Below, piece by piece: positions 1 to 64,000 of a DNA stretch of 64,000 nt; position 1 is the first letter of the stretch; each line of letters opens with the position of its first letter. The stretch covers positions 1 to 64,000 of the forward strand of contig CALLKX010000052.1 in the NCBI GenBank assembly GCA_938083085.1, in the 5' to 3' direction. The stretch is from an uncultured bacterium (GTDB lineage Bacteria; Planctomycetota; UBA1135; GCA-002686595). Below the pieces are notes generated by a model. The model saw only the letters and a program-made list of their open reading frames with translations, did not search any database and was not told the DNA's origin. The translations under genes and the position numbers were made by a program.

Positions 1-1407
1 GCCGCCGCCACGGCCACCGCCGCCTCCGCCGCCCCCGCGCCCGCGGGTCGCCGCCGGCACAGGCATGGCGTTCACGTCGCCCGGATCAAAGCCCTCGAGC
101 GCCTTCCGCGGGATCTTGCTGCCAAGGTGTCGCTCGATCGCCCGCACCTGATCGCCGTCTTCCCGCGCGAAGAAGGTGAAGGCCTTGCCCTGCTTCTTGG
201 ATCGCCCGGTCCGGCCGATGCGGTGGGTGTACGCCTCAGGCGTGTTCGGAACGTCAAAGTTCACCACGTGGCTCACGTCCGCGACATCGATGCCGCGGGC
301 AGCGATGTCGGTCGCCACCAGCACGTCGTAGTCTCCGCGTCGGAAGCCCTCCATCGCGCGGACGCGCTGATTCTGGGACATGTTGCCCTGGAGGGCGATC
401 GCGCGGTGACCGTGAGCGTCGAGCTGACGGGCGATCTTGCGCGCGCGGTGCTTCGTCCGCAGGAAGACGATGGCCGACCGGAAGTCCGGGCCCCCGAGGA
501 TCTCCTCGAGGAGGTCGAGTCGGCGGGGCTGCGCGCACTCGTAGAGCGCGTGCTCGATGGTGTCCGCGGGGCGGCTGTGCGACAGCTCAATGACGGTCGG
601 CCGGTTCAGGACCTCGTCCGCCAGGTGGCGGATCTCCTTGGGCATTGTGGCCGAGAAGAGCAGGTTCTGACGCCGCTCGGGGAGCAGGCGGAGGATCTGC
701 CGAACGTTGGGCAAGAAGCCCATGTCGAACATGTGGTCGGCCTCGTCGAGGACGAGGACCTCCACGTCTCGCAGGTCAATCACGCGCTGGCCGGCGAGGT
801 CGAGGAGCCGACCGGGGCACGCCACGACCACCTCGGGCCGAGACTTGAGGGCGCGGACCTGTGCGTTCTGCGGGACGCCGCCGAACACGGTCGTCGAGCG
901 CACGCGAGTGAACTTTCCGAGGCTGGAGAACTCCTCATGGATCTGCAGAGCCAACTCGCGAGTCGGCGCGATCACGAGCGCCCGCGGGCCGCGTCGTTGA
1001 CCGCCGCCCTCGCGCAGGTGCTCCAGGATCGGCAGCGCGAAGGCCGCCGTCTTGCCAGTTCCCGTCTGCGCGAGGCCGAGGACATCCCGGCCTTCGAGGA
1101 CCGCGGGGATGGCCTTGCGCTGAATCGGTCGAGCCTCTGTGAAGCCCAGGTCCTGGATCCCGCGCAACACCTGGGCGTCGAGCCCAAAGGTCTTGAACTC
1201 GTCGCGCTTGCCGCCGCCAGCGGCCGGATCGCTGGATCGTTCGGCGGGCTGAATCGAGCGTTCCGGCTCGGAGTCGTGCCCTGCGGGGGCCTCCGAACGG
1301 GGTTCGTGGGTCGGGCGTTGCTCCTGGGAGGAGCTCTGTGTGGTCGTGGGGCGACCGCCGCGACGTGAACGACGTCGACGGCTCGGACTGGTGGAGTCCT
1401 TCGTCAT
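1..1407 (-). CDS. rhlE: DEAD-box RNA helicase, RhlE-like, C-terminus cut by window edge
   Basis: ATP-dependent RNA helicase acting on short RNA duplexes in the cytoplasm (ribosome assembly or mRNA turnover in this family). Read from the ATG at 1407 there are 469 codons and the stop lies left of the window. Residues 1-70 are a basic, low-complexity arm. The core then shows a Q-motif region (about 74-96), Walker A AQTGTGKT (113-120), PTREL (148-152), DEAD (221-224), SAT (252-254) and HRIGRTGR (395-402). The last visible codons are almost pure Gly/Arg, an RNA-binding tail typical of RhlE/CsdA-type proteins. The helicase assignment is certain; the RhlE subgroup is a judgement from the tail. Confidence 0.93.
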   Translation of the reverse strand, partial: MTKDSTSPSRRRRSRRGGRPTTTQSSSQEQRPTHEPRSEAPAGHDSEPERSIQPAERSSDPAAGGGKRDEFKTFGLDAQVLRGIQDLGFTEARPIQRKAIPAVLEGRDVLGLAQTGTGKTAAFALPILEHLREGGGQRRGPRALVIAPTRELALQIHEEFSSLGKFTRVRSTTVFGGVPQNAQVRALKSRPEVVVACPGRLLDLAGQRVIDLRDVEVLVLDEADHMFDMGFLPNVRQILRLLPERRQNLLFSATMPKEIRHLADEVLNRPTVIELSHSRPADTIEHALYECAQPRRLDLLEEILGGPDFRSAIVFLRTKHRARKIARQLDAHGHRAIALQGNMSQNQRVRAMEGFRRGDYDVLVATDIAARGIDVADVSHVVNFDVPNTPEAYTHRIGRTGRSKKQGKAFTFFAREDGDQVRAIERHLGSKIPRKALEGFDPGDVNAMPVPAATRGRGGGGGGGGRGGG

Positions 1408-1765
1408 GAAAGTGTGGGAACGCGCCCGCCTTTGATGGCGGCGCGTGTGCTGATCCCAACGACAGCGCGGGAGAAAGCGGTGGTTTGAAGCGGCGCGATA
1501 CGAGTCGAGACCCCGTGGGTCCGGACCGGAAATCCTGTCAAGCGCCGGGACCGCTTTTGCTGCGCGGCCCGATGACATGAACCGCGTCGGCGCGCCCATC
1601 AGGGCGGCATTGGCGGCGCGAGGGGCTGTGCCCTCTGGTGGAACTCTCGGCGGGGATGGCCCAGAACTCCATCCCTTTCCCCATAGATCTCCGGAGAAAC
1701 CCGGATACGGGACCTCGAGCAGCGAGGCCTCTTCACCGCCAGTCCCGCTGGCTAGGCTCTGGGGC
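1408..1765. other. Divergent intergenic region, helicase / crotonase
   Basis: About 360 bases separating two divergent genes. An open frame extends the crotonase frame upstream to 1577, but its translation has no family resemblance and is rich in Gly/Pro/Arg, so I treat it as non-coding. The only signal I can point to is a TANNNT box just before the crotonase ATG. No RNA gene or clear hairpin was seen. Confidence 0.5.
1753..1758 (+). promoter_or_regulatory. TAGGCT -10-like box, possible leaderless promoter
   Basis: TAGGCT ends 7 bases before the crotonase ATG at 1766. A -10 element this close would place transcription start at or next to the start codon. The same box at 9174 precedes another gene by 6 bases. 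No convincing -35 element is visible. Confidence 0.4.
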
Positions 1766-2509
1766 ATGATCGAACGTCAAGACCACGGTGATGTGCTCGT
1801 ACTCCGCCTCGCGCACGGGAAGGCGAGCGCCCTCGACCTGGAGCTCCTGGAGGAGCTATGCAAGGCCATGGACGAATTCGAGCGCAGCGAGGCGCGGGCC
1901 TGCGTCCTGACAGGGACGGGGAGCATCTTCTCGGCGGGGGTCGACCTCAAGCGGATGGTGGACGGCGGGGTCGACTACATCGACGCCTTCTTGCCCGCCC
2001 TCGACCGAGCGATCTCCAGGCTCCTCTTCTCTGACCGGCCCTTGGTGACCGCGTGCAACGGTCACGCCATCGCGGGCGGGTGCCTCGTTGCCTGCTGCGG
2101 TGACCGTCGCCTCGGCGCGCGCGGCAAGGGGCGCGTGGGCGTCCCGGAGCTGGCCGTTGGCGTCCCCTTCCCCCCCCTCGCCATCGAGCTCGTGCGCTTC
2201 TCCGTCGGGCCCAAGAACCTCCAGCGAGCGCTCTTCGACGCCGCCGTCCACGGCATGGAGGACGCGCTCGAGCTTGGATTCATCGACGAGCTCGTCGCCC
2301 CTGAAGAGCTCGAGCAGCGGGCCATCGAGACGGCGCGCCGACTCGGCGCCATCCCGTCCTCGAGCTTCGCGTTCACCAAGCGGAGGGCCCGAGAGGTGCT
2401 GCGGGGCCCCGGTCTGGACCCTGCCGCCTGCGCAGAGGTTCGCGCTCTCTGGGCGAGCGATGAGGTCCGAGCGGCCCTCGCGGAGTACGTCGCACGAACC
2501 CTCGGCTAG
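1766..2509 (+). CDS. Enoyl-CoA hydratase/isomerase family protein (crotonase fold)
   Basis: A 247-residue cytoplasmic crotonase-family enzyme acting on a CoA thioester. The oxyanion-hole segments are visible as FSAGVDL (55-61) and AIAGGC (101-106). A glutamate in PELAVG (E128) sits where one catalytic acid of hydratases is found. The second acid is not obvious, so the exact reaction (hydration, isomerisation or other) cannot be named. The ATG at 1766 is chosen because the crotonase homology begins directly there and the upstream frame is composition-biased. A sulfatase follows 40 bases later on the same strand but has no evident functional link. Confidence 0.85.
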   Translation: MIERQDHGDVLVLRLAHGKASALDLELLEELCKAMDEFERSEARACVLTGTGSIFSAGVDLKRMVDGGVDYIDAFLPALDRAISRLLFSDRPLVTACNGHAIAGGCLVACCGDRRLGARGKGRVGVPELAVGVPFPPLAIELVRFSVGPKNLQRALFDAAVHGMEDALELGFIDELVAPEELEQRAIETARRLGAIPSSSFAFTKRRAREVLRGPGLDPAACAEVRALWASDEVRAALAEYVARTLG

Positions 2510-2549
2510 ACCAGCGACATCGAGGTGTCCCACCTACGATGAGCGAGAG

Positions 2550-3962
2550 ATGCTCTCCACCCTCCTGCTCAGCCTCGCATGCGCGCCCCAGTCCGACTCG
2601 GTCCCTGCACCCGAGCCAGACTCAACACCACCGAACTTCCTGATCGTCCTGGTGGACGACCTGGGATACGGCGACCTCGGCGCCGATCTCTCGGGCATCG
2701 GCGGCCAGAAGAAGCACAGGACGCCCAACATCTGCCGCCTCGCGGCCGAGGGCCTCGTCCTGACCAACGGGTACGCCGCCGCCCCCAACTGCGCGCCTAG
2801 CCGAGCTTGCCTGCAGACCGGGCGCACCACGCCACGGCACGGTATCTACACCGTGGGAACGGCAGCCCGCGGCAAGCCCCTGCAGCGCGAGCTCATCCCG
2901 GTGCCCAACACCGTGACGCTGGCGGACGCTGAGGTCACGCTGGCCGAGCACCTCGGCGCCGCGGGCTACTCCTCAGCGCACCTCGGCAAGTGGCACCTCG
3001 GGCCCGACCCCACGACTCAGGGCTACGACTTCAACGTCGCTGGCAACCAGGCTGGACACCCCAGGAGCTACTTCTCGCCCTACAAGAACGCCGACCTCGA
3101 GGACGGGCCTGAGGGGGAGTACCTGACCACGAGGCTCACCGACGAGGCGATCGAGCTGGTCGGCAAGATGGAGGCGCCGTTCCTGATGCACCTCGCCTAC
3201 TACTCGGTGCACACGCCGCTGCAGGCGCCGCCTGAGCGCGTCGCCGAGCGGCGCGCCGCCGGCGTGAAGAGCGCCAAGTACGCGGCCATGGTGGAGGCCC
3301 TCGACCACGAGGTAGGCCGCCTCCTCGCCGCCCTCGCGGAGGCGGGGCTCGCCGAGGACACGGTCGTGATCTTCACCTCCGACAACGGCGGCCACATGCC
3401 CGTGACCAACCAGGACATCCTCCGGGGATACAAGGGCACCCTCGACGAGGGTGGCATCCGGGTCCCCTGGATCGTGCGCTGGCCGGGGCACATCCACCCC
3501 GGCGTCGATCACGCTCCGGTCCACCACGTCGACCTGCTCCCGACCCTGCTCACCCTCGCTGGGGCGGAGCAGAGGGGGAGCGCCGAGCTCGACGGCGTCG
3601 ATCTCACGGGCCTCCTGACAAGCCGGATCGCCCCCGGCCCTCGCCCGCTCTTCTGGCACTTCCCCTGCTACCTGCAAGGCAAGAGCGACCGCTTCGAGCA
3701 CTTCCGCACCACGCCCGGCGGCGCCCTCCGGGCCGGCCGTTGGAAGCTCGTGGAGTTCTTCCATCCGGGCACCACAGCCGCTCCACGCCTTGAGCTCTAT
3801 GACCTGGAGGCCGACCCGCTGGAGCGTGCGGACCTCGCGGCAGCCCAGCCCCAGCGGGCTGCGGCCATGTACGCCGACCTCATGCGCTGGCGGAAGGACG
3901 TGAAGGCGCCGGTCCCCTCGGAGCCCGAGCCCCGCTTCGCGGGCGCACCGGACGGCTCCTGA
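2550..3962 (+). CDS. Cysteine-type sulfatase, exported
   Basis: A 470-residue arylsulfatase-family hydrolase that removes sulfate esters, probably from sulfated polysaccharides, outside the cytoplasm. The signature CxPSR followed by LQTGR begins at Cys81, the residue that must be converted to formylglycine by a maturase (none is encoded in this window). Metal ligands are visible as the DD pair (36-37) and a TSDNGGH segment near residue 280. The N-terminus has a short hydrophobic stretch ending in SLAC (Cys11), which could be a non-canonical lipobox because the -3 residue is Ser rather than Leu. The start at 2550 is chosen for that leader; a TACGAT box lies 9 bases upstream. The substrate is unknown. 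Confidence 0.93.
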   Translation: MLSTLLLSLACAPQSDSVPAPEPDSTPPNFLIVLVDDLGYGDLGADLSGIGGQKKHRTPNICRLAAEGLVLTNGYAAAPNCAPSRACLQTGRTTPRHGIYTVGTAARGKPLQRELIPVPNTVTLADAEVTLAEHLGAAGYSSAHLGKWHLGPDPTTQGYDFNVAGNQAGHPRSYFSPYKNADLEDGPEGEYLTTRLTDEAIELVGKMEAPFLMHLAYYSVHTPLQAPPERVAERRAAGVKSAKYAAMVEALDHEVGRLLAALAEAGLAEDTVVIFTSDNGGHMPVTNQDILRGYKGTLDEGGIRVPWIVRWPGHIHPGVDHAPVHHVDLLPTLLTLAGAEQRGSAELDGVDLTGLLTSRIAPGPRPLFWHFPCYLQGKSDRFEHFRTTPGGALRAGRWKLVEFFHPGTTAAPRLELYDLEADPLERADLAAAQPQRAAAMYADLMRWRKDVKAPVPSEPEPRFAGAPDGS

Positions 3963-3994
3963 AAAGGAGCCGCCCGAGCGACCGCTCAGGCTCG

Positions 3995-5089
3995 CTAGAC
4001 CGAGACGTGGTACCCGTCGTCGTTGACCGGGTACTGCGGTCCGCCTGGGCCGCCGATGGTCCCTGACCAGGGGTCGGGGTGGGTATCGGTGGGCGCGACG
4101 AGCGCCTGGCTAACGCGCCCCGCGCAGTGGTAGTAAGCGCCGCGAGTGATCTGACGCCAGATGATGGCGAGCTGACCCACGCCGCCGATGGCCGCGAGGC
4201 GCCAGAAGGTCGGGTCCGCGTCGAAGCCGGTCTCGAGCCGTCCGTGCCACCACCCGAGCACCCCGACGACGAAGATCGCCTCGAGGAGGAGGAGGAGCGC
4301 CAGTGGCCGCGTGGTCTGAACGGGGTGCTTGATCATCATCCACCACGTAGCAACGGCCGCGATGAGGACGGAGCGACTGTCCCGAAGCACCAGCCGTGTC
4401 CGGGTGTAGATCACCCAGGCCATGACCTTCATGAACCCGATCGCCGCGAGGCCGTCCTGGAGCCAGCCGAGTTGCACGACCGTTTGCTCGGAATCCAGGG
4501 TCTCCAGCCTCCCCCAGTCACCCGCGGGGACCTCCATGATCCAGCCCAGCACGAGCCGCTTCCACGGGTCACCGTAGAGCAACCAGTGAACGAGGCCGAG
4601 GGCAGCCAGGGTCAACAGCGCGACGCGCAACATGCGGCCGAAGTAGCGCGCCCCACCGAATCCAAACCGCCGCAGAGTCTGGCGTTCCGGCTGCTCGAAG
4701 GTCACCTGGAGCCAGCCCCCGGCGGCGAAGACGCCGAAGAGGAGCGCAATGAGCGCCAGCACCGCGCCGCCGCTGGCCACGCTGCTGTTGAGCTGAGCCA
4801 GCCCCTCCGCGTGGTCCTGGCGGAACACAGCGCCAAGCCCCGTGGAGGGCGCGGCCATGCTCGAGTGCAGGTCGCGGGCGAGCTCAGCGGACGGGTAACG
4901 GCTCCCCACAGCGCCCTTGAAGAAGGCCGCTGTCTGGAAGGCGGGAACGAGGCTCAGCAGCAGGAGGAAGAGCCAGGTGCAAACCCAGAGCTTCGTCCGG
5001 AAGAACGCCGCTCGGAAGCCGCGCAGGAACAACCGCCAGTCCGGGCTGCTGTGGTTGTCGTGATCGATGTTCTCGTCGAAGTTCGGCAT
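3995..5089 (-). CDS. Multi-pass membrane protein, unrecognised
   Basis: A 364-residue integral membrane protein with about six to seven hydrophobic segments. The first (starting LWVCTWLFLLLL) follows a short acidic, Asn/His-rich N-terminus. There is a long extramembrane loop after the first segment (roughly residues 55-110) and a Pro/Gly-rich C-terminal tail. I recognise no catalytic motif. The ATG at 5089 is chosen because it lies 5 bases after the stop of the upstream M1-like peptidase; the open frame extends back into that gene. The tight spacing implies the two are co-transcribed, so it may support the peptidase or its export, but this is only context. Confidence 0.75.
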   Translation of the reverse strand: MPNFDENIDHDNHSSPDWRLFLRGFRAAFFRTKLWVCTWLFLLLLSLVPAFQTAAFFKGAVGSRYPSAELARDLHSSMAAPSTGLGAVFRQDHAEGLAQLNSSVASGGAVLALIALLFGVFAAGGWLQVTFEQPERQTLRRFGFGGARYFGRMLRVALLTLAALGLVHWLLYGDPWKRLVLGWIMEVPAGDWGRLETLDSEQTVVQLGWLQDGLAAIGFMKVMAWVIYTRTRLVLRDSRSVLIAAVATWWMMIKHPVQTTRPLALLLLLEAIFVVGVLGWWHGRLETGFDADPTFWRLAAIGGVGQLAIIWRQITRGAYYHCAGRVSQALVAPTDTHPDPWSGTIGGPGGPQYPVNDDGYHVSV

Positions 5090-5094
5090 AGGAA

Positions 5095-7599
5095 TCAGCC
5101 CCCCACCGCCATGAACCACTGAAGGACGCTCGCGGCACGCGCCGCCGCCCGCTCGCCCCACCTCGATGGCGCGAGCTTGTCCCGCTCAGCGAACCACTGG
5201 TTGTCCGTCATGTTGCGATCGAGGAACCAGAGCCGCTCCGGGTCGATCACCACCGAGGTGACCTTGCGGGCGTCGGCCGCCAGCGGCAGCCGCCACCAAT
5301 TCTTCTCGCCCTGCATTTCACGGGTCCAATCGAAGTCGACCTTGCCGCCGTCCTCGTAGGTGACCTGCACCTTCACGGGCAGCACGAGGTCGCCCCGACG
5401 CCGGACGACGATGTCCGGGACCCAGGGGCGCTTGGCCTTCTCGGGCTCCTCAGCACCAGAGGCGCCGTCGCCACCCTCGGCGTCAGCTTCAGCCTCCGCC
5501 TCTTCGGCTTCCGCCGCGCTCGCGAGCGCCTCGGGAGAGCAATCGGACGTCCATGACCCATCGTCACATCGGAACCAGCCCGCGGACTTGGGGTCCCGGG
5601 TCTGAGCCACCTGGCAGCTCCAATCCACGGTCTTGGTCGAGCGGAAGACGTCCTCGAAGTACCACTGGATGTCCGCGTCTGCGCCCTCCTGGAAGGCGAG
5701 ATAGAAGTCCTCTGGGTAGGGGTGCCTGTACCGCCAGTCCTGGGCGAACTTGCGCATGCCACGCAGGAAGGCGTCCCGCCCCACCAGCGCCTGAAGCGAG
5801 CGCAGCGCCACCGCGGTGTGCGGGTAGCTGTTGGTGCTGTAGCTGGTGCGGTCGACATAGTCCCAGACGTTCCGCTCGATGGGGTCCGACTCGGGGTCCC
5901 GCAGGTAGCCCGACCGATCTCCCCAGCGGGGGTCGGTTTCCTGCTCAACGAACGTGAGCTGAGGCTGGTCTCGCCAGAACTTCACGAAGGGCGAGGCCGT
6001 CAGCGGACGGGCCTGAATCTCGCTCGGGACAAGCCACTGAAGGTCCTTCGAGACGCTCACGTCCAGCCTGTCGAGGCCGAGTCGAATCGGGTTGGGGAAC
6101 GCGACGCTTTGAAGCGAGACCGTCCCCTCCAGGGAGCGAGCCCCCGGAGCAGCCGAGGGAGCGATCCCCCACATGGGGAGGCCGCTATAGGTCGACGCCG
6201 CGCGCCGCGCGCCGTACTCGCGGAACAGGGTCTCGCTGTCACTGAACGAGTTGAAGCCCTCGTCGAGCCACGCCGCCTCCGGCTCGTTGTTGCCGACGAG
6301 CCCGTACCAGAACTGGTGGCCGGCCTCGTGCACCGTCACCGACTCCGGGGTGTACATGCGCGGCCGGGTGAGCATCCTGGAGCCGCAGGTGAAGATGGTC
6401 GGGTATTCCATCCCGCCCGCCGCCCGGGCGCCCCAGGCCGGGTCCACGGCCGTCAACTCGGAGTAGGGATAGGCTCCGTACCAGAGCCCGTAGTAGAAGA
6501 GCGTGGCGCAGGTCGCCCGCCAATGCCGTTCAGCCTGTGACGCGTGCTCGGGGTGGACCATGACGCGCACCAGGACCTCGCGGCCGGCGAGGTCGGCGGG
6601 CTCCATCCCCAGAGCGCTGGCGACCTCGGCCACCTCCGCCTCGTGGCGGCTGGCCCACTCGTTCCACACGAAGGCCCGCTCATAGACGGTGTAGTCGGGG
6701 TCAGCGGTCCACGCGAAGCCGTGGACGCGGGGCGCGAGCCCGGAACCACGAGCCGCCACGGGGTCCGCGTAGGTCTGGTCCTCGGGCGCCGGAGCAATGT
6801 AGCGCTCGGCATACCTGCCGTCGGGGAGCGCCTCAGCCGAGACGCGCTTGCCCGAGGCTGCGATCTTGCCCGTGTATTCCTCGGGCAGATCGAGGGTCAC
6901 GTCATAGGTCCCGTAGTCCGCGTAGAACTCGGTGTTCATGTAGAACGGGTGCGCGCGCCAGCCGCGGCCCCCCTCGTACACGGCGAGCTTGGGGAACCAG
7001 TGGCTGAGGAAGATGAAGTTGCCCTTGGTTCCAGTCCTCCGGCGGACGCGCGGCAGACGGGACTCCCACTCGATCTCCACGGTCACCTCGCCACCCGCCG
7101 GGACGGGCTCGGGCAGATCGACACTGAACAGCGTCCGGTCCAGCGGCGCCCTGGAATCGGGGACGCGGAAGGTCAGGGCCTCGGTCAGGTCCACCTCGCC
7201 AACCTTCAGGGATCGAATCTCCTGCCAGCCGAAGCCGCGTTCGACCTTCGTGCCCTTGAGGCGCCCCTGGGCCTCGGTCATGTGGAGGCTTCGGTTGTTG
7301 GCGTAGGCGTTGAGGTAGAGGTGGAACCACAGGTCGCTCACCTCTTCACCTGACCCGTTTCGCCAGGTGAGGGTCATGGTCCCGCTGAGCTGCTTCTGGA
7401 CCCCGTCATCGCCATCGAGGTCTGTCGGCTCGGCATCATCCACCCGGGCACGAATCACATAGTCCGCCTCCGAGGAGCGGCCATCCTGCGCCCCCTGGAT
7501 TTGCGCGTCCTGAGGGGGAGGGTTCGTCGAGGCAACGGCAGCTGCTGACAGCAAAGGCAGCAGGAGGCCGGCAGCGGCCAGATAAGAGCGGAGAGCCAT
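5095..7599 (-). CDS. Exported M1-family (gluzincin) metallopeptidase
   Basis: An 834-residue zinc aminopeptidase-like protein. It has an N-terminal signal peptide (MALRSYLAAAGLLLPLLSAA), a beta-rich N-terminal domain, and the gluzincin zinc site HEAGHQFWYG near residue 430, followed by the third ligand in WLDEGFNSF about 20 residues later. A GGMEYP segment takes the place of the GAMEN exopeptidase motif, as in many bacterial M1 relatives. A Glu/Ala-rich low-complexity stretch lies near residue 690. The ATG at 7599 is chosen because the signal peptide starts there; the frame is open 12 codons further upstream without support. Periplasmic or outer-membrane peptide hydrolysis is inferred. Confidence 0.88.
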   Translation of the reverse strand: MALRSYLAAAGLLLPLLSAAAVASTNPPPQDAQIQGAQDGRSSEADYVIRARVDDAEPTDLDGDDGVQKQLSGTMTLTWRNGSGEEVSDLWFHLYLNAYANNRSLHMTEAQGRLKGTKVERGFGWQEIRSLKVGEVDLTEALTFRVPDSRAPLDRTLFSVDLPEPVPAGGEVTVEIEWESRLPRVRRRTGTKGNFIFLSHWFPKLAVYEGGRGWRAHPFYMNTEFYADYGTYDVTLDLPEEYTGKIAASGKRVSAEALPDGRYAERYIAPAPEDQTYADPVAARGSGLAPRVHGFAWTADPDYTVYERAFVWNEWASRHEAEVAEVASALGMEPADLAGREVLVRVMVHPEHASQAERHWRATCATLFYYGLWYGAYPYSELTAVDPAWGARAAGGMEYPTIFTCGSRMLTRPRMYTPESVTVHEAGHQFWYGLVGNNEPEAAWLDEGFNSFSDSETLFREYGARRAASTYSGLPMWGIAPSAAPGARSLEGTVSLQSVAFPNPIRLGLDRLDVSVSKDLQWLVPSEIQARPLTASPFVKFWRDQPQLTFVEQETDPRWGDRSGYLRDPESDPIERNVWDYVDRTSYSTNSYPHTAVALRSLQALVGRDAFLRGMRKFAQDWRYRHPYPEDFYLAFQEGADADIQWYFEDVFRSTKTVDWSCQVAQTRDPKSAGWFRCDDGSWTSDCSPEALASAAEAEEAEAEADAEGGDGASGAEEPEKAKRPWVPDIVVRRRGDLVLPVKVQVTYEDGGKVDFDWTREMQGEKNWWRLPLAADARKVTSVVIDPERLWFLDRNMTDNQWFAERDKLAPSRWGERAAARAASVLQWFMAVGG

Positions 7600-7702
7600 A
7601 CCCGCCAGTGTGTGCCGCGCCCGGCGACCGCACAACCCGGAGGGAGGTCTCGCTCTCGACCTCCCCGAATAGAGGCGTTCCCAGCCGGGACGCGCCTCAC
7701 CC

Positions 7703-8269
7703 TCAGAGAGGGATCGCGATCAGCAGCTCGAAGAGGTCAAAGCCCGGAAAACCAGCCTGCTGCCAGCGCACGGTGAACGCCTCGCCCCCGTACCCCGGGA
7801 GGGTGGGCGCCTCACCCGGGCCGATCCCCTGGCATCCGGCGAAGATGACCTCGCTCTCCGGGCCGAGTTGCATCTTGAGCCGGCTATCGATGGCACAGCC
7901 GAGGATCTTTCCGCACTCGTGAATCGCGGCCTTGTCCTCGTCATTCGGCGCCTTCCTCGCGCTCATCGCCCGGATCTCATCCGCTGGCAGGGTCTGTAGC
8001 CCACCGGAGAGGATCAACGCGGATTCCAACGGGACCTGAATGAAGCCAGCACGAGCGCCTGCGGGGGTCCGGAAGCCGAGCCGGAAGGCCACCCGGACCT
8101 CGTCTTCAGCGCCGGGGAGACCGGGGTGGACAGAGTCAAGCACGAGCGGCTCCTCGAGGGAGAAGGGCATGACGAGGCCGATCGTGTCGGCGAACTCCTC
8201 CGATACGACGTCCAATATCTCCGTGGCATCGGCGTGCCCAAAGAAACGTTGCTCTTGGCTCTTCTGCAT
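7703..8269 (-). CDS. CheC/CheX-like (CheC-fold) protein
   Basis: A 188-residue cytoplasmic protein resembling the CheC/CheX/FliY phosphatase fold. A helix beginning EDKAAIHECGKILGCAID (near residues 109-126) matches the CheC active-site helix pattern ExxN, but the Asn is replaced by Lys (ECGK), so CheY-P phosphatase activity is doubtful. The strand-rich flanks fit the fold. It is divergent from flgM and has a sigma28-like promoter about 24-30 bases upstream, tying it to late flagellar or chemotaxis expression. Alternative: a FliN/CheC-related adaptor. Family placement is by eye and should be tested by a profile search. Confidence 0.55.
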   Translation of the reverse strand: MQKSQEQRFFGHADATEILDVVSEEFADTIGLVMPFSLEEPLVLDSVHPGLPGAEDEVRVAFRLGFRTPAGARAGFIQVPLESALILSGGLQTLPADEIRAMSARKAPNDEDKAAIHECGKILGCAIDSRLKMQLGPESEVIFAGCQGIGPGEAPTLPGYGGEAFTVRWQQAGFPGFDLFELLIAIPL

Positions 8270-8299
8270 GTCTACGGCGGCCGCTCGGCCTCCAGCAAG

Positions 8300-8327
8300 T
8301 GATCGGCTCGAAGCCCACCCGGGTTGA
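8300..8327 (-). promoter_or_regulatory. Sigma28 (FliA)-type promoter of the CheC-like gene
   Basis: On the minus strand the region reads TCAAC-N15-GCCGATCA (-35 at 8323-8327, -10 at 8300-8307). This matches TCAAG-N14/15-GCCGATAA at 4 of 5 and 7 of 8 positions. It would give a leader of roughly 25 bases before the ATG at 8269. Confidence 0.55.
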
Positions 8328-8518
8328 AGCCCACCCGAGACGAACAGGGGGCCGTTCTCTGATCCGGAACGATCGCCCCCCCCAGAGGCCGGGATACCGG
8401 CTCGATCTGAGCCACCCGGCGCCCCGCAGGACGATCCGCGGCTGAGACACCTCCAGCCCCTTGCGGACGCCTCCAGGAGGGGTCGAGGCGCGCGCCCGTT
8501 GTTTCTCCCGTTTGGTTC

Positions 8519-8545
8519 TCAAGCTCAGGCGTCAGATTCCGATTA
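8519..8545 (+). promoter_or_regulatory. Sigma28 (FliA)-type promoter of flgM
   Basis: TCAAG (8519-8523), 14 bases, then TCCGATTA (8538-8545). The -35 is a full match to the TCAAG consensus and the -10 matches GCCGATAA at 6 of 8. The leader to the ATG at 8653 would be about 100 bases. Confidence 0.45.
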
Positions 8546-8652
8546 GCACCCTGGCGGAATCTTCTTCGTGCCACAAAGAAGCCCGTCGACCAGTCCGACC
8601 GCGTGGTCGGTTCACTGCTCGTTCAACGAGCGCCCTCCCAGGAGGGGACACC

Positions 8653-8985
8653 ATGGAACTCAGGAACAACAACCAGGGCGATCTCCCGCCCGCGAACCGT
8701 TACGCCGACATTCGTCAGGTAACGGAGTCGCGGAACGCGGAGCTCAAAGAGACCGTTGATCGCGTCAGAAAAAGCGTAGAAGACCGCCAGGAACAGACCG
8801 ACAAGCTGGGCAAGAGCCTGGACTCCATCGAGCTGTCCGAGGGTGCGAAGAGCTTCGTCGAGGAAGCAAGCAGCGGCCGCAGCGAGCGGATCGCCCAGCT
8901 TCGAGCTGCCGTCGAGGACGGCACTCTCTTCGATCGCGACCGTCTGGCCCGCGCAGCGGAACGCCTTCTGAGCGACTCGGTCTGA
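8653..8985 (+). CDS. flgM: FlgM-like anti-sigma28 factor
   Basis: A 110-residue soluble protein. FlgM binds FliA (sigma28) and holds it inactive until the hook-basal body is complete, when FlgM is exported. The C-terminal third (RSERIAQLRAAVEDGTLF then DRDRLARAAERLL) matches the FlgM sigma-binding helices, where the usual form is an arginine followed by V-x-x-L-R-x-x-I-x-x-G-x-Y. The N-terminal part is polar and probably disordered. The start is set by AGGAGG at 8640-8645, 7 bases before the ATG. It sits alone, divergent from the CheC-like gene, under its own sigma28-type promoter, a common feedback arrangement. Confidence 0.8.
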   Translation: MELRNNNQGDLPPANRYADIRQVTESRNAELKETVDRVRKSVEDRQEQTDKLGKSLDSIELSEGAKSFVEEASSGRSERIAQLRAAVEDGTLFDRDRLARAAERLLSDSV

Positions 8986-9173
8986 TCCCAGACGAGTCTC
9001 GCACGCGCCGCGGCGATCCCATCGGGGACCGCTGCGGTGAGAGTCGTTGTCCGGCGCGTCGGTTGACCCCGGACCGAGCAGGACCTCCAGGGGCCGCCCC
9101 GCTGGGCTCTCGACGCACACCGTAAGGAGCGAGGTCGCACCCCCTCCTGCCCCTCAGATCCGGGCAGGGCTGA

Positions 9174-9179
9174 TAGGCT
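9174..9179 (+). promoter_or_regulatory. TAGGCT -10-like box, possible leaderless promoter
   Basis: TAGGCT ends 6 bases before the ATG at 9186, the spacing expected if transcription begins at the start codon. It is the same hexamer as at 1753. The 200 bases between flgM and this gene show nothing else I can support. Confidence 0.4.
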
Positions 9180-9185
9180 CCGGCG

Positions 9186-11168
9186 ATGCTCCTCGCCCTC
9201 CTCCATCTGGCCCCGTTGATCTCAGCGGGCTCCTCGGTCCTCGATCCGGCCCCAGGGCCCCACCCCCAGGAAGCGCCGCAGGGTGGCGGCTGGGTGGCGC
9301 TTGAGACCTTCGCGACGGCCGAGTTCGGCGAGCGAGGCCTCGAAGCGGCGCGGTTCCTGCGCCAACACCGCCCTGAGCGCGACGCTGCGCTCCCCGCCGA
9401 GCTCCTCACCGAGAACCTCCGCCTCGCTCTCGAGGCGCGCGCCCGCTTCCCCTGGGCGAAGGACATCCCGAAGGAGCTGTTCCTGAACGACGTCCTGCCC
9501 TACGCCACCCTCGACGAGAAGCGTGAGAACTGGCGGCCCATGCTCCTCGAGCTGACCGCCCCGATCGTCGCCGAGAGCAAGACTGCCACGGAGGCCGTTC
9601 AGGCGATCAACCGCGAGCTCTACGACAAGATCAAGGTCCACTACAACACGGGCCGCAAGCGCCCCAATGCCTGCGCGACGGAGTCCATCGAACAGGGTCG
9701 CGCGACCTGTACGGGGCTCACGATCCTCCTGGTAGAGGCTTGCCGCTCGGTTGGCATCCCGGCCCGCGCTGCGGGCGTCTTCCTCTGGCACGACGACCGA
9801 GGTAACCACACCTGGCCCGAGGTCTGGGTGGACGGTCGCTGGCAGTTCACCGGCGCGGACGAGTACGACGCGAAGGGGCTCAACCGCGGTTGGTTCGTGG
9901 CCGACGCGGCCCGGGCCACGGCCGGCGAGGTGAAGCACGGCGTCTGGGCGTCGAGCTGGGCCGCCTCCGGGGCGTCCTTCCCCCTCGCCTGGGCTCCCAG
10001 CGACGCCACGGTGCCCGCCGTAGAGGTGACCTCCCGCTACGTGGGCGACAAGAAGAAGGTGGCGGAGGCCCTCAGCGAGCTGGCAGGGAGCCAGGAGCCG
10101 CTCGGCGAGGAGGCCTCACAGCGCCTCTTGATGGAGATCTGGAAGGGGCGCAAGGAGGCGCTGGCCATGGAACTCTCCGGTGAGGCGGAGGCCAAGGCCT
10201 ATCAAGCCGCCGGCCAGACCCTCCGGGTGAAGGAGCGCGTCTTCGGCGACGCGCCGGAGAGCGGGCACAGCCTGTGGATCTCCATGCACGGCGGCGGCGG
10301 TGCCCCCGCCGAGGTCAACGACGGACAGTGGGAGAACCAGATCAAGCTCTACGAGCCAGCCGAGGGCATCTACGTCGCGCCCCGCGCCCCGTCCGACACC
10401 TGGAACCTCTGGCACCAGGGACACATCGACCCGCTCTTCGATCGGATGATCGCGGCCTACGTGACGCTGCGCGGCGTCGATCCGAACCGGATCTACCTGA
10501 TGGGGTATTCCGCCGGCGGCGACGGCGTCTACCAGCTCGCGCCGCGCATGGCAGACCGCTTCGGCGCCGCCGCGATGATGGCTGGCCACCCGAACGAGAC
10601 CAAGCCTGATGGTCTCCGCAACCTCCCCTTCGCGCTCTTCATGGGCGGCAAGGACGGCGCCTACGACCGCAACAAGATCGCCGCGAGCTGGAAGGACGCC
10701 CTCGCCGGCCTCCAGAAGGCAGACCCCGGGGGCTATGACCATGAGGTGACCATCTTCCCGGAGATGGGCCATTGGATGCAGCGCGAAGACCGGGTCGCCC
10801 TCCCCTGGATGGCGAGTCGGTCCCGCCGCGCCTGGCCGGATCGGGTGGTCTGGCTCCAAGACGACGTCGCCCACGACCGCTTCTACTGGCTCGGCGCCGA
10901 GGAGGCGGACCGCAACCCGCGGGCGCGGGTCGAGGCCGCCGTGGAGGGACAGCAGATCGACATCACCTCCGCCGACGTGACCCGGCTCACCCTCTTCCTG
11001 CACGACCGGCTCATCGACCTCGACAAGGCCATCACCGTCCGTTGGAACGGTGAGGAGGTCTTCAATGGCGAGGTCCAGAGGACCCGCGAGGCCATCGAGG
11101 CCTCTCTCGACGGGCGCCCCGACCCGGCGCTCGGTGCCACCGCCCTGCTCGTGGTCGACCGTCCCTGA
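9186..11168 (+). CDS. Exported transglutaminase-like / alpha-beta hydrolase fusion
   Basis: A 660-residue two-domain protein with a hydrophobic N-terminus that is probably a signal peptide. Residues about 110-240 form a transglutaminase-like cysteine peptidase domain: Cys175 in GRATCTGLT, His208 in GNHTWPEVW and an Asp near 225. Residues about 345-560 form an alpha/beta hydrolase of the esterase/dienelactone-hydrolase kind, with MHGGGG (368-373) as oxyanion loop, the nucleophile elbow GYSAGGD (Ser442) and a late His in EMGHWM. A C-terminal beta-rich region of about 80 residues follows. Both active sites look complete. The fusion suggests release of acyl or peptide chains from a crosslinked substrate outside the cell; the substrate is unknown. 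Confidence 0.82.
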   Translation: MLLALLHLAPLISAGSSVLDPAPGPHPQEAPQGGGWVALETFATAEFGERGLEAARFLRQHRPERDAALPAELLTENLRLALEARARFPWAKDIPKELFLNDVLPYATLDEKRENWRPMLLELTAPIVAESKTATEAVQAINRELYDKIKVHYNTGRKRPNACATESIEQGRATCTGLTILLVEACRSVGIPARAAGVFLWHDDRGNHTWPEVWVDGRWQFTGADEYDAKGLNRGWFVADAARATAGEVKHGVWASSWAASGASFPLAWAPSDATVPAVEVTSRYVGDKKKVAEALSELAGSQEPLGEEASQRLLMEIWKGRKEALAMELSGEAEAKAYQAAGQTLRVKERVFGDAPESGHSLWISMHGGGGAPAEVNDGQWENQIKLYEPAEGIYVAPRAPSDTWNLWHQGHIDPLFDRMIAAYVTLRGVDPNRIYLMGYSAGGDGVYQLAPRMADRFGAAAMMAGHPNETKPDGLRNLPFALFMGGKDGAYDRNKIAASWKDALAGLQKADPGGYDHEVTIFPEMGHWMQREDRVALPWMASRSRRAWPDRVVWLQDDVAHDRFYWLGAEEADRNPRARVEAAVEGQQIDITSADVTRLTLFLHDRLIDLDKAITVRWNGEEVFNGEVQRTREAIEASLDGRPDPALGATALLVVDRP

Positions 11169-11238
11169 CTCTCTTGCTGGCCCCTCGGGCTGGCTCCCCC
11201 TCCTCGCCTCCCCCGCTGACTCCTCGCCTCCGAACCAC

Positions 11239-12411
11239 ATGGGACCCCGAACTGAGCTCGAAGACATGGCGGCTGAGATGACCGCCTGGCGCCGCGACCT
11301 GCACCAACACCCCGAGCTCGGATACGAGGAGACCCGCACGTCCGAGGCCGTCGCCAAGCGGCTCGAGTCCTGGGGCCTCGAGGTCCACCGTGGGCTCGGC
11401 AAGACGGGCGTGGTCGGAGTGCTGAGGGGTGCGCTGGGTGACGGGCCCGCGCTCGGCCTCCGGGCCGACATGGACGCGCTCCCCATGGAAGAGGAGTCCG
11501 GCGCCGAGCACCGCTCCAGCACCCCGGGGGTCTTTCACGGCTGCGGTCACGACGGACACACCACGATGCTCCTTGGCGCAGCGAAGCACCTCGCAAGCAC
11601 ACGCGGCTTCGCCGGGACCGTCCACTTCATCTTCCAGCCGGCGGAGGAGGGCCTGGCTGGGGCCCGCGCGATGATGGAGGACGGGCTCTTCGAGCGTTTC
11701 CCCTGCGACGAGGTCTACGGCATGCACAACTGGCCGCAGCTCGGCTTCGGCCAGATGGCCGTTGGTTCCGGCCCGATGATGGCCGCCAGCGACCTCGTCA
11801 AGATCGAGATCGAGGGCGTCGGCGCCCACGCCGCCATGCCCCACCGCGGTGTCGACCCCGTGTACGTCGCGAGCCAGGTGATCAGCTCACTGCAGTCCCT
11901 GGTCTCTCGCTCGACCAACCCGGCGGACGCCGCCGTGGTCTCGATCACCAAGGTCGAGGCAGGCTCTGCCTCCAACGTGATCCCGCGCCTCGCCACCCTC
12001 ACGGGGACGTGCCGGTCCTTCCGACCGGAGACCAGAGACATGCTAGAGGCCGGGGTGGAGCGCATCGCCACCGGGATCGCAGCGGCCCTGGGAGCGACGG
12101 CAACGGTGACCTACTCGCGCGGCTACCCCCCCACGGTCAACCACCCCGATCAGACCCTCTTCGCCGCCGAGGTGGCCGCGTCGCTCCTCGGAGAACAGGC
12201 GGTCGACCGCTCACCGGAGCCCAGCATGGGTGGTGAAGACTTCGCCTTCATGCTCGAGGAGGTCCCCGGCTCGTACGTTTGGCTCGGGACCGGCGGTGAA
12301 TTCGATCTCCATCACCCGCGCTACGACTTCAATGACGAGGCCCTGCCCATGGGCGCGAGCTTCTGGGTCGAGCTCGTCGAGGCGCGCCTCGGGGACCGTC
12401 GCGCCGGCTAG
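11239..12411 (+). CDS. M20-family amidohydrolase / carboxypeptidase (hippurate hydrolase type)
   Basis: A 390-residue metal-dependent amidohydrolase that cleaves N-acyl amino acids or related amides. It has the M20D signatures: DLHQHPELG near the N-terminus, RADMDALP, the metal site HGCGHDGHT, and QPAEEG carrying the catalytic Glu. The dimerisation/lid domain occupies the middle (about 185-290). Late conserved residues appear in PSMGGEDF and HHPRYDF. No signal peptide is visible, so it is probably cytoplasmic. The ATG at 11239 fits the family start; the frame remains open into the preceding gene. It ends about 100 bases from the convergent flagellar operon. The substrate is not predictable. 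Confidence 0.92.
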   Translation: MGPRTELEDMAAEMTAWRRDLHQHPELGYEETRTSEAVAKRLESWGLEVHRGLGKTGVVGVLRGALGDGPALGLRADMDALPMEEESGAEHRSSTPGVFHGCGHDGHTTMLLGAAKHLASTRGFAGTVHFIFQPAEEGLAGARAMMEDGLFERFPCDEVYGMHNWPQLGFGQMAVGSGPMMAASDLVKIEIEGVGAHAAMPHRGVDPVYVASQVISSLQSLVSRSTNPADAAVVSITKVEAGSASNVIPRLATLTGTCRSFRPETRDMLEAGVERIATGIAAALGATATVTYSRGYPPTVNHPDQTLFAAEVAASLLGEQAVDRSPEPSMGGEDFAFMLEEVPGSYVWLGTGGEFDLHHPRYDFNDEALPMGASFWVELVEARLGDRRAG

Positions 12412-12508
12412 AGCGGCCCCGACGGGAGAGGCGCAGGCCTGAAGAGAACCCGGACGGGGCGGCCCAGGGCGGAGCGGCGCCACTCGGGCCAGCGCCCCTC
12501 AGGTTTGC

Positions 12509-13144
12509 TCAGAGGAGCCGCGCCATCTGGTAGGCCGCGAAGTGTGCGAACTTGCGGGGCGAGATCATCGCCATCCTCGCGGCGTGCTCCTCCCCGAGCT
12601 CCTCGGCGGCCCAGACACCGAGGGCGTCCCTGGTCTCGGCGATGGAGGAGTCGAGCAGGAGGTCCGCGGACCAGATGGTCTGGCCCGTCTCGCACGAGAT
12701 CAGGTCCATCTGCGCTCCGAGCACCAGCGGCGGGGTGACCTGACGCGCGGTCACGGACCCGACCAGCAGCGCATCGAGGCGGTAGCGATCACGGATGGCG
12801 ATGATCGCCTCCGGCGCGTACGTGCCCTTGCGGAATGGTTCGAGCTGGGGGATCTCCGAGAGGTCCCCCGCCGACAGCGGGACGATGTCGTAGGGGGTCC
12901 CCGATGAGAACTCCGCGTGGAACGACGTCTCGATCGATGACACGTCGGCCGCCCCGAGCTGAGCGCTATGGAGGGGCAGGAACGGCAGGAAGCCCACCCG
13001 CCGGATCGTGTAGCTCTCAAAGTCAGAGACGATCTCCGCCGAACCCATGGCCGGGACCTCGATCGTCGTCTTGCAGCCGGCCCCGAGCATCGCCAGGAGG
13101 CTCAGCAGCGCGAGGGGTAGTAGGCGGAGATTCGGGATGAACAT
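12509..13144 (-). CDS. Lipoprotein, CsgG/FlgO-like fold suspected
   Basis: A 211-residue lipoprotein, last gene of the long fliO-fliA operon. The N-terminus MFIPNLRLLPLALLSLLAML precedes the lipobox GAGC (Cys24), so it is lipidated and probably sits in the outer membrane. The body (RRVGFLPFLPLHS, a helix with FHAEF, then DALLVGSVTARQ and CETGQTIWSADLLL) follows the TolB-N/CsgG-like alternation seen in FlgO, LpoB and CsgG relatives; this is pattern recognition, not a measured match. Its start overlaps the preceding stop by one base. Position downstream of fliA suggests an outer-membrane flagellar component. Confidence 0.7.
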   Translation of the reverse strand: MFIPNLRLLPLALLSLLAMLGAGCKTTIEVPAMGSAEIVSDFESYTIRRVGFLPFLPLHSAQLGAADVSSIETSFHAEFSSGTPYDIVPLSAGDLSEIPQLEPFRKGTYAPEAIIAIRDRYRLDALLVGSVTARQVTPPLVLGAQMDLISCETGQTIWSADLLLDSSIAETRDALGVWAAEELGEEHAARMAMISPRKFAHFAAYQMARLL

Positions 13145-13806
13145 CAGCGCACCCGGTTGGCCTGGAGGTCCTTCGGTTCGGTCGTCGGCTCGTTGTTGCG
13201 AGCGTTCATCGCCCGCCACTCGATCGTCGCCTCGAGGAGGGAGCGCTCGGCCTCAAGGCGCGCGATCTGAGCGGTCGCGAGGCGCGCGGCGAGGTCGAAG
13301 TTCTCCTGTTCCACCTGCGTCTTGACGGTGGACAGCTCATCGAGCATAGCCTTCACGTCCGCGAGCTCCTGCGTGGCGACAAGGAGGGACTCCTCGGTCC
13401 TCACGAGGAACGTCGACAGGTCGTCGTTCTCCTTCTGCAGACGCTCGGTCTGCTCCACGGCTTCCTGATATCGGTCGAGGAGCGTCGAGCGAGACCCGTC
13501 CCCGAAGGGCCCAGCCTCGAGCCCCGGGTTGATCGGACCACTCGTCTGCGTCACGACCCCCGCCGGGTTCTGACCGACGGGCGAGCCGGTCTCCCAGCCG
13601 GTCAGCTGGAAGTCACTCTGGGGATTCAGCGACGGGCCGAAGCCGGATTGGGCGTCGTTGAGCTGGTCCCGGGAGGGATCCTCCACCCGCGACTCCACCT
13701 TCTCGTCGGGGTATCCATAGCGGATCGAGTCGAGGGTCCACCCCGTCCGGCAGGACGAGAGGGCGAGGAGGGCTGCCGCAGCAGCGATCTTGATCTGAAG
13801 GCTCAT
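13144..13806 (-). CDS. Coiled-coil lipoprotein, unrecognised
   Basis: A 220-residue protein with a lipoprotein signal (MSLQIKIAAAAALLALSSC, Cys19). A Gly/Pro/Asn-rich linker covers residues 20-105 and a long heptad-rich helix runs from about 110 to 205. The C-terminal tail is polar. It begins in a 4-base ATGA overlap with the preceding gene and ends overlapping the next lipoprotein by one base, so the three are translationally coupled. A lipid-anchored coiled coil would suit a periplasm-spanning strut or an assembly partner of the adjacent lipoprotein. No family is recognised. Confidence 0.75.
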   Translation of the reverse strand: MSLQIKIAAAAALLALSSCRTGWTLDSIRYGYPDEKVESRVEDPSRDQLNDAQSGFGPSLNPQSDFQLTGWETGSPVGQNPAGVVTQTSGPINPGLEAGPFGDGSRSTLLDRYQEAVEQTERLQKENDDLSTFLVRTEESLLVATQELADVKAMLDELSTVKTQVEQENFDLAARLATAQIARLEAERSLLEATIEWRAMNARNNEPTTEPKDLQANRVR

Positions 13807-14294
13807 CGGGGGCTCCTCTCGAGCTGGGTCCCGGACCACTTGGGGCCGGTGGAAACAGAGGGTTTGGTCGGTTGGGGCTGGCCCTCACCGGAGCGCCTAT
13901 CGCGCTCGGCATCGGGGACCAGGAGGGGCAAGACGGCGGTCAGCCGCAGGAACTTCTCTTCGAGCGCGCCGTAGCTCTCCTGGAGAAGCCTCGCGCGGGA
14001 CCGCTCGACAGCGAGCTCGGACTCGAGCGCCCGGATCTCGGACTCGAGGGTCCAGAGGTAGCGCGTGCTATCCCCAGCGTCGGACGCGCCGGGCGCACTC
14101 GGGAGCGTGAACCCCACGCCGGGGGCGCCCGCCCCGCCCGAGCCAGGGATCGGCTCCGGTGCGCCAAGACCGATGGTCATGGCGTCCGCGGGCGCGTCCA
14201 CAGTGTTGGTGCGGGCCACGACCAGGACCGCGAGCGCGACGCCAAGGGCGGTCCACCAGCCCCCAGACGGTCTTTGGATGATCGAGTTGGTCAT
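13803..14294 (-). CDS. Single-pass membrane protein with coiled coil, unrecognised
   Basis: A 163-residue protein with one N-terminal membrane segment (about residues 14-27, WTALGVALAVLVVA). A Gly/Pro/Ala-rich linker (35-75) is followed by a helix rich in Glu/Arg heptads (about 80-118) and a polar Pro/Ser tail. The likely topology is inner membrane with a periplasmic coiled coil, so it could face the next two gene products, both lipoproteins with one coiled coil. It overlaps both neighbours by ATGA. Function is not known; envelope placement next to fliA suggests a motility accessory role. Confidence 0.7.
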   Translation of the reverse strand: MTNSIIQRPSGGWWTALGVALAVLVVARTNTVDAPADAMTIGLGAPEPIPGSGGAGAPGVGFTLPSAPGASDAGDSTRYLWTLESEIRALESELAVERSRARLLQESYGALEEKFLRLTAVLPLLVPDAERDRRSGEGQPQPTKPSVSTGPKWSGTQLERSPR

Positions 14295-14515
14295 GCGACC
14301 CCACCTCCGGGCCGTTGCTCCACTGAGGGGGGCACTTGGAGTTCGACGGTCACGAGCTCACCGCATGAGCACCGAACCTCGAGACCACGGACGACTCCGT
14401 CGACCTCGAGCACCCGAACCTCGGGCTGAGCACCGCGCGCGATCGCCGCCGCGCGGCGCGTCTCCGCGCTGTCCTGGCTCTGAACGTGCTGGCTCTTGAG
14501 AATGACTCTGGACAT
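14291..14515 (-). CDS. Small hypothetical protein with CSCG motif
   Basis: A 74-residue soluble protein. The central part (VRVLEVDGVVRGLEVRCSCG then ELVTVELQ) looks like a small beta-sheet domain with a single CxC pair, too few cysteines alone for a mononuclear zinc knuckle unless it dimerises. It overlaps the next gene by ATGA and starts 3 bases after the previous stop, so it is clearly part of the operon. No family is recognised. Confidence 0.6.
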   Translation of the reverse strand: MSRVILKSQHVQSQDSAETRRAAAIARGAQPEVRVLEVDGVVRGLEVRCSCGELVTVELQVPPSVEQRPGGGVA

Positions 14516-14518
14516 AGA

Positions 14519-14764
14519 TCAAGCCCTCACATCAAGGGACTGGCCCGCCTCCTCGGCGAGCGGCGTGGTTCCGACACGGGCCTCATCAGTTCGGCCCGGC
14601 TTCGGTTGAAGAATCACCTGGCGCTGCCCGTCTGACGAGTCACTCGACTCGTCGTCTGGCTCGGCGTCTGGAAGAGTGAAGGCGCGAGTCGAGCGCCGAT
14701 GCTGTCGGCGCCGCTCGATCGCCGGCGCGGGCGTGCTGTAGATCCGGGTGATGCCGTCCTGCAT
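14519..14764 (-). CDS. Small hypothetical protein, charged
   Basis: An 81-residue hydrophilic, probably disordered protein rich in Arg, Asp and Ser, with no membrane segment. The start is set by an AGGAG ribosome-binding site a few bases before the ATG at 14764; the frame is open further upstream but that part overlaps the end of fliA. It lies between fliA and a small CxC protein within the same operon. It could be a secreted or regulatory peptide; nothing in the sequence decides this. Confidence 0.5.
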   Translation of the reverse strand: MQDGITRIYSTPAPAIERRRQHRRSTRAFTLPDAEPDDESSDSSDGQRQVILQPKPGRTDEARVGTTPLAEEAGQSLDVRA

Positions 14765-14792
14765 TTGAATTCTCCTGCCTGGGCCAACGGCC

Positions 14793-15563
14793 TCAGGCGG
14801 CAGCCTCCGCCGAGCCATGTTCCCCACGGCCTTCGCCGTCGAGCTCCCGGTTCAGCCGGTAGATCGCCCGCGAGTGGATCTGACTGACGCGCGACTCGGT
14901 GACCCCGAGGACCTCCGCGATCTCTCGGAGAAGCAGCTCCTCGGCGTAGTAGAGGGTGATCACCGTCTTCTCCTGCGTGGGGAGCTCGGTGATCGCCTTG
15001 ACCATCGCCTCCTTCATCTCCTCGAACTCGGCGGAGCCCACCGGGTCGTCGGAGCGCGGGTCAGTGAGCATGGCGCCGAGCTGGGCGCTGACTCCATCCT
15101 CGTCGGAGCCAGCGTCAAGGGAGGTCTTGATAGCGGCCGAGGCGGTGACGAAGACCTCGTCCACCTCATCCACAGACCAGCCGAGCACCGACGCGATCTC
15201 TTCGGGCGCCGGCTTCTGGCCGCGCTCCTGCTCGAGACGGTCCATCACGGCTTCGACCTGACGGACTCGCTCTCGCCGACCGCGGGGCAAGAAGTCCATG
15301 CGCCGCAGCTCGTCGAGGATGGCTCCTCGAATCTTGGGGTAGGCGTAGGTCGAGAAGGCGATCCCTCTAGAACGGTCCCAGCTATCCGCCGCGGCGATCA
15401 AACCGATCATCCCGAACCCGAAGAGGTCGTCGCGCTCCACCGCGCCGGGGACGTCGAAGAACATCCGCCCGACGAGGTGCTTGAGCAGCGGGACGTGGTC
15501 CATGATCAGCTTGTCACGGTCCGCGCCTGAGCCGCGCTCCATGCGTTCGATACCGTCCGTCAC
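14793..15563 (-). CDS. fliA: RNA polymerase sigma factor FliA (sigma28)
   Basis: A 256-residue sigma70-family factor that directs late flagellar transcription. Region 2 (DDLFGFGMIGLIAAADSWD, then FSTYAYPKIRGAILDELRR) and region 3/4 (LPTQEKTVITLYYAEELLL, then TESRVSQIHSRAIYRL) match FliA. The start is a GTG with GGAGG at 15570-15574, 6 bases upstream. It lies about 100 bases after a small membrane-protein gene in the operon that begins at the sigma54 promoter of fliO, so FliA production should depend on sigma54. Its target promoters are recognisable before fliD, motA, flgM and the CheC-like gene in this window. Confidence 0.95.
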   Translation of the reverse strand: MTDGIERMERGSGADRDKLIMDHVPLLKHLVGRMFFDVPGAVERDDLFGFGMIGLIAAADSWDRSRGIAFSTYAYPKIRGAILDELRRMDFLPRGRRERVRQVEAVMDRLEQERGQKPAPEEIASVLGWSVDEVDEVFVTASAAIKTSLDAGSDEDGVSAQLGAMLTDPRSDDPVGSAEFEEMKEAMVKAITELPTQEKTVITLYYAEELLLREIAEVLGVTESRVSQIHSRAIYRLNRELDGEGRGEHGSAEAAA

Positions 15564-15660
15564 AGGGCACCTCCCTGGCGTGCCGCTCCGGGCACGTGCG
15601 AGGTCAGGACCCCGAGGCGCAGCTCGCCCGCGCCGGTCGAGGTGTGGTCAGCCTTCCGAA

Positions 15661-15939
15661 TCATGAATCGAAGGCCTCCGGACCGTTCTCAGGCTGCTCG
15701 TCCGCCGCTTCGGTATCCGCAGGGCCGAGGACCCGCGGAAGCAGCCAGCTGCCCAGGGCCATGACGCCCCTGACCACCGCGAAGGCGATGGCACCCCGGA
15801 ACGAGGCGATGTGGATGGGAGCATTGACCATGAGGGAGATGAGCGCCACGAGCGAGCCGACCGTCACCGCGAAGACGCGGCCGGACGCGATCCAGGTACG
15901 GACCAGATCCCTCGAGCTACCTGCGCTATCGACCTTCAT
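15661..15939 (-). CDS. Small membrane protein, two hydrophobic segments
   Basis: A 92-residue protein with two predicted membrane segments (about residues 22-40 and 46-64) and an acidic C-terminal tail (EAADEQPENGPEAFDS). It lies between flhG and fliA, 11 bases after the flhG stop. No family is recognised. Given its position it may be a small partner of the FlhF/FlhG polar-placement system or simply an operon passenger. Confidence 0.65.
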   Translation of the reverse strand: MKVDSAGSSRDLVRTWIASGRVFAVTVGSLVALISLMVNAPIHIASFRGAIAFAVVRGVMALGSWLLPRVLGPADTEAADEQPENGPEAFDS

Positions 15940-15950
15940 CCGGAGGACCC

Positions 15951-16769
15951 TTAGAAGTTTTTTCCTACTGCGACGACCTCACGCGAGGCCCCCGACGTGG
16001 ATACGAGGCGCTGCAGCCGGGAGGCGATCTGGCGCAAGCAAAGGTGCTCCAGGGCCTTCCGAGGGCGCATCACGAACGGCTCCTGCTGGTCGGCGCTCCG
16101 CGCGACGACCGTCGAACGGGGCAGCCAGCCCGCCTGGCGGGGTGAGCGGGCCAGGAATCGCTCGCAGATGGCCTTGAGCTTCCTCGCCACGGCCTCTCCC
16201 TCCTCCACGCCGCTGGCGTGATTCACCACGATCTCAGGGGTCGGGATGTCCCCCGCGGTCCTGGACCCGAACTGATCGAGCGCCTTGATCAGCCCGTACG
16301 CGTCCGTGAGCGCCGCGAGCTCCGGCGTGGTCACCACGAGGACCCGGTCGGCAATGGACGCGAAGCCCATCACGTCCGGGCCGATCCCCGCGGCGCTGTC
16401 ACCGATGACCACGTCGTATTCAGCCGACACCTGCCCGATGAGCTCGACGATCCGCTCGCGGTGGTCCTCCGTCAGCCGCCCCATCCGCTCCGTTCCGGAG
16501 CTGGCGGCCAGAACGTGGACTCCCCCCGGACCCTCGACCACGCAGTCGGCGGGCTCGGCGGTGCCAGCGAGCGCGTCCTCGATCGTCCGGGGCGTGTCGA
16601 GGCCCAAGAGCACGTTGAGGTTCGCGAGTCCGAGGTCGAGGTCGACGATCAGCACGCGCTTCCCCGTGCTGGCCATCTCGACGCCGAGGTTGGCGGCGAC
16701 GGTGGTCTTGCCCACGCCGCCCTTTCCACCCGTGACGAGGACAAACGGGGTCTCGATGACGTTGCTCAC
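15951..16769 (-). CDS. flhG: FlhG (MinD/ParA-type ATPase controlling flagellar number)
   Basis: A 272-residue MinD-family ATPase. FlhG limits flagellar number and acts with FlhF at the pole. The deviant Walker A GGKGGVGKTT (14-23) is complete, with switch motifs LIVDLDLGLANLN and IGDSAAGIG. The start is a GTG that overlaps the flhF stop (GTGA), so translation is coupled. No N-terminal DQAxxLR-type FlhF-activating peptide is evident; the protein begins 13 residues before Walker A, shorter than usual. The C-terminus ends in basic residues that could aid membrane contact. Confidence 0.92.
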   Translation of the reverse strand: MSNVIETPFVLVTGGKGGVGKTTVAANLGVEMASTGKRVLIVDLDLGLANLNVLLGLDTPRTIEDALAGTAEPADCVVEGPGGVHVLAASSGTERMGRLTEDHRERIVELIGQVSAEYDVVIGDSAAGIGPDVMGFASIADRVLVVTTPELAALTDAYGLIKALDQFGSRTAGDIPTPEIVVNHASGVEEGEAVARKLKAICERFLARSPRQAGWLPRSTVVARSADQQEPFVMRPRKALEHLCLRQIASRLQRLVSTSGASREVVAVGKNF

Positions 16770-17854
16770 GCGACCCTCCCGAGCAGGGCAACATCAGCGA
16801 TGCGCTCCGGGCGTGCCCTGTGGAAGTGTGTGGCAAGGTCCGGACCGTTGGTCAGGAAGGCGAGCCCGAGGCCGGCCTCTCTGGCCTGCTCGAGGACGGG
16901 CAGAGGGCGCTCCGTCTCATCGATCTTGGTGATGACCGTTCCCACCGGACCGATCGGCTCGGCGGCGGTGATTGCAGCACGAATGGCATCCTCCGACGCT
17001 GTCGCCGCCAGGACCAGGAGGGTCGAGAGCTGCGCCCTCGCGCCTGCAGCGCGGCAGTGACCTTCGAAGTCTTGGAGCGCCGCGATGTCCCTGCGCTCGT
17101 CCCCACTGCCATCGATCAGCAGCACGTCCACCCGGCCAGGGACCCGCCCCAGCTCGGCAGCGATCCGCGCCGGGTCATCGAGCGAGATGGTCGGGACTCG
17201 TAGCTCGGCGCCGAAGGCACGCAGCTGCGCCTCCACGCCGATCCGACCGCTGTCGAGGGTGGCGAGAACCACCCTGCGGCCCGCCCGAACCATGCGTCCC
17301 GCGAGCTTCGCAATGGTCGTCGTCTTTCCCGTCCCCGATTGCCCGATCAGCGCCACAACGGCCGTCTGACCGGCCACTGCGGGGAGCGAGGCCACAGAGA
17401 ATTGCTCCCCGACCACCTTGGCGGCAAGGTCAAGGGGGTGCGAGTCCTCGGACTCGAGCTTCACCACGCCCTCGAGGACGCTCTCCCTGAGCTGGGGGCT
17501 ACCGCCATGCTCGCGGAGCCGACGCTCGACGTCCGCGAGCGGCGTCCTTCGGCGCGGCGTGGCCGGCTCAGGCTCCACCGCCGGCTCCGCGCCCGGCGCG
17601 AGCATCAGCGCCGCGGACTCGCGCATGGCCCCGAGGATCTGAGTGCTCCTGGGGACCGTATCCGACACGACCAGGGAGACGCCGCCTGGCTCCGTGCGTT
17701 GATCCACGACGACCGCCCGGGCGCCGAGGTCTCGGCGGGCCGCGAGCAACGCGTCACGCATCGTCCGGCCCCTGACGAGCCGGAGCTCGCCCCCGGCCTT
17801 GCGAGGCGCTCCTTCCGGGCGCGGTGCCGCGCTCTGTTGGGTGGTGGTATCCAT
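16766..17854 (-). CDS. flhF: FlhF (SRP-type GTPase for flagellar placement)
   Basis: A 362-residue FlhF. It has a basic N-terminal region with RTMRDALLAARRDLGARAVVV, a Pro/Arg linker, and a C-terminal NG GTPase domain. G1 GQSGTGKTTT (about 168-177) and G4 TKIDE are normal. The segment usually TxDTYRxxAxEQL reads TLDSGRIGVEAQL, and the usual DTAGR of G3 reads DGSGD, so nucleotide hydrolysis may be altered. The ATG at 17854 is preferred over a TTG one codon upstream. It follows flhA by 28 bases and overlaps flhG by 4. Confidence 0.9.
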   Translation of the reverse strand: MDTTTQQSAAPRPEGAPRKAGGELRLVRGRTMRDALLAARRDLGARAVVVDQRTEPGGVSLVVSDTVPRSTQILGAMRESAALMLAPGAEPAVEPEPATPRRRTPLADVERRLREHGGSPQLRESVLEGVVKLESEDSHPLDLAAKVVGEQFSVASLPAVAGQTAVVALIGQSGTGKTTTIAKLAGRMVRAGRRVVLATLDSGRIGVEAQLRAFGAELRVPTISLDDPARIAAELGRVPGRVDVLLIDGSGDERRDIAALQDFEGHCRAAGARAQLSTLLVLAATASEDAIRAAITAAEPIGPVGTVITKIDETERPLPVLEQAREAGLGLAFLTNGPDLATHFHRARPERIADVALLGRVA

Positions 17855-17882
17855 CAATGACTCGTCAAGGGTTGAGGTTCAA

Positions 17883-19991
17883 TCAGGCAGCCGCGCTGCG
17901 GCTGGGTGTGCGGACGACAGAGACCGTCTGGACCGCCTTGGCGGTGACGACCTCGTTGAAGGAGAGGACCGAGACCTTCGGCAGCGAGGCGCGGACAAGC
18001 TCTGAGAGGAACCGGCGGACGTTCGAGCGAACCAGGAGCACGACGTCGTCTCCTGACGCTGTCCCCTCGGCGATCGCCTTCCCGATGAGCTCCACGAGCT
18101 CCGTCAGGAACGCCGGCCCCACGGCCTCGGCGTCCGGGTCGTTGTTCCTGCCGACCGCAGCCGCGAGGCGCGACTCGATCGCGGGGTCGAGCGTGACAGC
18201 GTGAATCACGCCGGCCTCGTCACCGAACTGCTCGCAGAGCGCCCTGCCCAGCCGCTGTCGAGCGAGCTCGGTCAGGGTCTCGACGTCCCGCGACCGGGGG
18301 GCGTTGTCCGCCAGCGTCTCGAGGATCGCGGGCATGTTCCGGACCGGGATGCCCTCCATGAGGAGGTTACGCAGGACCTGCTGGACCTCCCCCACCGTCA
18401 GCCGGTCAGGCAGGAGCTCCTCGACCACGGCAGGCGCGACCGCCTTTGCGTTCTCGATCAGCTCCTTGACGTCGTCGCGAGTGAGCAGCTCATCAAGCGA
18501 GCTCCTCAGGATCTCCGAGAGGTGGGTCACGAGGACGCTGGTGGGGTCGATGACGGTGTAGCCGAGGATCTCGGCCTCGTCCCGCCGCGAGTCCTCGATC
18601 CAGACCGCGGGGAGCCCGAACGCGGGGTCCACCGTGGCCTTGCCTGAGATCTTCGACGTGGCCGTCCCCGGATCCATCGCAAGGTGCTTCGAGGGTTCGA
18701 TCTCCCCCGCCGCGACCTCCTGGCCACCGAGGAGGACCCGGTATGCCTTGGGCCCAAGCTTGATGTTGTCCCGGATGCGCACGGGCGGAAGGACGACCCC
18801 GTCCTTGAGCGCGAAGCGGCGCCTGAGCTGGGCGATGTGGTCCAGGATCCCTGCACCTGAGGCGTCCTGCACCAGGGGGATCAGCTGATAGCCGATCTCC
18901 AGGCTCGCACGATCGACCTTGAGCAGGTCCGCGACGCCGTCGTCCGTCTCTGCCGTCTCCTGCGCCGCCTGGTCCTCGCGGTCGCGCTCCTCCTGCTGCT
19001 CGACCTCCTCCTCGGCCTTCACCGTCGCGAGCCCGCCGCGCCACATCAGGAGCAGGGCAATCGCCAGCGCGAAGAAGGGCAGGGAGGGCATCCCCGGGAG
19101 CAAGCCGATCGCGAAGATCGTCGCCGCGGCGATGAGCGTCGCCTTGGGCCGCTGACCGAGCTGGCGCGCGAGGTTCGGACCGAGGCCGACGTCGCTGGAG
19201 TCCTTGGTCACCAGGACGCCGGCCGCCGTGGAGATCAGCAGCGCGGGGATCTGGCTCACGAGGCCGTCGCCGATCGTCAGCATCGAGTACCGGTCCACGG
19301 CCTCCCCGAAGGAGGCTCCGCCGGACGCACCGATGACGACCCCCCCCACCAGGTTCAGTGCCGTGATCACGAGGCCTGCGATCGCGTCACCTCGGACGAA
19401 CTTCGAGGCACCGTCCATGGCCCCGTAGAACTCGGCCTCGCGCGAGACCTTCTCCCGCCGCGAGCGCGCCTCGTCGGAGTCGATCAGGCCGCCATTGAGG
19501 TCGGCGTCGATGGCCATCTGCTTGCCCGGCATCGCGTCCAGAACAAAGCGTGCGGCGACCTCACTGACTCGACCAGAGCCCTTTGTGATGACCACAAACT
19601 GGATCACGATGAGCACGAGGAAGACCACCAGCCCCACGCCGAGGTTGTCTCCGGTGACGTACTCACCGAAGGACTTGATGACGTTACCCGCCTCTCCCCC
19701 GGAGAGGATCAGGCGCGTACTCGCGACGTTCAACCCCAGCCGGAAGAGCGTCGCGAAGAGCAGGATCGTCGGGAACGTGGAGAGTTCCGTCGACTCCTGG
19801 ACGTGCATCGTCGTCATCAGGATCAAGATCGCCGACGACAGGTTGAGCGCCAGCAGCAGATCCAGGGCGACAGGCGGCAGGGGTGCGACAAGCGTCAGCA
19901 GGAGTCCCAGGACTCCGAAGCCGAGCAGCCAGTCGGTTATCTGCTTGACGCGGTCGGAGCTCGCGCCCCCGTTGTTCATCGTGCTAGCCAT
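17883..19991 (-). CDS. flhA: FlhA, flagellar type III export gate
   Basis: A 702-residue FHIPEP-family protein. The N-terminal half holds eight membrane segments and the cytoplasmic FHIPEP loop (visible around VSEVAARFVLDAMPGKQMAI and GGLIDSDEARSRRE). The C-terminal half is the soluble docking domain that binds chaperone-substrate complexes. An acidic Glu/Gln/Asp-rich linker (near residue 325-345) joins the two. Length matches the family. It follows flhB by 11 bases, with flhF next, the order seen in many polar-flagellate operons. Confidence 0.97.
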   Translation of the reverse strand: MASTMNNGGASSDRVKQITDWLLGFGVLGLLLTLVAPLPPVALDLLLALNLSSAILILMTTMHVQESTELSTFPTILLFATLFRLGLNVASTRLILSGGEAGNVIKSFGEYVTGDNLGVGLVVFLVLIVIQFVVITKGSGRVSEVAARFVLDAMPGKQMAIDADLNGGLIDSDEARSRREKVSREAEFYGAMDGASKFVRGDAIAGLVITALNLVGGVVIGASGGASFGEAVDRYSMLTIGDGLVSQIPALLISTAAGVLVTKDSSDVGLGPNLARQLGQRPKATLIAAATIFAIGLLPGMPSLPFFALAIALLLMWRGGLATVKAEEEVEQQEERDREDQAAQETAETDDGVADLLKVDRASLEIGYQLIPLVQDASGAGILDHIAQLRRRFALKDGVVLPPVRIRDNIKLGPKAYRVLLGGQEVAAGEIEPSKHLAMDPGTATSKISGKATVDPAFGLPAVWIEDSRRDEAEILGYTVIDPTSVLVTHLSEILRSSLDELLTRDDVKELIENAKAVAPAVVEELLPDRLTVGEVQQVLRNLLMEGIPVRNMPAILETLADNAPRSRDVETLTELARQRLGRALCEQFGDEAGVIHAVTLDPAIESRLAAAVGRNNDPDAEAVGPAFLTELVELIGKAIAEGTASGDDVVLLVRSNVRRFLSELVRASLPKVSVLSFNEVVTAKAVQTVSVVRTPSRSAAA

Positions 19992-20002
19992 GGCTGTTCA
20001 AT

Positions 20003-21082
20003 TCAGACAGCGGCTGCCCCTTGAGCCCGGTAGACGTAGGCGAGGACCTTGGCGACGGCCTCGAAGAGGTCCTCCGGGACCGCGTCCCCCACATCGCAAG
20101 AGCGGTGCAGCGCCCGCGCGAGCGGCGGCTCCTCCACAACGAGGACTTCGTTCTCCGTCGCGATGGCGCGGATCCGGAGCGCGACCTCATCGAGGCCCTT
20201 CGCCAGCACCGTGGGCGCGGCATCGGTCCCGTCGACGTAGCGGAGCGCGACCGCGTAGTGGGTCGGGTTGGTGATGACGACCGTCGCGTCGGGGACGTCG
20301 TCCATCATCCGGCTCATGGCCATCTCGCGCTGGATCTGACGGATCCGCGCGCGGACGTGGGGGTCACCCTCGGCGTTCTTGTGCTCGTCGCGGATCTCCT
20401 TCTTCGACATCCGCTGGTCCTTGGCGAACTGGAGACGCTGGTAGATGAGATCGATGAGCGAGATCGCGATGATCACCAGCAGGCCCGCGGCTGTGGTCCG
20501 CAGCAAGAGTCGCCCGATGGCGACGAGGCAGGTCTGGACGTCCGTCCCTGCGACCGAGGAGATCGCGGGGATCTCCATCCAGCACACCGTCGCCACCGCC
20601 GCTGCGATGCAGGAGATCTTCAGGACGCCCAGGCCGGTCCGCATGAACCCACGGGGCCCCATGACCTTCTGAAAGCCGCTGATGGGATTGAGCTTCTCGA
20701 CCTTGACCGAGACGGCCTTCGGGGAGAGTTGGAGGCCGATCTGGCCATAGCCGACCAGCAGGCCCACGAGGAGGACAGGGCCCACCAGCAGGGCCAGCGG
20801 GCCGAAGACCGAGTTCCCCGCTCGACGGAGCAGCCCGGTGAAGTCCCCCACCACCAGCTCCTGCACCGCGAGGCGGGACGCGGCCTGGGTGCCGTCCACG
20901 ACCAGGAGTCCCGCCGCCTCGGTCAGGCCGGCGCCCACGGTCATGATGGAGATCGCGGTTGCGGCGAGCATGATGCCTGCCACGAACTCGGTCGACATCG
21001 CGACCTGTCCGTCGGCGCGCGCCTCCTCAAGCTTCCGAGGAGTCGCCTCCTCTGTCTTCGCGTCCTTGTCCTCGTCCGACAT
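20003..21082 (-). CDS. flhB: FlhB, flagellar export switch protein
   Basis: A 359-residue export apparatus protein that switches substrate class from rod/hook to filament. The N-terminal cytoplasmic motif KTEEATPRKLEEAR, four membrane segments and the self-cleaving NPTH motif (VVITNPTHYAVALRY, about 275) are all present. The C-terminal cytoplasmic domain has normal length. It starts one base after the fliR stop. Confidence 0.97.
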   Translation of the reverse strand: MSDEDKDAKTEEATPRKLEEARADGQVAMSTEFVAGIMLAATAISIMTVGAGLTEAAGLLVVDGTQAASRLAVQELVVGDFTGLLRRAGNSVFGPLALLVGPVLLVGLLVGYGQIGLQLSPKAVSVKVEKLNPISGFQKVMGPRGFMRTGLGVLKISCIAAAVATVCWMEIPAISSVAGTDVQTCLVAIGRLLLRTTAAGLLVIIAISLIDLIYQRLQFAKDQRMSKKEIRDEHKNAEGDPHVRARIRQIQREMAMSRMMDDVPDATVVITNPTHYAVALRYVDGTDAAPTVLAKGLDEVALRIRAIATENEVLVVEEPPLARALHRSCDVGDAVPEDLFEAVAKVLAYVYRAQGAAAV

Positions 21083-21083
21083 C

Positions 21084-21899
21084 TCAGACCTCGATCGCGT
21101 CGAGGCCGGCCTCGAGGCCGGTCATGAAGTGCTCGAGCAGCGAGTGCATCGCGGGCGCGAGAGTCGGGCTGAGGAGTCCGATGGCGATCAGGCCGCCGCC
21201 GACGCGGAGGCTGAAACCCATCTCCATGATGTTCACCTGCGGGACCGCCCGGGCGATGAGCCCGATGGTCAGGGACACCATCATCAGGAGCGCCAGGATG
21301 GGCGCCGCGAAGGCGATCCCCGCCGAAAACATCTGCGAGAAGAAGGCCGCGATCATGTGAGGGAGGTTCTCTCCGACCACGAGCGCGCCCACCGGCGCGC
21401 GCTCGAAGGACTCGGCGAGGGCGCGGATGATCCAGTGATGACCGTCCACGGAGAGCAGCGCGAGGAAGAAGAGCGACTCGTTCATCCGCGAGAGGACCGG
21501 CATCGACTCACCCGTACTGGGGTCGACCGAGTTCGCCATCGTGAAGGCCATCTCGTTACCGATCAGCTCCGAGCCGACTCGCATGGCCGTGAGGACCATG
21601 TGAAGGACGAACGCCAAGGCGAAGCCGACCGCCATCTCGCGGCCGACGTGGAGGGCCAGCTCGACCGGGGAGCTGACGATGACCGGGGGCAGGCCCTGAG
21701 CCAGGAACATGGCGGCGCTCACAGACACGACGAGGGCGATCTTGTAGCCCTGGAACGACGCGCCAGAGCCGATGAGCGGGGTCAGCAAGAGGAGGGCGCC
21801 GGTCCGCGTAGCGAACAGACCGATGCTCTCCAACATGCCGGGCATGAAGAGCGCGTCGAGGAGCCCGTTAGGCCCGAGCTGTGTCGCGATCAGAGCCAT
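21084..21899 (-). CDS. fliR: FliR, flagellar export gate subunit
   Basis: A 271-residue polytopic membrane protein of the FliR/SpaR family, part of the FliPQR pore of the export apparatus. Typical blocks are visible (TRTGALLLLTPLIGSG, MAVGFALAFV, then LSPTLAPAMHSLLEHF near the end). The ATG at 21899 overlaps the fliQ stop by one base; a GTG one codon upstream would give a 4-base overlap and cannot be excluded. Confidence 0.96.
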   Translation of the reverse strand: MALIATQLGPNGLLDALFMPGMLESIGLFATRTGALLLLTPLIGSGASFQGYKIALVVSVSAAMFLAQGLPPVIVSSPVELALHVGREMAVGFALAFVLHMVLTAMRVGSELIGNEMAFTMANSVDPSTGESMPVLSRMNESLFFLALLSVDGHHWIIRALAESFERAPVGALVVGENLPHMIAAFFSQMFSAGIAFAAPILALLMMVSLTIGLIARAVPQVNIMEMGFSLRVGGGLIAIGLLSPTLAPAMHSLLEHFMTGLEAGLDAIEV

Positions 21900-22174
21900 C
21901 ACTGCAGCCCGAAGTCCGTGAGCTTGTTGAGCACACCCGCGGTGTAGTTCCCCAGGTATTGCAGGGCGGGGGCCAGGATCAGCAGCGTGGCTCCCATGAC
22001 CGCCAGCATCTTGGGCACCATCGAGAGCGTCTGCTCTTGGACCGACGTGAGCGCCTGGAAGAGGCTGACTGAGACGCCGACGATGAGCCCGACGCCCATG
22101 ATCGGACCGGAGACGACCAGCACGACCACGATCAACTCGCGGGCGAGGTCAACGATGTAGGTATCGAGTCCCAT
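21899..22174 (-). CDS. fliQ: FliQ, flagellar export gate subunit
   Basis: A 91-residue protein of two membrane helices, the usual FliQ length. Conserved features are the first helix after LARELI, the VGLIVGVSVSLFQALTSVQE segment and the SMVPKMLAV region. It works with FliP and FliR as the secretion pore. It starts 3 bases after fliP and overlaps fliR. Confidence 0.96.
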   Translation of the reverse strand: MGLDTYIVDLARELIVVVLVVSGPIMGVGLIVGVSVSLFQALTSVQEQTLSMVPKMLAVMGATLLILAPALQYLGNYTAGVLNKLTDFGLQ

Positions 22175-22177
22175 CGG

Positions 22178-23104
22178 TCAGCCGCCTGCCACGGTGGCGA
22201 AGGAGGTCACGATCGACGCGGTGACGAGGCGCCAGCCGTCGACGAGGACGAACAAGAGCACCTTGATCGGCGTCGAGATCATGACGGGGGGGAGCATGAA
22301 CATGCCCATGGAGAGCAGCACGCTCGCCACGACGAGGTCGATGACGAGGAACGGCAGGAAGAGCAGGAAGCCCATCTGGAACGCCGTCTTGAGCTCGCTG
22401 AGGATGAAGGCCGGGATCACGACGGTGATCGGGAGTTCCTTCGCCTCCATCTGAGGCCCGGCGAGCATCTCCGACTCATCCGGGTCGAGCGTCCCGGAGA
22501 ATGCGAAGGTCACCGCCTCGTCGTTTCCGGCGATCTCGGCAAACAGCGCGAGCTCCTTCTGGCGGGTGTTCGCGACCAGGAACTCGCTGAGTGAGTCCCA
22601 AGCCCGGTCCGCGCACTCCTCGATCTGGATCTCGCCCTTCTCGTAGGGCTGCCACGCGTTTGCGTAGAGATCCGAGCCCACCGGCGCCATCACGAACATC
22701 GTGAGGAAGAGCGCGAGCCCGATGATCACAGGGTTCGGCGGCAGCTCGTTGAGGGACAGCGCTCGCCGGACAAACGAGAGGACGATCACGATGCGGGTGA
22801 AGCTCGTGAGCGTGATCAAGATCGCCGGGAGGAGGCTGAGGACCGTGAGGAGGAGCGCGATCTCCACCGCGGAGGAGAGCCGTCCCTCTTCCTGGCTGAT
22901 GGTCGGCATCTCTTCTTGGTCCGCCCCGGCGACCTCGGCGGACTCCTCGGGCGCCAGCTCGGTGGGCGCGAGGCTGGCCTGGTCACCCAGGTCGGCCTGC
23001 ACCGTGACCGCAGCGCGGGGTGCCGAGGGAGACGCCGAGAGCGCCGGCAGGGCGCCAGCGCCCATGGCGAGGATCACCGTCAGGAGCGTAGCTGCCCACT
23101 TCAT
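22178..23104 (-). CDS. fliP: FliP, flagellar export gate subunit
   Basis: A 308-residue FliP with a cleavable signal peptide (MKWAATLLTVILAMGAGALP). The N-terminal periplasmic stretch before the first membrane helix (residues 25-80, acidic and Ala-rich) is longer than usual. The core LTSFTRIVIVLSFVRRAL then NPVIIGLALFLTMFVMAP and the final helices matching VLLSMGMFMLPPVMIS are canonical. A periplasmic domain lies between. The start overlaps the fliO stop by ATGA. Confidence 0.97.
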   Translation of the reverse strand: MKWAATLLTVILAMGAGALPALSASPSAPRAAVTVQADLGDQASLAPTELAPEESAEVAGADQEEMPTISQEEGRLSSAVEIALLLTVLSLLPAILITLTSFTRIVIVLSFVRRALSLNELPPNPVIIGLALFLTMFVMAPVGSDLYANAWQPYEKGEIQIEECADRAWDSLSEFLVANTRQKELALFAEIAGNDEAVTFAFSGTLDPDESEMLAGPQMEAKELPITVVIPAFILSELKTAFQMGFLLFLPFLVIDLVVASVLLSMGMFMLPPVMISTPIKVLLFVLVDGWRLVTASIVTSFATVAGG

Positions 23105-23652
23105 GCGATGAACTCCCGCGTCGCGTCGCCCGATGGAGCGACCTCGGTAGATGCAACCTGTGCAGCTGCGCCAGGCGAGGGATGCCGACGGCTAGAGGAC
23201 CCTGCCGAAGCTGCGCTGGGCTGAGGCGCGAGCTCCTTGATCCCGAGGAGCCTCGACTTGGCCTCCTCCAGGCGATTCATGAAAGGGGCTTCCTTGGCCT
23301 CTTCCTGCAGTGTTCGGTCGTGGTCAATGACCTGCGAGTCAAGCTCTGCGACCAGGTCGACGCTTCGCTCTCCGAGCCCGAGCGCGAACGTCCGGTCATA
23401 GCAGCGGACCACGGCGAGCTGCCGCTTGTTGCCCAGCGGGAGCACGTCCAGGACATGCATGTCCCGCTTGCTGGCGCGGGCCTTGAGGGAGCCCCCGACC
23501 ACCTTGCGGAAGAGAAAGGCGAGACCAGCGATCGTGACCACGAAGACCGCGACCGTGGCCATGAGCCAGCCGAGGTCCGGCCCTTCGGAGGTCCCGAGGG
23601 GAGCCGCGAGGGCTGCGCCGCTTTGAAGTTGGAGAGCGAGTTGGAGCGTCAT
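23101..23652 (-). CDS. fliO: FliO, export apparatus assembly protein
   Basis: A 183-residue FliO/FliZ-type protein that stabilises FliP during gate assembly. One membrane segment (about residues 29-48), then the conserved cytoplasmic core LDVLPLGNKRQLAVVRCYDR, then a Ser/Ala-rich tail. It is the first gene of the fliO-to-12509 operon and lies 37 bases after a near-perfect sigma54 promoter. The ribosome-binding site is weak. Confidence 0.9.
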   Translation of the reverse strand: MTLQLALQLQSGAALAAPLGTSEGPDLGWLMATVAVFVVTIAGLAFLFRKVVGGSLKARASKRDMHVLDVLPLGNKRQLAVVRCYDRTFALGLGERSVDLVAELDSQVIDHDRTLQEEAKEAPFMNRLEEAKSRLLGIKELAPQPSAASAGSSSRRHPSPGAAAQVASTEVAPSGDATREFIA

Positions 23653-23688
23653 GAGGCCCCGGACGGATTGGCCGGGACACGCTCTATC

Positions 23689-23703
23689 GCAAGGGCCGTG
23701 CCA
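23689..23703 (-). promoter_or_regulatory. Sigma54 promoter of the fliO operon
   Basis: The minus strand reads TGGCACG-GCCC-TTGC, an exact match to the core TGGCACG-N4-TTGC with the invariant GG (-24) and GC (-12) ten bases apart. Transcription would start near 23677, giving a leader of about 25 bases before the fliO ATG at 23652. Confidence 0.85.
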
Positions 23704-23766
23704 ACCCCCTTCCCGGGGGCCTCGCGCGTCATCTACGACGCACGGTGTTGGAAATTACGACGGTCG

Positions 23767-23785
23767 GTGTCGCTTAGCCCGACAC
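23767..23785. promoter_or_regulatory. Enhancer (UAS) dyad of the fliO sigma54 promoter
   Basis: GTGTCGC-TTAGC-CCGACAC: a dyad with one mismatched pair in 7-base arms. It matches the element TGTCGC-N5-GCGACA found three times before the other sigma54 promoter of this window. Its centre is about 85 bases upstream of the promoter, a normal enhancer distance. It overlaps the stop codon of the fliT-like gene. Confidence 0.65.
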
Positions 23786-24151
23786 ATCGCAGCGGTTTCC
23801 GGCGCCGCCCGGCGCCCCGCCAACCTGACGGGCGAGCTCGCGACGAGACTCTCGCGTGACCTTGAGTCGTCGAACGAGCGCGTCGCGATCCTGCTTCACC
23901 GCAGCTGTCAGCACCGCGTTCAGCCTGAGGAGGTCCTCCAGCTCATCGTCAAAGCGCTCGTGGTCCCCGGCCTGGATCGACTCACGCATGGCCGCGAAGT
24001 CACCGACCTCCGCGACCGTCGAAGCGAGCCGCCCGAGCGCATTCGGGACATCCGCATCCTCCACGGAGGCGCCGTCGAGGAGGGCCAGCCCGTCCTCCAT
24101 CGCTCGGCGCGCCTCCGCGAGGCGCCCGAAGGCTCCGGCGAGGTCGCTCAC
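23774..24151 (-). CDS. FliT-like flagellar chaperone candidate
   Basis: A 125-residue helical, acidic protein directly downstream of fliS, with a GTG start overlapping the fliS stop (GTGA). Position after fliD-fliS and the helical-bundle look (LAEARRAMEDGLALLD, then DDELEDLLRLNAVLTAAVKQD) suggest FliT, the FliD export chaperone, but sequence resemblance is not decisive. Its stop codon lies in the spacer of the fliO enhancer dyad. Confidence 0.6.
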   Translation of the reverse strand: MSDLAGAFGRLAEARRAMEDGLALLDGASVEDADVPNALGRLASTVAEVGDFAAMRESIQAGDHERFDDELEDLLRLNAVLTAAVKQDRDALVRRLKVTRESRRELARQVGGAPGGAGNRCDVSG

Positions 24152-24540
24152 GCGGCGCGCGCGGCCTCAACCTCAACCTTGGACCACGCCTGGAGCAGGG
24201 TCTCAAGGACAGCCTTCGCACCGGCAATCGGGTCCGAGGAACGGTCGAGCATCGCCCGCTGGATCTCAGCTTCGCAGAAGAGATAGAGGCTCTCGAGGTT
24301 GGAGACGACCTCCTGGCTTCCTGCGCCAGCATCAAGGGCGAGCCGCAGCTCAGCCACGATGGCGTCGGCGTCCGAGAGGAGCTTGATGAACTTCGAACGA
24401 GGGTCCCGACTGTCTTCTAGAGCCGCTTGGCCCAGGAACCGGATCGCGCCCTGATAGAGCAGGCGGACGATCTTGATCGGCGGGGCGTTCTCGACTGATG
24501 AGTTGAGGTAGGCCTCGGCGGCGGTCAACTTGGGAGCCAT
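24148..24540 (-). CDS. fliS: FliS, flagellin export chaperone
   Basis: A 130-residue four-helix chaperone that binds the C-terminus of flagellin before export. The N-terminal YLNSSVENAPPIKIVRLLYQ, with the characteristic helix end LLYxGAIRFL, and a later NLESLYLFCE segment match FliS. It lies 59 bases after fliD. That gap holds a short dyad, GTCGC-N3-GCGAC at 24565-24577, of unknown use. Confidence 0.93.
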   Translation of the reverse strand: MAPKLTAAEAYLNSSVENAPPIKIVRLLYQGAIRFLGQAALEDSRDPRSKFIKLLSDADAIVAELRLALDAGAGSQEVVSNLESLYLFCEAEIQRAMLDRSSDPIAGAKAVLETLLQAWSKVEVEAARAA

Positions 24541-24599
24541 AGAAATAGGAGGTAGGCAGGTGAGGTCGCTGCGCGACGGAGAGTGATTTTCTAAGTAGC

Positions 24600-26120
24600 T
24601 CAGCCGAGCATGCTGTTCAGGGCGGTCCCTTGGGCGTTCAGGCCGCCCAAGAGCTCCTCGAGTCGCGCGAAGCGCAAGATGAGCGTTTCCTCGTACTTCC
24701 CGAGGCGGCTCTCGCGGCGCTCGATTCGGTCCTCGTAGCGCTCGATGGACTTCCGGATCGCGTCCTCGCGAAGGTCGAAGATGCCCTGAACCTCGACGCC
24801 GTCCAGCGAGGCAAGGTCGCCGAACATCTGGTCCACCTCCCGAACGAGCTTGTTCATCAAGCCCGTGTCAGCCGTGGTGTCCGTGTAGTACCCGGGCGTG
24901 TTGGCCAAGGCCCCGCCGTTGTCGAAGCCGTCGGTGTCCGCGAACAGGTCCATCAGGGACTCGAGGTTGCCCGTGAACTTCTCGTCGAAGACAGCCGAAT
25001 CAACCGAGAGCGTGCCGTCCTGGGCCTGATCGATCCCGACAAGCGACAGCGTGCTGTAACCCTCCGTATCGTTCGCCACGGTGTTGACGTCCACGTCAAA
25101 GAGCGAGCGCTGGAGGCTTCGCCTGACGTTGCTGAGCAGCGAGTCCCCGAAGAGGAGACCGCCGGTCTCTCCCGCGCCGTCATCACCATCTGCGGGCGTG
25201 AAGCTGCTCTGGGTGTTCATGAACTCCATCGCGGCGTTGTAGGCCGTCACGAAGCTGTCAATCTTGCCCCGCACCGCCTCACGATCGGGGTCGATCGAGA
25301 TCGAGACGGGGCCGGTCGGCGTCGTGGACCGGAGGTCGAGGGTGACGCCCTCGATCACCCCGGTGAAGGTGTTGTCTGACCGTCGAACCTGCAGGCCATT
25401 GATCGTGGCGAGGGCGTCGTTGCCGACCGTGACGTTGTTCGCGCTCTGCGACTCCCCGTTCAGGTCTGGCGACGCCCAGGTCACCGCGAGCGACTCTGAC
25501 GCTCCTGAGATATCCGAGAAGAGGTCGGTGATCCGGCCCTCCTCGCCCGACTTCTCGGAGGTGAGCACCAGCTGGTAGCTCGGGTTGGACTCCGTCCCCG
25601 TGTTCACCACCGAGGCGCTCACATCATCGGGAGCCATCTGGTTGATCTGGGATGCGATCTCGTCCAGCGTCGAGGCCTCAGGGTCCACCGTGAGCGAGTA
25701 GTTGGTGGTCCCCACGCTGAAGCTGACCTGCTGGCCCGCCGTATCCGTCAGGTCCACATCACGGGCGCTGACCGCGTCAAAGGCCCAACGATCGGTGCCC
25801 GCGAGCCGCTGGACGTCCAGCGAGTGGGAGCCGGGCTCCGCGGTCGATCCGGCCGTCACGGCTGCAACGGACTCGTCCGAGATGGAGGCCGCATAGGCAT
25901 AGAACTCCGCCGGCGAAGAGAGGTCCTCGGCCTTCTCCTGGAGCGTCTTCACCAGATCGCCAAGCTGACCCACGAGGTCAAGCCGGCGCTGCTCGGTGCC
26001 CTTGCGGCCCTGCAACGCGTTGATCGGGATCCGCTCCACGGCCATCAGCTGGCTCACGATGGCGTTGGTATCTAGACCACTCCCAAGGCCGGAGAAGCTG
26101 ATTCCTGAGTTGCTGACCAT
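24600..26120 (-). CDS. fliD: FliD, filament cap protein
   Basis: A 506-residue cap protein that folds flagellin at the filament tip. N-terminal SFSGLGSGLDTNAIVSQLMAVE is the family signature. The middle carries an INGLQVRRSDNTFTGVIEGVTL block and variable domains. The C-terminal coiled region (RYEDRIERRESRLGKYEE) is typical. It is followed by fliS and fliT-like, so cap and chaperones are one unit, headed by a sigma28-type promoter. Confidence 0.96.
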   Translation of the reverse strand: MVSNSGISFSGLGSGLDTNAIVSQLMAVERIPINALQGRKGTEQRRLDLVGQLGDLVKTLQEKAEDLSSPAEFYAYAASISDESVAAVTAGSTAEPGSHSLDVQRLAGTDRWAFDAVSARDVDLTDTAGQQVSFSVGTTNYSLTVDPEASTLDEIASQINQMAPDDVSASVVNTGTESNPSYQLVLTSEKSGEEGRITDLFSDISGASESLAVTWASPDLNGESQSANNVTVGNDALATINGLQVRRSDNTFTGVIEGVTLDLRSTTPTGPVSISIDPDREAVRGKIDSFVTAYNAAMEFMNTQSSFTPADGDDGAGETGGLLFGDSLLSNVRRSLQRSLFDVDVNTVANDTEGYSTLSLVGIDQAQDGTLSVDSAVFDEKFTGNLESLMDLFADTDGFDNGGALANTPGYYTDTTADTGLMNKLVREVDQMFGDLASLDGVEVQGIFDLREDAIRKSIERYEDRIERRESRLGKYEETLILRFARLEELLGGLNAQGTALNSMLG

Positions 26121-26155
26121 GACGATTGTGGGCGCAGCGAGCGCGCCCGGAGGGG

Positions 26156-26182
26156 TTGTCGGCGGCGGTGCCGCGGACTTGA
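26156..26182 (-). promoter_or_regulatory. Sigma28 (FliA) promoter of fliD
   Basis: The minus strand reads TCAAG-N14-GCCGACAA (-35 at 26178-26182, -10 at 26156-26163). This is a full -35 match and 7 of 8 at the -10. Predicted start near 26150, leader about 30 bases. It is the best sigma28-type site in the window. Confidence 0.7.
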
Positions 26183-26333
26183 GCGGAGATCTCTGCAGAC
26201 CTTCGCAGACCGAAGGCCCCGGGTCCCGGCCCGAGACAGGGTGATCGGCTGGAGGCCCCGCCGAACCATCGAGAAAAGATTTCCACCGCTGAGGCGAAGC
26301 TCAGGGGAGCGCTTGGATCAGGCCAATAAAGGG

Positions 26334-26366
26334 GCGCCCCCGACAACCAAGCAAAGCCGGGGGCGC
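26334..26366 (-). terminator. Terminator hairpin downstream of flagellin 1
   Basis: A perfect 9-bp stem (GCGCCCCCG with CGGGGGCGC, 15-base loop), followed on the minus strand by CCCCTTTATT, a short U-rich tail. It lies about 55 bases after the flagellin stop and marks the end of that transcript before fliD. Confidence 0.6.
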
Positions 26367-26377
26367 ACGGTCCGCCA

Positions 26378-26401
26378 TGACACGCCCGGAAGGGCGCGTC
26401 A
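26378..26401 (-). terminator. Tight hairpin just after flagellin 1
   Basis: A 10-bp stem with one G-U type pair (TGACACGCCC with GGGCGCGTCA) and a 4-base loop, about 20 bases after the flagellin stop. It is not followed by a T-run, so it may protect the mRNA 3' end or act with the hairpin at 26334. Confidence 0.45.
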
Positions 26402-26423
26402 CGGTGGAGTTTGGGTTCTCGGA

Positions 26424-27245
26424 TCAGCCGAGAAGGGAGAGCGCCAGCTGGGGCTGGGCGTTCGCCTGGGCGAGGACCGACGTGGCGGCCTGCTGCAGGA
26501 TCGAGTTGCGGGTCAGGTCCGCGGTCTCGAAGGCGACGTCCACGTCGCGGATCCGGCTCTCAGCAGCGCTCGTGTTCTCACGCACGCTGGCGAGAGAGCG
26601 GAGGGTGCTGTCGAGGCGGTTCTGCTGCGCGCCGAGGGTACCGCGCGACGAGTTGACGCTGTTGATCGCGGTGTCGATCGAGGCGAGCATCGTGGTCGCA
26701 GCACTCTGACTCGAGATACCACCGTTGACCCCGAGGGTCGAGGCAGTCGTATCCGCACCGGTCACCGAGATGGTGTCGTTGGCGGTACCGTTGATCCCGA
26801 CCTGGATCGAGATTGACGTGTTCGTGCCGTCAAGGAGCTGGACGCCGTTGAACTGGGTCGTGGCGGAGATCCGATCGACCTCCTCCACCAGCTGCTGGAA
26901 CTCGCCGTTCAGCGTGCTCCGGTCGTCGGCGCTGAGGGTGCCGTTCGAGGACTGCATGGACAGCTCCCTCATACGGCCGAGGATGTCACTCACCTCGTTC
27001 AGCGACCCTTCGGCCGTTTGAACCATGGAGACACCGTCCTGGGCGTTGCGAGAGGCGACGCCGTAAGAGCGAACGTCGGCCCGCATGCGCTCGGAGATAC
27101 CGAGGCCGGCGGCGTCGTCAGACGCGCTGGAGATGCGCAAGCCCGAGGAGAGGCGAGCGAAGTTACCGCCCAGTTGGGCGCTGCTGTTGAAGAGGTTGCG
27201 TTGCGCGTTCATTGACGCAACGTTGGTGTTGACGCGAAGTCCCAT
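26424..27245 (-). CDS. fliC: Flagellin 1
   Basis: A 273-residue flagellin, the filament subunit. The N-terminal D0/D1 region (GLRVNTNVASMNAQRN, SSGLRISSASDDAAGLGISE) and C-terminal D1/D0 region (AAESRIRDVDVAFETADLTR, ending QPQLALSLLG) are complete. The variable centre is very short (about residues 125-185), so the exposed D2/D3 domains are essentially missing. It has its own hairpins downstream. A TCCGACAA sequence lies 14 bases before the ATG but lacks a matching -35, so the promoter is unsettled. Confidence 0.97.
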   Translation of the reverse strand: MGLRVNTNVASMNAQRNLFNSSAQLGGNFARLSSGLRISSASDDAAGLGISERMRADVRSYGVASRNAQDGVSMVQTAEGSLNEVSDILGRMRELSMQSSNGTLSADDRSTLNGEFQQLVEEVDRISATTQFNGVQLLDGTNTSISIQVGINGTANDTISVTGADTTASTLGVNGGISSQSAATTMLASIDTAINSVNSSRGTLGAQQNRLDSTLRSLASVRENTSAAESRIRDVDVAFETADLTRNSILQQAATSVLAQANAQPQLALSLLG

Positions 27246-27451
27246 TCGAATTTCTCAGTTGTCGGATATGGAGTCGAGGTGCGAACGATTAGTAGCCTCG
27301 CTTGATCGCTACCTTGGCCCGCCCTTCCCCCGGCCTGACCTCTGCCGTTCACGAACAGAGGTCACCGGGTTCCAGGTTGGGGCGCGATCAATCTCGGCGG
27401 ACCCTCACCTTCGGCCTGGACCCACGAGCTCTCTCGAGCCGCGGGCCCGCC

Positions 27452-27473
27452 CCTCCGAATTGCACGCCGGAGG
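27452..27473 (-). terminator. Weak hairpin after flagellin 2
   Basis: A 6-bp stem (CCTCCG with CGGAGG, 10-base loop) about 25 bases after the flagellin 2 stop, without a clear T-run. It is the only dyad I see in the 250 bases between flagellins 1 and 2. Confidence 0.3.
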
Positions 27474-27498
27474 AGTTGGCCGAAGCGAGTGATTCAGA

Positions 27499-28323
27499 TC
27501 ATCCCAGGAGCGACAGCGCGAGCTGCGGCTGGGAGTTGGCCTGCTGCAGGATCGCGGTGGACGCCTGCTGCAGGATGGAGTTGCGGGTCAGGTCGGCCGT
27601 CTCCATTGCGACGTCAACGTCGCGGATCCGGCTCTCTGCCGCGCTGGTGTTCTCACGCACGTTCGAGAGCGAACGGAGCGTGCTGTCCAGGCGGTTCTGC
27701 TGCGCACCGAGGACTCCTCGGGCGTTGTTCACAGAGTCGATCGCGTTGTCGATCGTCGTCAGCATCGTCGTCGCAGCGCCGAGGGTCGAGATCGAGCTGG
27801 ACGCGAGGCTCAGGGTGCTGACGGATACGTCCGCCGGGCTGAGCGCGATGGTGTCGTTCGCCGAGTTGTTGAGGCCGACCTGAATCGAGATCGAGGTCGC
27901 GCTTCCGTCCAGCAAGTCGACGCCGTTGAACTGCGTCGTCTCCGAGATGCGATCGACCTCGTCGAGGAGTTGCTGGAACTCGCCATCGAGAGTTGCGCGG
28001 TCGGTGGCGCTGAGGGTGCCGTTCGAGGACTGCATGGACAGCTCCCGCATACGGCCAAGGATGTTGCTGACCTCGTTGAGGGCTCCCTCGGCGGTCTGGA
28101 CCAGCGAGACGCCGTCCTGAGCGTTGCGGCGCGCCACAGAGTACGACCGGATATCGGCCCTCATGCGCTCAGAGATTCCGAGGCCGGCGGCGTCGTCGGC
28201 TGCGCTCGAGATGCGCAGGCCAGAGGAGAGCCGGGCGAAGTTACCGCCGAGTTGCTGACTGGAGTTGAAGAGGTTCCGTTGCGCGTTCATTGACGCAACG
28301 TTGGTGTTGACGCGGAGTCCCAT
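27499..28323 (-). CDS. fliC: Flagellin 2
   Basis: A 274-residue flagellin closely similar to flagellin 1 across both conserved ends (GLRVNTNVASMNAQRNLFNS, SAAESRIRDVDVAMETADLT, QPQLALSLLG). The differences are concentrated in the short centre (about 140-195). The ATG at 28323 is chosen because the invariant GLRVNTN follows it; the frame is open 25 codons upstream without homology. No strong ribosome-binding site is visible, as for the other two flagellins. Confidence 0.97.
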   Translation of the reverse strand: MGLRVNTNVASMNAQRNLFNSSQQLGGNFARLSSGLRISSAADDAAGLGISERMRADIRSYSVARRNAQDGVSLVQTAEGALNEVSNILGRMRELSMQSSNGTLSATDRATLDGEFQQLLDEVDRISETTQFNGVDLLDGSATSISIQVGLNNSANDTIALSPADVSVSTLSLASSSISTLGAATTMLTTIDNAIDSVNNARGVLGAQQNRLDSTLRSLSNVRENTSAAESRIRDVDVAMETADLTRNSILQQASTAILQQANSQPQLALSLLG

Positions 28324-28717
28324 GGTGAATTGCTTGGTTGCTTGGAGGTTGTGAACAGGTAGAAGACGACCGGTGCTTACTTGCTTCAGCGGCGGCACTA
28401 GCCGGAGTGATCCGAGCCGTTCACAAGCTCGGTACTCCGACCAGTCGCGCGCTGAAGGCGCCAGTCGTTGTGCGGTTTCGTCCTCTTGAGCAGCCCGGCG
28501 ATGAAGGTCACCAGGAGCGCGGGTGCAGCCAGCTGCTTGGCAGCGACGGCGGAGGACGTTGAGTTGGTTTCAGAGAGCGAACCTGACGTTGTTGCCAGGC
28601 GCGGCGAGGTTCGATAGCGAGTGGAAAAGGAGGGGAGACCCTTGGGAGATCTCCCCCCCACTCAGCGAATCGAGCCCGAGGGCCGCTTCTTTTTCGTTGT
28701 GACTCCTACGGGGCTGA
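28324..28717. other. Intergenic region between flagellins 2 and 3
   Basis: Nearly 400 bases without a supportable gene. It contains the terminator of flagellin 3 at 28632-28656. It should also hold the flagellin 2 promoter, but I find no acceptable sigma28 or sigma54 match on the minus strand: the only TCAAG (28485-28489) faces a poor -10. Confidence 0.5.
28625..28656 (-). terminator. Rho-independent terminator of flagellin 3
   Basis: A GC-rich 7-bp stem (GGGGAGA at 28632-28638 with TCTCCCC at 28650-28656), with further pairing possible inside. On the minus strand it is followed directly by CCTTTTCC. It lies 60 bases after the flagellin 3 stop. Confidence 0.65.
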
Positions 28718-29551
28718 TCAGCCCTGGAGGAGAGAGAGCGCGATCTGCGGCTGAACGTTGGCCTGCTGGAGAATGGCGGTGGCCGCCTGCTGCATGATCG
28801 AGTTACGGGTGAGGTCCGCGGTCTCCATTGCGACGTCGACGTCGCGGATGCGGCTCTCGGATGCGGAGAGGTTCTCGCGCTGGATCTGGATGCTGCGCAG
28901 AGAGCTCTGCATCCTGTTCTGTTGCGCACCGAGGATCCCCCGGGCGTCGTTGACCGCGCCGATGGCGCCGTCGATGCTCGCCAGCGCGCTCTGGGCGCCG
29001 GTGATGGAGGAGAGGTCGGCCGCAGCGATGGAGAGCTGGGAAGCGGACGTCGATTCGAGGGTGACGTTGATGACGTCGTTGGTGAGGCTGTTCCCGATGC
29101 CGACCTGGATCGGGATGCCGGTCGAGGCAGACCCGTCGAGAAGGTTGATCCCGTTGAACTCCGTGGTGTTCGAGATCCGATTGACCTCGCTCTTGAGCTG
29201 ATCGAACTCGTTGTCAAGGGTCGCCCGGTCGCTCGAGCTGAGCGTCCCGTTGGCGCTCTGCATGGTCAGTTCACGCATCCGGGTCAGGATGCCGCTGACC
29301 TCGCCGAGGGCGCCCTCAGCGGTCTGGGCGAGGGAGACACCGTCCATGGCGTTGCGGCCGGCGACGGTGTACGACTTGATCTGCGACCGCATGCGTTCGG
29401 AGATGGCCAGCCCGGCAGCGTCGTCAGCGGCGGTGGCGATCCGGAGACCGGAAGCAAGCCGGGAGAAGTTGCCCTGGAGGCGGCTCGAGGAGACGCTCAG
29501 ATTTCGCTGAGCGGTCATCGATGCGATGTTGGTGTTGACTCGAAGTCCCAA
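28718..29551 (-). CDS. fliC: Flagellin 3, TTG start
   Basis: A 277-residue flagellin, more divergent than the other pair. It has ASMTAQRNLSVSSSRLQGNF at the N-terminus, TAADDAAGLAISERMRSQI, and a C-terminus QPQIALSLLQG. The codon where flagellins 1 and 2 have ATG (before GLRVNTN) is TTG here. The frame is open to an ATG at 29800, but that 83-residue extension has no flagellin character and would disrupt the export-critical N-terminus. I therefore take TTG at 29551 as the start, which predicts weaker translation and a minor filament component. Confidence 0.9.
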   Translation of the reverse strand: MGLRVNTNIASMTAQRNLSVSSSRLQGNFSRLASGLRIATAADDAAGLAISERMRSQIKSYTVAGRNAMDGVSLAQTAEGALGEVSGILTRMRELTMQSANGTLSSSDRATLDNEFDQLKSEVNRISNTTEFNGINLLDGSASTGIPIQVGIGNSLTNDVINVTLESTSASQLSIAAADLSSITGAQSALASIDGAIGAVNDARGILGAQQNRMQSSLRSIQIQRENLSASESRIRDVDVAMETADLTRNSIMQQAATAILQQANVQPQIALSLLQG

Positions 29552-29852
29552 AGTTCCGAGAGGGGTGGAGGTAGGTGGCCGTAGCCGATTGCTGAGTTGC
29601 GTCCTGTTCGCGGCGGCTGCCGGTCGCGGGGCACACAGGGGTTCTCGGAGGGAGGGCAGATCAGTGAAGCGGGCGGCGCGAAATTCCGGCGTCGGCGGCG
29701 GCCGATCGACCACCCAGGGCCGCCCAGCGGCGATGTCGAGAAACTGTTTCCACCTGGAAACCCCTCCGGGCGCCTCACGGATCCCTCGATCGATCCCCAC
29801 AGGCAGGCTGGCGCGGTGGATTTAGCCTCCACCCCTTCACTACAGTCCTGCC
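29552..29852. other. Divergent region, flagellin 3 / sigma54 activator
   Basis: About 300 bases. The plus-strand activator has a TANNNT box at its 3' end. On the minus strand a weak sigma28-like -10 (TCCGAGAA, 29642-29649) has no good -35. No gene or repeat was found. Confidence 0.45.
29841..29846 (+). promoter_or_regulatory. TACAGT -10-like box, possible leaderless promoter
   Basis: TACAGT ends 6 bases before the GTG at 29853. It fits the same TANNNT-near-start pattern seen at 1753, 9174 and 58683. Confidence 0.4.
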
Positions 29853-31223
29853 GTGGCGCACATCCTGATCGCTGACGATGAGCCGGGGATCCGGACCGGA
29901 CTGGTGGCCATCTGTATGGCCGGCGGCCACAGGACCAGTGAAGCCGGGACCGGAGCCGAGACCCTTCGGGTCGCCGCGGCGGAGCGCCCTGACCTGGTCC
30001 TCCTTGACCTCCGGATGCCCGAGGGCGACGGGCTCGAGGTGCTCCCCAAGCTCGCGGCCATGGACGATGCCCCCGCGGTGGTCATCCTGTCCGGTTTTGC
30101 CGACGTCCGGACCGCTGTCCAGGCCATGCGCCTGGGCGCCGCGACCGTCCTGGAGAAGCCCGTGGACCCCCCCGGGCTGCGTGAGGTCCTGGAGCGGACC
30201 CTGGGCGCGCGCGGGATCAAGGAGGAGCGGGACCGCCTCAGAGAGGAGGTCGCCCAGCTGCGAGCCGGCCCCATCGTCGGTCACTCCGGAGCGATCAAGA
30301 GGGTCATTGAACACGTGGAGCGGGTGGCCGCCACGCCGCGGAGCACCGCCCTGATCACCGGCGAGTCGGGGGTCGGCAAGGAATTGGTCGCCCGGGCCGT
30401 GCACGAGCGAAGCCACCGCGCAGGGGGCCCGTTCATCGCCCTGAACTGCGCTGCGCTGGCCGAGGGACTGCTGGAGGCCGAGCTCTTTGGCTATGAACCT
30501 GGGGCCTTCACCGGCGGGGACCCCAAGGGACGAGATGGGCTGATCAGCGCGGCCAAGGGGGGAACCCTGTTCCTCGATGAGCTCGGCGAGCTCGATCTCG
30601 GGCTCCAGGCGAAGCTCCTCAGGGTCCTCCAGGAACGCTCATTCCGGCGGGTCGGCGGCACCCTGGACCTCACCATGGACGCAAGGGTCGTCGCCTCCAC
30701 CAACCGCGACCTCGGCCGAATGGTGGAGGACGGCGAGTTCAGAGAGGACCTCTTCTATCGCCTCAACGTGTTCTCGATCGTCGTCCCGCCGCTTCGGGAA
30801 CGGACCGAGGACATCGCCGGCCTGGCCTCTCACTTCCTGGGCCAGTTCGCCGAAGAGCTGGGCCGTCCATATATAGGGTTCAGTGACGGGGCCCTCGCAC
30901 GCCTCGAGGCCCACGGCTGGCCTGGCAACATCCGCGAGCTCCGGAACACCGTGGAGCGCGCGGCCATCATGACCAGCGGAGGCGAGGTCGACTCGCGATC
31001 CGTCTCTCTGTCTGAGGGGAAAGAGGCCAGCGGCCAGGGTCGCACCGGCTGGTCCCCTGAGGCGCTCCCCGAGGATCAGCTCTCCCTGGATCGCATGGAG
31101 GCCGCGCTGATCCGCCGGGCGCTCGACGTCACGAGGGGAAATAAGGGGAGAGCTGCGCGCGCCCTCGGGATCCATCGCTCGACTCTCTACAAGAAACTCG
31201 AGGCCTACGACATCGAGGCTTGA
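29853..31223 (+). CDS. Sigma54-dependent response regulator (NtrC/FlrC type)
   Basis: A 456-residue enhancer-binding activator. The receiver domain (1-120) has the acidic pair ADDEP, phospho-Asp in LLDLRMP and the Lys in LEKPVD. The AAA+ domain has Walker A GESGVGKE, the sigma54-contacting GAFTG loop and Walker B GGTLFLDELGEL. The C-terminus is a Fis-type helix-turn-helix (GNKGRAARALGIHRSTLYKK). It starts with GTG. No kinase gene is adjacent. Three TGTCGC-N5-GCGACA dyads and a sigma54 promoter lie immediately downstream of it, making it a prime candidate for the activator of that promoter. Confidence 0.93.
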   Translation: MAHILIADDEPGIRTGLVAICMAGGHRTSEAGTGAETLRVAAAERPDLVLLDLRMPEGDGLEVLPKLAAMDDAPAVVILSGFADVRTAVQAMRLGAATVLEKPVDPPGLREVLERTLGARGIKEERDRLREEVAQLRAGPIVGHSGAIKRVIEHVERVAATPRSTALITGESGVGKELVARAVHERSHRAGGPFIALNCAALAEGLLEAELFGYEPGAFTGGDPKGRDGLISAAKGGTLFLDELGELDLGLQAKLLRVLQERSFRRVGGTLDLTMDARVVASTNRDLGRMVEDGEFREDLFYRLNVFSIVVPPLRERTEDIAGLASHFLGQFAEELGRPYIGFSDGALARLEAHGWPGNIRELRNTVERAAIMTSGGEVDSRSVSLSEGKEASGQGRTGWSPEALPEDQLSLDRMEAALIRRALDVTRGNKGRAARALGIHRSTLYKKLEAYDIEA

Positions 31224-31253
31224 GCCCCTCCTGGGCTGATCCTGAGAGCGAGC

Positions 31254-31270
31254 TGTCGCGTCGTGCGACA
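31254..31270. promoter_or_regulatory. Enhancer dyad 1 of the cassette promoter
   Basis: TGTCGC-GTCGT-GCGACA, perfect 6-base arms with a 5-base spacer. Centre about 64 bases from that of dyad 2, close to six helical turns, so the sites lie on the same DNA face. Confidence 0.6.
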
Positions 31271-31316
31271 CCACCACCAGAGCGCGAGGACGCTCCGCTG
31301 ATCGTCAGAGGGGTGG

Positions 31317-31335
31317 GTGTCGCGATCGGCGACAC
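31317..31335. promoter_or_regulatory. Enhancer dyad 2 of the cassette promoter
   Basis: GTGTCGC-GATCG-GCGACAC, perfect 7-base arms with a 5-base spacer. This is the best copy of the motif, about 140 bases upstream of the sigma54 promoter. Confidence 0.7.
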
Positions 31336-31337
31336 GG

Positions 31338-31354
31338 TGCCGCGAGAAGCGACA
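31338..31354. promoter_or_regulatory. Enhancer dyad 3 of the cassette promoter
   Basis: TGCCGC-GAGAA-GCGACA, one mismatch from the motif. Centre 20 bases (about two turns) from dyad 2, which suggests cooperative dimers side by side. Confidence 0.55.
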
Positions 31355-31466
31355 CTCTTGACCCCGTTGCTGGGGGTCTGAAGGACGTTCCCGATCCGGA
31401 AAAACCTTCCGGAAAACAGCGCCTGGGCCATCAAGGGATCGGTCAGGCCGGGTCGACAACTCCGCA

Positions 31467-31482
31467 TGGCACCGGTCTTGCG
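31467..31482 (+). promoter_or_regulatory. Sigma54 promoter of the 31504 cassette
   Basis: TGGCAC-CGGTC-TTGC with GG and GC ten bases apart, nearly identical in quality to the fliO promoter. Transcription would begin near 31493, about 11 bases before the ATG at 31504, so the leader is very short. Confidence 0.8.
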
Positions 31483-31503
31483 CCGTTGCCCGTGGAACGA
31501 CCC

Positions 31504-32214
31504 ATGGATCAACAACAACAAAACGCGGCCGCCGCGACCCGCACCTCCTCTCGGCGTGACAGCGACTCGCTCACGCTACAGGCAGGACGGCAGCTGCGCT
31601 GGCCCCTCGGCGCGCTCCGCACCCTCCTCGAGGGTCGCCGCGGTGCGGGCCTCGAGGCCGCAGAGCGCGAGTTCACTGAACGGGCCATCGCCGAGCTCCT
31701 CCGCGCCGAGCGCGCCGCGACCGACCTCATTCGTTGGTCCGCCCCTCGGGAGCTTCGGCCGGCGACGTGCAAGCTCTCCCAGCTCGCCTTCAGCCTGTCG
31801 AGCGCGCTCGACCGCCCCCAGCGCCGCCGCTGCCGATTCGTCATCGAGAACGGTGACTCCTCGGTCATGACGGACGGCAGCCTCCTCGTCGAAGGGACTT
31901 CCAGGGTCATCGACCTCGCCCTCGAGTCCTCCGAGGCGACGGATGAGGAGCTCATGGTCCACACCCACGCCGACGAGCAGTGGGCCACCATCAGCCTGAT
32001 CAACGCGGGCTCACGCCACGAGATCCACCCCGCCCAGCACCTCGCCGAGTCGATCCTTCAGCGTGACCTCATCGCCCTCGGTGGCCGAGTCTCCCTTCGC
32101 GACGCCGAGGCTCGACGCTGCGTCGTCCTCTCGCTCCCCCGCGGCGACGGCGGCCTGACCCTCTCCCAGCGAGCTGCGCGACCGCGCCTCGTCCACGTCG
32201 GGGGTGCCGCGTGA
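31504..32214 (+). CDS. Degenerate histidine-kinase-like protein
   Basis: A 236-residue cytoplasmic protein that aligns loosely with a histidine kinase core. A helix with LRWPLGALRTLLEG stands where LRTPLTxI follows the phospho-His, but no His is present. The following ATPase-like domain (about 90-225) has lost the Asn of the N-box and the DxGxG loop. Catalysis is therefore unlikely; a scaffold or inhibitor role is possible. ATG at 31504 is preferred over TTG (31486) and GTG (31492) because those lie at or before the predicted transcription start. It overlaps the next gene by GTGA. First gene after the sigma54 promoter. Confidence 0.65.
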   Translation: MDQQQQNAAAATRTSSRRDSDSLTLQAGRQLRWPLGALRTLLEGRRGAGLEAAEREFTERAIAELLRAERAATDLIRWSAPRELRPATCKLSQLAFSLSSALDRPQRRRCRFVIENGDSSVMTDGSLLVEGTSRVIDLALESSEATDEELMVHTHADEQWATISLINAGSRHEIHPAQHLAESILQRDLIALGGRVSLRDAEARRCVVLSLPRGDGGLTLSQRAARPRLVHVGGAA

Positions 32215-33212
32215 CCAACGCCGAGATCACCATCACCGATAGCCTGACGGTCCTCCTCGCCATGGAGGACGCGACGGTCGCCTACGCGTTCGCAAGCCTC
32301 CTCGAGGCCAACGACCTCCAGGCCGCGACCGCAAATTGCTATGCCGACGCGCTCGCGCTCGCCGGTTGCGACGTGGTCGTCGCCGAGTTTGGTGGTCCCG
32401 CCGGAGCCCTGGACGGCCTCGAGCTCGTTGAGCGCATTCGAGCTGCCGGCCTCAACCCCTACATCGTGCTCGTGGGAATCAACCCAAGCCACGATGACTA
32501 CCGTCGCGCGATCCGTCTTGGGGTCCACGACCTCCTCGAGCGCCCCCTGCTTCCCGAGCAACTCATCGCCGCCGTCGAGGCCGCTGCGGTCTCCGCCGCT
32601 GACGTCGACGAGGACGGAGACGGAGACGAGACGGCGACTCTCGAGCTGATCTTGGCCGCTCATCCCCGCGCCGCCGAGGCCGCCGCCCGCGACCTCATCA
32701 GCTGGGCCGTTCGCTGCGACATCACCCCGGCAGCCCGTGCCCGCATCGGGTCCGCCGTGGCAGAGATCGTCACGAACAGCGTCGAGGCCGGAGCCACGAT
32801 CATCGAGGTCGAAGCCACCATGGGCGCCCGCGCGCTCGAGGTCGAGATCCGAGACGACGGCCCTGGCTTCGACACGGCCGCGGTCCTCGCCGAGGCGGGC
32901 CTGGACGCCACGACCGGGATCGGGCGCGCCCAGGCGCTCTGCGAAGAGCTGCAGATTGCCTCCGAGATGGGCGCGGGCACCGCGGCTCGCATCCGCTTTG
33001 GGGTCAGCGTCCTCGAGTTCGATGACGCCGATCGCATCGACCTCAGCGACCTCGACTTCCTCGCGCCCGGGACCTCCAAGGAACTCATGGCCACGCTCCA
33101 AGAGGACCCGAACGCGCCGGTGATCCTGTCACCCGCCCTCGCCGTCGTGGCGGGTCGGCTGCTCGCCGGACCTGATCCCCGTCGCGCGCTCCAGGCAGCG
33201 CTCTGGAGCTAA
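32211..33212 (+). CDS. Pseudo-receiver fused to GHKL (RsbW-like) ATPase
   Basis: A 333-residue two-domain protein. Residues about 10-115 resemble a response-regulator receiver, but the phospho-acceptor position reads VVVAEFGG, Glu instead of Asp, which could mimic constant phosphorylation. Residues about 145-265 are a GHKL ATPase with an intact N-box (EIVTNSVEAGA), G1 (RDDGPGFD) and G2 (TTGIGRAQAL), similar to RsbW/SpoIIAB-type kinases. A further 70-residue C-terminal tail is unassigned. GTG start overlapping the previous stop. Possible partner-switching kinase acting with the degenerate kinase before it; no anti-anti-sigma gene is in the window. Confidence 0.65.
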   Translation: MTNAEITITDSLTVLLAMEDATVAYAFASLLEANDLQAATANCYADALALAGCDVVVAEFGGPAGALDGLELVERIRAAGLNPYIVLVGINPSHDDYRRAIRLGVHDLLERPLLPEQLIAAVEAAAVSAADVDEDGDGDETATLELILAAHPRAAEAAARDLISWAVRCDITPAARARIGSAVAEIVTNSVEAGATIIEVEATMGARALEVEIRDDGPGFDTAAVLAEAGLDATTGIGRAQALCEELQIASEMGAGTAARIRFGVSVLEFDDADRIDLSDLDFLAPGTSKELMATLQEDPNAPVILSPALAVVAGRLLAGPDPRRALQAALWS

Positions 33213-33218
33213 GAGACC

Positions 33219-34238
33219 ATGAGCACCGACAGACAAGACAACGGGGATGACCTCTTCGACTTCCCCGAGGCCGTCGGGGTGGACAGCTTCGGCTTCGAGC
33301 CGGAGCCGCATGCCGCCCTCGGCGACAGTGCCGCCCACCTGACAGAGAACGGCACCGAGGACTTCGGAGATGTTCGCCAGGTCGAGCCGATCCAGAACCC
33401 GCCGATCCCTGAGGGGATCAGCGACCTCGAGTACGACCTGTTCGACTTCGAATCGGCTTCAAACACCCCGAACGCCCTTCCCCAGAGCACAGCCCCCTTC
33501 GTGACGCCGAGCGACAGCTTCGACGTCGATGAGGCACTTACCGAGCCCTCAAAGGTAGACGTGAACGCGCCTGCCTTCGCGTCGTCGCCCGAGGATGCCG
33601 CAGCTGAGCCTGCACCCGTCAGCGCGGCCGCAGCCACCAAGGAGCCGACGCCGGCGACCCACACAGCTTCCCTCCTCAGCGATCGCGGCCCCCGCATCAC
33701 GCTGCCCGAGGACATGCCCGGCGCGTCTGCCTGGGAGCGCAACCGCTCCCTCGCGGCCCTCGTCGGGTGCTTCCTCCTCATCAATACAGGGATCTTCTTC
33801 CTGGCTCAGCAGGCCAGCGACCGGTTCAACCAGACCATCGCTGACGCCACGGGCCTGATGGCCCAGGTCCTGCTCGACCAGCAAGCGAAGGACGCCCAAG
33901 CCGCCGCTCCGGCGAACGCGGAAGCGAAGGTCGAGCACGTCATCGAGGCCGCTCCGGCCGAGCCTGCGGTAACCGAGGCCATCGAGACCATCGAGACCAT
34001 CGACGACACGATCGTCGAACCCCTTGAGTACGACAACACCCACCAGCTGGGAGTTGCTCGAGCCAAGGCGCTCCTGGAGCAAGGCAAGCCCGAGGAGGCT
34101 CGGATGCTCCTCAACTTCATCCTGGCGAACCGCGATCGGGTCCCGATGCGCAACAGCCTCCGCGAGGAGATCGACTACCTGATCCCCTTCACCTACTTCG
34201 AGCAGGGCAACCTGATCGCGCCGGAGGAAGCCCGATGA
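33219..34238 (+). CDS. Single-pass protein with acidic DLFDF-bearing tail, unrecognised
   Basis: A 339-residue protein with an acidic, disordered N-terminal half (1-170), one membrane segment (about 178-197), an Ala/Glu-rich linker and a C-terminal TPR-like helical region (about 280-339, AKALLEQGKPEEARMLLNFI). The pentapeptide DLFDF occurs twice, at 11-15 and 73-77, each followed by an acidic stretch. By composition the N-terminus is probably cytoplasmic and the helical end periplasmic. It is 6 bases after the GHKL gene and overlaps the next by ATGA. Unknown family; it could couple a cytoplasmic motor or signalling partner to the exported TPR proteins encoded next. Confidence 0.65.
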   Translation: MSTDRQDNGDDLFDFPEAVGVDSFGFEPEPHAALGDSAAHLTENGTEDFGDVRQVEPIQNPPIPEGISDLEYDLFDFESASNTPNALPQSTAPFVTPSDSFDVDEALTEPSKVDVNAPAFASSPEDAAAEPAPVSAAAATKEPTPATHTASLLSDRGPRITLPEDMPGASAWERNRSLAALVGCFLLINTGIFFLAQQASDRFNQTIADATGLMAQVLLDQQAKDAQAAAPANAEAKVEHVIEAAPAEPAVTEAIETIETIDDTIVEPLEYDNTHQLGVARAKALLEQGKPEEARMLLNFILANRDRVPMRNSLREEIDYLIPFTYFEQGNLIAPEEAR

Positions 34239-35761
34239 GCTCTCCCCTCCTGACCGCCGCGGCCTGCCTGTTCGCTGCTCTCAACGTCTCCGCCGCCTCG
34301 GCGCAGGACATCGTCCTCCGGCGCTCCACCGTCACCATCTCCGAGGGGAACGACGGCCCGAGGATCGACGTCAAGGCCGACCGTGTCTCCTTCAAGAGCC
34401 TGATGGCCAAGGTCGCCGCCAAGTCTGGCAGGACCGTCGAGGGAGGCGAGCTGATCAGCCGTGACCCCGAAGTGACCGCGCTGCTGGAGGACGTTGACCT
34501 CCGCGAAGCGCTCCTCATCATCTCCGGCTCTGTCGGTCTTCGCGCCACGCTCCGGAGCGAGACCCTGGTCCTCACCGAGGACCTCGGCCCCTACCCGACC
34601 CGCGAGGAGGTCTACACCCGCGCCGAGTCCTGGTACCTGCGGGCCATGACAGCAGCGCCGAACAGCATCCTGGCCCCCGGCGCCCTCTGGAACCGCGCCA
34701 AGATGTGTCAGGAGCTCCCTGGCGCGGAGGTTCAGGCCGCGGAGCTCTTCACCCAGCTCTTCGAGGACTACCCGAAGTCGGAGCTCGCCCCCCGGGCGCG
34801 CATCGAGGCCAGCTTGGCCTACAGCGAGGCCGGTGCCTGGCGCAAGGCGACCGATGCCCTCCAGCTCCTCCTGCTGAGTCCCTCACCCAAGCCGATTCGG
34901 AGTCGCGCCCGCCGCCTCCTGGCCGAAGCCCTCACCCAACTCGCCGACGAGTCCCAGCCGCAGTCACGCCTCGAGTACGCCCGCCGCGCCCACCTGCAGC
35001 TCGACGTGCTCGATGCCGACCAGGGCGCGACTAGCCCGTCAGAGCGGCGTCGGAGGTACATCATCCGCAGCCGAGCCTTCTCGCTGACCGGTGAGCCCGC
35101 CGAGGCGCTCCGCTACCTCGACCTCGCCCGCGCCAACGGGAGCGACGCTGACGTCGACCCCGAGGTCTCCGAGCTTCGTGCCCGGGCATTCGAGTACGCG
35201 GGTCAGTACGAGAAGGCCGTGCGAGCCTGGCTGATGTACGCAGAGATGACGCAGGGCGCGACCCGAGCGGACGCCCTGCTGCACGCCGCTGAGGCCGCGC
35301 ACACCGGCGGGTCCCACCTCACGGTGATCTCGATCGCCAAGCTCGCCGCGAACTCAGGTGAGGAGACCCTCGCCCTCAAGAACGTCGAGAACAAGGCGCT
35401 CGCCGCGCTCGACCTCCCCGCCCGTCACCTCGAGGCGCTCGATGATGACGACCTCCTGGAGCGTGGCCAACACCTGCTGAGCCGTGGGATGACCGCCGAG
35501 GCCGCCGAGGCCCTGCGCCCCATGTTCGATCGCCGCCAGAGCCTGGCCTCGCCCGAGCTGCGGCTCGAGGTTGGCCTGACCTACTCCCGCGCCCTCTCGC
35601 AGACCGGACGGCTCACCACCGCCGTCTTTGTCCTGCGCAAGACCGCCCAGGAGCAGAACCACCCCGCCGACCGCCGCCGCGTCTACCTCGCTGCCTCGAA
35701 CCTCTTCGAAGAAGCGGGCGAGCTCGACCTGGCCATCAAAGCGCTCGAAGGGCGTCTTTGA
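34235..35761 (+). CDS. Exported protein with STN-like domain and TPR repeats
   Basis: A 508-residue exported protein. A signal peptide ends at ASA before QD (about 23/24). Residues 30-115 resemble the short secretin/TonB N-terminal (STN) domain, with DVDLREALLIISGSVGLRATL as its signature strand-helix. The remaining 390 residues are tandem helical pairs of TPR or Sel1-like spacing (for example TQLFEDYPKSELAPRARIEA, and PAEALRYLDLARANG). STN domains usually sit in periplasmic gates, so a link to an outer-membrane channel or ring is plausible. Overlaps both neighbours; second TPR-type product of the cassette. Confidence 0.65.
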   Translation: MSSPLLTAAACLFAALNVSAASAQDIVLRRSTVTISEGNDGPRIDVKADRVSFKSLMAKVAAKSGRTVEGGELISRDPEVTALLEDVDLREALLIISGSVGLRATLRSETLVLTEDLGPYPTREEVYTRAESWYLRAMTAAPNSILAPGALWNRAKMCQELPGAEVQAAELFTQLFEDYPKSELAPRARIEASLAYSEAGAWRKATDALQLLLLSPSPKPIRSRARRLLAEALTQLADESQPQSRLEYARRAHLQLDVLDADQGATSPSERRRRYIIRSRAFSLTGEPAEALRYLDLARANGSDADVDPEVSELRARAFEYAGQYEKAVRAWLMYAEMTQGATRADALLHAAEAAHTGGSHLTVISIAKLAANSGEETLALKNVENKALAALDLPARHLEALDDDDLLERGQHLLSRGMTAEAAEALRPMFDRRQSLASPELRLEVGLTYSRALSQTGRLTTAVFVLRKTAQEQNHPADRRRVYLAASNLFEEAGELDLAIKALEGRL

Positions 35762-35775
35762 GGAGAGAAGTCCAG

Positions 35776-36663
35776 ATGATGAAATCAATCGGAACCGTCC
35801 AACTCGCCCTCGCCACGGTCTTCGTGGTGCCCGCCGTCACCGGCCAGGACGAGAACGTGAATTCGTTGCAGTCGCAGCTCAGCGCCACGCTGAACTCCCT
35901 CGACTACCTCACGGACCTGCGAGATCGCGCTGCATCCGGCGACCGTACTGCCGTCGGCGCGATCGTCTCGACCACCGAGGCTCCCCGAGATCCGCAGCGC
36001 GCAGGTGGGTCCTACCTGGAGTCCCTCCAGACCGACCTCGCTCGCCTCCGCTTCCAGCTCGACCGACTCCTCGGCACACCCTCCGAGGTCAAGGCCATCA
36101 TGCAGCTCCCCGGCAGCGTCGTCCGCTCCCTGGGCCTGGCTGGCGCCCCGGCCGAGCGCGGCACGAACGGGGGGACCTCAACGGCACCTGAGCAGACGAC
36201 CAACCCCAACGCGAGCACCTCAGGCCTCCAGGCATCGGGCGCCGGTCTGCTCGGAGTGGGCGGGTCGGAGGGCATGAGCACGGCCATGCTCCAGCAGATC
36301 AACTCCGAGCTCCTCCCGCTCGACTCGGTCACCGATTCAGCCCGGCGCCGAGGCGCCGAATCCGTCTCGCTGGAGGGCGACGGCTACATCGCGGCGCCGA
36401 CGCGCCTCGGGCGCCTCTACGTCCGTCGCGGCCGCGCCGCGGAGGCCCTCACGGTCCTCGAGGCGGCCCCCAAGTCACCGGCGCGAACGTACTGGCTTGC
36501 CCGGTCCTATCAGGCGCTCGAGCGCTACGAGGACGCCGCAGACCTGTACCGGAACCTGATCGCTGATCCCGCCGCCGCGGACTTCCAGCGCCAGGCCGAA
36601 CGCGACCTCAAGTTCGTCGACTTCAGCCGGCAGCTCCGCAATGCCGGCGGCACGCCGCGCTGA
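35776..36663 (+). CDS. Exported TPR-containing protein, unrecognised
   Basis: A 295-residue protein with a signal peptide (MMKSIGTVQLALATVFVVPA, cleavage near VTG/QD). A helical segment (about 30-100) is followed by a Gly/Ser/Thr-rich linker (115-185) and C-terminal TPR repeats (about 205-280, GRLYVRRGRAAEALTVLEAA, YQALERYEDAADLYRNL). The start is chosen at ATG 35776 because AGGAGA lies at 35761-35766 and the signal peptide begins there; a TTG at 35758 is possible. Last gene of the cassette before the two-component pair. Confidence 0.65.
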   Translation: MMKSIGTVQLALATVFVVPAVTGQDENVNSLQSQLSATLNSLDYLTDLRDRAASGDRTAVGAIVSTTEAPRDPQRAGGSYLESLQTDLARLRFQLDRLLGTPSEVKAIMQLPGSVVRSLGLAGAPAERGTNGGTSTAPEQTTNPNASTSGLQASGAGLLGVGGSEGMSTAMLQQINSELLPLDSVTDSARRRGAESVSLEGDGYIAAPTRLGRLYVRRGRAAEALTVLEAAPKSPARTYWLARSYQALERYEDAADLYRNLIADPAAADFQRQAERDLKFVDFSRQLRNAGGTPR

Positions 36664-36693
36664 TCCGCCGCTCCAACCGCCCACACCCACGCC

Positions 36694-37884
36694 ATGTCCT
36701 CCACCAGCCGCACAGCCCTCTCGCTCTCTCCCGAGATGAGCGTCGAAGATGCGATCGCGAGCTTCTCTGCAGTCCTTGAGGACCTGCAGGTGAGCCACGC
36801 GCGCCTCGAAGAGCGCGCGGCCCACGTTGAGGCCGAGCTGTGCGCCGCCAACAAGGAGCTCGCCACCAAGGTCGAGGAGCTCGACGAGGTGAAGTGCCAC
36901 CTTGAGTCCGTGCTCACCTCGATCCCCGCGGGGGTCGTGGTCTACGACGCGGAGGGCCAGGTCCAAGCCGCCAACCGCGCGGCGCTGGAGATCCTCGGCG
37001 CCGACGAACAGGAGATCATCGGCTCGACCGAGTGGAGCGGCCTCGCCGGCCGCGACGCCCACGGGGAGCCCGTCGAGGTGCTCTGCTCAGACGGCGAGAC
37101 CCGCGTCCTGGCGCACCGTTACTCGGAAGTCACGCGGGGCCAGCAGGTGAGCGGCGCCGTCGAAGTGATCGAGGACCAGAGCGTCCTCGTCCGCGCCCAG
37201 GAGCGCATGCACCGCCTCGACAAGACCGCCGCGCTGGGCACCATGGCGGGCGGCATCGCCCACGAGATCCGCAACCCCTTGCACGCGATCCAGGGCTTCG
37301 CCGAGCTCCTGGTACGCGAGTCGGCAGGGGAGACCCGCGCCACCCACCTCGCCACGCGCGTCCGGGAAGGCGTCTTCGAGATCGAGGCCATCGTCGCTGG
37401 CATGCTCGGCATCGCCGGAGACGGCGGCCTCAACCTTGAGGAGTGCGACGTCGCGGACCTGGTCGAGGCGGCCTGCGGGGCCGCCCGACGCCAGTGCGGC
37501 GACTCGAACCGCTGGAACATCGAGGTCGACGTCGACGCGGACGTGCTCATCGCCGACCGCATCAAGGTCCGCCAGGCCCTGCGCAACCTGATCGCCAACG
37601 CCTGCGACGTCCAGCCCGACGGCGGCGCCGTGAGCGTGTCCGCCACGTCCACCGAGAGCGGCGTCGAGTTCCGGGTGAGCGATGCGGGCCCCGGCCTCCG
37701 CCCGCAGGACATCCACCGCCTCTGCGATCCCTTCTTCACGACTCGCGCCGAAGGCACGGGACTCGGCCTCGCGCTCGTACAGCGCGTCGCCCAACTCCAC
37801 GCCGGTGCGTTCGAACCTGACCCCAACGCTGCTGCCTTGGGCGGAGCCTCCTTCGTCCTCACGATTCCGAGCCAACGAGCCTGA
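36694..37884 (+). CDS. flrB: Sensor histidine kinase, FlrB/FleS-like
   Basis: A 396-residue soluble kinase: N-terminal coiled coil (about 20-70), a PAS domain (about 70-165), HisKA with the phospho-His in GGIAHEIRNPLHAIQGFAEL, and HATPase with LRNLIANACD, DAGPGL and GTGLGLALV. There is no membrane segment, as in FlrB and FleS, which act in the cytoplasm on the adjacent response regulator. The gene lies 12 bases before that regulator and 30 after the cassette. Its signal is unknown; in related systems it reads export-apparatus completion. Confidence 0.88.
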   Translation: MSSTSRTALSLSPEMSVEDAIASFSAVLEDLQVSHARLEERAAHVEAELCAANKELATKVEELDEVKCHLESVLTSIPAGVVVYDAEGQVQAANRAALEILGADEQEIIGSTEWSGLAGRDAHGEPVEVLCSDGETRVLAHRYSEVTRGQQVSGAVEVIEDQSVLVRAQERMHRLDKTAALGTMAGGIAHEIRNPLHAIQGFAELLVRESAGETRATHLATRVREGVFEIEAIVAGMLGIAGDGGLNLEECDVADLVEAACGAARRQCGDSNRWNIEVDVDADVLIADRIKVRQALRNLIANACDVQPDGGAVSVSATSTESGVEFRVSDAGPGLRPQDIHRLCDPFFTTRAEGTGLGLALVQRVAQLHAGAFEPDPNAAALGGASFVLTIPSQRA

Positions 37885-37896
37885 TCTCCCTTCCAT

Positions 37897-39303
37897 ATGA
37901 CCCTTCAACGCATTCTGGTCGTCGACGACGAGTCCCTGGCACGCGAGTACCTGGGTGAGGCTGTCACTAGCCTCGGTTACAGCGCCATCAGCGCCAACGA
38001 GGCAACAGCCGCGCTGACCATGATCGAGCGCGAGCAGCCGGACGTGGTCCTCACGGACCTCCGCATGCCCGGGATCGACGGCGTCGAGCTGACGCAGCGG
38101 ATCCAGGAGCGCTGGCCGGACCTCCCCGTGATGCTCTGCACCGCGCACGCCACCGTGGAGTCGGCCGTGGCCGCCATGAAGTACGGAGCCCGCGACGTCT
38201 TGCTCAAGCCGATCTCGATCGACAGCCTCGACTTCTCCCTCAAGCGGCTGCAGCGCGAGCAGAAGCTGGTCGAGGAGAACCGCTACCTCCGCGAGGAGGC
38301 CCGGAGCAGCTCCCCCGACCAGATGATCGCGGCGAGCCCCGCCATGGGAGAGCTCCTTCACTCCGCCGCGCGCGTCGCCCGCTCCAAGGGCACCGTGCTG
38401 ATCACCGGCGCCAGCGGCACCGGCAAGGAGCGAGTCGCGAGCTTCATCCACGCCGCCTCGGAGCGCGCCGAGCAGCCCTTCATCCGGGTCAACTGCGCCG
38501 CCCTCTCCGAGCAGCTCCTCGAATCCGAGCTCTTCGGGCACGAGCGGGGCGCGTTCACGGGGGCTGACAAGCAGCGCCTTGGCCGATTCGAGCTGGCCGA
38601 CGGCGGGACGCTGCTCCTCGACGAGGTCGGGGAGATCTCCGCCGCCATGCAAGCCAAGCTCCTCCGCGTCCTCCAGGAGGACGAGTTCGAGCGCGTCGGC
38701 GGCCAGAAGACCCTCAAGGTCGACGTCCGGGTGGTCGCCTCGACCAACCGTGACCTCGCCGTCGAGGTCGCTGAGGGCCGGTTCCGTGAGGACCTCTACT
38801 ACAGGCTGCACGTCCTGCCCCTGCACATCGCGCCGCTCAACGAACGCCCCGAGGACATCATGCCTATGGCGCAGCGCTTCGCCGACGTCTACGCGAAGCA
38901 GAACGGCCTCCCCACCCCTCAGATCACCGCCGAGGCTGGTGAACGCCTGTGCAGCTGGGGTTGGCCCGGGAACGTCCGCGAGCTCGAGAACGTCATCCAA
39001 CGGGCCGTCATCCTCGGCGCCTCCGACGAGGGAGCCGCCTTGATCGCCGCTGAAGACCTCCTCTTCGGCCCGAACAGCGCGATGAGCACGACCGGCCGGG
39101 TGATCGACCTGGACCTCGAGCACCCCGCGTTCCAGGAGGCCATCGCCAACGAGTCCATGGCCGACGTCGAACGCATCGCGATCCTCTCGACCCTTGAGCG
39201 TACCGGCGGCAACAAGACCGAGGCGGCACGCCGCCTCGGCGTCACCGCCCGCACGCTCTCCAACAAGATGAAGATCTGGCGTCACGCCGGACTGCTCGGC
39301 TGA
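37897..39303 (+). CDS. flrC: Sigma54 activator, FlrC/FleR-like response regulator
   Basis: A 468-residue enhancer-binding protein. Receiver domain with VVDDES, phospho-Asp in LTDLRMP, and Lys in LLKPIS. AAA+ domain with GASGTGKE (Walker A, with Ala replacing the usual Glu or Asp), GAFTGAD, and [13 protein letters not shown]-terminal Fis-type helix-turn-helix ([20 protein letters not shown]). It is the cognate partner of the kinase just upstream and precedes flgB by 10 bases, the FlrBC arrangement that drives mid-stage flagellar genes. It is the second candidate for binding the TGTCGC dyads. Confidence 0.9.
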
Positions 39304-39313
39304 GGTTCACGGA

Positions 39314-39679
39314 ATGACGATCCAACCCAAAGGCGCCGACATGCTGGTTCGGCTGATGTCCGCCGCGACCACGCGGCGGGACGTCCTCGCGAACAACATC
39401 GCCAGCCAGAACCTCCCCGGCTACCACCGGCAGGACGTTGAGTTCGAGAAGCTGCTCTTCGAGCAGATGCAGAAGGGCGGCGACGTCCGGGACCTCAAGG
39501 ACGTCCGACCCGAGATCGTCACTGACTGGGACACACCCGTGCGCGCTGACGGCAACAACGTCTCCGCCGAACAAGAGGCGAGCCTCGTCACCGAGAACCG
39601 CATCCGCTTCGAGCTCTACGCCACCATCCTCCGCAGCCAACAGTCCCTGGTTAGCCAGGCCATCATCCACGACCGCTAA
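39314..39679 (+). CDS. flgB: FlgB, proximal rod protein
   Basis: A 121-residue rod subunit exported to the periplasm. The N-terminal RDVLANNIASQNLPGYHRQDVEFE and C-terminal IRFELYATILRSQQSLV are the conserved rod/hook helices. Length is normal. First of the flgB-flgC-fliE group. Confidence 0.93.
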   Translation: MTIQPKGADMLVRLMSAATTRRDVLANNIASQNLPGYHRQDVEFEKLLFEQMQKGGDVRDLKDVRPEIVTDWDTPVRADGNNVSAEQEASLVTENRIRFELYATILRSQQSLVSQAIIHDR

Positions 39680-39681
39680 AC

Positions 39682-40137
39682 ATGGACGTCAATAACACAA
39701 GCCAAGGGCGCCCCCTCAACGCGGTCTTCCGCGGGATGCGCATCGCGACCTCCTCGCTCTCCGCGGAGCGTGAGCGCGTCGACACGATCGCCAAGAACAT
39801 CGCCAACGCCCGCACGACGATGGACCCCACCACGGGGCTCCCCTATCAGCGGGAAGAGGTCTCCTTCGCACCGATCATGGAGCGAGTGGCCGGCGCCCCT
39901 GACCGCTTCGTGGGCATCCGCGTCGACGAGATCATCAAGGACGAGTCGCCGTTCGAGGAGGTCTTCGACCCGGGCCATCCTGACGCCGACGACCGTGGCG
40001 TCGTGCTCTACCCGAACGTCAACACCATGAAGGAGATGGCCGACCTGGTGACAGCGGTCCGCTCCTACGAGGCGAACCTCTCCGTGCAAGAGAACTTCGA
40101 GCGGATGGCCGATCGGGCCCTCCGCCTCGCTGACTGA
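39682..40137 (+). CDS. flgC: FlgC, proximal rod protein
   Basis: A 151-residue rod subunit. It carries the N-terminal block LSAERERVDTIAKNIANART and the C-terminal block YPNVNTMKEMADLVTAVRSY, which are diagnostic. It starts 2 bases after flgB. Confidence 0.96.
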   Translation: MDVNNTSQGRPLNAVFRGMRIATSSLSAERERVDTIAKNIANARTTMDPTTGLPYQREEVSFAPIMERVAGAPDRFVGIRVDEIIKDESPFEEVFDPGHPDADDRGVVLYPNVNTMKEMADLVTAVRSYEANLSVQENFERMADRALRLAD

Positions 40138-40161
40138 CCCCAACTACACGGCGGCTGAACC

Positions 40162-40521
40162 ATGACTAACCTGCAGATCGGAGGAGGCAACGCTTACGAG
40201 CGTATGGCGCAGCTCAAGCGCCAGATGAGCCAGGCCTCTAAGCCGGAAGGAGCGGGCCCTAACGGCGCGTCCTTCCCGGCCGTCTCGCTCGAGCCGCAGA
40301 AGTCGGGCAGCGTCGAGAGCGTCGCCAAGGAAGGCCTCGGCGCGGTCGAGTCGTCGGTACAGCGCACCAACAACATTCACCTTGACGTCGTGAAAGGCGA
40401 CGTCGACCTGCACGAAGTCGCGGCACAGCTGAAGGAGTCCGAGGTCACCTTCCAGTTCGCCTTGACCGTCCGTAACAAGCTCCTCGACGCGTACCGCGAA
40501 GTCATGCGGATGTCGGTCTGA
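40162..40521 (+). CDS. fliE: FliE, MS-ring/rod adaptor
   Basis: A 119-residue adaptor joining the FliF ring to the rod. The C-terminal half (GDVDLHEVAAQLKESEVTFQ, then RNKLLDAYREVMRM) is the conserved part. The N-terminal half is variable. Located between flgC and fliF as usual. Confidence 0.92.
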   Translation: MTNLQIGGGNAYERMAQLKRQMSQASKPEGAGPNGASFPAVSLEPQKSGSVESVAKEGLGAVESSVQRTNNIHLDVVKGDVDLHEVAAQLKESEVTFQFALTVRNKLLDAYREVMRMSV

Positions 40522-40524
40522 ATC

Positions 40525-42111
40525 ATGAACGACCTGATCAAAACTCTACTGGGCCAGCTCCGAGACTCCAGCGCATCCGTGCGCTGGGCCCTCGGCGCGT
40601 GCCTGGGACTCGCGGTCCTCACCAGCGCCTTCTTCACCTGGCAGGCGCGGAACCCGCACTTCGTGGTGCTGGCCGCCGACCTCGACACCCAGCAGTTCAA
40701 CAAGGCTGTCTCTGCGCTCTCGCAGGCCGGGATCCGGTACGAGACCACGCTCGGCGCACCGCCCTACCTGATCCGCGTCGAAGAGTCGGAGCAGTTCACC
40801 GCGAGGCAAGCGATCCACAACAAGGGTGGCTACCTCAACAGCGAGCGCGGGATCAACGGCTCACTGGACGGATCGAGCACGGTCTTCCTTGGAAGCCAGG
40901 AGCGTCAGCAGCGAACCGAGAAGCGCCGCTGGGAGGAACTCGAGTTGCAGCTGGAGGGGATGGACTTCATTGCGAAGGCCAAGGTCCTCGCGTCTGGGAC
41001 CACGGACTCACCGCTGGTCCCAAGGAAGGTGTCAGATCGCGGCGTGAGCGTCGTCCTGAATGTCCACGGCCTCTACACGCCCAGCGCCGCCCAGACGCAG
41101 TCCATGGTCGGACTGATCCGGAACGCCACCAACGTGGACCCGAGCAGGATCACCATCGTCGACCAGTACTCCAACTCCCTCTACGACGGCTTGACCAGCG
41201 ACGGTCGCGACACGCTCAGGGGCCTGGCCGATAAGGAAGGGAGCATCGGAACTCGCCGCGCCCAGGCGCACCTCGACCAGCTCTTCGGCCCGGGCCTCGC
41301 AACGGCCACGGTGACAGCCGCCTTCGAGCACATCCAAGAGGAGTCCATCTCGGAGCAGCTCGAGCCGGCCAAGAAGCCGCGTTCAGAACGCTCCAGGGTG
41401 ACGGAGACCAGCGACTTCAGGCAGAAGGTCGGCGGGCCGCTCGGCGTCTCGCGGAACATCCAAGGCTCCACGAACAACCAGGTCGCTGGGGCTGAGGCCC
41501 TGCCCTCCACCTCGAGCGTCAGCGAAGAGGAGGCCGCCTATGCCTTCGGCAGCAAGCTGACCCGCCGTGTCGCTCAGCAGTTCCAGCTCGCGAGGTTGAC
41601 GGTCAATGTGGCTGTGGACGAGTCGATCGAGGACCAGCTCGAGGTCGCCGTCGCCCAGGTCAAGAACATCGTCGGCTTCGACGCGACCCGTGGCGACGCC
41701 ATGGCGCAGTCGGTGGTGCGCTTCCCCCACCTCGAGCGGGCCACCGACGGCGCAGTGACAATGCCCGTTCAGGAGCCCACGCCCGAACCCACCAGCCCCC
41801 TTGTCTTCAAGGCACTCGAGCACGGCCTGGAGATCCTCGTGGGGATCGCCTTCCTCTTCATGCTTGGCAAGAGCCTCAAGGGCGCGCGCTCGGCCGGCGA
41901 AGCCGCCGAGGGAATCGGCGCCGGCGGCAGCGAGAGCTCGCCCGGCCGAAGCTCGGCCCAGAGCGAAGGCGCCAACGAAGAGGTCGACCTCGACGCGCTG
42001 GCCCGAGCGCATATCGAGGAACTGCTCCAGAGCGAGCCCGAGCGCGTCAGCGCCCTGCTCTCTCGCTGGGCACTGTCGGAAGAACGATTCGCCGAGACGA
42101 GCTCCAACTGA
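40525..42111 (+). CDS. fliF: FliF, MS-ring protein
   Basis: A 528-residue inner-membrane ring protein. First membrane segment about 19-38; YscJ-like ring-building motifs follow (ALSQAGIRYETTLGAPPYLI, AKVLASG, ARQAIHNKGGYL). The second segment is near 430-450, then a cytoplasmic tail (ending about EELLQSEPERVSALLSRW) that binds FliG. Normal length and order. Confidence 0.96.
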   Translation: MNDLIKTLLGQLRDSSASVRWALGACLGLAVLTSAFFTWQARNPHFVVLAADLDTQQFNKAVSALSQAGIRYETTLGAPPYLIRVEESEQFTARQAIHNKGGYLNSERGINGSLDGSSTVFLGSQERQQRTEKRRWEELELQLEGMDFIAKAKVLASGTTDSPLVPRKVSDRGVSVVLNVHGLYTPSAAQTQSMVGLIRNATNVDPSRITIVDQYSNSLYDGLTSDGRDTLRGLADKEGSIGTRRAQAHLDQLFGPGLATATVTAAFEHIQEESISEQLEPAKKPRSERSRVTETSDFRQKVGGPLGVSRNIQGSTNNQVAGAEALPSTSSVSEEEAAYAFGSKLTRRVAQQFQLARLTVNVAVDESIEDQLEVAVAQVKNIVGFDATRGDAMAQSVVRFPHLERATDGAVTMPVQEPTPEPTSPLVFKALEHGLEILVGIAFLFMLGKSLKGARSAGEAAEGIGAGGSESSPGRSSAQSEGANEEVDLDALARAHIEELLQSEPERVSALLSRWALSEERFAETSSN

Positions 42112-42123
42112 TCAGGAACTGCC

Positions 42124-43161
42124 TTGTCTAACCAGAACGAACCCAACCCCGAGGGCACCAGCGGTGCCCAGCGGGCCGCCGCCTTCCTCCTCAGCCTGGA
42201 GAAGACCGTGAGCGCCGAGGTCATGCGAAACCTCGACCCCAAGGTCGTCTCAAAGATCGCCGAGGCCATGACCGACCTTGACCCCAACCTCTGCTCGGTC
42301 AACGCCGTGGACGGCCTCTACCGAGACCTCGCCCGGACGTTCCATCAACGGACAGGTGTTCGGCCCCAGGACGACTTCGAGCTCTACGCCCTGCTGGAGT
42401 CCTCGTACGGCGACTCCGAGGCAGAGCGGGTCCTCACCGAGATCCACGATCGGCGCCGCCGCGAGCAGCCATTCGCCTTCCTCGAGGCAGCGCCCTCCAG
42501 CCTCGCTGCGCGGGTCCTCAAGGAGGAGTCGCCTGGCGTCGTCGGGCTGATCCTGAGCCACGTGGCGCCGTCCACCTCCGCGGAGGTGCTCGCGACGTTT
42601 GACGACGACACCACCCTCGAGATCGTGCGTCGCATGACGACCGTGACGCCTCCTGGTATCGAGACGATGCTCACCATCGCCGACGACCTGCAGGAGCGGA
42701 TCCGAGAGGCCAGCCTCGTGCCCGCACCTCGCGCCCAGGAGGACAGCCTCCGAACCGTGGCCGACATGCTCACCTTCGCCGACACCGAGGTGGAGCACAA
42801 CGTCCTCACCGGGCTCGAAGCAGAGGATGACATCGTCGCAAGCCAGGTCCGGGAGTTCATGTTCACGTGGGAGGACCTGTCCTCGATCGAGAAGCGCGCG
42901 ATGCAGAAGATCCTCGCGTCCGTCGACACAAGGACGCTCTCCATCGCCCTCAAGGCGTGCTCGAGCGAGGTCTTCGAGAACGTGATGAACAACCTCTCCT
43001 CGCGTGTCCGCGAGATGGTCATCGACGAGAAGGACCTCCTCGGCTCCATGCCCATGAGCGATGTCCTGGTCGCACGCTCCGAGATCATGAACGCGGTCCG
43101 CGCACTCATGGACAGCGGCGAATTCAGCCCGGCTCGCGCCGGCGAGGAACTGGTGGATTGA
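42124..43161 (+). CDS. fliG: FliG, flagellar rotor/switch protein
   Basis: A 345-residue C-ring protein: the N-terminal domain binds FliF, the C-terminal torque helix meets MotA. The torque region is present (SSRVREMVIDEKDLLGSMPM) with the charged residues expected for rotor-stator contact. The start is TTG at 42124, 12 bases after fliF; no ATG is available nearby that retains the N-terminal domain. Confidence 0.95.
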   Translation: MSNQNEPNPEGTSGAQRAAAFLLSLEKTVSAEVMRNLDPKVVSKIAEAMTDLDPNLCSVNAVDGLYRDLARTFHQRTGVRPQDDFELYALLESSYGDSEAERVLTEIHDRRRREQPFAFLEAAPSSLAARVLKEESPGVVGLILSHVAPSTSAEVLATFDDDTTLEIVRRMTTVTPPGIETMLTIADDLQERIREASLVPAPRAQEDSLRTVADMLTFADTEVEHNVLTGLEAEDDIVASQVREFMFTWEDLSSIEKRAMQKILASVDTRTLSIALKACSSEVFENVMNNLSSRVREMVIDEKDLLGSMPMSDVLVARSEIMNAVRALMDSGEFSPARAGEELVD

Positions 43162-43164
43162 CCG

Positions 43165-43752
43165 ATGCTTAGACTCCGCTCCATCCCCATCCCCGCTTCA
43201 CACCGCGTGAAGATCCAGACCGCGACCCTCCCGGTCGCGGCCACACCGAGCCAGCTGCCCTTCGACAGACTGGTCAGGCAAACAGGAGAGGCGCTCCATG
43301 AGGAGCTGCACAACTCCGCACGTGACCGCGCCCACTCCCAGGCGGTCCGGCGCGCCTGCGGCGCCCTTGAGCAGGCAGGCGCGGACCTCGTGACAGCACG
43401 AGAGACCGCCGAAGGCGCCCTGGCGGCCGATGCCGTCCACCTTGCGGTCGAGATCGCACGCCAGCTGCTGCGGATCGAGATCTCCGAGCAGAACTACGGC
43501 CTCGAGGAGATCGTCCGTTCGACCCTCGCGGCGTCCGAGATCAAGCGTGGCCGGTGCGTCGTCCGCCTGCACCCCGACGACGTGGCCGCCCTTGAGGGCG
43601 TCACCTTTCGGGACGAGACCGAGATCGCGGCGGACCCCGAGATCGCTCCTGGCACCGTGGTCCTTGAAACCCCGAAGGGGCTGCTCGTCAGGGAGCCCGA
43701 GGCCGTCCTCGAGGACATCCGTGAGCAGCTGCTGCAGGACATCGTCCAATGA
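43165..43752 (+). CDS. fliH: FliH, FliI regulator
   Basis: A 195-residue export-ATPase stator. A helical region (about 35-100) is followed by the C-terminal domain with VEIARQLLRIEI and the LHPDDVAAL and GTVVLETPKGLL blocks typical of FliH/YscL. It overlaps fliI by ATGA. Confidence 0.9.
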   Translation: MLRLRSIPIPASHRVKIQTATLPVAATPSQLPFDRLVRQTGEALHEELHNSARDRAHSQAVRRACGALEQAGADLVTARETAEGALAADAVHLAVEIARQLLRIEISEQNYGLEEIVRSTLAASEIKRGRCVVRLHPDDVAALEGVTFRDETEIAADPEIAPGTVVLETPKGLLVREPEAVLEDIREQLLQDIVQ

Positions 43753-45077
43753 GCTTGCTCGACCTGGACCGATGCGCGCGGACGATCCGTGCCGCGGAGC
43801 GCCCGCTCTATCGGGGCGAAGTGGACGTGGTGGCTGGAGTCCTCGTTGAGGCCACGGGGATCCCCGCCGCCATCGGCGACCTGTGTGAGATTGACCGCGG
43901 CCTCATGGGTCCGATCCAGGCGGAGGTCATCGGCTTCAAGGGTGACCGGACGCTCCTCATGCCCCACGGGGACCTGGTCGGCCTCGCGCCGGGCCAGCCG
44001 GTCCAAGGGCTTGGCCGCGCATTCGGGCTCAACGTCTCCGACGACTTCCTCGGGCGTGTGGTCGACGGATTCGGCCGCCCGCTCGACGGCAGGCCGGCAC
44101 CCGAAGCCGGGCAGCGGCGGCCGATCCGCAAGCACGCCCCCATGCCCATGGAGCGCGCCAGCGTCAACCAGCCGATCGCGACCGGCGTCCGCGCCATCGA
44201 CGGCCTCATGACGCTTGGCTGCGGTCAGCGCGTCGGGATTTTTGCCCGCGCGGGGGTCGGCAAGTCGACCCTCCTGGGTCAGATCACACGCGGCACCGAG
44301 GCCGACGTCGTCGTGGCTTGCCTGGTTGGCGAGCGAGGCCGGGAGGTGCGCGACTTCGTCGAAGACACGGTCGGCGACGCCATGTCGAGGACCGTGCTCG
44401 TCGCGGCCACATCGGATCGGTCACCGCTCGAGCGCCTCACCGCACCCTGGGTCGCGATCACTATCGCCGAGCACTTCCAAGCGCAGGGTAAGAACGTCTT
44501 GCTGGTGGTCGACTCCATCACACGCTTCGCCCACGCCGCACGGGAGGTGGGACTCGCAGCAGGGGAGCCGCCGACGGTGCGCGGCTATCCCCCGAGCTTC
44601 TTCGCCACGGTCCCCCAGCTCCTCGAGCGCATGGGTCGGCTCCAATCCGGGAGCATCACCGGCCTCCTGACCGTCCTGGTAGACGGTGACGAGGACGACG
44701 ACCCGGTCGCCGATGCACTGCGCGGCCTCCTCGATGGTCACATCAGCCTCTCCCCGGAGCTTGCCCGCTCCGGGCACTACCCGGCGATTGACGTGCTCGA
44801 CAGCCTCTCGAGGCTCATGCCTAAGCTCGCCGACAAGCCCCACCAGGCCCGCGCGCGCGCTATCCGCGAGCTGCTCGCGGCGTTCCGCGACGGCCGGGAC
44901 CTCGTCGACGTTGGCGCCTATCAGCCCGGCTCAAACCGCCTGCTCGACATGGCTCTGGAGCGCATGCCGATGATCGAGGCGTTCCTCCGGCAGGACGTCG
45001 ATGACCCGACCGCCCTCGAGGAGACCGTCGCGGTCCTCTCGCTGATCGTCGAGGACGACGAGGCGGCGAGGGCATGA
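43749..45077 (+). CDS. fliI: FliI, flagellum-specific ATPase
   Basis: A 442-residue F1-beta-like export ATPase. Walker A is GVGKSTLL in FARAGVGKS (the usual form is AGSGVGKS). Other blocks: GERGREVRDFVED, LLVVDSITRFAHAAREVGLA, GEPPTVRGYPPSFFATVPQLLERMG. It hexamerises at the export gate with FliH and FliJ. Overlaps both neighbours by 4 bases. Confidence 0.97.
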   Translation: MSLLDLDRCARTIRAAERPLYRGEVDVVAGVLVEATGIPAAIGDLCEIDRGLMGPIQAEVIGFKGDRTLLMPHGDLVGLAPGQPVQGLGRAFGLNVSDDFLGRVVDGFGRPLDGRPAPEAGQRRPIRKHAPMPMERASVNQPIATGVRAIDGLMTLGCGQRVGIFARAGVGKSTLLGQITRGTEADVVVACLVGERGREVRDFVEDTVGDAMSRTVLVAATSDRSPLERLTAPWVAITIAEHFQAQGKNVLLVVDSITRFAHAAREVGLAAGEPPTVRGYPPSFFATVPQLLERMGRLQSGSITGLLTVLVDGDEDDDPVADALRGLLDGHISLSPELARSGHYPAIDVLDSLSRLMPKLADKPHQARARAIRELLAAFRDGRDLVDVGAYQPGSNRLLDMALERMPMIEAFLRQDVDDPTALEETVAVLSLIVEDDEAARA

Positions 45078-45511
45078 CCAGCTTCCGTCTTGGACGCCTG
45101 ATGCGCCTTCGGGAACGTCAGGAGAAGGAGGAGAAGCTCCGCTGGGCCGCGACCTTGAAGGCCGTCTTTGACGCCCGCGAGGATCGAGACGCCGGCCGGG
45201 CAGACCTCGAGCAGGCCCACCGTGACCTGACGGTCGCCCGCGGAGCGGCGCTGAACGCCGGCCGCCGGATGGCGGCCGAGACGACCCTCGACCACCTCAC
45301 CGACCGCAAGCTCGACCAAGAGCAAGCCGTCACCGAGGCCGGCCTGCGCGCTGATGAAGCGCGCGCTCCCTATGACCAGCGTCGGCGCGAAGCCGAAGCG
45401 CTCCGGCGGCTCGAAGAGCGCTGGAAGGCGAGCCGCCGCAAGCGTCGCCGCCGTCGAGAAGACCGAGACCGCCAAGAACACATCGCCCGCCAATCCGGAA
45501 GCTCACAATGA
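45074..45511 (+). CDS. fliJ: FliJ, export chaperone-escort coiled coil
   Basis: A 145-residue, highly charged two-helix coiled coil between fliI and a MotE-like gene. The Arg-rich C-terminus (SRRKRRRRREDRDRQEH) is stronger than usual. Assignment rests on position, length and coiled-coil pattern, since FliJ diverges quickly. Confidence 0.8.
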   Translation: MTSFRLGRLMRLRERQEKEEKLRWAATLKAVFDAREDRDAGRADLEQAHRDLTVARGAALNAGRRMAAETTLDHLTDRKLDQEQAVTEAGLRADEARAPYDQRRREAEALRRLEERWKASRRKRRRRREDRDRQEHIARQSGSSQ

Positions 45512-46284
45512 AGAACGCCCTTAACTACATCACCTACGGCATCTGCGGCGCCGCCATCATGGGCGCGTCGTTCATCGGCTACATCGTCATCAGCGGAACC
45601 CCGGTTCAGGACCTCAAGGGGGTCGGCCCGCTGTTCGCCGGGAACGTCCAGGCCGAGGTCGAGCCCGAGGTCACCCCAGAGGAGATCACCGCACGAGATG
45701 AGCGCGCAGCGGACTCACGCGGGAACCGACAGGTCTTCGCGGACGCCGGGGTTGCGCTCAGCGCCTTCTCGCTGCCGAGCCCGTTCTCGGTCGCTGAATT
45801 GGACGACCTCGAGAAGCGACTCACGACCAAGCTCAGCGCCTTGGAGGCGCGTGAGGGCGATCTAGAGCAACGAGAAGCCGAGGTTGAGCGGACACGTAAC
45901 CACCTCGCTGACCTCGAGGTCGCCCTCGAGCAGCAGCGGTCTGCGCTGCTCGCGCAGAGCGACAACAACGAGGCCCGCGGCGCGGAGCTGGACAACAAGA
46001 GCGGGCAGGTCACCGCCGGGACCACCGAGCTGAAGGCCGATCGCAAGGCCTTCCTGGCAGAGAAGGCCCAGCTCTACGCGGACAACAAGGCGGAGGACGC
46101 GGCCCGGATGCTCGTGAAGGCGGAGGCGCCGATCGGCGCCGCCGAGGTGCTCGTCTTGCTCGACGCCGCTCGCCGGACCGAGCTGCTCGAGCAGATCGAA
46201 ATCCAGCTCCCCGATGAGTTCAAGGCGTACTACGACGCGTTCAACCAGGTCCTGGCTGCGAGGACCGCTGCCAACGCCCGCTGA
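45508..46284 (+). CDS. MotE-like coiled-coil membrane protein
   Basis: A 258-residue protein with one N-terminal membrane segment (about 11-30), a linker, a long coiled coil (about 96-210) and a small C-terminal helical domain (LVKAEAPIGAAEVLVLLDAA) that resembles the MgtE N-domain-like end of MotE. MotE family proteins act in the periplasm as chaperones or structural parts of the stator/motor and are often encoded beside fliJ, as here. Some members were called FliK-adjacent hypothetical. Function inferred from family and position. Confidence 0.65.
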   Translation: MKNALNYITYGICGAAIMGASFIGYIVISGTPVQDLKGVGPLFAGNVQAEVEPEVTPEEITARDERAADSRGNRQVFADAGVALSAFSLPSPFSVAELDDLEKRLTTKLSALEAREGDLEQREAEVERTRNHLADLEVALEQQRSALLAQSDNNEARGAELDNKSGQVTAGTTELKADRKAFLAEKAQLYADNKAEDAARMLVKAEAPIGAAEVLVLLDAARRTELLEQIEIQLPDEFKAYYDAFNQVLAARTAANAR

Positions 46285-46304
46285 GAGGGCTCCCCGCGCC
46301 GCTT

Positions 46305-46323
46305 GGGCCCCCTGAGGGGGCCC
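46305..46323. terminator. Strong hairpin between the flg/fli operon and motA
   Basis: Perfect 8-bp stem (GGGCCCCC with GGGGGCCC, loop TGA), 20 bases after the MotE-like stop. On the plus strand it is followed by GAAAAAAATT, so the expected U-run is replaced by an A-run; a classical intrinsic mechanism is doubtful, but it marks the operon boundary. Confidence 0.4.
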
Positions 46324-46354
46324 GAAAAAAATTCCAAGCAGCGCGCCGGTTCCA

Positions 46355-46382
46355 TCAAGCGATCCCCCCGACCCGTCGATAG
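46355..46382 (+). promoter_or_regulatory. Sigma28 (FliA)-type promoter of motA
   Basis: TCAAG (46355-46359), 15 bases, GTCGATAG (46375-46382): full -35 match, 6 of 8 at the -10. Start near 46389, leader about 27 bases to the motA ATG at 46416. Confidence 0.6.
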
Positions 46383-46415
46383 CAAAGGGCGCGAAGAGCG
46401 CTCCCCTGCACCCCA

Positions 46416-47189
46416 ATGGACTTCAACACAGTCATCGGCGTCGTTCTGGCGTTCATCCTCGTCCTAGGCGCGATGTCAATCGGGCCCGGCGGCGTCGCCG
46501 TGTTCATCCACATCCCGTCGATGATCATCGTCTTCGGCGGGACCACGGCGGTCACGATGCTCGCCTTCCCGCTCTCGGACCTGAAGCCCGTGGCGAAGAT
46601 CATCATGGTCACCGCGGTCCGCAAGGCGCCGACGCCGACCGAGGAGATCGACCGCATCGTCGAGTTCGCCAACCTCGCCCGCAAGGAGGGCCTGCTGGCC
46701 CTGGAGACCAAGCTCCAGCAGGTCGACGACCCCTTCTTCGCGAAGGGTATCCAGCTCGTCATCGACGGCTTCGGCGCGGAGACGGTGCGGGACATCATGG
46801 AGCTCGAGGCCCAGTGGGAGGACGCTCGACACTCCAGCGGCAAGAAGATCCTGGACCAGCTCGGGGCCTTCGCGCCGGCCTTCGGGATGATCGGCACCCT
46901 GGTCGGCCTGGTGCAGATGCTGCAGGACCTGTCCGATCCCAACGGGATCGGGCTCGGCATGGCCACCGCCCTCCTCACCACGCTCTACGGAGCCATGGGA
47001 GCGAACATGGTGTTCCTGCCCATGGCAGGCAAGCTTGAGATGGTCGCCAAGACCAACCAGCAGCTTCGGGCCCTCATGATCGAGGGCACGGTTGCCATTC
47101 AGTCGGGCGAGAAACCGCAGCTCATCAAGGAGAAGCTCAAGGGCTTCCTCTCTCCCCCGATGCGGGACCTGGTCGACGCCAAGGGGTGA
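46416..47189 (+). CDS. motA: MotA, stator ion-channel subunit
   Basis: A 257-residue stator protein with four membrane segments. The conserved block AFAPAFGMIGTLVGLVQML then TALLTTLYGAMGANMVFLPM includes the key Pro and the channel-lining residues. The cytoplasmic loop between segments 2 and 3 contacts FliG. The sequence is closer in feel to the PomA/MotA short form. Ion specificity cannot be decided by eye. Confidence 0.95.
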   Translation: MDFNTVIGVVLAFILVLGAMSIGPGGVAVFIHIPSMIIVFGGTTAVTMLAFPLSDLKPVAKIIMVTAVRKAPTPTEEIDRIVEFANLARKEGLLALETKLQQVDDPFFAKGIQLVIDGFGAETVRDIMELEAQWEDARHSSGKKILDQLGAFAPAFGMIGTLVGLVQMLQDLSDPNGIGLGMATALLTTLYGAMGANMVFLPMAGKLEMVAKTNQQLRALMIEGTVAIQSGEKPQLIKEKLKGFLSPPMRDLVDAKG

Positions 47190-47195
47190 TCCGAG

Positions 47196-47975
47196 ATGGT
47201 CAAGCGGAAGATCAAGATCAAGGAGGTCGAGGACGGCCTCGACGGCGCGCCGATGTGGATCACCACGTTCGTGGACATGGTCTCGTTGCTCGTCACCTTC
47301 TTCATCCTGCTCTACACGTTCTCGACGATCCGGCCCTACGACGCGTTCACCTACCCCAAGAACATCCTCTCGACCTCAGGCCTCTTCAAGGGGTCCTCGA
47401 ACGACACCATCATCGCCCCCGAGGAGGACCTCATGCTCGCCATGGACATCCACCGCGGGTCGCGGGTCCGGCACACGCGGCCTGTCCAACATCTCCGCAA
47501 GAACATGGAAGAGATGGGGCAGATCCTCGAGGAGGACCAGCTGGAGGTCGAGATTCAGGAGGCAGAGGACGGTCTACGGATCAAGTTCGGGCCGGAATCG
47601 AGCTTCAAGCCGGGTGGGGTCATGCCCACCGCAGCACTGATCAAGGCGCTGCGGGAGGTGGGCGAGATGGCGGTGTTCTACCCGGTCCAGATCGTGATCG
47701 AGGGGCACACCGACGACCGCTTCATCGCGACCCGGGACTACCCGAGCGCGGACGACCTCTCCCTCGAACGTGCCCGGGTCGCCAGCGACGTGCTCGCCAC
47801 CGAGGGCAACTACCCGAAGGACCTGATCGCCCTCGAAGCCCACGCAGACTCGGTGCCGCGAGTCGCTGACGCGAGGACGGCGAGCGAGCGCACCGTCAAC
47901 CGCAGGGTGGAGCTCCGCCTGGTCTCAATCAGCAAGGATCTCGATGCGGCCCGAAAGATGAGGACCCAGCGATGA
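47196..47975 (+). CDS. motB: MotB 1, stator subunit with intact OmpA-like domain
   Basis: A 259-residue stator protein: basic cytoplasmic tip, one membrane segment (about 19-42) with the ion-binding Asp in TTFVDMVSLLVTFF, a plug/linker, and an OmpA-like peptidoglycan-binding domain with EGHTDDR and ERTVNRRVELRLV intact. It should anchor the stator to the wall. A second motB follows with a 4-base overlap. Confidence 0.92.
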   Translation: MVKRKIKIKEVEDGLDGAPMWITTFVDMVSLLVTFFILLYTFSTIRPYDAFTYPKNILSTSGLFKGSSNDTIIAPEEDLMLAMDIHRGSRVRHTRPVQHLRKNMEEMGQILEEDQLEVEIQEAEDGLRIKFGPESSFKPGGVMPTAALIKALREVGEMAVFYPVQIVIEGHTDDRFIATRDYPSADDLSLERARVASDVLATEGNYPKDLIALEAHADSVPRVADARTASERTVNRRVELRLVSISKDLDAARKMRTQR

Positions 47976-48688
47976 CCTCGGACGCGGACCAAAAGCTAAA
48001 GGCGAAGGTCGTGATCCGGAAGGTCAAGGGCAAGGGTGCTCCGGCCTACCTCGTGTCCTTCGGCGACATGATGACCCTCATCCTGTGCTTCTTCATCCTC
48101 CTTGTCGCGATGGCGAAGACGCGGAACTTCGGTCTCATGGCGCGGGGCCTGGGGTCCTTCGTGGTCACCGTGCGGTCCATGGGACTCACCGGAGTCCTCG
48201 ACGGGCACGAGCAGCAGGCGATCTTCGAGCAGATGCGGCGGCGCTTCAACCTGCCCCCCGAAGATGACCCCGCGCGGCGCGCGGTCCACGAGGATGCATC
48301 CCTCAAGGAGCTGATCAGAGCCAGCAGCGTCGACAAGCTCGTCCCCCACGACGAGGTGCGGCAGCATCGGATCGCGAGCTTCGGCAACGGCGACGACGAG
48401 TTGGACGACTCTTCGATGCAATACCTGGACGCCCTCGCCGAGGCCCTCCGGCCGCGCTCAGGTCAGACGTTGATCCTCGAGGGCTTCGAACCTGACCGAA
48501 CCACCTCTTACGGCAAGTCCCTGGCCCTCGCTCGAGGCCGCGCCGTCGAGGAATACCTCGTGGCCGAGCACGACTTCGACCCGCAGAGGGTCCGCGTTCG
48601 AACGTGGGCGGACAACTCCTCAGAGACCCGCAGGGCCACCCCACGCGTCGACGGACGCCTCATCTTTCGTTCAGCGGACGACCGCTGA
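47972..48688 (+). CDS. MotB 2, paralogue with degenerate wall-binding domain
   Basis: A 238-residue MotB-like protein. The membrane segment keeps the ion-binding Asp (VSFGDMMTLILCFFILL). The OmpA-like end is eroded: the TDxR element reads EGFEPDRTT and the NRRVEI element reads RVDGRLIF, so peptidoglycan binding is doubtful. Overlap with motB 1 (ATGA) implies coupled expression. One MotA with two MotB variants suggests heteromeric stators, where one B subunit anchors and the other does not. Alternatively it is a specialised stator for other conditions. Confidence 0.85.
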   Translation: MTSDADQKLKAKVVIRKVKGKGAPAYLVSFGDMMTLILCFFILLVAMAKTRNFGLMARGLGSFVVTVRSMGLTGVLDGHEQQAIFEQMRRRFNLPPEDDPARRAVHEDASLKELIRASSVDKLVPHDEVRQHRIASFGNGDDELDDSSMQYLDALAEALRPRSGQTLILEGFEPDRTTSYGKSLALARGRAVEEYLVAEHDFDPQRVRVRTWADNSSETRRATPRVDGRLIFRSADDR

Positions 48689-48729
48689 TTACCAAGTAAG
48701 CGCCCTGCAATCCCGAGGGCCCCAAGACC

Positions 48730-49521
48730 ATGGCTGAAGAAGACAACAACGAGGCGGCCGAGCAGGGCGCCAACGAAGAGGCGAAGGCCCCGAAGAAGGG
48801 CGGCAAGGCCGTGAAGCTCCTCGGGGGCCTCGTGGCCCTCATGGCCACGGGCTCAGTACTCGCGATGATGGCCATCCCGAGCAAGGCCGATCAACCCCGC
48901 ATGACGGGTCCGTTCGAGTTCAAGTTCTTCGAACTGGATGACAATCCGAACGTCGTCACCAACACCCGGGACGACAACTTCAGCCGATACGTCAAGTTCG
49001 AGCCGACCACGACCGTCTTCGCTTACGACGAGGCCTATCCGAGCACGCGCCGCGCTGAGACGGGCTTCCTCACCGCGATGCGCAATGCCATGAGCCGGAT
49101 CGTCGTGAAGTACGAGTTGGATCACATCTTCGAGAACTCCGACGTCTTCAACGAGGAGCTCCGGCAAGCCGCCGAACCGATCCTCTTCCCCGTCTGCTTC
49201 GGTGACGCCAGTTCGTCGTTCATGGCCGACCCTGAGAGCGGCCTGATGCCCGGCGACAGCCAGGAGACCTCGGGGACGTTCCGTGGGGACTTCTACGAGA
49301 ACGTAATCCAGATCGATGGCGCACGCGGAACGCTCCAAATCAACGCGGATGGACTGGTCCAGTCCTTCAACGGCGATGAGCGGAACCTGATGGTCGAGGA
49401 CCGCAACGGCAAGGTGATCTTCGTGGACGTGACCGGCGTCGATGAGACGTACACCGGCAGCATCCAGATCGGCGTCAAGGGCCGGATTCGCAGGCTGACC
49501 GCGACGTTCACCGCCCAGTGA
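48730..49521 (+). CDS. fliL: FliL-like stator-associated protein
   Basis: A 263-residue single-pass protein, longer than typical FliL (about 150-180). Short acidic/basic cytoplasmic N-terminus, a membrane segment (about 27-48), then a large periplasmic domain. The YVKFEPTTTVFAYDE and FLTAMRNAMSRIVVKYELDH regions fit the FliL/stomatin-like domain loosely. Extra length lies in the C-terminal half (GTFRGDFYENVIQIDGARGT and onward). Located between motB and fliM as FliL often is. Confidence 0.72.
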   Translation: MAEEDNNEAAEQGANEEAKAPKKGGKAVKLLGGLVALMATGSVLAMMAIPSKADQPRMTGPFEFKFFELDDNPNVVTNTRDDNFSRYVKFEPTTTVFAYDEAYPSTRRAETGFLTAMRNAMSRIVVKYELDHIFENSDVFNEELRQAAEPILFPVCFGDASSSFMADPESGLMPGDSQETSGTFRGDFYENVIQIDGARGTLQINADGLVQSFNGDERNLMVEDRNGKVIFVDVTGVDETYTGSIQIGVKGRIRRLTATFTAQ

Positions 49522-49556
49522 GGGCAACGAAGCGCGACCCCAGTTAAGGAAGAACA

Positions 49557-50534
49557 ATGGTGGAACCAGAAGAAGCAGCCGCTCTCGCGGCGACCATGGG
49601 CGCGGAGGCAGGAGGCGAGAACTCCCGCGTCTCCGTGGTGGTTCCCCGTGACTTCACCGAGCCGCGGACGCTGTCGGCGGATCGGATCGATCGGATCCAC
49701 AAGACCCTGTCGTCGCGGCTCCAGGTGATGGCCAACATGTTGGCCGGCCCCCTCCGTGGGCACCCCGTCCTGACGATTGGTGAGGTCAGCGAGGTCAACG
49801 CCCAGGGCCTGTTCGATGGACTTCCGAGCCCCTTCCTCGTCCACGGCTTCCGGTCCGGCGGGCAGCTGGGCTGGGTCATGTGGCAACCAGAGGCTGGTCG
49901 ACTTGCCAGTGACCTGATCCTCTCGGGCCCTGAGGAAGAGCCGGTCGAACAAGAGGAGGGAGAGGAGGCAACGCCGAAGGAAGAGCCGCCGCTCGATCTG
50001 ATCCTCAGCCGAACGGAACGCCGCGTGATCGCCCGCATGCTCGACCAGGTCGTGAGCATGATCCTCGGTGAGTTCGGTCTCACCCTGGAGCCGGGGGCGA
50101 TCTGGCAGGAGCCGGAGGAGCTGACGACCCTCGAGGACCTCGGCCCCGACGCGGACTCTCGTCGCCTCCTGATCCACCTGGGCTTCGAGAACGCCGCCGG
50201 CACCACGTCCGACATCCGGCTCTACATCCCCGGCATCCCCGGAGATGAGTCCGCCGAAGAACAGGCCCGCTCCGCGGCCGCGCCCACCCACCTCGCCCCC
50301 GTCCGAATGAGCGTTGATGCGGTGCTTGGCGGGACCTTCGTCCCCCTCGCCGAACTCCTCAGCGTCGAGGTCGGTGACGTCATCCCACTCGACACGAGAA
50401 TCGGCGACCTCGTCACTCTCGAGATCGAAGAGACAACCTGCGCCGAGGGGCACTTCGGCTCCCATGAGGGCCTCCTCGCCATCCAGCTAGACAAGGTCGG
50501 CTCCGTCCTGCCGCCCATCCCGCCCACCGACTGA
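49557..50534 (+). CDS. fliM: FliM, C-ring switch protein
   Basis: A 325-residue switch protein with the middle CheC-like domain and C-terminal SpoA domain (MSVDAVLGGTFVPLAELLSV then VGDVIPLD). The N-terminal CheY-P binding peptide normally near LSQxEIDALL is not visible; the protein starts MVEPEEAAALAATMG. An acidic Glu-rich insertion lies near 124-142. AGGA just before the ATG supports the start. It precedes fliN by 8 bases. Confidence 0.88.
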   Translation: MVEPEEAAALAATMGAEAGGENSRVSVVVPRDFTEPRTLSADRIDRIHKTLSSRLQVMANMLAGPLRGHPVLTIGEVSEVNAQGLFDGLPSPFLVHGFRSGGQLGWVMWQPEAGRLASDLILSGPEEEPVEQEEGEEATPKEEPPLDLILSRTERRVIARMLDQVVSMILGEFGLTLEPGAIWQEPEELTTLEDLGPDADSRRLLIHLGFENAAGTTSDIRLYIPGIPGDESAEEQARSAAAPTHLAPVRMSVDAVLGGTFVPLAELLSVEVGDVIPLDTRIGDLVTLEIEETTCAEGHFGSHEGLLAIQLDKVGSVLPPIPPTD

Positions 50535-50542
50535 GTGTTCCC

Positions 50543-50911
50543 ATGAGCGAAGAAACCACCAACCAAGACCAAACCAACCTCGAGGACGCCATCGACCGGG
50601 CCACCGAATCGGTCGCCGTACAGGCCGCCGAGATCGGCGAGCTTGCCGGCGCCACCGACACCAACGGTGACCCGATCGGGATGGATGCCCTCATGGAGGT
50701 CCCCGTCCGGGTGACCGTTCGAATCGGTCGGGCCAATCTGACCCTCGGCGAGCTCGTTCAGCTCAGCCCGGGCAGCCTCGTCCCCCTGGACCGGGAGGCT
50801 CACGAGCCCGCCGATGTCCTGGTCAACGGAAAGGTCGTCGCCCGAGGAGAGGTCGTCACGATCGACAACAGCTACGGCGTCCGAGTGACCTCGGTCTCAA
50901 AGGACCTGTAG
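50543..50911 (+). CDS. fliN: FliN, C-ring switch protein
   Basis: A 122-residue C-ring subunit. The C-terminal SpoA domain is canonical (MEVPVRVTVRIGRANLTLGE, LSPGSLVPLDREAHEPADVL, GEVVTIDNSYGVRVTSV). The N-terminal 40 residues are acidic and probably flexible. Last gene of the motA-fliN group. Confidence 0.95.
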   Translation: MSEETTNQDQTNLEDAIDRATESVAVQAAEIGELAGATDTNGDPIGMDALMEVPVRVTVRIGRANLTLGELVQLSPGSLVPLDREAHEPADVLVNGKVVARGEVVTIDNSYGVRVTSVSKDL

Positions 50912-50919
50912 ACGAGCCA

Positions 50920-50934
50920 GGGGGCGACGCCCCC
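50920..50934. terminator. Hairpin between fliN and pepN
   Basis: GGGGGC-GAC-GCCCCC, a 6-bp GC stem in the 43 bases between convergent stops. No T-run on either side, so it could serve both transcripts only weakly. Confidence 0.35.
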
Positions 50935-50954
50935 CGGCCGTGCCGCCCCTACCG

Positions 50955-53606
50955 TCAGCCCTGAAGGGCGCTATTGACGATCTCGAAGACGTCCTTCGAC
51001 AGGCCCCCTTGGCCGGCGATGCGCTCGAGCTGCGCCTTCATCATGTCCCCCCAGGGGGCCTCGAATCGACGCCACGGGTTCAGCGCCCGGACGAGCCGGG
51101 ACGCGACCTGCGGGTTCTTCGGGTCCAGGTCGATCACCGTGTCCGCCAGCACCTCGTAGCCTGAGCCGTCCGCGGCGTGGAAGCCACGGAAGTTCTGCAT
51201 GGCGAAGACGCCGATCAGGGAGCGCACCCGGTTCGGGTTGCCGAGGTTGAAGTCCGCGTGCTCCCGGAGGGCACGCACCGTCTCCGCATCGGTAAGGCGG
51301 GAGGAGGCCTGCAGGGCGAACCACTTGTCCAGCACGAGGGCGTCCTCACTCCAGCGCTTGTGGAATGACGCGAGCGCGGTGTCACGCTCGCCGGAAGCGT
51401 GTTGACACAGGCAGGCGAGCGCGGACTGGGAGTCGGTCATGTTATCGGCCGCCTCGAATTGCTCGGCGGCCATGGCCCGCGCTTCGGCGTCATCGGCAGC
51501 GTTGAGCAGGCCCAGGGTCGCATTGGCCAACCGTCGACCCGAGATCGAGGCCTTGTCAGCCTCGTAGGATCCCACAGGACGCGCGGCGTTCCGAGTGGCG
51601 ATCAGCTCGTCCCGCAGCTCACGGGCGAGCGAGCAAACCAGGAAGTCGCGGGCCTCGATCAGCGCCGCGGGGTGCACCGGGGTCCTCGCCTGTGAGAGGA
51701 CGCTGAAGCCTGGCACGGAGATGGCCTGGGCCTTCAGAGAGCCGTCAAGAGAGTGGTCATGGAGCACGTTCCGTACCGCGTCCACGACGGCGCGATCCAT
51801 CACCAGCTCCTCGCGGCGCCCGGCCCGCTCCGCGAGGTCGAGGACGACCTCGGTGAGCAGCGTCTGGCCCGCGTCCCACCGGTTGAACGAATCCGAATCG
51901 TGGGCATACAGGAACGCGAGCTCCGCGCGCGTCCGCTCTGTCTCCAGTCGGACAGGCGCAGAGAAGCCGCGCAGTACCGAGGGCACCGGCTGCGCAGTCA
52001 CCCCGTGGAAGGTCCAGGTCTGGGTCGCCCCCGTGAGCTCCAGGACGCGCTCTGTCGGAGCCGCGGCCGGATCTTCGCCGTCGAACGCCATGGGGATCGC
52101 CTGGCCGTCCGGGCCGAGGAGGCCGGTCACCACGGGCATGAGCGTCGGCTGGAATGCCGGCTCGTTCTCCGGCGCTGACTGAGTCAACTCGAGGGTAAAG
52201 GTCGACGCTTCCGGGTCGTAGCAGCCACGGATTCGCAGGCCGGGCGTGCCCTTCTGGAGGTACCAGCGTTCGAACTGGCTCAGGTCCTTCCCGTTGGAGT
52301 CCGACATCGCCGCCCGGAAGTCGTCGCAGGTCACGGCCTGCCCGTCGTGCCGCTCGAAGTAGAGGTCCATCCCCTTCCGGAAGCCGTCCCGCCCGAGGAG
52401 CGTCTCGTACATCCGGATGATCTCCGCCCCCTTCTCGTAGACGGTCGACGTGTAGAAGTTGTTCATCTCGATGTACTGCTCGGGTCGGACGGGGTGCGCC
52501 ATCGGCCCCGCGTCCTCTGCGAACTGGTGGGACCGCAGCCCCGCCACGTCGTCGATGCGCTTGACCGCCGCCGAGGTCATGTCCGCGGTGAAGCGAGCGT
52601 CGCGATAGACCGTCAGGCCCTCCTTGAGGGTGAGCTGGAACCAGTCCCGGCAGGTGACGCGGTTCCCCGTCCAGTTGTGGAAGTACTCGTGCGCGATCAC
52701 GGCCTCGACGGCCTCGAAGTCGTCGTCGGTGGCGGTGTCCACGCGCGCCAGGACGTACTTGGAGTTGAAGACGTTCAGCCCCTTGTTCTCCATGGCGCCC
52801 ATGTTGAAGTCGCTGACCGCCACGATCATGTACAGGTCGAGGTCGTACTCGAGGCCGAACTGCTCCTCGTCCCACTTCATGGACCGCTGGAGCGACCCGA
52901 GCGCGTGCTCACACTTGTCGGCGTCACGCGGCTCGACGTAGATCTCCAGGTCGATCGACCGCCCGGTCATGGTCTTGAAGTCGCCGCGGTGGCAGTGGAG
53001 GTCGCCAGCGACGACCGCGAAGAGGTAGCTCGGCTTCTTGAAGGGGTCCTCCCAGACCACGCGGTGCTTGCCGTCACCGAGATCCTCCTGGGAGATGCGG
53101 TTGCCGTTGGAGAGCAGCACCGGGTACTTCGCGCGGTCCGCGGTGAGCGTGACCTGGTAGGTCGCCATCACATCCGGGCGGTCGAGGAACCAGGTGATCC
53201 GCCGGAAGCCTTCGGACTCGCACTGGGTGCAGAAGTTCCCGCTCGACTTGTAGAGCCCCATGAGGCTCGTGTTCTTCTCCGGATGAATACGGACCGTGGT
53301 CTCCAGAGTGAAGCGGTCCGGCACGTCCGGGATGGTCAGCTCGTCGCCGTCGACAGAGTACCCGTCCGAGGAGCGGCTCGCGCCGTCGACGGCCACCGAG
53401 AGCGTCTCAAGCTCCTCCCCATTGAGCACCAGGGGGGCGCCCGCATCTCCGCTCCGGACCACAGCGATCTTCGCCCGGACGATCGTCTCCTCCTCCTCGA
53501 GGTCGAACTCGAGGGCCACGGAGTCCACCATGAAGTTCGGCGGGAGGTAGTCCTTGCGGAACTTCGGCTGGGGGGCGTCCGTGTCGTGGGGGGTCGAGAC
53601 AGTCAT
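50955..53606 (-). CDS. pepN: Aminopeptidase N (M1)
   Basis: An 883-residue cytoplasmic zinc aminopeptidase of the bacterial PepN type. It has the exopeptidase motif GAMENKGLN, the zinc site HEYFHNWTGNR with the third ligand in LKEGLTVYRD, and the long alpha-helical C-terminal half. No signal peptide. The ATG at 53606 is chosen because the mature family start (a few residues before KDYLPPNF) follows it. It differs from the other M1-like gene at 5095, which is exported. Convergent with fliN. Confidence 0.96.
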   Translation of the reverse strand: MTVSTPHDTDAPQPKFRKDYLPPNFMVDSVALEFDLEEEETIVRAKIAVVRSGDAGAPLVLNGEELETLSVAVDGASRSSDGYSVDGDELTIPDVPDRFTLETTVRIHPEKNTSLMGLYKSSGNFCTQCESEGFRRITWFLDRPDVMATYQVTLTADRAKYPVLLSNGNRISQEDLGDGKHRVVWEDPFKKPSYLFAVVAGDLHCHRGDFKTMTGRSIDLEIYVEPRDADKCEHALGSLQRSMKWDEEQFGLEYDLDLYMIVAVSDFNMGAMENKGLNVFNSKYVLARVDTATDDDFEAVEAVIAHEYFHNWTGNRVTCRDWFQLTLKEGLTVYRDARFTADMTSAAVKRIDDVAGLRSHQFAEDAGPMAHPVRPEQYIEMNNFYTSTVYEKGAEIIRMYETLLGRDGFRKGMDLYFERHDGQAVTCDDFRAAMSDSNGKDLSQFERWYLQKGTPGLRIRGCYDPEASTFTLELTQSAPENEPAFQPTLMPVVTGLLGPDGQAIPMAFDGEDPAAAPTERVLELTGATQTWTFHGVTAQPVPSVLRGFSAPVRLETERTRAELAFLYAHDSDSFNRWDAGQTLLTEVVLDLAERAGRREELVMDRAVVDAVRNVLHDHSLDGSLKAQAISVPGFSVLSQARTPVHPAALIEARDFLVCSLARELRDELIATRNAARPVGSYEADKASISGRRLANATLGLLNAADDAEARAMAAEQFEAADNMTDSQSALACLCQHASGERDTALASFHKRWSEDALVLDKWFALQASSRLTDAETVRALREHADFNLGNPNRVRSLIGVFAMQNFRGFHAADGSGYEVLADTVIDLDPKNPQVASRLVRALNPWRRFEAPWGDMMKAQLERIAGQGGLSKDVFEIVNSALQG

Positions 53607-53717
53607 GGATTCGCTACGGCGGAGGAGGAACTGGGTGCGCTGGAGGGCCGGAGAGGTTAGCACCGGGGCCCCGTCGGTGAAGCCCGGCGTGTCCCGTCCG
53701 CGGACGACCCCCCATAC

Positions 53718-54887
53718 ATGACGCTCTTCGCCGCCATCCTCGCCCTAGTTGCGCTCCTCGGGACCCTGTTGGTGGCGCCCGGTATGGCGAGGGTCCGGCG
53801 CCTCCACCCCGACCCCAAGGACCTGGACGCGCCCTCTGTCGCCGTCGTGATCGCAGCACGGGACGAGGCCGAGACGATCGAGCCAGCCCTGCGGTCCCTC
53901 CTGGGCCGCGTGGGGCCCGCGACGCAGGTCGTCGTCGTCGACGACCGGTCCACCGACGGCACCTCCGAGATCCTGGCCGGACTCCAGGCCGAGCACAGCC
54001 AGCTCCGGTGCGTGCGAGTGGACACGCTCCCGCCCGGATGGCTCGGCAAGAGCCACGCCCTCGCCAGGGGCTCCGAGGCGGCGAGCGCGACCGACTGGAT
54101 CCTGTTCACGGATGCCGACGTCGTCTTCGAGGAGGGGGCCGTCGAGGCCGTGGTCCGCTACGCAGAGGCCAACGAGCTTGACCACCTGACCGGTGGACCC
54201 GCCATTCGGACCGCGTCCTTCGCCCTCGGCGGGATGATCGCCGCCTTCGGTGTCCTCTTCGGCCTCTTCACTCAGCCCTGGCGCGTCCCCCTCCCCCGGA
54301 CGCGCTCCGCCGTCGGGATCGGCGCCCTGAACCTCGTCCGTCGTCGCCCCTACGTGAGCGCCGGCGGCCATGAGCCGCTCCGCATGTGCATCATTGACGA
54401 TCTCGGGCTCGGGCGAATGATGAAGGCCGCCGGTGGCCGCTCGGAGTTCGTCTACGCCGGGGACCTCATCGGCATCGAGTGGTACCCAAGCCTCGCCGCG
54501 ATGATGCGCGGCCTCGTGAAGAACGCCTTCGCCGGCGTCGACTTCCGGCTCACGGCGGTCGTGGCCGCGACGGGGTTCATCAGCCTGCTCCTCATCGCGC
54601 CGTTCATCCTCCCCTTGCTCCCGGGTGTGAGCCCCCCGGCGAGGGCCATGGCCAGCCTCGCCGCGCTGCTCCTCCTGCGGGCCGCCCTCAAGGCCGCCGA
54701 GCGGTCGGGCCTCCCGGCCGTGACCGCGCTCTTCTTCCCGGTCGGCCTCATGCTCTTCATCGTCACGCTCTGGCGTTCGACGCTCACCGCCCTCATCTCG
54801 AGGACCGTGGTCTGGCGCGGGACGGCCTACCCCCTCGGAGAGCTCGTCGCCGCGTGCGACACCGCGGCCTGGCGGAGGTTCCGATGA
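53718..54887 (+). CDS. Glycosyltransferase family 2, HpnB/CrtQ-like
   Basis: A 389-residue membrane-bound family-2 glycosyltransferase. One N-terminal membrane segment, the GT-A domain (about 40-265) with VAVVIAARDEAETI, VVDDRSTDGT, the DAD motif in FTDADVVFEEGA, and an ED-like pair in IIDDLGLG, then three C-terminal membrane segments. Similar proteins act in lipid or carotenoid/hopanoid glycosylation. The sugar and acceptor are unknown. It overlaps the HAD gene by ATGA. Confidence 0.85.
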   Translation: MTLFAAILALVALLGTLLVAPGMARVRRLHPDPKDLDAPSVAVVIAARDEAETIEPALRSLLGRVGPATQVVVVDDRSTDGTSEILAGLQAEHSQLRCVRVDTLPPGWLGKSHALARGSEAASATDWILFTDADVVFEEGAVEAVVRYAEANELDHLTGGPAIRTASFALGGMIAAFGVLFGLFTQPWRVPLPRTRSAVGIGALNLVRRRPYVSAGGHEPLRMCIIDDLGLGRMMKAAGGRSEFVYAGDLIGIEWYPSLAAMMRGLVKNAFAGVDFRLTAVVAATGFISLLLIAPFILPLLPGVSPPARAMASLAALLLLRAALKAAERSGLPAVTALFFPVGLMLFIVTLWRSTLTALISRTVVWRGTAYPLGELVAACDTAAWRRFR

Positions 54888-55600
54888 GCCCCGCGGTCGC
54901 AGGCGTCATCTTTGACCTGGACGGGACCCTCACCGCCCCCGGGGCCATCAGCTTCGACCGGATTCGGGCCAGGATCGGCATGCCGACCAAGGGTTCGATT
55001 CTGGCCTGGATCGCCGTCCACGCCGCCGACGCCGCCGAGCGAGCCCGGATGGAGGCCCTGGTGTGGGAGGAGGAGCGCATGGCTCTGGACCGCATGAAGC
55101 TGGGCGCCGGCTTCGCCTCCCTCGCGGCCACGCTCCAGGCCCGCAGCCCTTCGCTCAAGACGGCAATCTGCACCCGCAACAACGGGGAGGCGCTGGAGGC
55201 CTTCGATGCACTCCTGCAGCGCAGCGGCTACCCGTCCAGCGCCGCGCTCTTCCACGTCCAGATCGCCCGCTCTCACCACTCCTCCCACCTCGAGCGCGAG
55301 ATCGAGAACAAGCCCTCGCACGAGCCCGTGCACGAGATCGTCCGGTGCTGGGATCTGGCCCACGTCTATGGCCCGGTCATTGCCCATGAGCACGACACGC
55401 CGCGCCACGGGGAGCTCCTCTTCGTGGGAGACGACCTCGACGACTGCCTGAGCGCGAGGAGAGCCGGGGTCCGTAGCGGCTGGATCCGGCACGGCCAGCG
55501 CTCCGGAGAGCACCCGGGCCTCGCCCGGGCCACCGACCTGCGCTTCGACGACCTCTCACAGGTCGCCGCCGTGCTCAGCCGCCCGCCTGGATCCGACTGA
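54884..55600 (+). CDS. HAD-superfamily hydrolase (phosphatase type)
   Basis: A 238-residue HAD hydrolase, probably a phosphatase. Motif I FDLDGTLT (about 10-17) has both aspartates, motif III/IV includes the late FVGDDLDDCLSAR. A cap region lies between. It starts inside the glycosyltransferase stop, so they are co-translated; it could remove phosphate from a sugar or lipid intermediate of that pathway. Its 3' end overlaps the convergent HEAT gene by 26 bases. Confidence 0.88.
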   Translation: MSPAVAGVIFDLDGTLTAPGAISFDRIRARIGMPTKGSILAWIAVHAADAAERARMEALVWEEERMALDRMKLGAGFASLAATLQARSPSLKTAICTRNNGEALEAFDALLQRSGYPSSAALFHVQIARSHHSSHLEREIENKPSHEPVHEIVRCWDLAHVYGPVIAHEHDTPRHGELLFVGDDLDDCLSARRAGVRSGWIRHGQRSGEHPGLARATDLRFDDLSQVAAVLSRPPGSD

Positions 55601-57347
55601 TCGCGTCCACGAGGAGCTGCTGGGCGATCGGGCTACGCTCCTTGAGCGCCTTGAGCTTGGGGAGCGCGGATCGGGCGGCCGCGCCCATGTGTCCAAGCGA
55701 CTCTGCCGCCACCATGCGACGGTCCGCGAGGCCCGCGCCAAGCTCGAAGGTGAAGTCCTCGAGCACCTCGTCCCCGAAGCGAATCATCAGGGCGGACATG
55801 ATGTAGTGCCCCTCGCGGTAGAGCTCGCGGAAGCGATCGAGTCCGGGGCGCAGCGCCGCGAGGTCGAAGCGACCGATGGCCGCGAGCATCGGGAACGGGG
55901 GCTTGCCGTCGATGGCCGCCACGGCCTCCACCGCTGCGGTCCACGCCGAGGGCGTCGCGATGGCCGCGAGGACCTGGGCCGCGACGACCTGGGTGGAGGG
56001 GTCGGAGAGCTGCTTGATGACGAGGGGTTCGACCTCGATCGCGGCGCGCCCCGCGGACCGCAGGCCCACGAGGGCCTCACGCCGAAGGTCCGTATCGCTG
56101 GACTCCAGCCACCCAGCCCAGAGTGTCAAGGCCGCCTCGGAGATCACCCCGATCTCGCTGAGGATGCGAGAGGCGAGGGCCGCGTCGAGCCGGGTGGACG
56201 GGTCCGCCGCCCAGCTGGCCGCCGAGGAGATGAGGCGGCCCGTCGCCGCCTGCAGCGGGGCCGGAGCCGCGCTGGGGTCCGGCGCCGGGGGAAAGGGTTC
56301 GATGGAGTAGGTCCACGTGGGCGCGATCGCCCAGAGCACTCGCGCGCGGTCGCCCACGCGTCCCCGAAACCCGAGCGGCTTTCCGGCCTCTCGCCAGATG
56401 AACAGCGCGTCCCCCTCAGCGGCCGCCTCGGCGCGCTTGCGCGCCGAGGCGCTGGCGCCGGGAAAGCTCGCTGTGATCGCATCGTTCGGGAGGCCCGGCG
56501 CCGCGGTCACCATGGACCCGAGCGCCCACAGAGCTGATCGGCGGACCTCGGCGTCCGAGCTCGAGGCACGCGCGAGCGCGGGCTCAGCGAGCGCAGCCGC
56601 GCTGCCCCCCAGGATCCCTGCAGCCCACAGGCCCGTCTCCACAAGCTCCGGTCGGTCGCTCTCGATCCAACGGCGGAGGTCGCCGAGATCCCCGCGTCCA
56701 GGTGACTGGGTCCAGCTGATGGAGATCGCCCCAGAGAGGTCGTCGTCACCCACTCCCTTGAGCGCCTTGCCCAGCGGCTCGTCCGTACGGACCTCGCGAG
56801 ACGCGAGGCGCCGGATGGACCGGAGCGCCTCCGCCGAGAACTCATCCCCACCGGCCGCGGCCTCCACGAGGAAGGGCAGCCCCGGCTCACCGAGCTGCTC
56901 CAGCGTCTGGAACAACGCCGGGCCGCGCTCCGCCGCCTCGATGTAGGCCTCCACCGCGAGCCGGGCGCGCTTGCCGAGCTGCAGCAGAGCGCCGGCCACC
57001 GGGCCAGGCGGCACGGGGGCGTCCCCGAAGCTCCCGCTCTCGAGGGCCTCGAGGAGCGCAGCCCGCGCCTTGGGCCCGATCGCCACGAGCGCCTCGCAGC
57101 TCGCGGCCACGAGCTGCGCGTCTCCCGAGGAGAGGGCCTGCATGAGGGCCGGGACCGCCTTGGCGCCCCGCTTGCCCAGGTCCCTGACCCGCTGCGCCGC
57201 GGCCAGCCGCTGGCCAGGGTCACCGCCCTCGAGCTGGGCGATCAGTTCGGAGATATCCTGGCCCACCGTGATGGGCACAGGCTGAAGAGCGATTGCAGCG
57301 CTTGCTCCGGGCAGAGCAACGACGAGCGTGATGAGGAGAGCGTTCAT
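55575..57347 (-). CDS. Exported HEAT-repeat protein
   Basis: A 590-residue protein with a signal peptide (MNALLITLVVALPGASAAIA) and repeated HEAT/PBS-lyase-type helical pairs (for example AAAQRVRDLGKRGAKAVPAL, RAALLEALES, and later EALVGLRSAGRAAIEV, MVAAESLGHMGAAARSALPK). No catalytic residues. Likely a periplasmic or surface interaction scaffold. The ATG at 57347 is chosen for the signal peptide. It lies downstream of mnmH on the same strand with a 105-base gap. Confidence 0.8.
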   Translation of the reverse strand: MNALLITLVVALPGASAAIALQPVPITVGQDISELIAQLEGGDPGQRLAAAQRVRDLGKRGAKAVPALMQALSSGDAQLVAASCEALVAIGPKARAALLEALESGSFGDAPVPPGPVAGALLQLGKRARLAVEAYIEAAERGPALFQTLEQLGEPGLPFLVEAAAGGDEFSAEALRSIRRLASREVRTDEPLGKALKGVGDDDLSGAISISWTQSPGRGDLGDLRRWIESDRPELVETGLWAAGILGGSAAALAEPALARASSSDAEVRRSALWALGSMVTAAPGLPNDAITASFPGASASARKRAEAAAEGDALFIWREAGKPLGFRGRVGDRARVLWAIAPTWTYSIEPFPPAPDPSAAPAPLQAATGRLISSAASWAADPSTRLDAALASRILSEIGVISEAALTLWAGWLESSDTDLRREALVGLRSAGRAAIEVEPLVIKQLSDPSTQVVAAQVLAAIATPSAWTAAVEAVAAIDGKPPFPMLAAIGRFDLAALRPGLDRFRELYREGHYIMSALMIRFGDEVLEDFTFELGAGLADRRMVAAESLGHMGAAARSALPKLKALKERSPIAQQLLVDAISRIQAGG

Positions 57348-57452
57348 GGGAGTCCGGGTGCGAGCGGAACCAGGAGGAGAGCCGCGCTGGCCCCTACCTG
57401 CCAGCCCCAAGCGTCCGGATCACTGCTCGCCAGGTTCAGACCCTGCAAAGGA

Positions 57453-58676
57453 TCAGCTCCGGACGCTCGAGAGCCGCTCCTCGACCCAGCGGACGACCGC
57501 TGCCGCGGCGTCCTCGGCGCGCTCCGCATCGACGCTGGTGGCGTACTCCTTCCCGGCTTCGCTGCGGCGATAGAGGGGGTCGTAGTAGCGCTCCAGCAGG
57601 AGCTCGACCAGCGGCCCGATCTCCCGGCGGTCCAGCATTCCCGCGAGGTCAAGGGCGCCGTCCATGCGCTCCGAGATCGTCTCCAGCTGGCGGCGGAGCA
57701 CCGGGAGCCCGGACGGGTCCGCGAGGTAATCCTCCGAGAGGACCGTGACCCGGCGCGGCGTCCCCGCGGTCACCTCGATGTTCGTGGCGGCCTTCATGGC
57801 CGCCCAGATGCCCCGGGGAATCACCGCGTCCCCGACCTTGCGACTCTCACCCTCGACGATCATCACGCCCGCCGGGAAGCCCCGCTCCGCCCGGCGGCAG
57901 AGCCCCGACTCGAAGGCCTTCTGGGACACAGGCGCAAGACCGACCATCCCGAGCAGCGAGCTGCGGTGACCCGCGATTCCCTCGAGGTCGAGGGTCCAGC
58001 CCGGACGCAGGTCCTCGATGGCGCGGAGCACGAGCGTCTTGCCCACCCCGGTCAGGCCGCGCAGGGAGACGACGAGGCCCGGCGGCTCCCACGCCTCGAG
58101 GCGCTCCATGACGCCGCGGCGATACGAGCGATAGCCGCCCTCGAGGCCGACCGCCGTCTCGATGCCGATGGACCTCATGAGAGCCACGACGCTCCGGGAC
58201 CGGAGTCCGCCACGCGCGCAGGTGAAGACCACGGTGTCCTCGGTGAGCTCGCCCACCGTGCACAGCTCCAGCGCCCCCTCCATCCGCGCCATGCCCCCGC
58301 CTGTCAGCTCCAACACCCTGGCACGCAGGTCATCCGGGGGCATCGGCCGGTCAATCGCCGCGAGGATGTCCCTGACGAGGGTCTGGACCCCCTCCACGAC
58401 CGCGGCACGCCCCTCCTGGAAGGCAGCCTCGGGGCCGAACTGCCGATAGAGCAACCCCACGTACGAGCGCGTGTCGTCCTCGAATAGCGGCACGTTGATG
58501 GCGCCGGGCGCGTGGTCCTCCGCGAACTCCTTGGGGGCCCGGAGGTCAATCATCGCCGCTCGCCGCTCGACCGGAGGCATCCGGTCGATGCCCACGAAAG
58601 GGATCTGCAGGGACAGAGGATCCGCGAGGGGATCCGCGAGGGGATCCTGAAGGGGATTCGACGGGTCGTTGGGCAC
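57453..58676 (-). CDS. mnmH: tRNA 2-selenouridine/geranyl-2-thiouridine synthase
   Basis: A 407-residue MnmH (SelU/YbbB) that replaces sulfur with selenium at the wobble 2-thiouridine. N-terminal rhodanese domain with the catalytic Cys in FTCARGGLRSRS, then a P-loop domain with RGLTGVGKT. The family ends normally. The N-terminus has an extra DPLA repeat (about residues 11-22) before the rhodanese domain. The start is GTG, supported by a TAGCTT box 6 bases upstream; ATG at residue 33 is the alternative. SelD, needed for selenophosphate, is not in the window. Confidence 0.92.
   Translation of the reverse strand: MPNDPSNPLQDPLADPLADPLSLQIPFVGIDRMPPVERRAAMIDLRAPKEFAEDHAPGAINVPLFEDDTRSYVGLLYRQFGPEAAFQEGRAAVVEGVQTLVRDILAAIDRPMPPDDLRARVLELTGGGMARMEGALELCTVGELTEDTVVFTCARGGLRSRSVVALMRSIGIETAVGLEGGYRSYRRGVMERLEAWEPPGLVVSLRGLTGVGKTLVLRAIEDLRPGWTLDLEGIAGHRSSLLGMVGLAPVSQKAFESGLCRRAERGFPAGVMIVEGESRKVGDAVIPRGIWAAMKAATNIEVTAGTPRRVTVLSEDYLADPSGLPVLRRQLETISERMDGALDLAGMLDRREIGPLVELLLERYYDPLYRRSEAGKEYATSVDAERAEDAAAAVVRWVEERLSSVRS
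58619..58654. repeat. 12-bp tandem repeat, three units, inside mnmH
   Basis: Three 12-base units, GATCCGCGAGGG twice exactly and GATCCTGAAGGG with changes, encoding Asp-Pro-Leu-Ala/Gln on the minus strand. In-frame, so copy-number change would add or remove four residues without a frameshift. Confidence 0.8.
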
Positions 58677-58682
58677 GCCCGA

Positions 58683-58688
58683 AAGCTA
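58683..58688 (-). promoter_or_regulatory. TAGCTT -10-like box before mnmH
   Basis: On the minus strand TAGCTT ends 6 bases before the GTG at 58676, the leaderless-type spacing also seen at 9174 and 29841. Confidence 0.4.
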
Positions 58689-58718
58689 ACCGAGATCCGG
58701 CTCGAGGGGACCGCTGCT

Positions 58719-59879
58719 TCAGCGCCGACTGCGCGACCGACCCGGCTTGGAGCGCTCGTCGGACGAGCCCCCGCGCCCCTCGGCAGCAGCACGCTTGGCG
58801 GTGACGGTCATGGCCTCGGTCACCGCAGAGCGCCCGTTGACGCCGCGCCGAAGCCGCTCGAGCGCGGCCCGGTAGACCTGCCACAGACCCTCGGTCGAGA
58901 GGGCCGCGAGGCGGCCCTTGTCGACGTCTCCCAGGTCCCCAACGCTCGCCAACCCGGCGAGCACCTCGGCCCGCCGCGAGGCCAGGGCTGCCTGCCGCAG
59001 CGACCGTCCGGAGAGCTCGGGGCGCGCCGCACGCAGACTCACCGTGGGTTCGGAGAGCGCGGCGAGCCGACGTGCCTGTGCGCTCCGAGCGCTCCGGAGC
59101 TTCTCCCACCGCTCGGGGGCGATCCCGAAGGACGGATCGCGCCGCATCCTCCTCGAGAACCCGCGCACGAACTGATCGTCCGACCCGTTGTCCATGTGCT
59201 CCCATGCTGTCTGGCTCATGCCGGACGGAAGACCCTCGCGGGCCACGTACTCCCGGCAGCGCTGCCTGAGCTCTGCGATCAGCGCGTCCCGCCGTTCCTC
59301 GGCCGGGAGACTCTGCAGCGCCCGGACCGACTCCGCGTCCAGACCCAACTCTCGGCCCACCTCGCTGAGGTCACGCAAGACCTGCTCCACCGCCCGCCGC
59401 CTGACTCGGTTGATCGCCTCATCACGCGCCGCTGCGTCGAGGGTCTCGAGCCGCGCGAGTTCCTCCTCCGTGAGCATCCGACGCAGCAGCGCCGCAGTCC
59501 TGTAGGTGCCGTCACGGAACAGACCGCGCACCACCCTCCGCCGCTCCCTCTCGGACAGCCGGCCCAGCGTGGCGCGCTGCTCCGGCCCCAGGGCCTTCTC
59601 CGTGGCGTCCAGCTCGTCGCTCAACCGACGGGCCCGCCGGAAGGCGCGCTGTTGCTCCTCGGGGGAGAGTGAGCGGAGCCGCTCGAAGCGCTCCACCATG
59701 CGCGCACGCTCGGCGTGATCCATGGACTGCCACCGCTCCAGGAGCTCCGCCCGGCGCACGGCCCCGAGCGCCGGCATATCCCCGGCGGCCTGAGGTTCGT
59801 CGGGCACCGACACCGCGGGCGCCGCGCTCACCATCAGACCCAGCATGAGCAGCCAGGAGAGGGTCCATCTTGTCCTCAT
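58719..59879 (-). CDS. Exported helical protein (DUF3106-like N-terminus)
   Basis: A 386-residue protein with a signal peptide (MRTRWTLSWLLMLGLMVSAA) and then an Arg/Glu/Leu-rich helical body. The first part (LLERWQSMDHAERARMVERF, RLRSLSPEEQQRAFRRA) looks like the DUF3106 type that often accompanies ECF sigma/anti-sigma genes. The Ser/Arg-rich tail is basic. It starts 5 bases after the anti-sigma stop, so the three genes form one operon. Probably periplasmic; may sense or relay envelope stress, by context only. Confidence 0.65.
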   Translation of the reverse strand: MRTRWTLSWLLMLGLMVSAAPAVSVPDEPQAAGDMPALGAVRRAELLERWQSMDHAERARMVERFERLRSLSPEEQQRAFRRARRLSDELDATEKALGPEQRATLGRLSERERRRVVRGLFRDGTYRTAALLRRMLTEEELARLETLDAAARDEAINRVRRRAVEQVLRDLSEVGRELGLDAESVRALQSLPAEERRDALIAELRQRCREYVAREGLPSGMSQTAWEHMDNGSDDQFVRGFSRRMRRDPSFGIAPERWEKLRSARSAQARRLAALSEPTVSLRAARPELSGRSLRQAALASRRAEVLAGLASVGDLGDVDKGRLAALSTEGLWQVYRAALERLRRGVNGRSAVTEAMTVTAKRAAAEGRGGSSDERSKPGRSRSRR

Positions 59880-59883
59880 CGAA

Positions 59884-60414
59884 TCAGCCCCCGAGCTCCA
59901 GCAACTCCAAGAAGACGGCGTCACGCGGGTCCACCACCAGCGCGACCTCTCGCTCGAAGGAATCGAACTCCTGCTCGAGGAACTCCAGGGACTCCAGGAG
60001 AGGGAGCGCCGCGAGCAGCTCCTCGCTCGGGCTTTCCAGGGACGCGACCTGTCCGCCAGCGAGCGGCTCCGCGGACAGCCCATCAACCCCCAGCGGGAGC
60101 CATCCGGCCCCCGCGGCGACGAGCACGCCGGCAGCGGCGGCCGCGGCCGTCCACCTCACCAGACGGAGTCGACGCCTCCGCGTATCGGCCCGGATCGCCG
60201 CCCGCACCCGGTCCTCGAGGCCACCGGGCAGGCTGACCTCATCGAGCTCGAGCACCGCGTCCAGGACGCGGTCACTCTCGGCGGACAGCAGGTCGTGGAC
60301 CCTCCGGCGAGCCTCATCGCTCAGCCTCGGGGCCGGATCGACACCCAGCAGCTCATCGAGCTCGCGCCGTGGCTCACGGGTATCGCCGAAGTTCTTTTCA
60401 GGTCCGGGGGTCAT
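59884..60414 (-). CDS. Membrane anti-sigma factor candidate
   Basis: A 176-residue single-pass protein. The cytoplasmic N-terminus (1-80) has no obvious zinc-binding HCC motif. One membrane segment near 88-103, then a periplasmic part (about 105-176) rich in Leu/Glu. Overlap with the sigma gene by ATGA and the size suggest it inhibits that sigma factor. Family by context rather than motif. Confidence 0.6.
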   Translation of the reverse strand: MTPGPEKNFGDTREPRRELDELLGVDPAPRLSDEARRRVHDLLSAESDRVLDAVLELDEVSLPGGLEDRVRAAIRADTRRRRLRLVRWTAAAAAAGVLVAAGAGWLPLGVDGLSAEPLAGGQVASLESPSEELLAALPLLESLEFLEQEFDSFEREVALVVDPRDAVFLELLELGG

Positions 60415-61076
60415 ATCGCCTCCCTCTCGAAGAGCGGCTGGAGCCGTGCACGGAGCGACTCTCTCGCACGGTGGATCATTGACTTGATGGCCTTCTCCGA
60501 GGAGCCGACCACGTCGGCGATCTCGGCGAAGCTGAGGGAGTGATATCGCGCCAAGACCATGGCTATTCGCTGGCTGTCAGGGAGCTCTGCGATCGCGGCC
60601 CGGACCTCGCGGATGACATCAGCGCGGGCGACCCCTTCCGCAGGGTCCAGCTCGGCGCTGTCCGGCAGCTCGAGGCCTCCCTCGTCATCCAGCCCGGCGT
60701 CGAGCGACAGGTGGCGACGGCTCCTCGATCGCTCGGTCTCGTTGATGCAGATGCGCCAGACGATGGTGTACAGCCAGGTGGAGAAGCGGGCCGTCGCCGT
60801 GTAGCGCGCGCGCGCCTTCACGACGCGCAAGAACACCTCCTGAACGAGGTCCTCGCGCCCTGGGTGTCCGCGACCGAGGAAGCGCGTCAGCAGGGCGTAG
60901 ACCTGGCCCGAGTAGACGTCCACGAGCTCGTGGAAGGCCTGCTCATCCCCCCCCTGCCAGGCGAGCATGAGCTCCGCGCCTCGGTCAGGCACTGCCCCCT
61001 CCGGGGCGCCGCCCGCGGCGGGTGGCACCGCGAAAGGCACGGCGGCGCGTTGGGGCGGGTCGGGAGGCAGGGTCAT
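60411..61076 (-). CDS. ECF-type RNA polymerase sigma factor
   Basis: A 221-residue ECF sigma factor. Region 2 (REDLVQEVFLRVVKARARY, then FSTWLYTIVWRICINE) and region 4 (ELPDSQRIAMVLARYHSLSF, then IADVVGSSEKAIKSMIHRARE) are both complete. A Pro/Ala-rich N-terminal extension of about 35 residues precedes region 2. Heads a three-gene operon with the anti-sigma and DUF3106-like genes. Target promoters are not identifiable here. Confidence 0.93.
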   Translation of the reverse strand: MTLPPDPPQRAAVPFAVPPAAGGAPEGAVPDRGAELMLAWQGGDEQAFHELVDVYSGQVYALLTRFLGRGHPGREDLVQEVFLRVVKARARYTATARFSTWLYTIVWRICINETERSRSRRHLSLDAGLDDEGGLELPDSAELDPAEGVARADVIREVRAAIAELPDSQRIAMVLARYHSLSFAEIADVVGSSEKAIKSMIHRARESLRARLQPLFEREAI

Positions 61077-61167
61077 GGCCGTGAGGTGGAACCGAGGAGG
61101 ACCCCCGAGGTTCCGGTTCCGCTCCAGGACTTATCGGCCGGGGGAGCGGTGGATCCCGCGCCTGGAG

Positions 61168-62385
61168 TCAACGCAGCCATCTCGCGGCCCGGAGGGGCCA
61201 GACCGCCGCGTCCGCGCGCGCGAAGATTCTGCTCCGAGACACCGGGCCACGCTCGCGGCTATCGCGGCTGATCCCCGTGGCATCTCCGACGACGAAGACC
61301 TCATCCGGACCCAGCTGGAGGGGCGCGCCGGCGCCAAAATCACCCCGGGCCGACACATGGAAGTCACGCTCAACCCGGACGTTACGGACCTGGAGCACGA
61401 CCCCCTCCCCACCCAGGCGGACCCGCTCGCCGAGGCTGACGGCGCTCATGTCAAAGGCTGTCGGATGGAGCGTGTTGCCGCGGTAGTCGTAGTCGAACTC
61501 GAGCTCGAACTCCCCGATCTCGAAGCGCAGCAGGTTGTCGATGTTGCTGAAGCGGACGGGCAGCCACTCCCCGATCGGGACCGCGGTCCGCCCGTAGACG
61601 AAGTACTCCACCGGATCCGGCTGCGCCATGCGACGGAACAGGTCGACCCGAGTCACGTCCTCGCCCTCGTAGATCGGCACGGAGACCTCGAAGACGTCCC
61701 CCTGCTCCATCAGCTGGACACAGATGCGCCCGCCCGCATCGAGGAGCTTGATCTCAAAGGACACGGCCACGTCGTGCACCACCTGCTGCCCGCGCCGGAC
61801 CGAGCCGTCTGCTTGCAGGGCCCCGTCATCCACGCGGTCGTGGAAGCCAAGCAGCCCGAGGCTGGCGGAGCGCGCCACCGCGCTCCCGTCCATCTCCCAG
61901 ACCTCACCCGGCCCCCCGACGGGGCCATCCACCTGGGACCAGGGGTCCGCATACGCGCCGCCGTGCCGCCAGTGCTCGTCGATGGACTGGAGCCGGGAGT
62001 CGAACATCGGGGTCAGCGGAGGCCTCCTCCCCTCACCGCGCAGGGCGGCACCCTCAATCCGAACGTCACCCGTGGGGTCGAGGGAGATCACCTCGCCAGG
62101 GAGGCCGATGACGCGCTTGATGGAGGCACCTCCCCCCACGCCGGTGAACGCCACGATGTCGAAGCGCTCGAGCGGGTCCACGTCGTAGCGCAGGAAGACC
62201 CACTCGCCGGTCTCGACCGTGGGCGCCATCGAACCAGACACGACCGGGAAGAACCAGCCCACCTTAGCCTTGAAGAGGACCGCCGAGACCCCGGCGAGGA
62301 TGACCCCGATCGCCAGCCGCCCCAGCAAGCGTCGCCGGCCGACGCGGCCCCCGCCGCTCGCCGTGCTCTCCCGGGAGGACTCCAT
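61168..62385 (-). CDS. lepB: Signal peptidase I with large insertion
   Basis: A 405-residue type I signal peptidase, longer than the usual 200-320. After one N-terminal membrane segment (about 22-40), the catalytic Ser is in SGSMAPT (about 51-53) and the Lys in SIKRVIGLPGE (about 88). The closing box VFVVGDATGISRDSRERGPV is near the C-terminus. Between them lies an extra region of some 230 residues, beta-rich (VSFEIKLLDAGGRICVQL, FEIGEFELEFDYDYRGNTLH), resembling a jelly-roll insert. The start ATG overlaps the mgtE stop by one base. Catalytic residues look intact; function of the insert is unknown. Confidence 0.85.
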   Translation of the reverse strand: MESSRESTASGGGRVGRRRLLGRLAIGVILAGVSAVLFKAKVGWFFPVVSGSMAPTVETGEWVFLRYDVDPLERFDIVAFTGVGGGASIKRVIGLPGEVISLDPTGDVRIEGAALRGEGRRPPLTPMFDSRLQSIDEHWRHGGAYADPWSQVDGPVGGPGEVWEMDGSAVARSASLGLLGFHDRVDDGALQADGSVRRGQQVVHDVAVSFEIKLLDAGGRICVQLMEQGDVFEVSVPIYEGEDVTRVDLFRRMAQPDPVEYFVYGRTAVPIGEWLPVRFSNIDNLLRFEIGEFELEFDYDYRGNTLHPTAFDMSAVSLGERVRLGGEGVVLQVRNVRVERDFHVSARGDFGAGAPLQLGPDEVFVVGDATGISRDSRERGPVSRSRIFARADAAVWPLRAARWLR

Positions 62386-63758
62386 CAGCGCATGGCGATC
62401 TCACGCGCCACGAAGATGTAGATCGCCGAGCCAGAGACGTCCGAGAGGGCGATGAGGAAGGGGCCTGCGACCACCGCCGGGTCGATCCCCAGGCGGCGGC
62501 ACGCGATCGGAATGATGCCGCCGAGCATCGCTGCCCAGGCCACGGCCGCGAAGACCGCGCACCCGACCGCGGCGCCGAGACCAGGGGTACCCGCCTCGAT
62601 GAAGCCTGCCACGAGCCACGTCGCGACCCCGCAAAGAGCGCCGATCAGGGTCCCTACGCCCCACTCGGTGAGGAACACCGACCACTCACGATCCTCGTCT
62701 ACCTCACCTGTGGCGAAGCCGCGGACGAAGATGGTCGAGGACTGGATCCCGACGTTGCCCGCGAGCCCGACGATCAGCGGCAGGTACCGGAGGATCGCCT
62801 GCTGGACGCCGCTCTCCCCGCCCTCCGTGCCATGGCCGAGCCCGATGGCGAGAATCTTGGCGCTCGCGAGGCCCGCGAGCACGGTGAGCCCCATCAGCGG
62901 CAGGCGTTGACGAACCCGCACCAGGACCGGCAGGCGGGTCTGCTGCTGGTCCGAGCCGACGCCGACCAGCAGCGCGAGGTCCTCATCGACCTCCTCTTCG
63001 AGGATCGCCGCTGCGTCCTCCGCGGAGATGACCCCGAGCATCCCGCCGGCGTCGTCGACCACCGCCACCGACTGGAGCCCGTACTTGGCCATCAGCTGGG
63101 CGACGCCCTCCTGATCCTCCTCCACCGCGACGACGAACGGCTCGCACATCACCTCCTCAACGGGGGAGTGGATGGTGTGCGTCAGCAGAGCTCGGTCGGA
63201 CAGGTAGCCGATCGGCCGGCGCTGCTGATCGAGGACGAAGACACCGACCTCCGACTCGATGTCCTCGGCGCCCTTGCGGACGCTCTTGACCACGTCTCCC
63301 ACGCGCTCACCCGGCTTGGTGACCACGAAGTCGGTGGCCATGATGCCCCCCGCGCTTTCGGGGTCGAAGCTGATCAGGGTCCGGAGGGCATCGGCGGTGG
63401 CCGGGGAAAGGCGCTCGAGGGCGTCGTTGGCCACCCGGTCGTCGGCCTCGATGAGCACGTCGGCCGCCTCGTCGGAGGGGAGCTCTTCCAGGACCTGGGT
63501 CAGGAGGCGAGCGTCCAGGGGCGCGATCAGCTCCTGAGTCAGGGCCTCATCAGCGTGCTCCAGGATCGACGCCTGGCAGTTGGGAGGCATGGCCCCAAAG
63601 ACGAGGCTGCGGTCGCGATCCTCCGTGTCCCGGAGCCACTCCACGGCGTCTGCGGGGTGGACATCGACGAGCAGCACCGCAGCCCGTGCGGGCGATTCCG
63701 CAAGGACCTCACGGAAGGCATTCTCCGCGGCCTCGAGGCTCGGGTCGGGGGCGGTCAT
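62385..63758 (-). CDS. mgtE: MgtE-type magnesium transporter
   Basis: A 457-residue Mg2+ channel. Cytoplasmic N-domain (about 20-135, LEELPSDEAADVLIE), tandem CBS domains (about 140-265) that sense Mg2+, and five C-terminal membrane segments with the pore motif region PLIVGLAGNVGIQSST and ALSDVSGSAIYIF. The pore-facing Asp of the family appears in ALSDVSG. Complete. Divergent from the gene starting at 63920. Confidence 0.95.
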   Translation of the reverse strand: MTAPDPSLEAAENAFREVLAESPARAAVLLVDVHPADAVEWLRDTEDRDRSLVFGAMPPNCQASILEHADEALTQELIAPLDARLLTQVLEELPSDEAADVLIEADDRVANDALERLSPATADALRTLISFDPESAGGIMATDFVVTKPGERVGDVVKSVRKGAEDIESEVGVFVLDQQRRPIGYLSDRALLTHTIHSPVEEVMCEPFVVAVEEDQEGVAQLMAKYGLQSVAVVDDAGGMLGVISAEDAAAILEEEVDEDLALLVGVGSDQQQTRLPVLVRVRQRLPLMGLTVLAGLASAKILAIGLGHGTEGGESGVQQAILRYLPLIVGLAGNVGIQSSTIFVRGFATGEVDEDREWSVFLTEWGVGTLIGALCGVATWLVAGFIEAGTPGLGAAVGCAVFAAVAWAAMLGGIIPIACRRLGIDPAVVAGPFLIALSDVSGSAIYIFVAREIAMR

Positions 63759-63813
63759 GAATGCTCGGAGCGAGCGCCGGGGAGCGCGGGGCGGGCGGAC
63801 GAAGAAATCAGTT

Positions 63814-63829
63814 CCTGAGAGGTCTCAGG
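63814..63829. promoter_or_regulatory. Perfect 16-bp inverted repeat upstream of mgtE
   Basis: CCTGAGA-GG-TCTCAGG, 7-base arms, 2-base centre, 55-70 bases before the mgtE ATG and about 90 bases before the divergent gene. It could be a repressor operator for either, or a hairpin in an mgtE leader. Confidence 0.4.
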
Positions 63830-63858
63830 GGAGGCCAAACGGAAGCGGACGGACGGGC

Positions 63859-63864
63859 TAAGAT
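63859..63864 (+). promoter_or_regulatory. TAAGAT -10-like box of the gene at 63920
   Basis: TAAGAT sits about 55 bases before the ATG at 63920, unlike the leaderless examples elsewhere. No good -35 is visible. Confidence 0.3.
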
Positions 63865-63919
63865 ACGTGACGGCGCAGGGGGCGACCAACTCCCCGATCC
63901 CGCTCCTGCCCAACAGCTG

Positions 63920-64000
63920 ATGATGGAAACCAACGGCCAGGCCAATGACGCACTGATCCACGACTGGAATGACGAGGACCCCGCCGGGTTCGGGGAAATT
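63920..64000 (+). CDS. Start of an unrecognised gene, cut by window edge
   Basis: Two consecutive ATG codons (63920 and 63923) open a frame of 27 codons to the right edge, reading MMETNGQANDALIHDWN followed by DEDPAGFGEI. No strong ribosome-binding site precedes it. Too short to place; the LIHDWN segment is faintly like the N-terminus of some acyltransferase (2-isopropylmalate synthase-like) proteins, but I would not rely on it. Confidence 0.5.
   Translation, partial: MMETNGQANDALIHDWNDEDPAGFGEI

Follow-up and report, generated by a model that had tools for sequence, protein, structure and literature searches.

A gene cassette at the head of the main flagellar operon of a Planctomycetota lineage, with a conserved core that may form a periplasmic motor scaffold

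Known flagellar motors combine an E-ring (FlgY/MotE/FlbB) with spokes (PflA) and a rim (PflB) made of TPR proteins (PMC11870540, PMC13023049). Candidate TPR proteins encoded near flagellar genes, and possibly related to the flagellum, occur in ~52% of flagellated species (PMC11870540). The initial annotation of the locus studied here knew of no described flagellar module with its content. This is right in part: TPR proteins that carry a small N-terminal domain and are encoded beside flagellar genes are recognised (PflA/PflB), and our search of the main texts of open-access papers found no description of this gene set in Planctomycetota, nor any protein-level description of a planctomycete motor.

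We analysed a window of 64,000 nucleotides, i.e., the whole stretch of DNA considered here, which lies on a single contig of a draft genome of 4.58 Mb. Positions 31504-36663 hold five co-directional ORFs (P1 to P5), as first annotated, each overlapping the next or ending a few bases before it. These genes and the features around them are:

29853-31223, + strand: NtrC1, a REC-AAA-HTH sigma-54 activator, a separate unit given for context
31254-31270: dyad TGTCGC-N5-GCGACA, exact
31318-31334: dyad TGTCGC-N5-GCGACA, exact
31338-31354: dyad TGTCGC-N5-GCGACA, one mismatch
31467-31481, + strand: sigma-54 -24/-12 promoter TGGCACCGGTCTTGC, 37 nt before P1
31504-32214, + strand: P1, soluble degenerate histidine kinase (family profile, residue check, dN/dS)
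32211-33212, + strand: P2, receiver, SpoIIAB/RsbW-type GHKL ATPase and helical C-terminus ending in ALWS (Pfam, residue check, Foldseek)
33219-34238, + strand: P3, acidic N-terminus carrying DLFDF, then a single TM helix and a TPR-like C-terminus, the last predicted to be periplasmic
34235-35761, + strand: P4, signal peptide, STN-like domain (residues 31-115), TPR superhelix
35776-36663, + strand: P5, signal peptide, helical segment, variable linker, C-terminal TPR
36694-37884, + strand: FlrB-like PAS-HisKA-HATPase kinase, downstream partner
37897-39303, + strand: FlrC-like NtrC-family activator, downstream partner
45508-46284, + strand: E-ring candidate (MotE/FlgY/FlbB-like) with a TM segment, a coiled coil and an MgtE_N/FliG-like C-terminus, between fliI and motA

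P2 starts with GTG and overlaps P1 by 4 nt; a gap of 6 nt separates it from P3, which in turn overlaps P4 by 4 nt. P5 starts with ATG, and the alternative TTG at 35758 would overlap P4. The start positions of some P3 orthologues are uncertain, and those of P4 were set by alignment. We judged the signal peptides of P4 and P5 from their hydrophobic N-terminus, without a dedicated predictor. A search of PHROGs gave no match for P1, P3, P4 and P5. The cassette is followed by flrB, flrC, flgB, flgC, fliE, fliF and fliG, and on its other side NtrC1 adjoins the divergent flagellin genes. Purifying selection acts on all five genes (dN/dS 0.10-0.44), which, together with an order kept in ~30 genera, places the cassette beyond chance.

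The enhancer array annotated upstream of the cassette is real. The genome has no exact copies of the dyad other than those at 31254 and 31318, both upstream of P1, and exact dyads occur at the same place in four orthologous loci (L021-L024). The pattern with its 5-nt spacer was read off the sequence before counting; with a 6-nt spacer nothing was found. Dyads with up to two mismatches number 12 in the window for 7.1 expected by chance (8 of 100 shuffles). Since this is only weakly above chance, we gave weight to the exact copies and to their position in L021-L024. The dyads are probably activator binding sites; NtrC1, the candidate binder, or FlrC would bind them. There are four strict sigma-54 sites in the 64 kb window for 0.33 expected, a count that is not blind, as the strict pattern was picked after the promoter had been read. 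The better test is the count in orthologues: in 11 of 25 orthologous loci a strict site follows NtrC1 and precedes the first gene of the cassette. These include L030 and L031, in which NtrC1 and the promoter are 2.3-2.8 kb apart, with other genes in between.

Such genes inserted between NtrC1 and P1 were seen in L030 (3386-5700), L031 (3234-5998) and L036 (2584-5603), and none inside the cassette. By reading they look unrelated, i.e., transporter-like, channel-like and protease-like. The NtrC1 orthologues of several genomes (L035, L039, L041, L047, L048) are weak-scoring or shortened, as if eroding. A second strict sigma-54 site of the window lies in the flagellar region on the minus strand (23689-23703), with a one-mismatch dyad 65 bp upstream (23768-23784), in the same arrangement as before P1.

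We found P4 in 34 of the 37 genomes of the family, at one locus per genome. The three genomes without it (G013, G015, G030) also lack FliG, and none of the 37 has FliG without P4. Three genomes have P4 and no detected FliG (G001, G021, G028). Their P4 contigs include flrB/flrC and some of the flgB-fliF run before breaking off early, hence FliG was probably lost in assembly. In the loci that we read, the order NtrC1-[P1]-[P2]-P3-P4-P5-FlrB-FlrC-FlgB is nearly invariant across ~30 genera. P3, P4 and P5 were found wherever a contig covers them, except for a split P3 in L048. The annotated five-gene unit stands for these three genes and not as a fixed five: we did not find P1 in at least six family genomes (L034, L039, L040, L043, L049 and L050), nor P2 in two (L035, L049). 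Because P1 and P2 are sometimes lost and P3-P5 persist, we regard P3-P4-P5 as the core. Likewise, the suggested co-occurrence with flagella across genomes holds for P4, which tracks FliG, and is incomplete for P1 and P2. Synteny, co-occurrence with FliG, and the sigma-54 promoter with its dyads all bear out a flagellar module, and we consider this assignment secure. On the gene orders compared, the cassette is shown to stand first in the main flagellar operon of this lineage of Planctomycetota, with P3-P4-P5 as its invariant core among the flagellated members of the family.

The contig scan for P4 used a closer subset of sequences, the full alignment being too divergent, and gave nine loci. 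The relatives that it retrieved include Planctomycetes bacterium Poly30 (complete genome CP036434). The window genome belongs to the same GTDB genus as this 'Saltatorellus' strain of the Planctomycetota, and the NCBI taxonomy also places the genus Saltatorellus in that phylum. Poly30 is Saltatorellus ferox, a cultured isolate. Members of the Saltatorellus clade have been reported to change cell shape (PMC11481906, PMC11032199).

P4 and P5 were initially described as exported proteins with STN-like and TPR regions. Export and TPRs hold for both, the STN-like domain for P4 only, as P5 has no such domain. The model of P4 (pLDDT 89.7) has an N-terminal alpha/beta domain of STN-like topology followed by helices to its end, and Pfam matches STN in 2 of 32 P4 orthologues. 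The TPR of P5 was found by Pfam. Both proteins match general TPR families only; a match to P4 in L054 was discarded as generic TPR. With P3, they make three exported or anchored proteins, which fits the periplasmic role proposed in the annotation.

On balance, and with ample room for doubt, we favour the reading that P3-P4-P5 form a periplasmic motor scaffold working like the PflA/PflB spokes and rim, with P1 and P2 as non-catalytic relics acting on FlrB/FlrC. P3 would be the inner-membrane anchor, with a cytoplasmic acidic tail carrying DLFDF and a periplasmic TPR-like domain. P4 and P5 would be assembled onto this anchor, in the space from the E-ring/MS-ring to the stators, and would hold the motor in position or stabilise it, which is the role of the spokes (PflA) and the rim (PflB) of Campylobacter. 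We speak of a likeness in working, and not of membership, because P4 differs from PflA in its N-terminal domain and showed no sequence link to it in our searches, and P3 differs from PflB. P4, judged to be exported from its hydrophobic N-terminus, is a TPR superhelix, as is the exported PflA, which in the motor binds FlgY and PflB. It does not have an N-terminal AMIN-like beta-sandwich with a flexible linker: its STN-like domain joins the helices directly. P3 is a TM segment with a short TPR-like C-terminus, and not one with a large TPR domain and a central beta pair, as in PflB. The profile search with P4 gave no PflA chain among the best 60 PDB matches listed. The PDB fold search ranked a chain of the C. 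jejuni motor scaffold seventh (9hmf_K, TM-score 0.31, rmsd 25.7), in an entry described in PMC12222027. From its length of 773 residues this chain would be PflA. Many unrelated TPR proteins score alike, and we take the match as suggestive only.

The same three proteins might instead help to assemble the outer flagellum (P/L-ring, sheath or outer-membrane exit), in the manner of TPR pilotins, CpoB or BamD, and be no part of the finished motor. STN-like domains such as that of P4 are typical of secretins and TonB receptors, the layout of P5 is CpoB-like (signal peptide, helical segment, linker, TPR), and there are profile matches to YbgF/CpoB, BamD and SprE, generic envelope TPR families that match P4 equally well. 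However, these TPR matches are generic, and through P3 the set is attached to the inner membrane; we consider this reading unlikely.

P3 is indeed the single-pass protein with a repeated DLFDF that had been annotated, with one TM helix (residues 178-196) and a conserved, TPR-like C-terminus. Its motifs are encoded at 33249-33263 and 33435-33449, and these are the only two matches of a degenerate DNA pattern for DLFDF in the whole 4.58 Mb draft genome. The N-in topology is a charge-based prediction, with 6 versus 1 basic residues in L044 and a balance in other orthologues. In L048, P3 spreads over two reading frames (9840-10895, minus strand), from a frameshift or an assembly error. P3-P5 and the DLFDF motif stay where P1 and P2 are lost, hence P3-P5 are independent of P1/P2. 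A docking of DLFDF on P1 or P2, which we had considered, is weakened by this persistence.

By itself, P1 has no credible match in Pfam. Its family profile matches in the PDB the histidine kinases KdpD, KinB and ZraS and the pseudokinase DivL. The description of P1 as a kinase-like protein without catalytic residues was confirmed: it has Arg at the phospho-His, Leu at the N-box Asn and Asn at the D-box Asp, i.e., none of the three residues of an active histidine kinase. The phospho-His is lost in 20 of the 22 family sequences and kept in all five outgroup sequences. The dN/dS of P1 (0.16-0.18) is close to that of FlrB (0.14-0.20); P1 is therefore a maintained protein and not a dying gene. P2 is matched by Response_reg (8e-8) and HATPase_c_2 (1.6e-9), in agreement with the annotated pseudo-receiver/GHKL ATPase. 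In the window its receiver Asp is replaced by Glu and its Lys by Arg, so that it has neither residue of a phospho-accepting receiver, and its GHKL Asn and Asp are intact. Among 23 scorable family sequences the Asp position holds E (12), D (7), A (3) or T (1), and in the outgroups always D (5/5). The residues of a GHKL ATPase are kept in the family, the N-box Asn in 25 and the D-box Asp in all of 26 sequences. Foldseek matched the model of P2 (pLDDT 84.0, pTM 0.46) with LvrC over most of its length and with SpoIIAB over the ATPase.

Other families retain the phospho-sites that P1 and P2 have lost. In families f8 (L064, L065), f7 (L066, L067) and f49 (L110) the P1 slot has the phospho-His and the P2 slot both Asp and Lys; of the remaining kinase motifs, the P1 slot has the full set in L066, L067 and L110 but only some in L064 and L065. 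The C-terminal LWS tail of P2 is also found on the receiver-only protein of L110. Phospho-sites that are intact elsewhere and degenerate in the window's family are in line with the annotated signalling relics. The His of P1 and the Asp of P2 are not retained together (L041 has the His, yet Ala in P2). P1 and P2 may be the descendants of an active kinase/response-regulator pair whose phosphotransfer was presumably lost in the window's lineage. By analogy with DivL, they could persist as a binding complex tuning FlrB/FlrC, with P2 still an ATP binder. DivL is a pseudokinase that acts on its partners, and so a precedent for a non-catalytic role. A kinase/receiver slot that is intact in some families, and eroded yet selected in another, offers a series for a two-component pair turning non-catalytic.

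The maintenance of the pseudokinase and the ATPase, the invariance of the cytoplasmic motif of P3, and an operon shared with two kinases/relics and two sigma-54 activators would also suit a regulatory checkpoint. In that case P3-P5 would sense the envelope or flagellar assembly and signal via the DLFDF tail of P3 and P1/P2 to FlrB-FlrC, without building a structure. We find this distinctly unlikely, as several genomes have lost P1 and P2 but keep P3-P5 and DLFDF, and the Pfam layout of FlrB shows no TM segment. It is very doubtful that both roles are joined in a transmembrane checkpoint. Once built, the TPR scaffold would then signal to FlrB-FlrC via the P3 DLFDF and a P1/P2 complex that acts without phosphorylation and takes the place of an ancestral phosphorelay, and these proteins would also make up a motor scaffold specific to Planctomycetota.

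Outside the family, we searched the 29 loci of the phylum and order whose sequence extends 5 kb or more upstream of flgC, using a profile that includes f7 and f8. In 15 of them a P4-type gene of the same orientation precedes flgC by no more than 6 kb, against 3 matches elsewhere in all those loci. TPR profiles cross-match, hence it is the position that carries the argument. Several flagellated Planctomycetota have no P4-type gene at this place upstream of flgC. L110 has the full order NtrC1-kinase-regulator-P3-P4-P5-FlrB-FlrC-FlgB, with P3 and P5 given by weak profile matches backed by position. By reading, the P4-type protein of L073, L076 and L081 is large and has an N-terminal TM-like segment. 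The large TPR protein encoded before flrBC in L076 (6258-9605, + strand) has an acidic N-terminus, EDELFDDLM, reminiscent of DLFDF. That the cassette is an unrelated envelope module merely located in a flagellar locus, as the matches of P4 and P5 to general TPR families only could suggest, is highly improbable given the absence shared with FliG in three genomes, the fixed place across ~30 genera, the sigma-54 promoter and the P4-type genes that other families have in this position.

The preferred P3-P4-P5 scaffold has a possible docking partner in the E-ring protein. The family of the E-ring candidate is matched by MgtE_N in 4 of 12 orthologues (best 6.1e-6) and by FliG_M in 6 of 12, and its PDB profile search gives FliG chains. 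Pfam did not show the domain in the window protein alone, so the E-ring layout of a coiled coil with a C-terminal MgtE_N/ARM-like domain is seen in the family and not in this single protein. The gene is likewise missing from the three genomes without P4. A TPR gene in a constant position upstream of flgBC in many Planctomycetota families and an E-ring gene nearby in the studied lineage are candidate parts of what may be an ancestral E-ring-plus-spokes motor plan.

Of the known systems, DivL-type pseudokinases resemble P1 in retaining the kinase fold with the phospho-His replaced, and DivL is among its PDB profile matches. P1 differs in being soluble and, in the window, in having no ATP-binding motifs either. 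LvrC of Leptospira, a REC-GHKL response regulator, is the best full-length fold match of P2, whereas P2 of the window has no phospho-acceptor Asp, has a conserved LWS tail and stands in another gene context. CpoB/YbgF, BamD and other cell-envelope TPR proteins share with P4 and P5 a signal peptide and TPRs, but their profile matches are weak, far below curated cut-offs, and their operon is different. PflA/PflB of Campylobacterota (PMC11870540, PMC12222027, PMC13023049) likewise pair an exported TPR superhelix, which bears a small N-terminal domain, with an inner-membrane TPR partner; they are linked to the flagellum and come with an E-ring gene. In contrast with them, sequence homology being undetected, P4 has an STN-like and not an AMIN-like beta-sandwich N-domain and lacks a long linker, P3 falls far short of the 820 aa of PflB, and the cassette has P5 as an extra, third TPR protein. 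MotC/MotK of alphaproteobacteria and FlcA-D of Borrelia, which we liken to the cassette by description, are periplasmic partners of the E-ring protein (MotE/FlbB) and are needed for motor function (PMC13023049).
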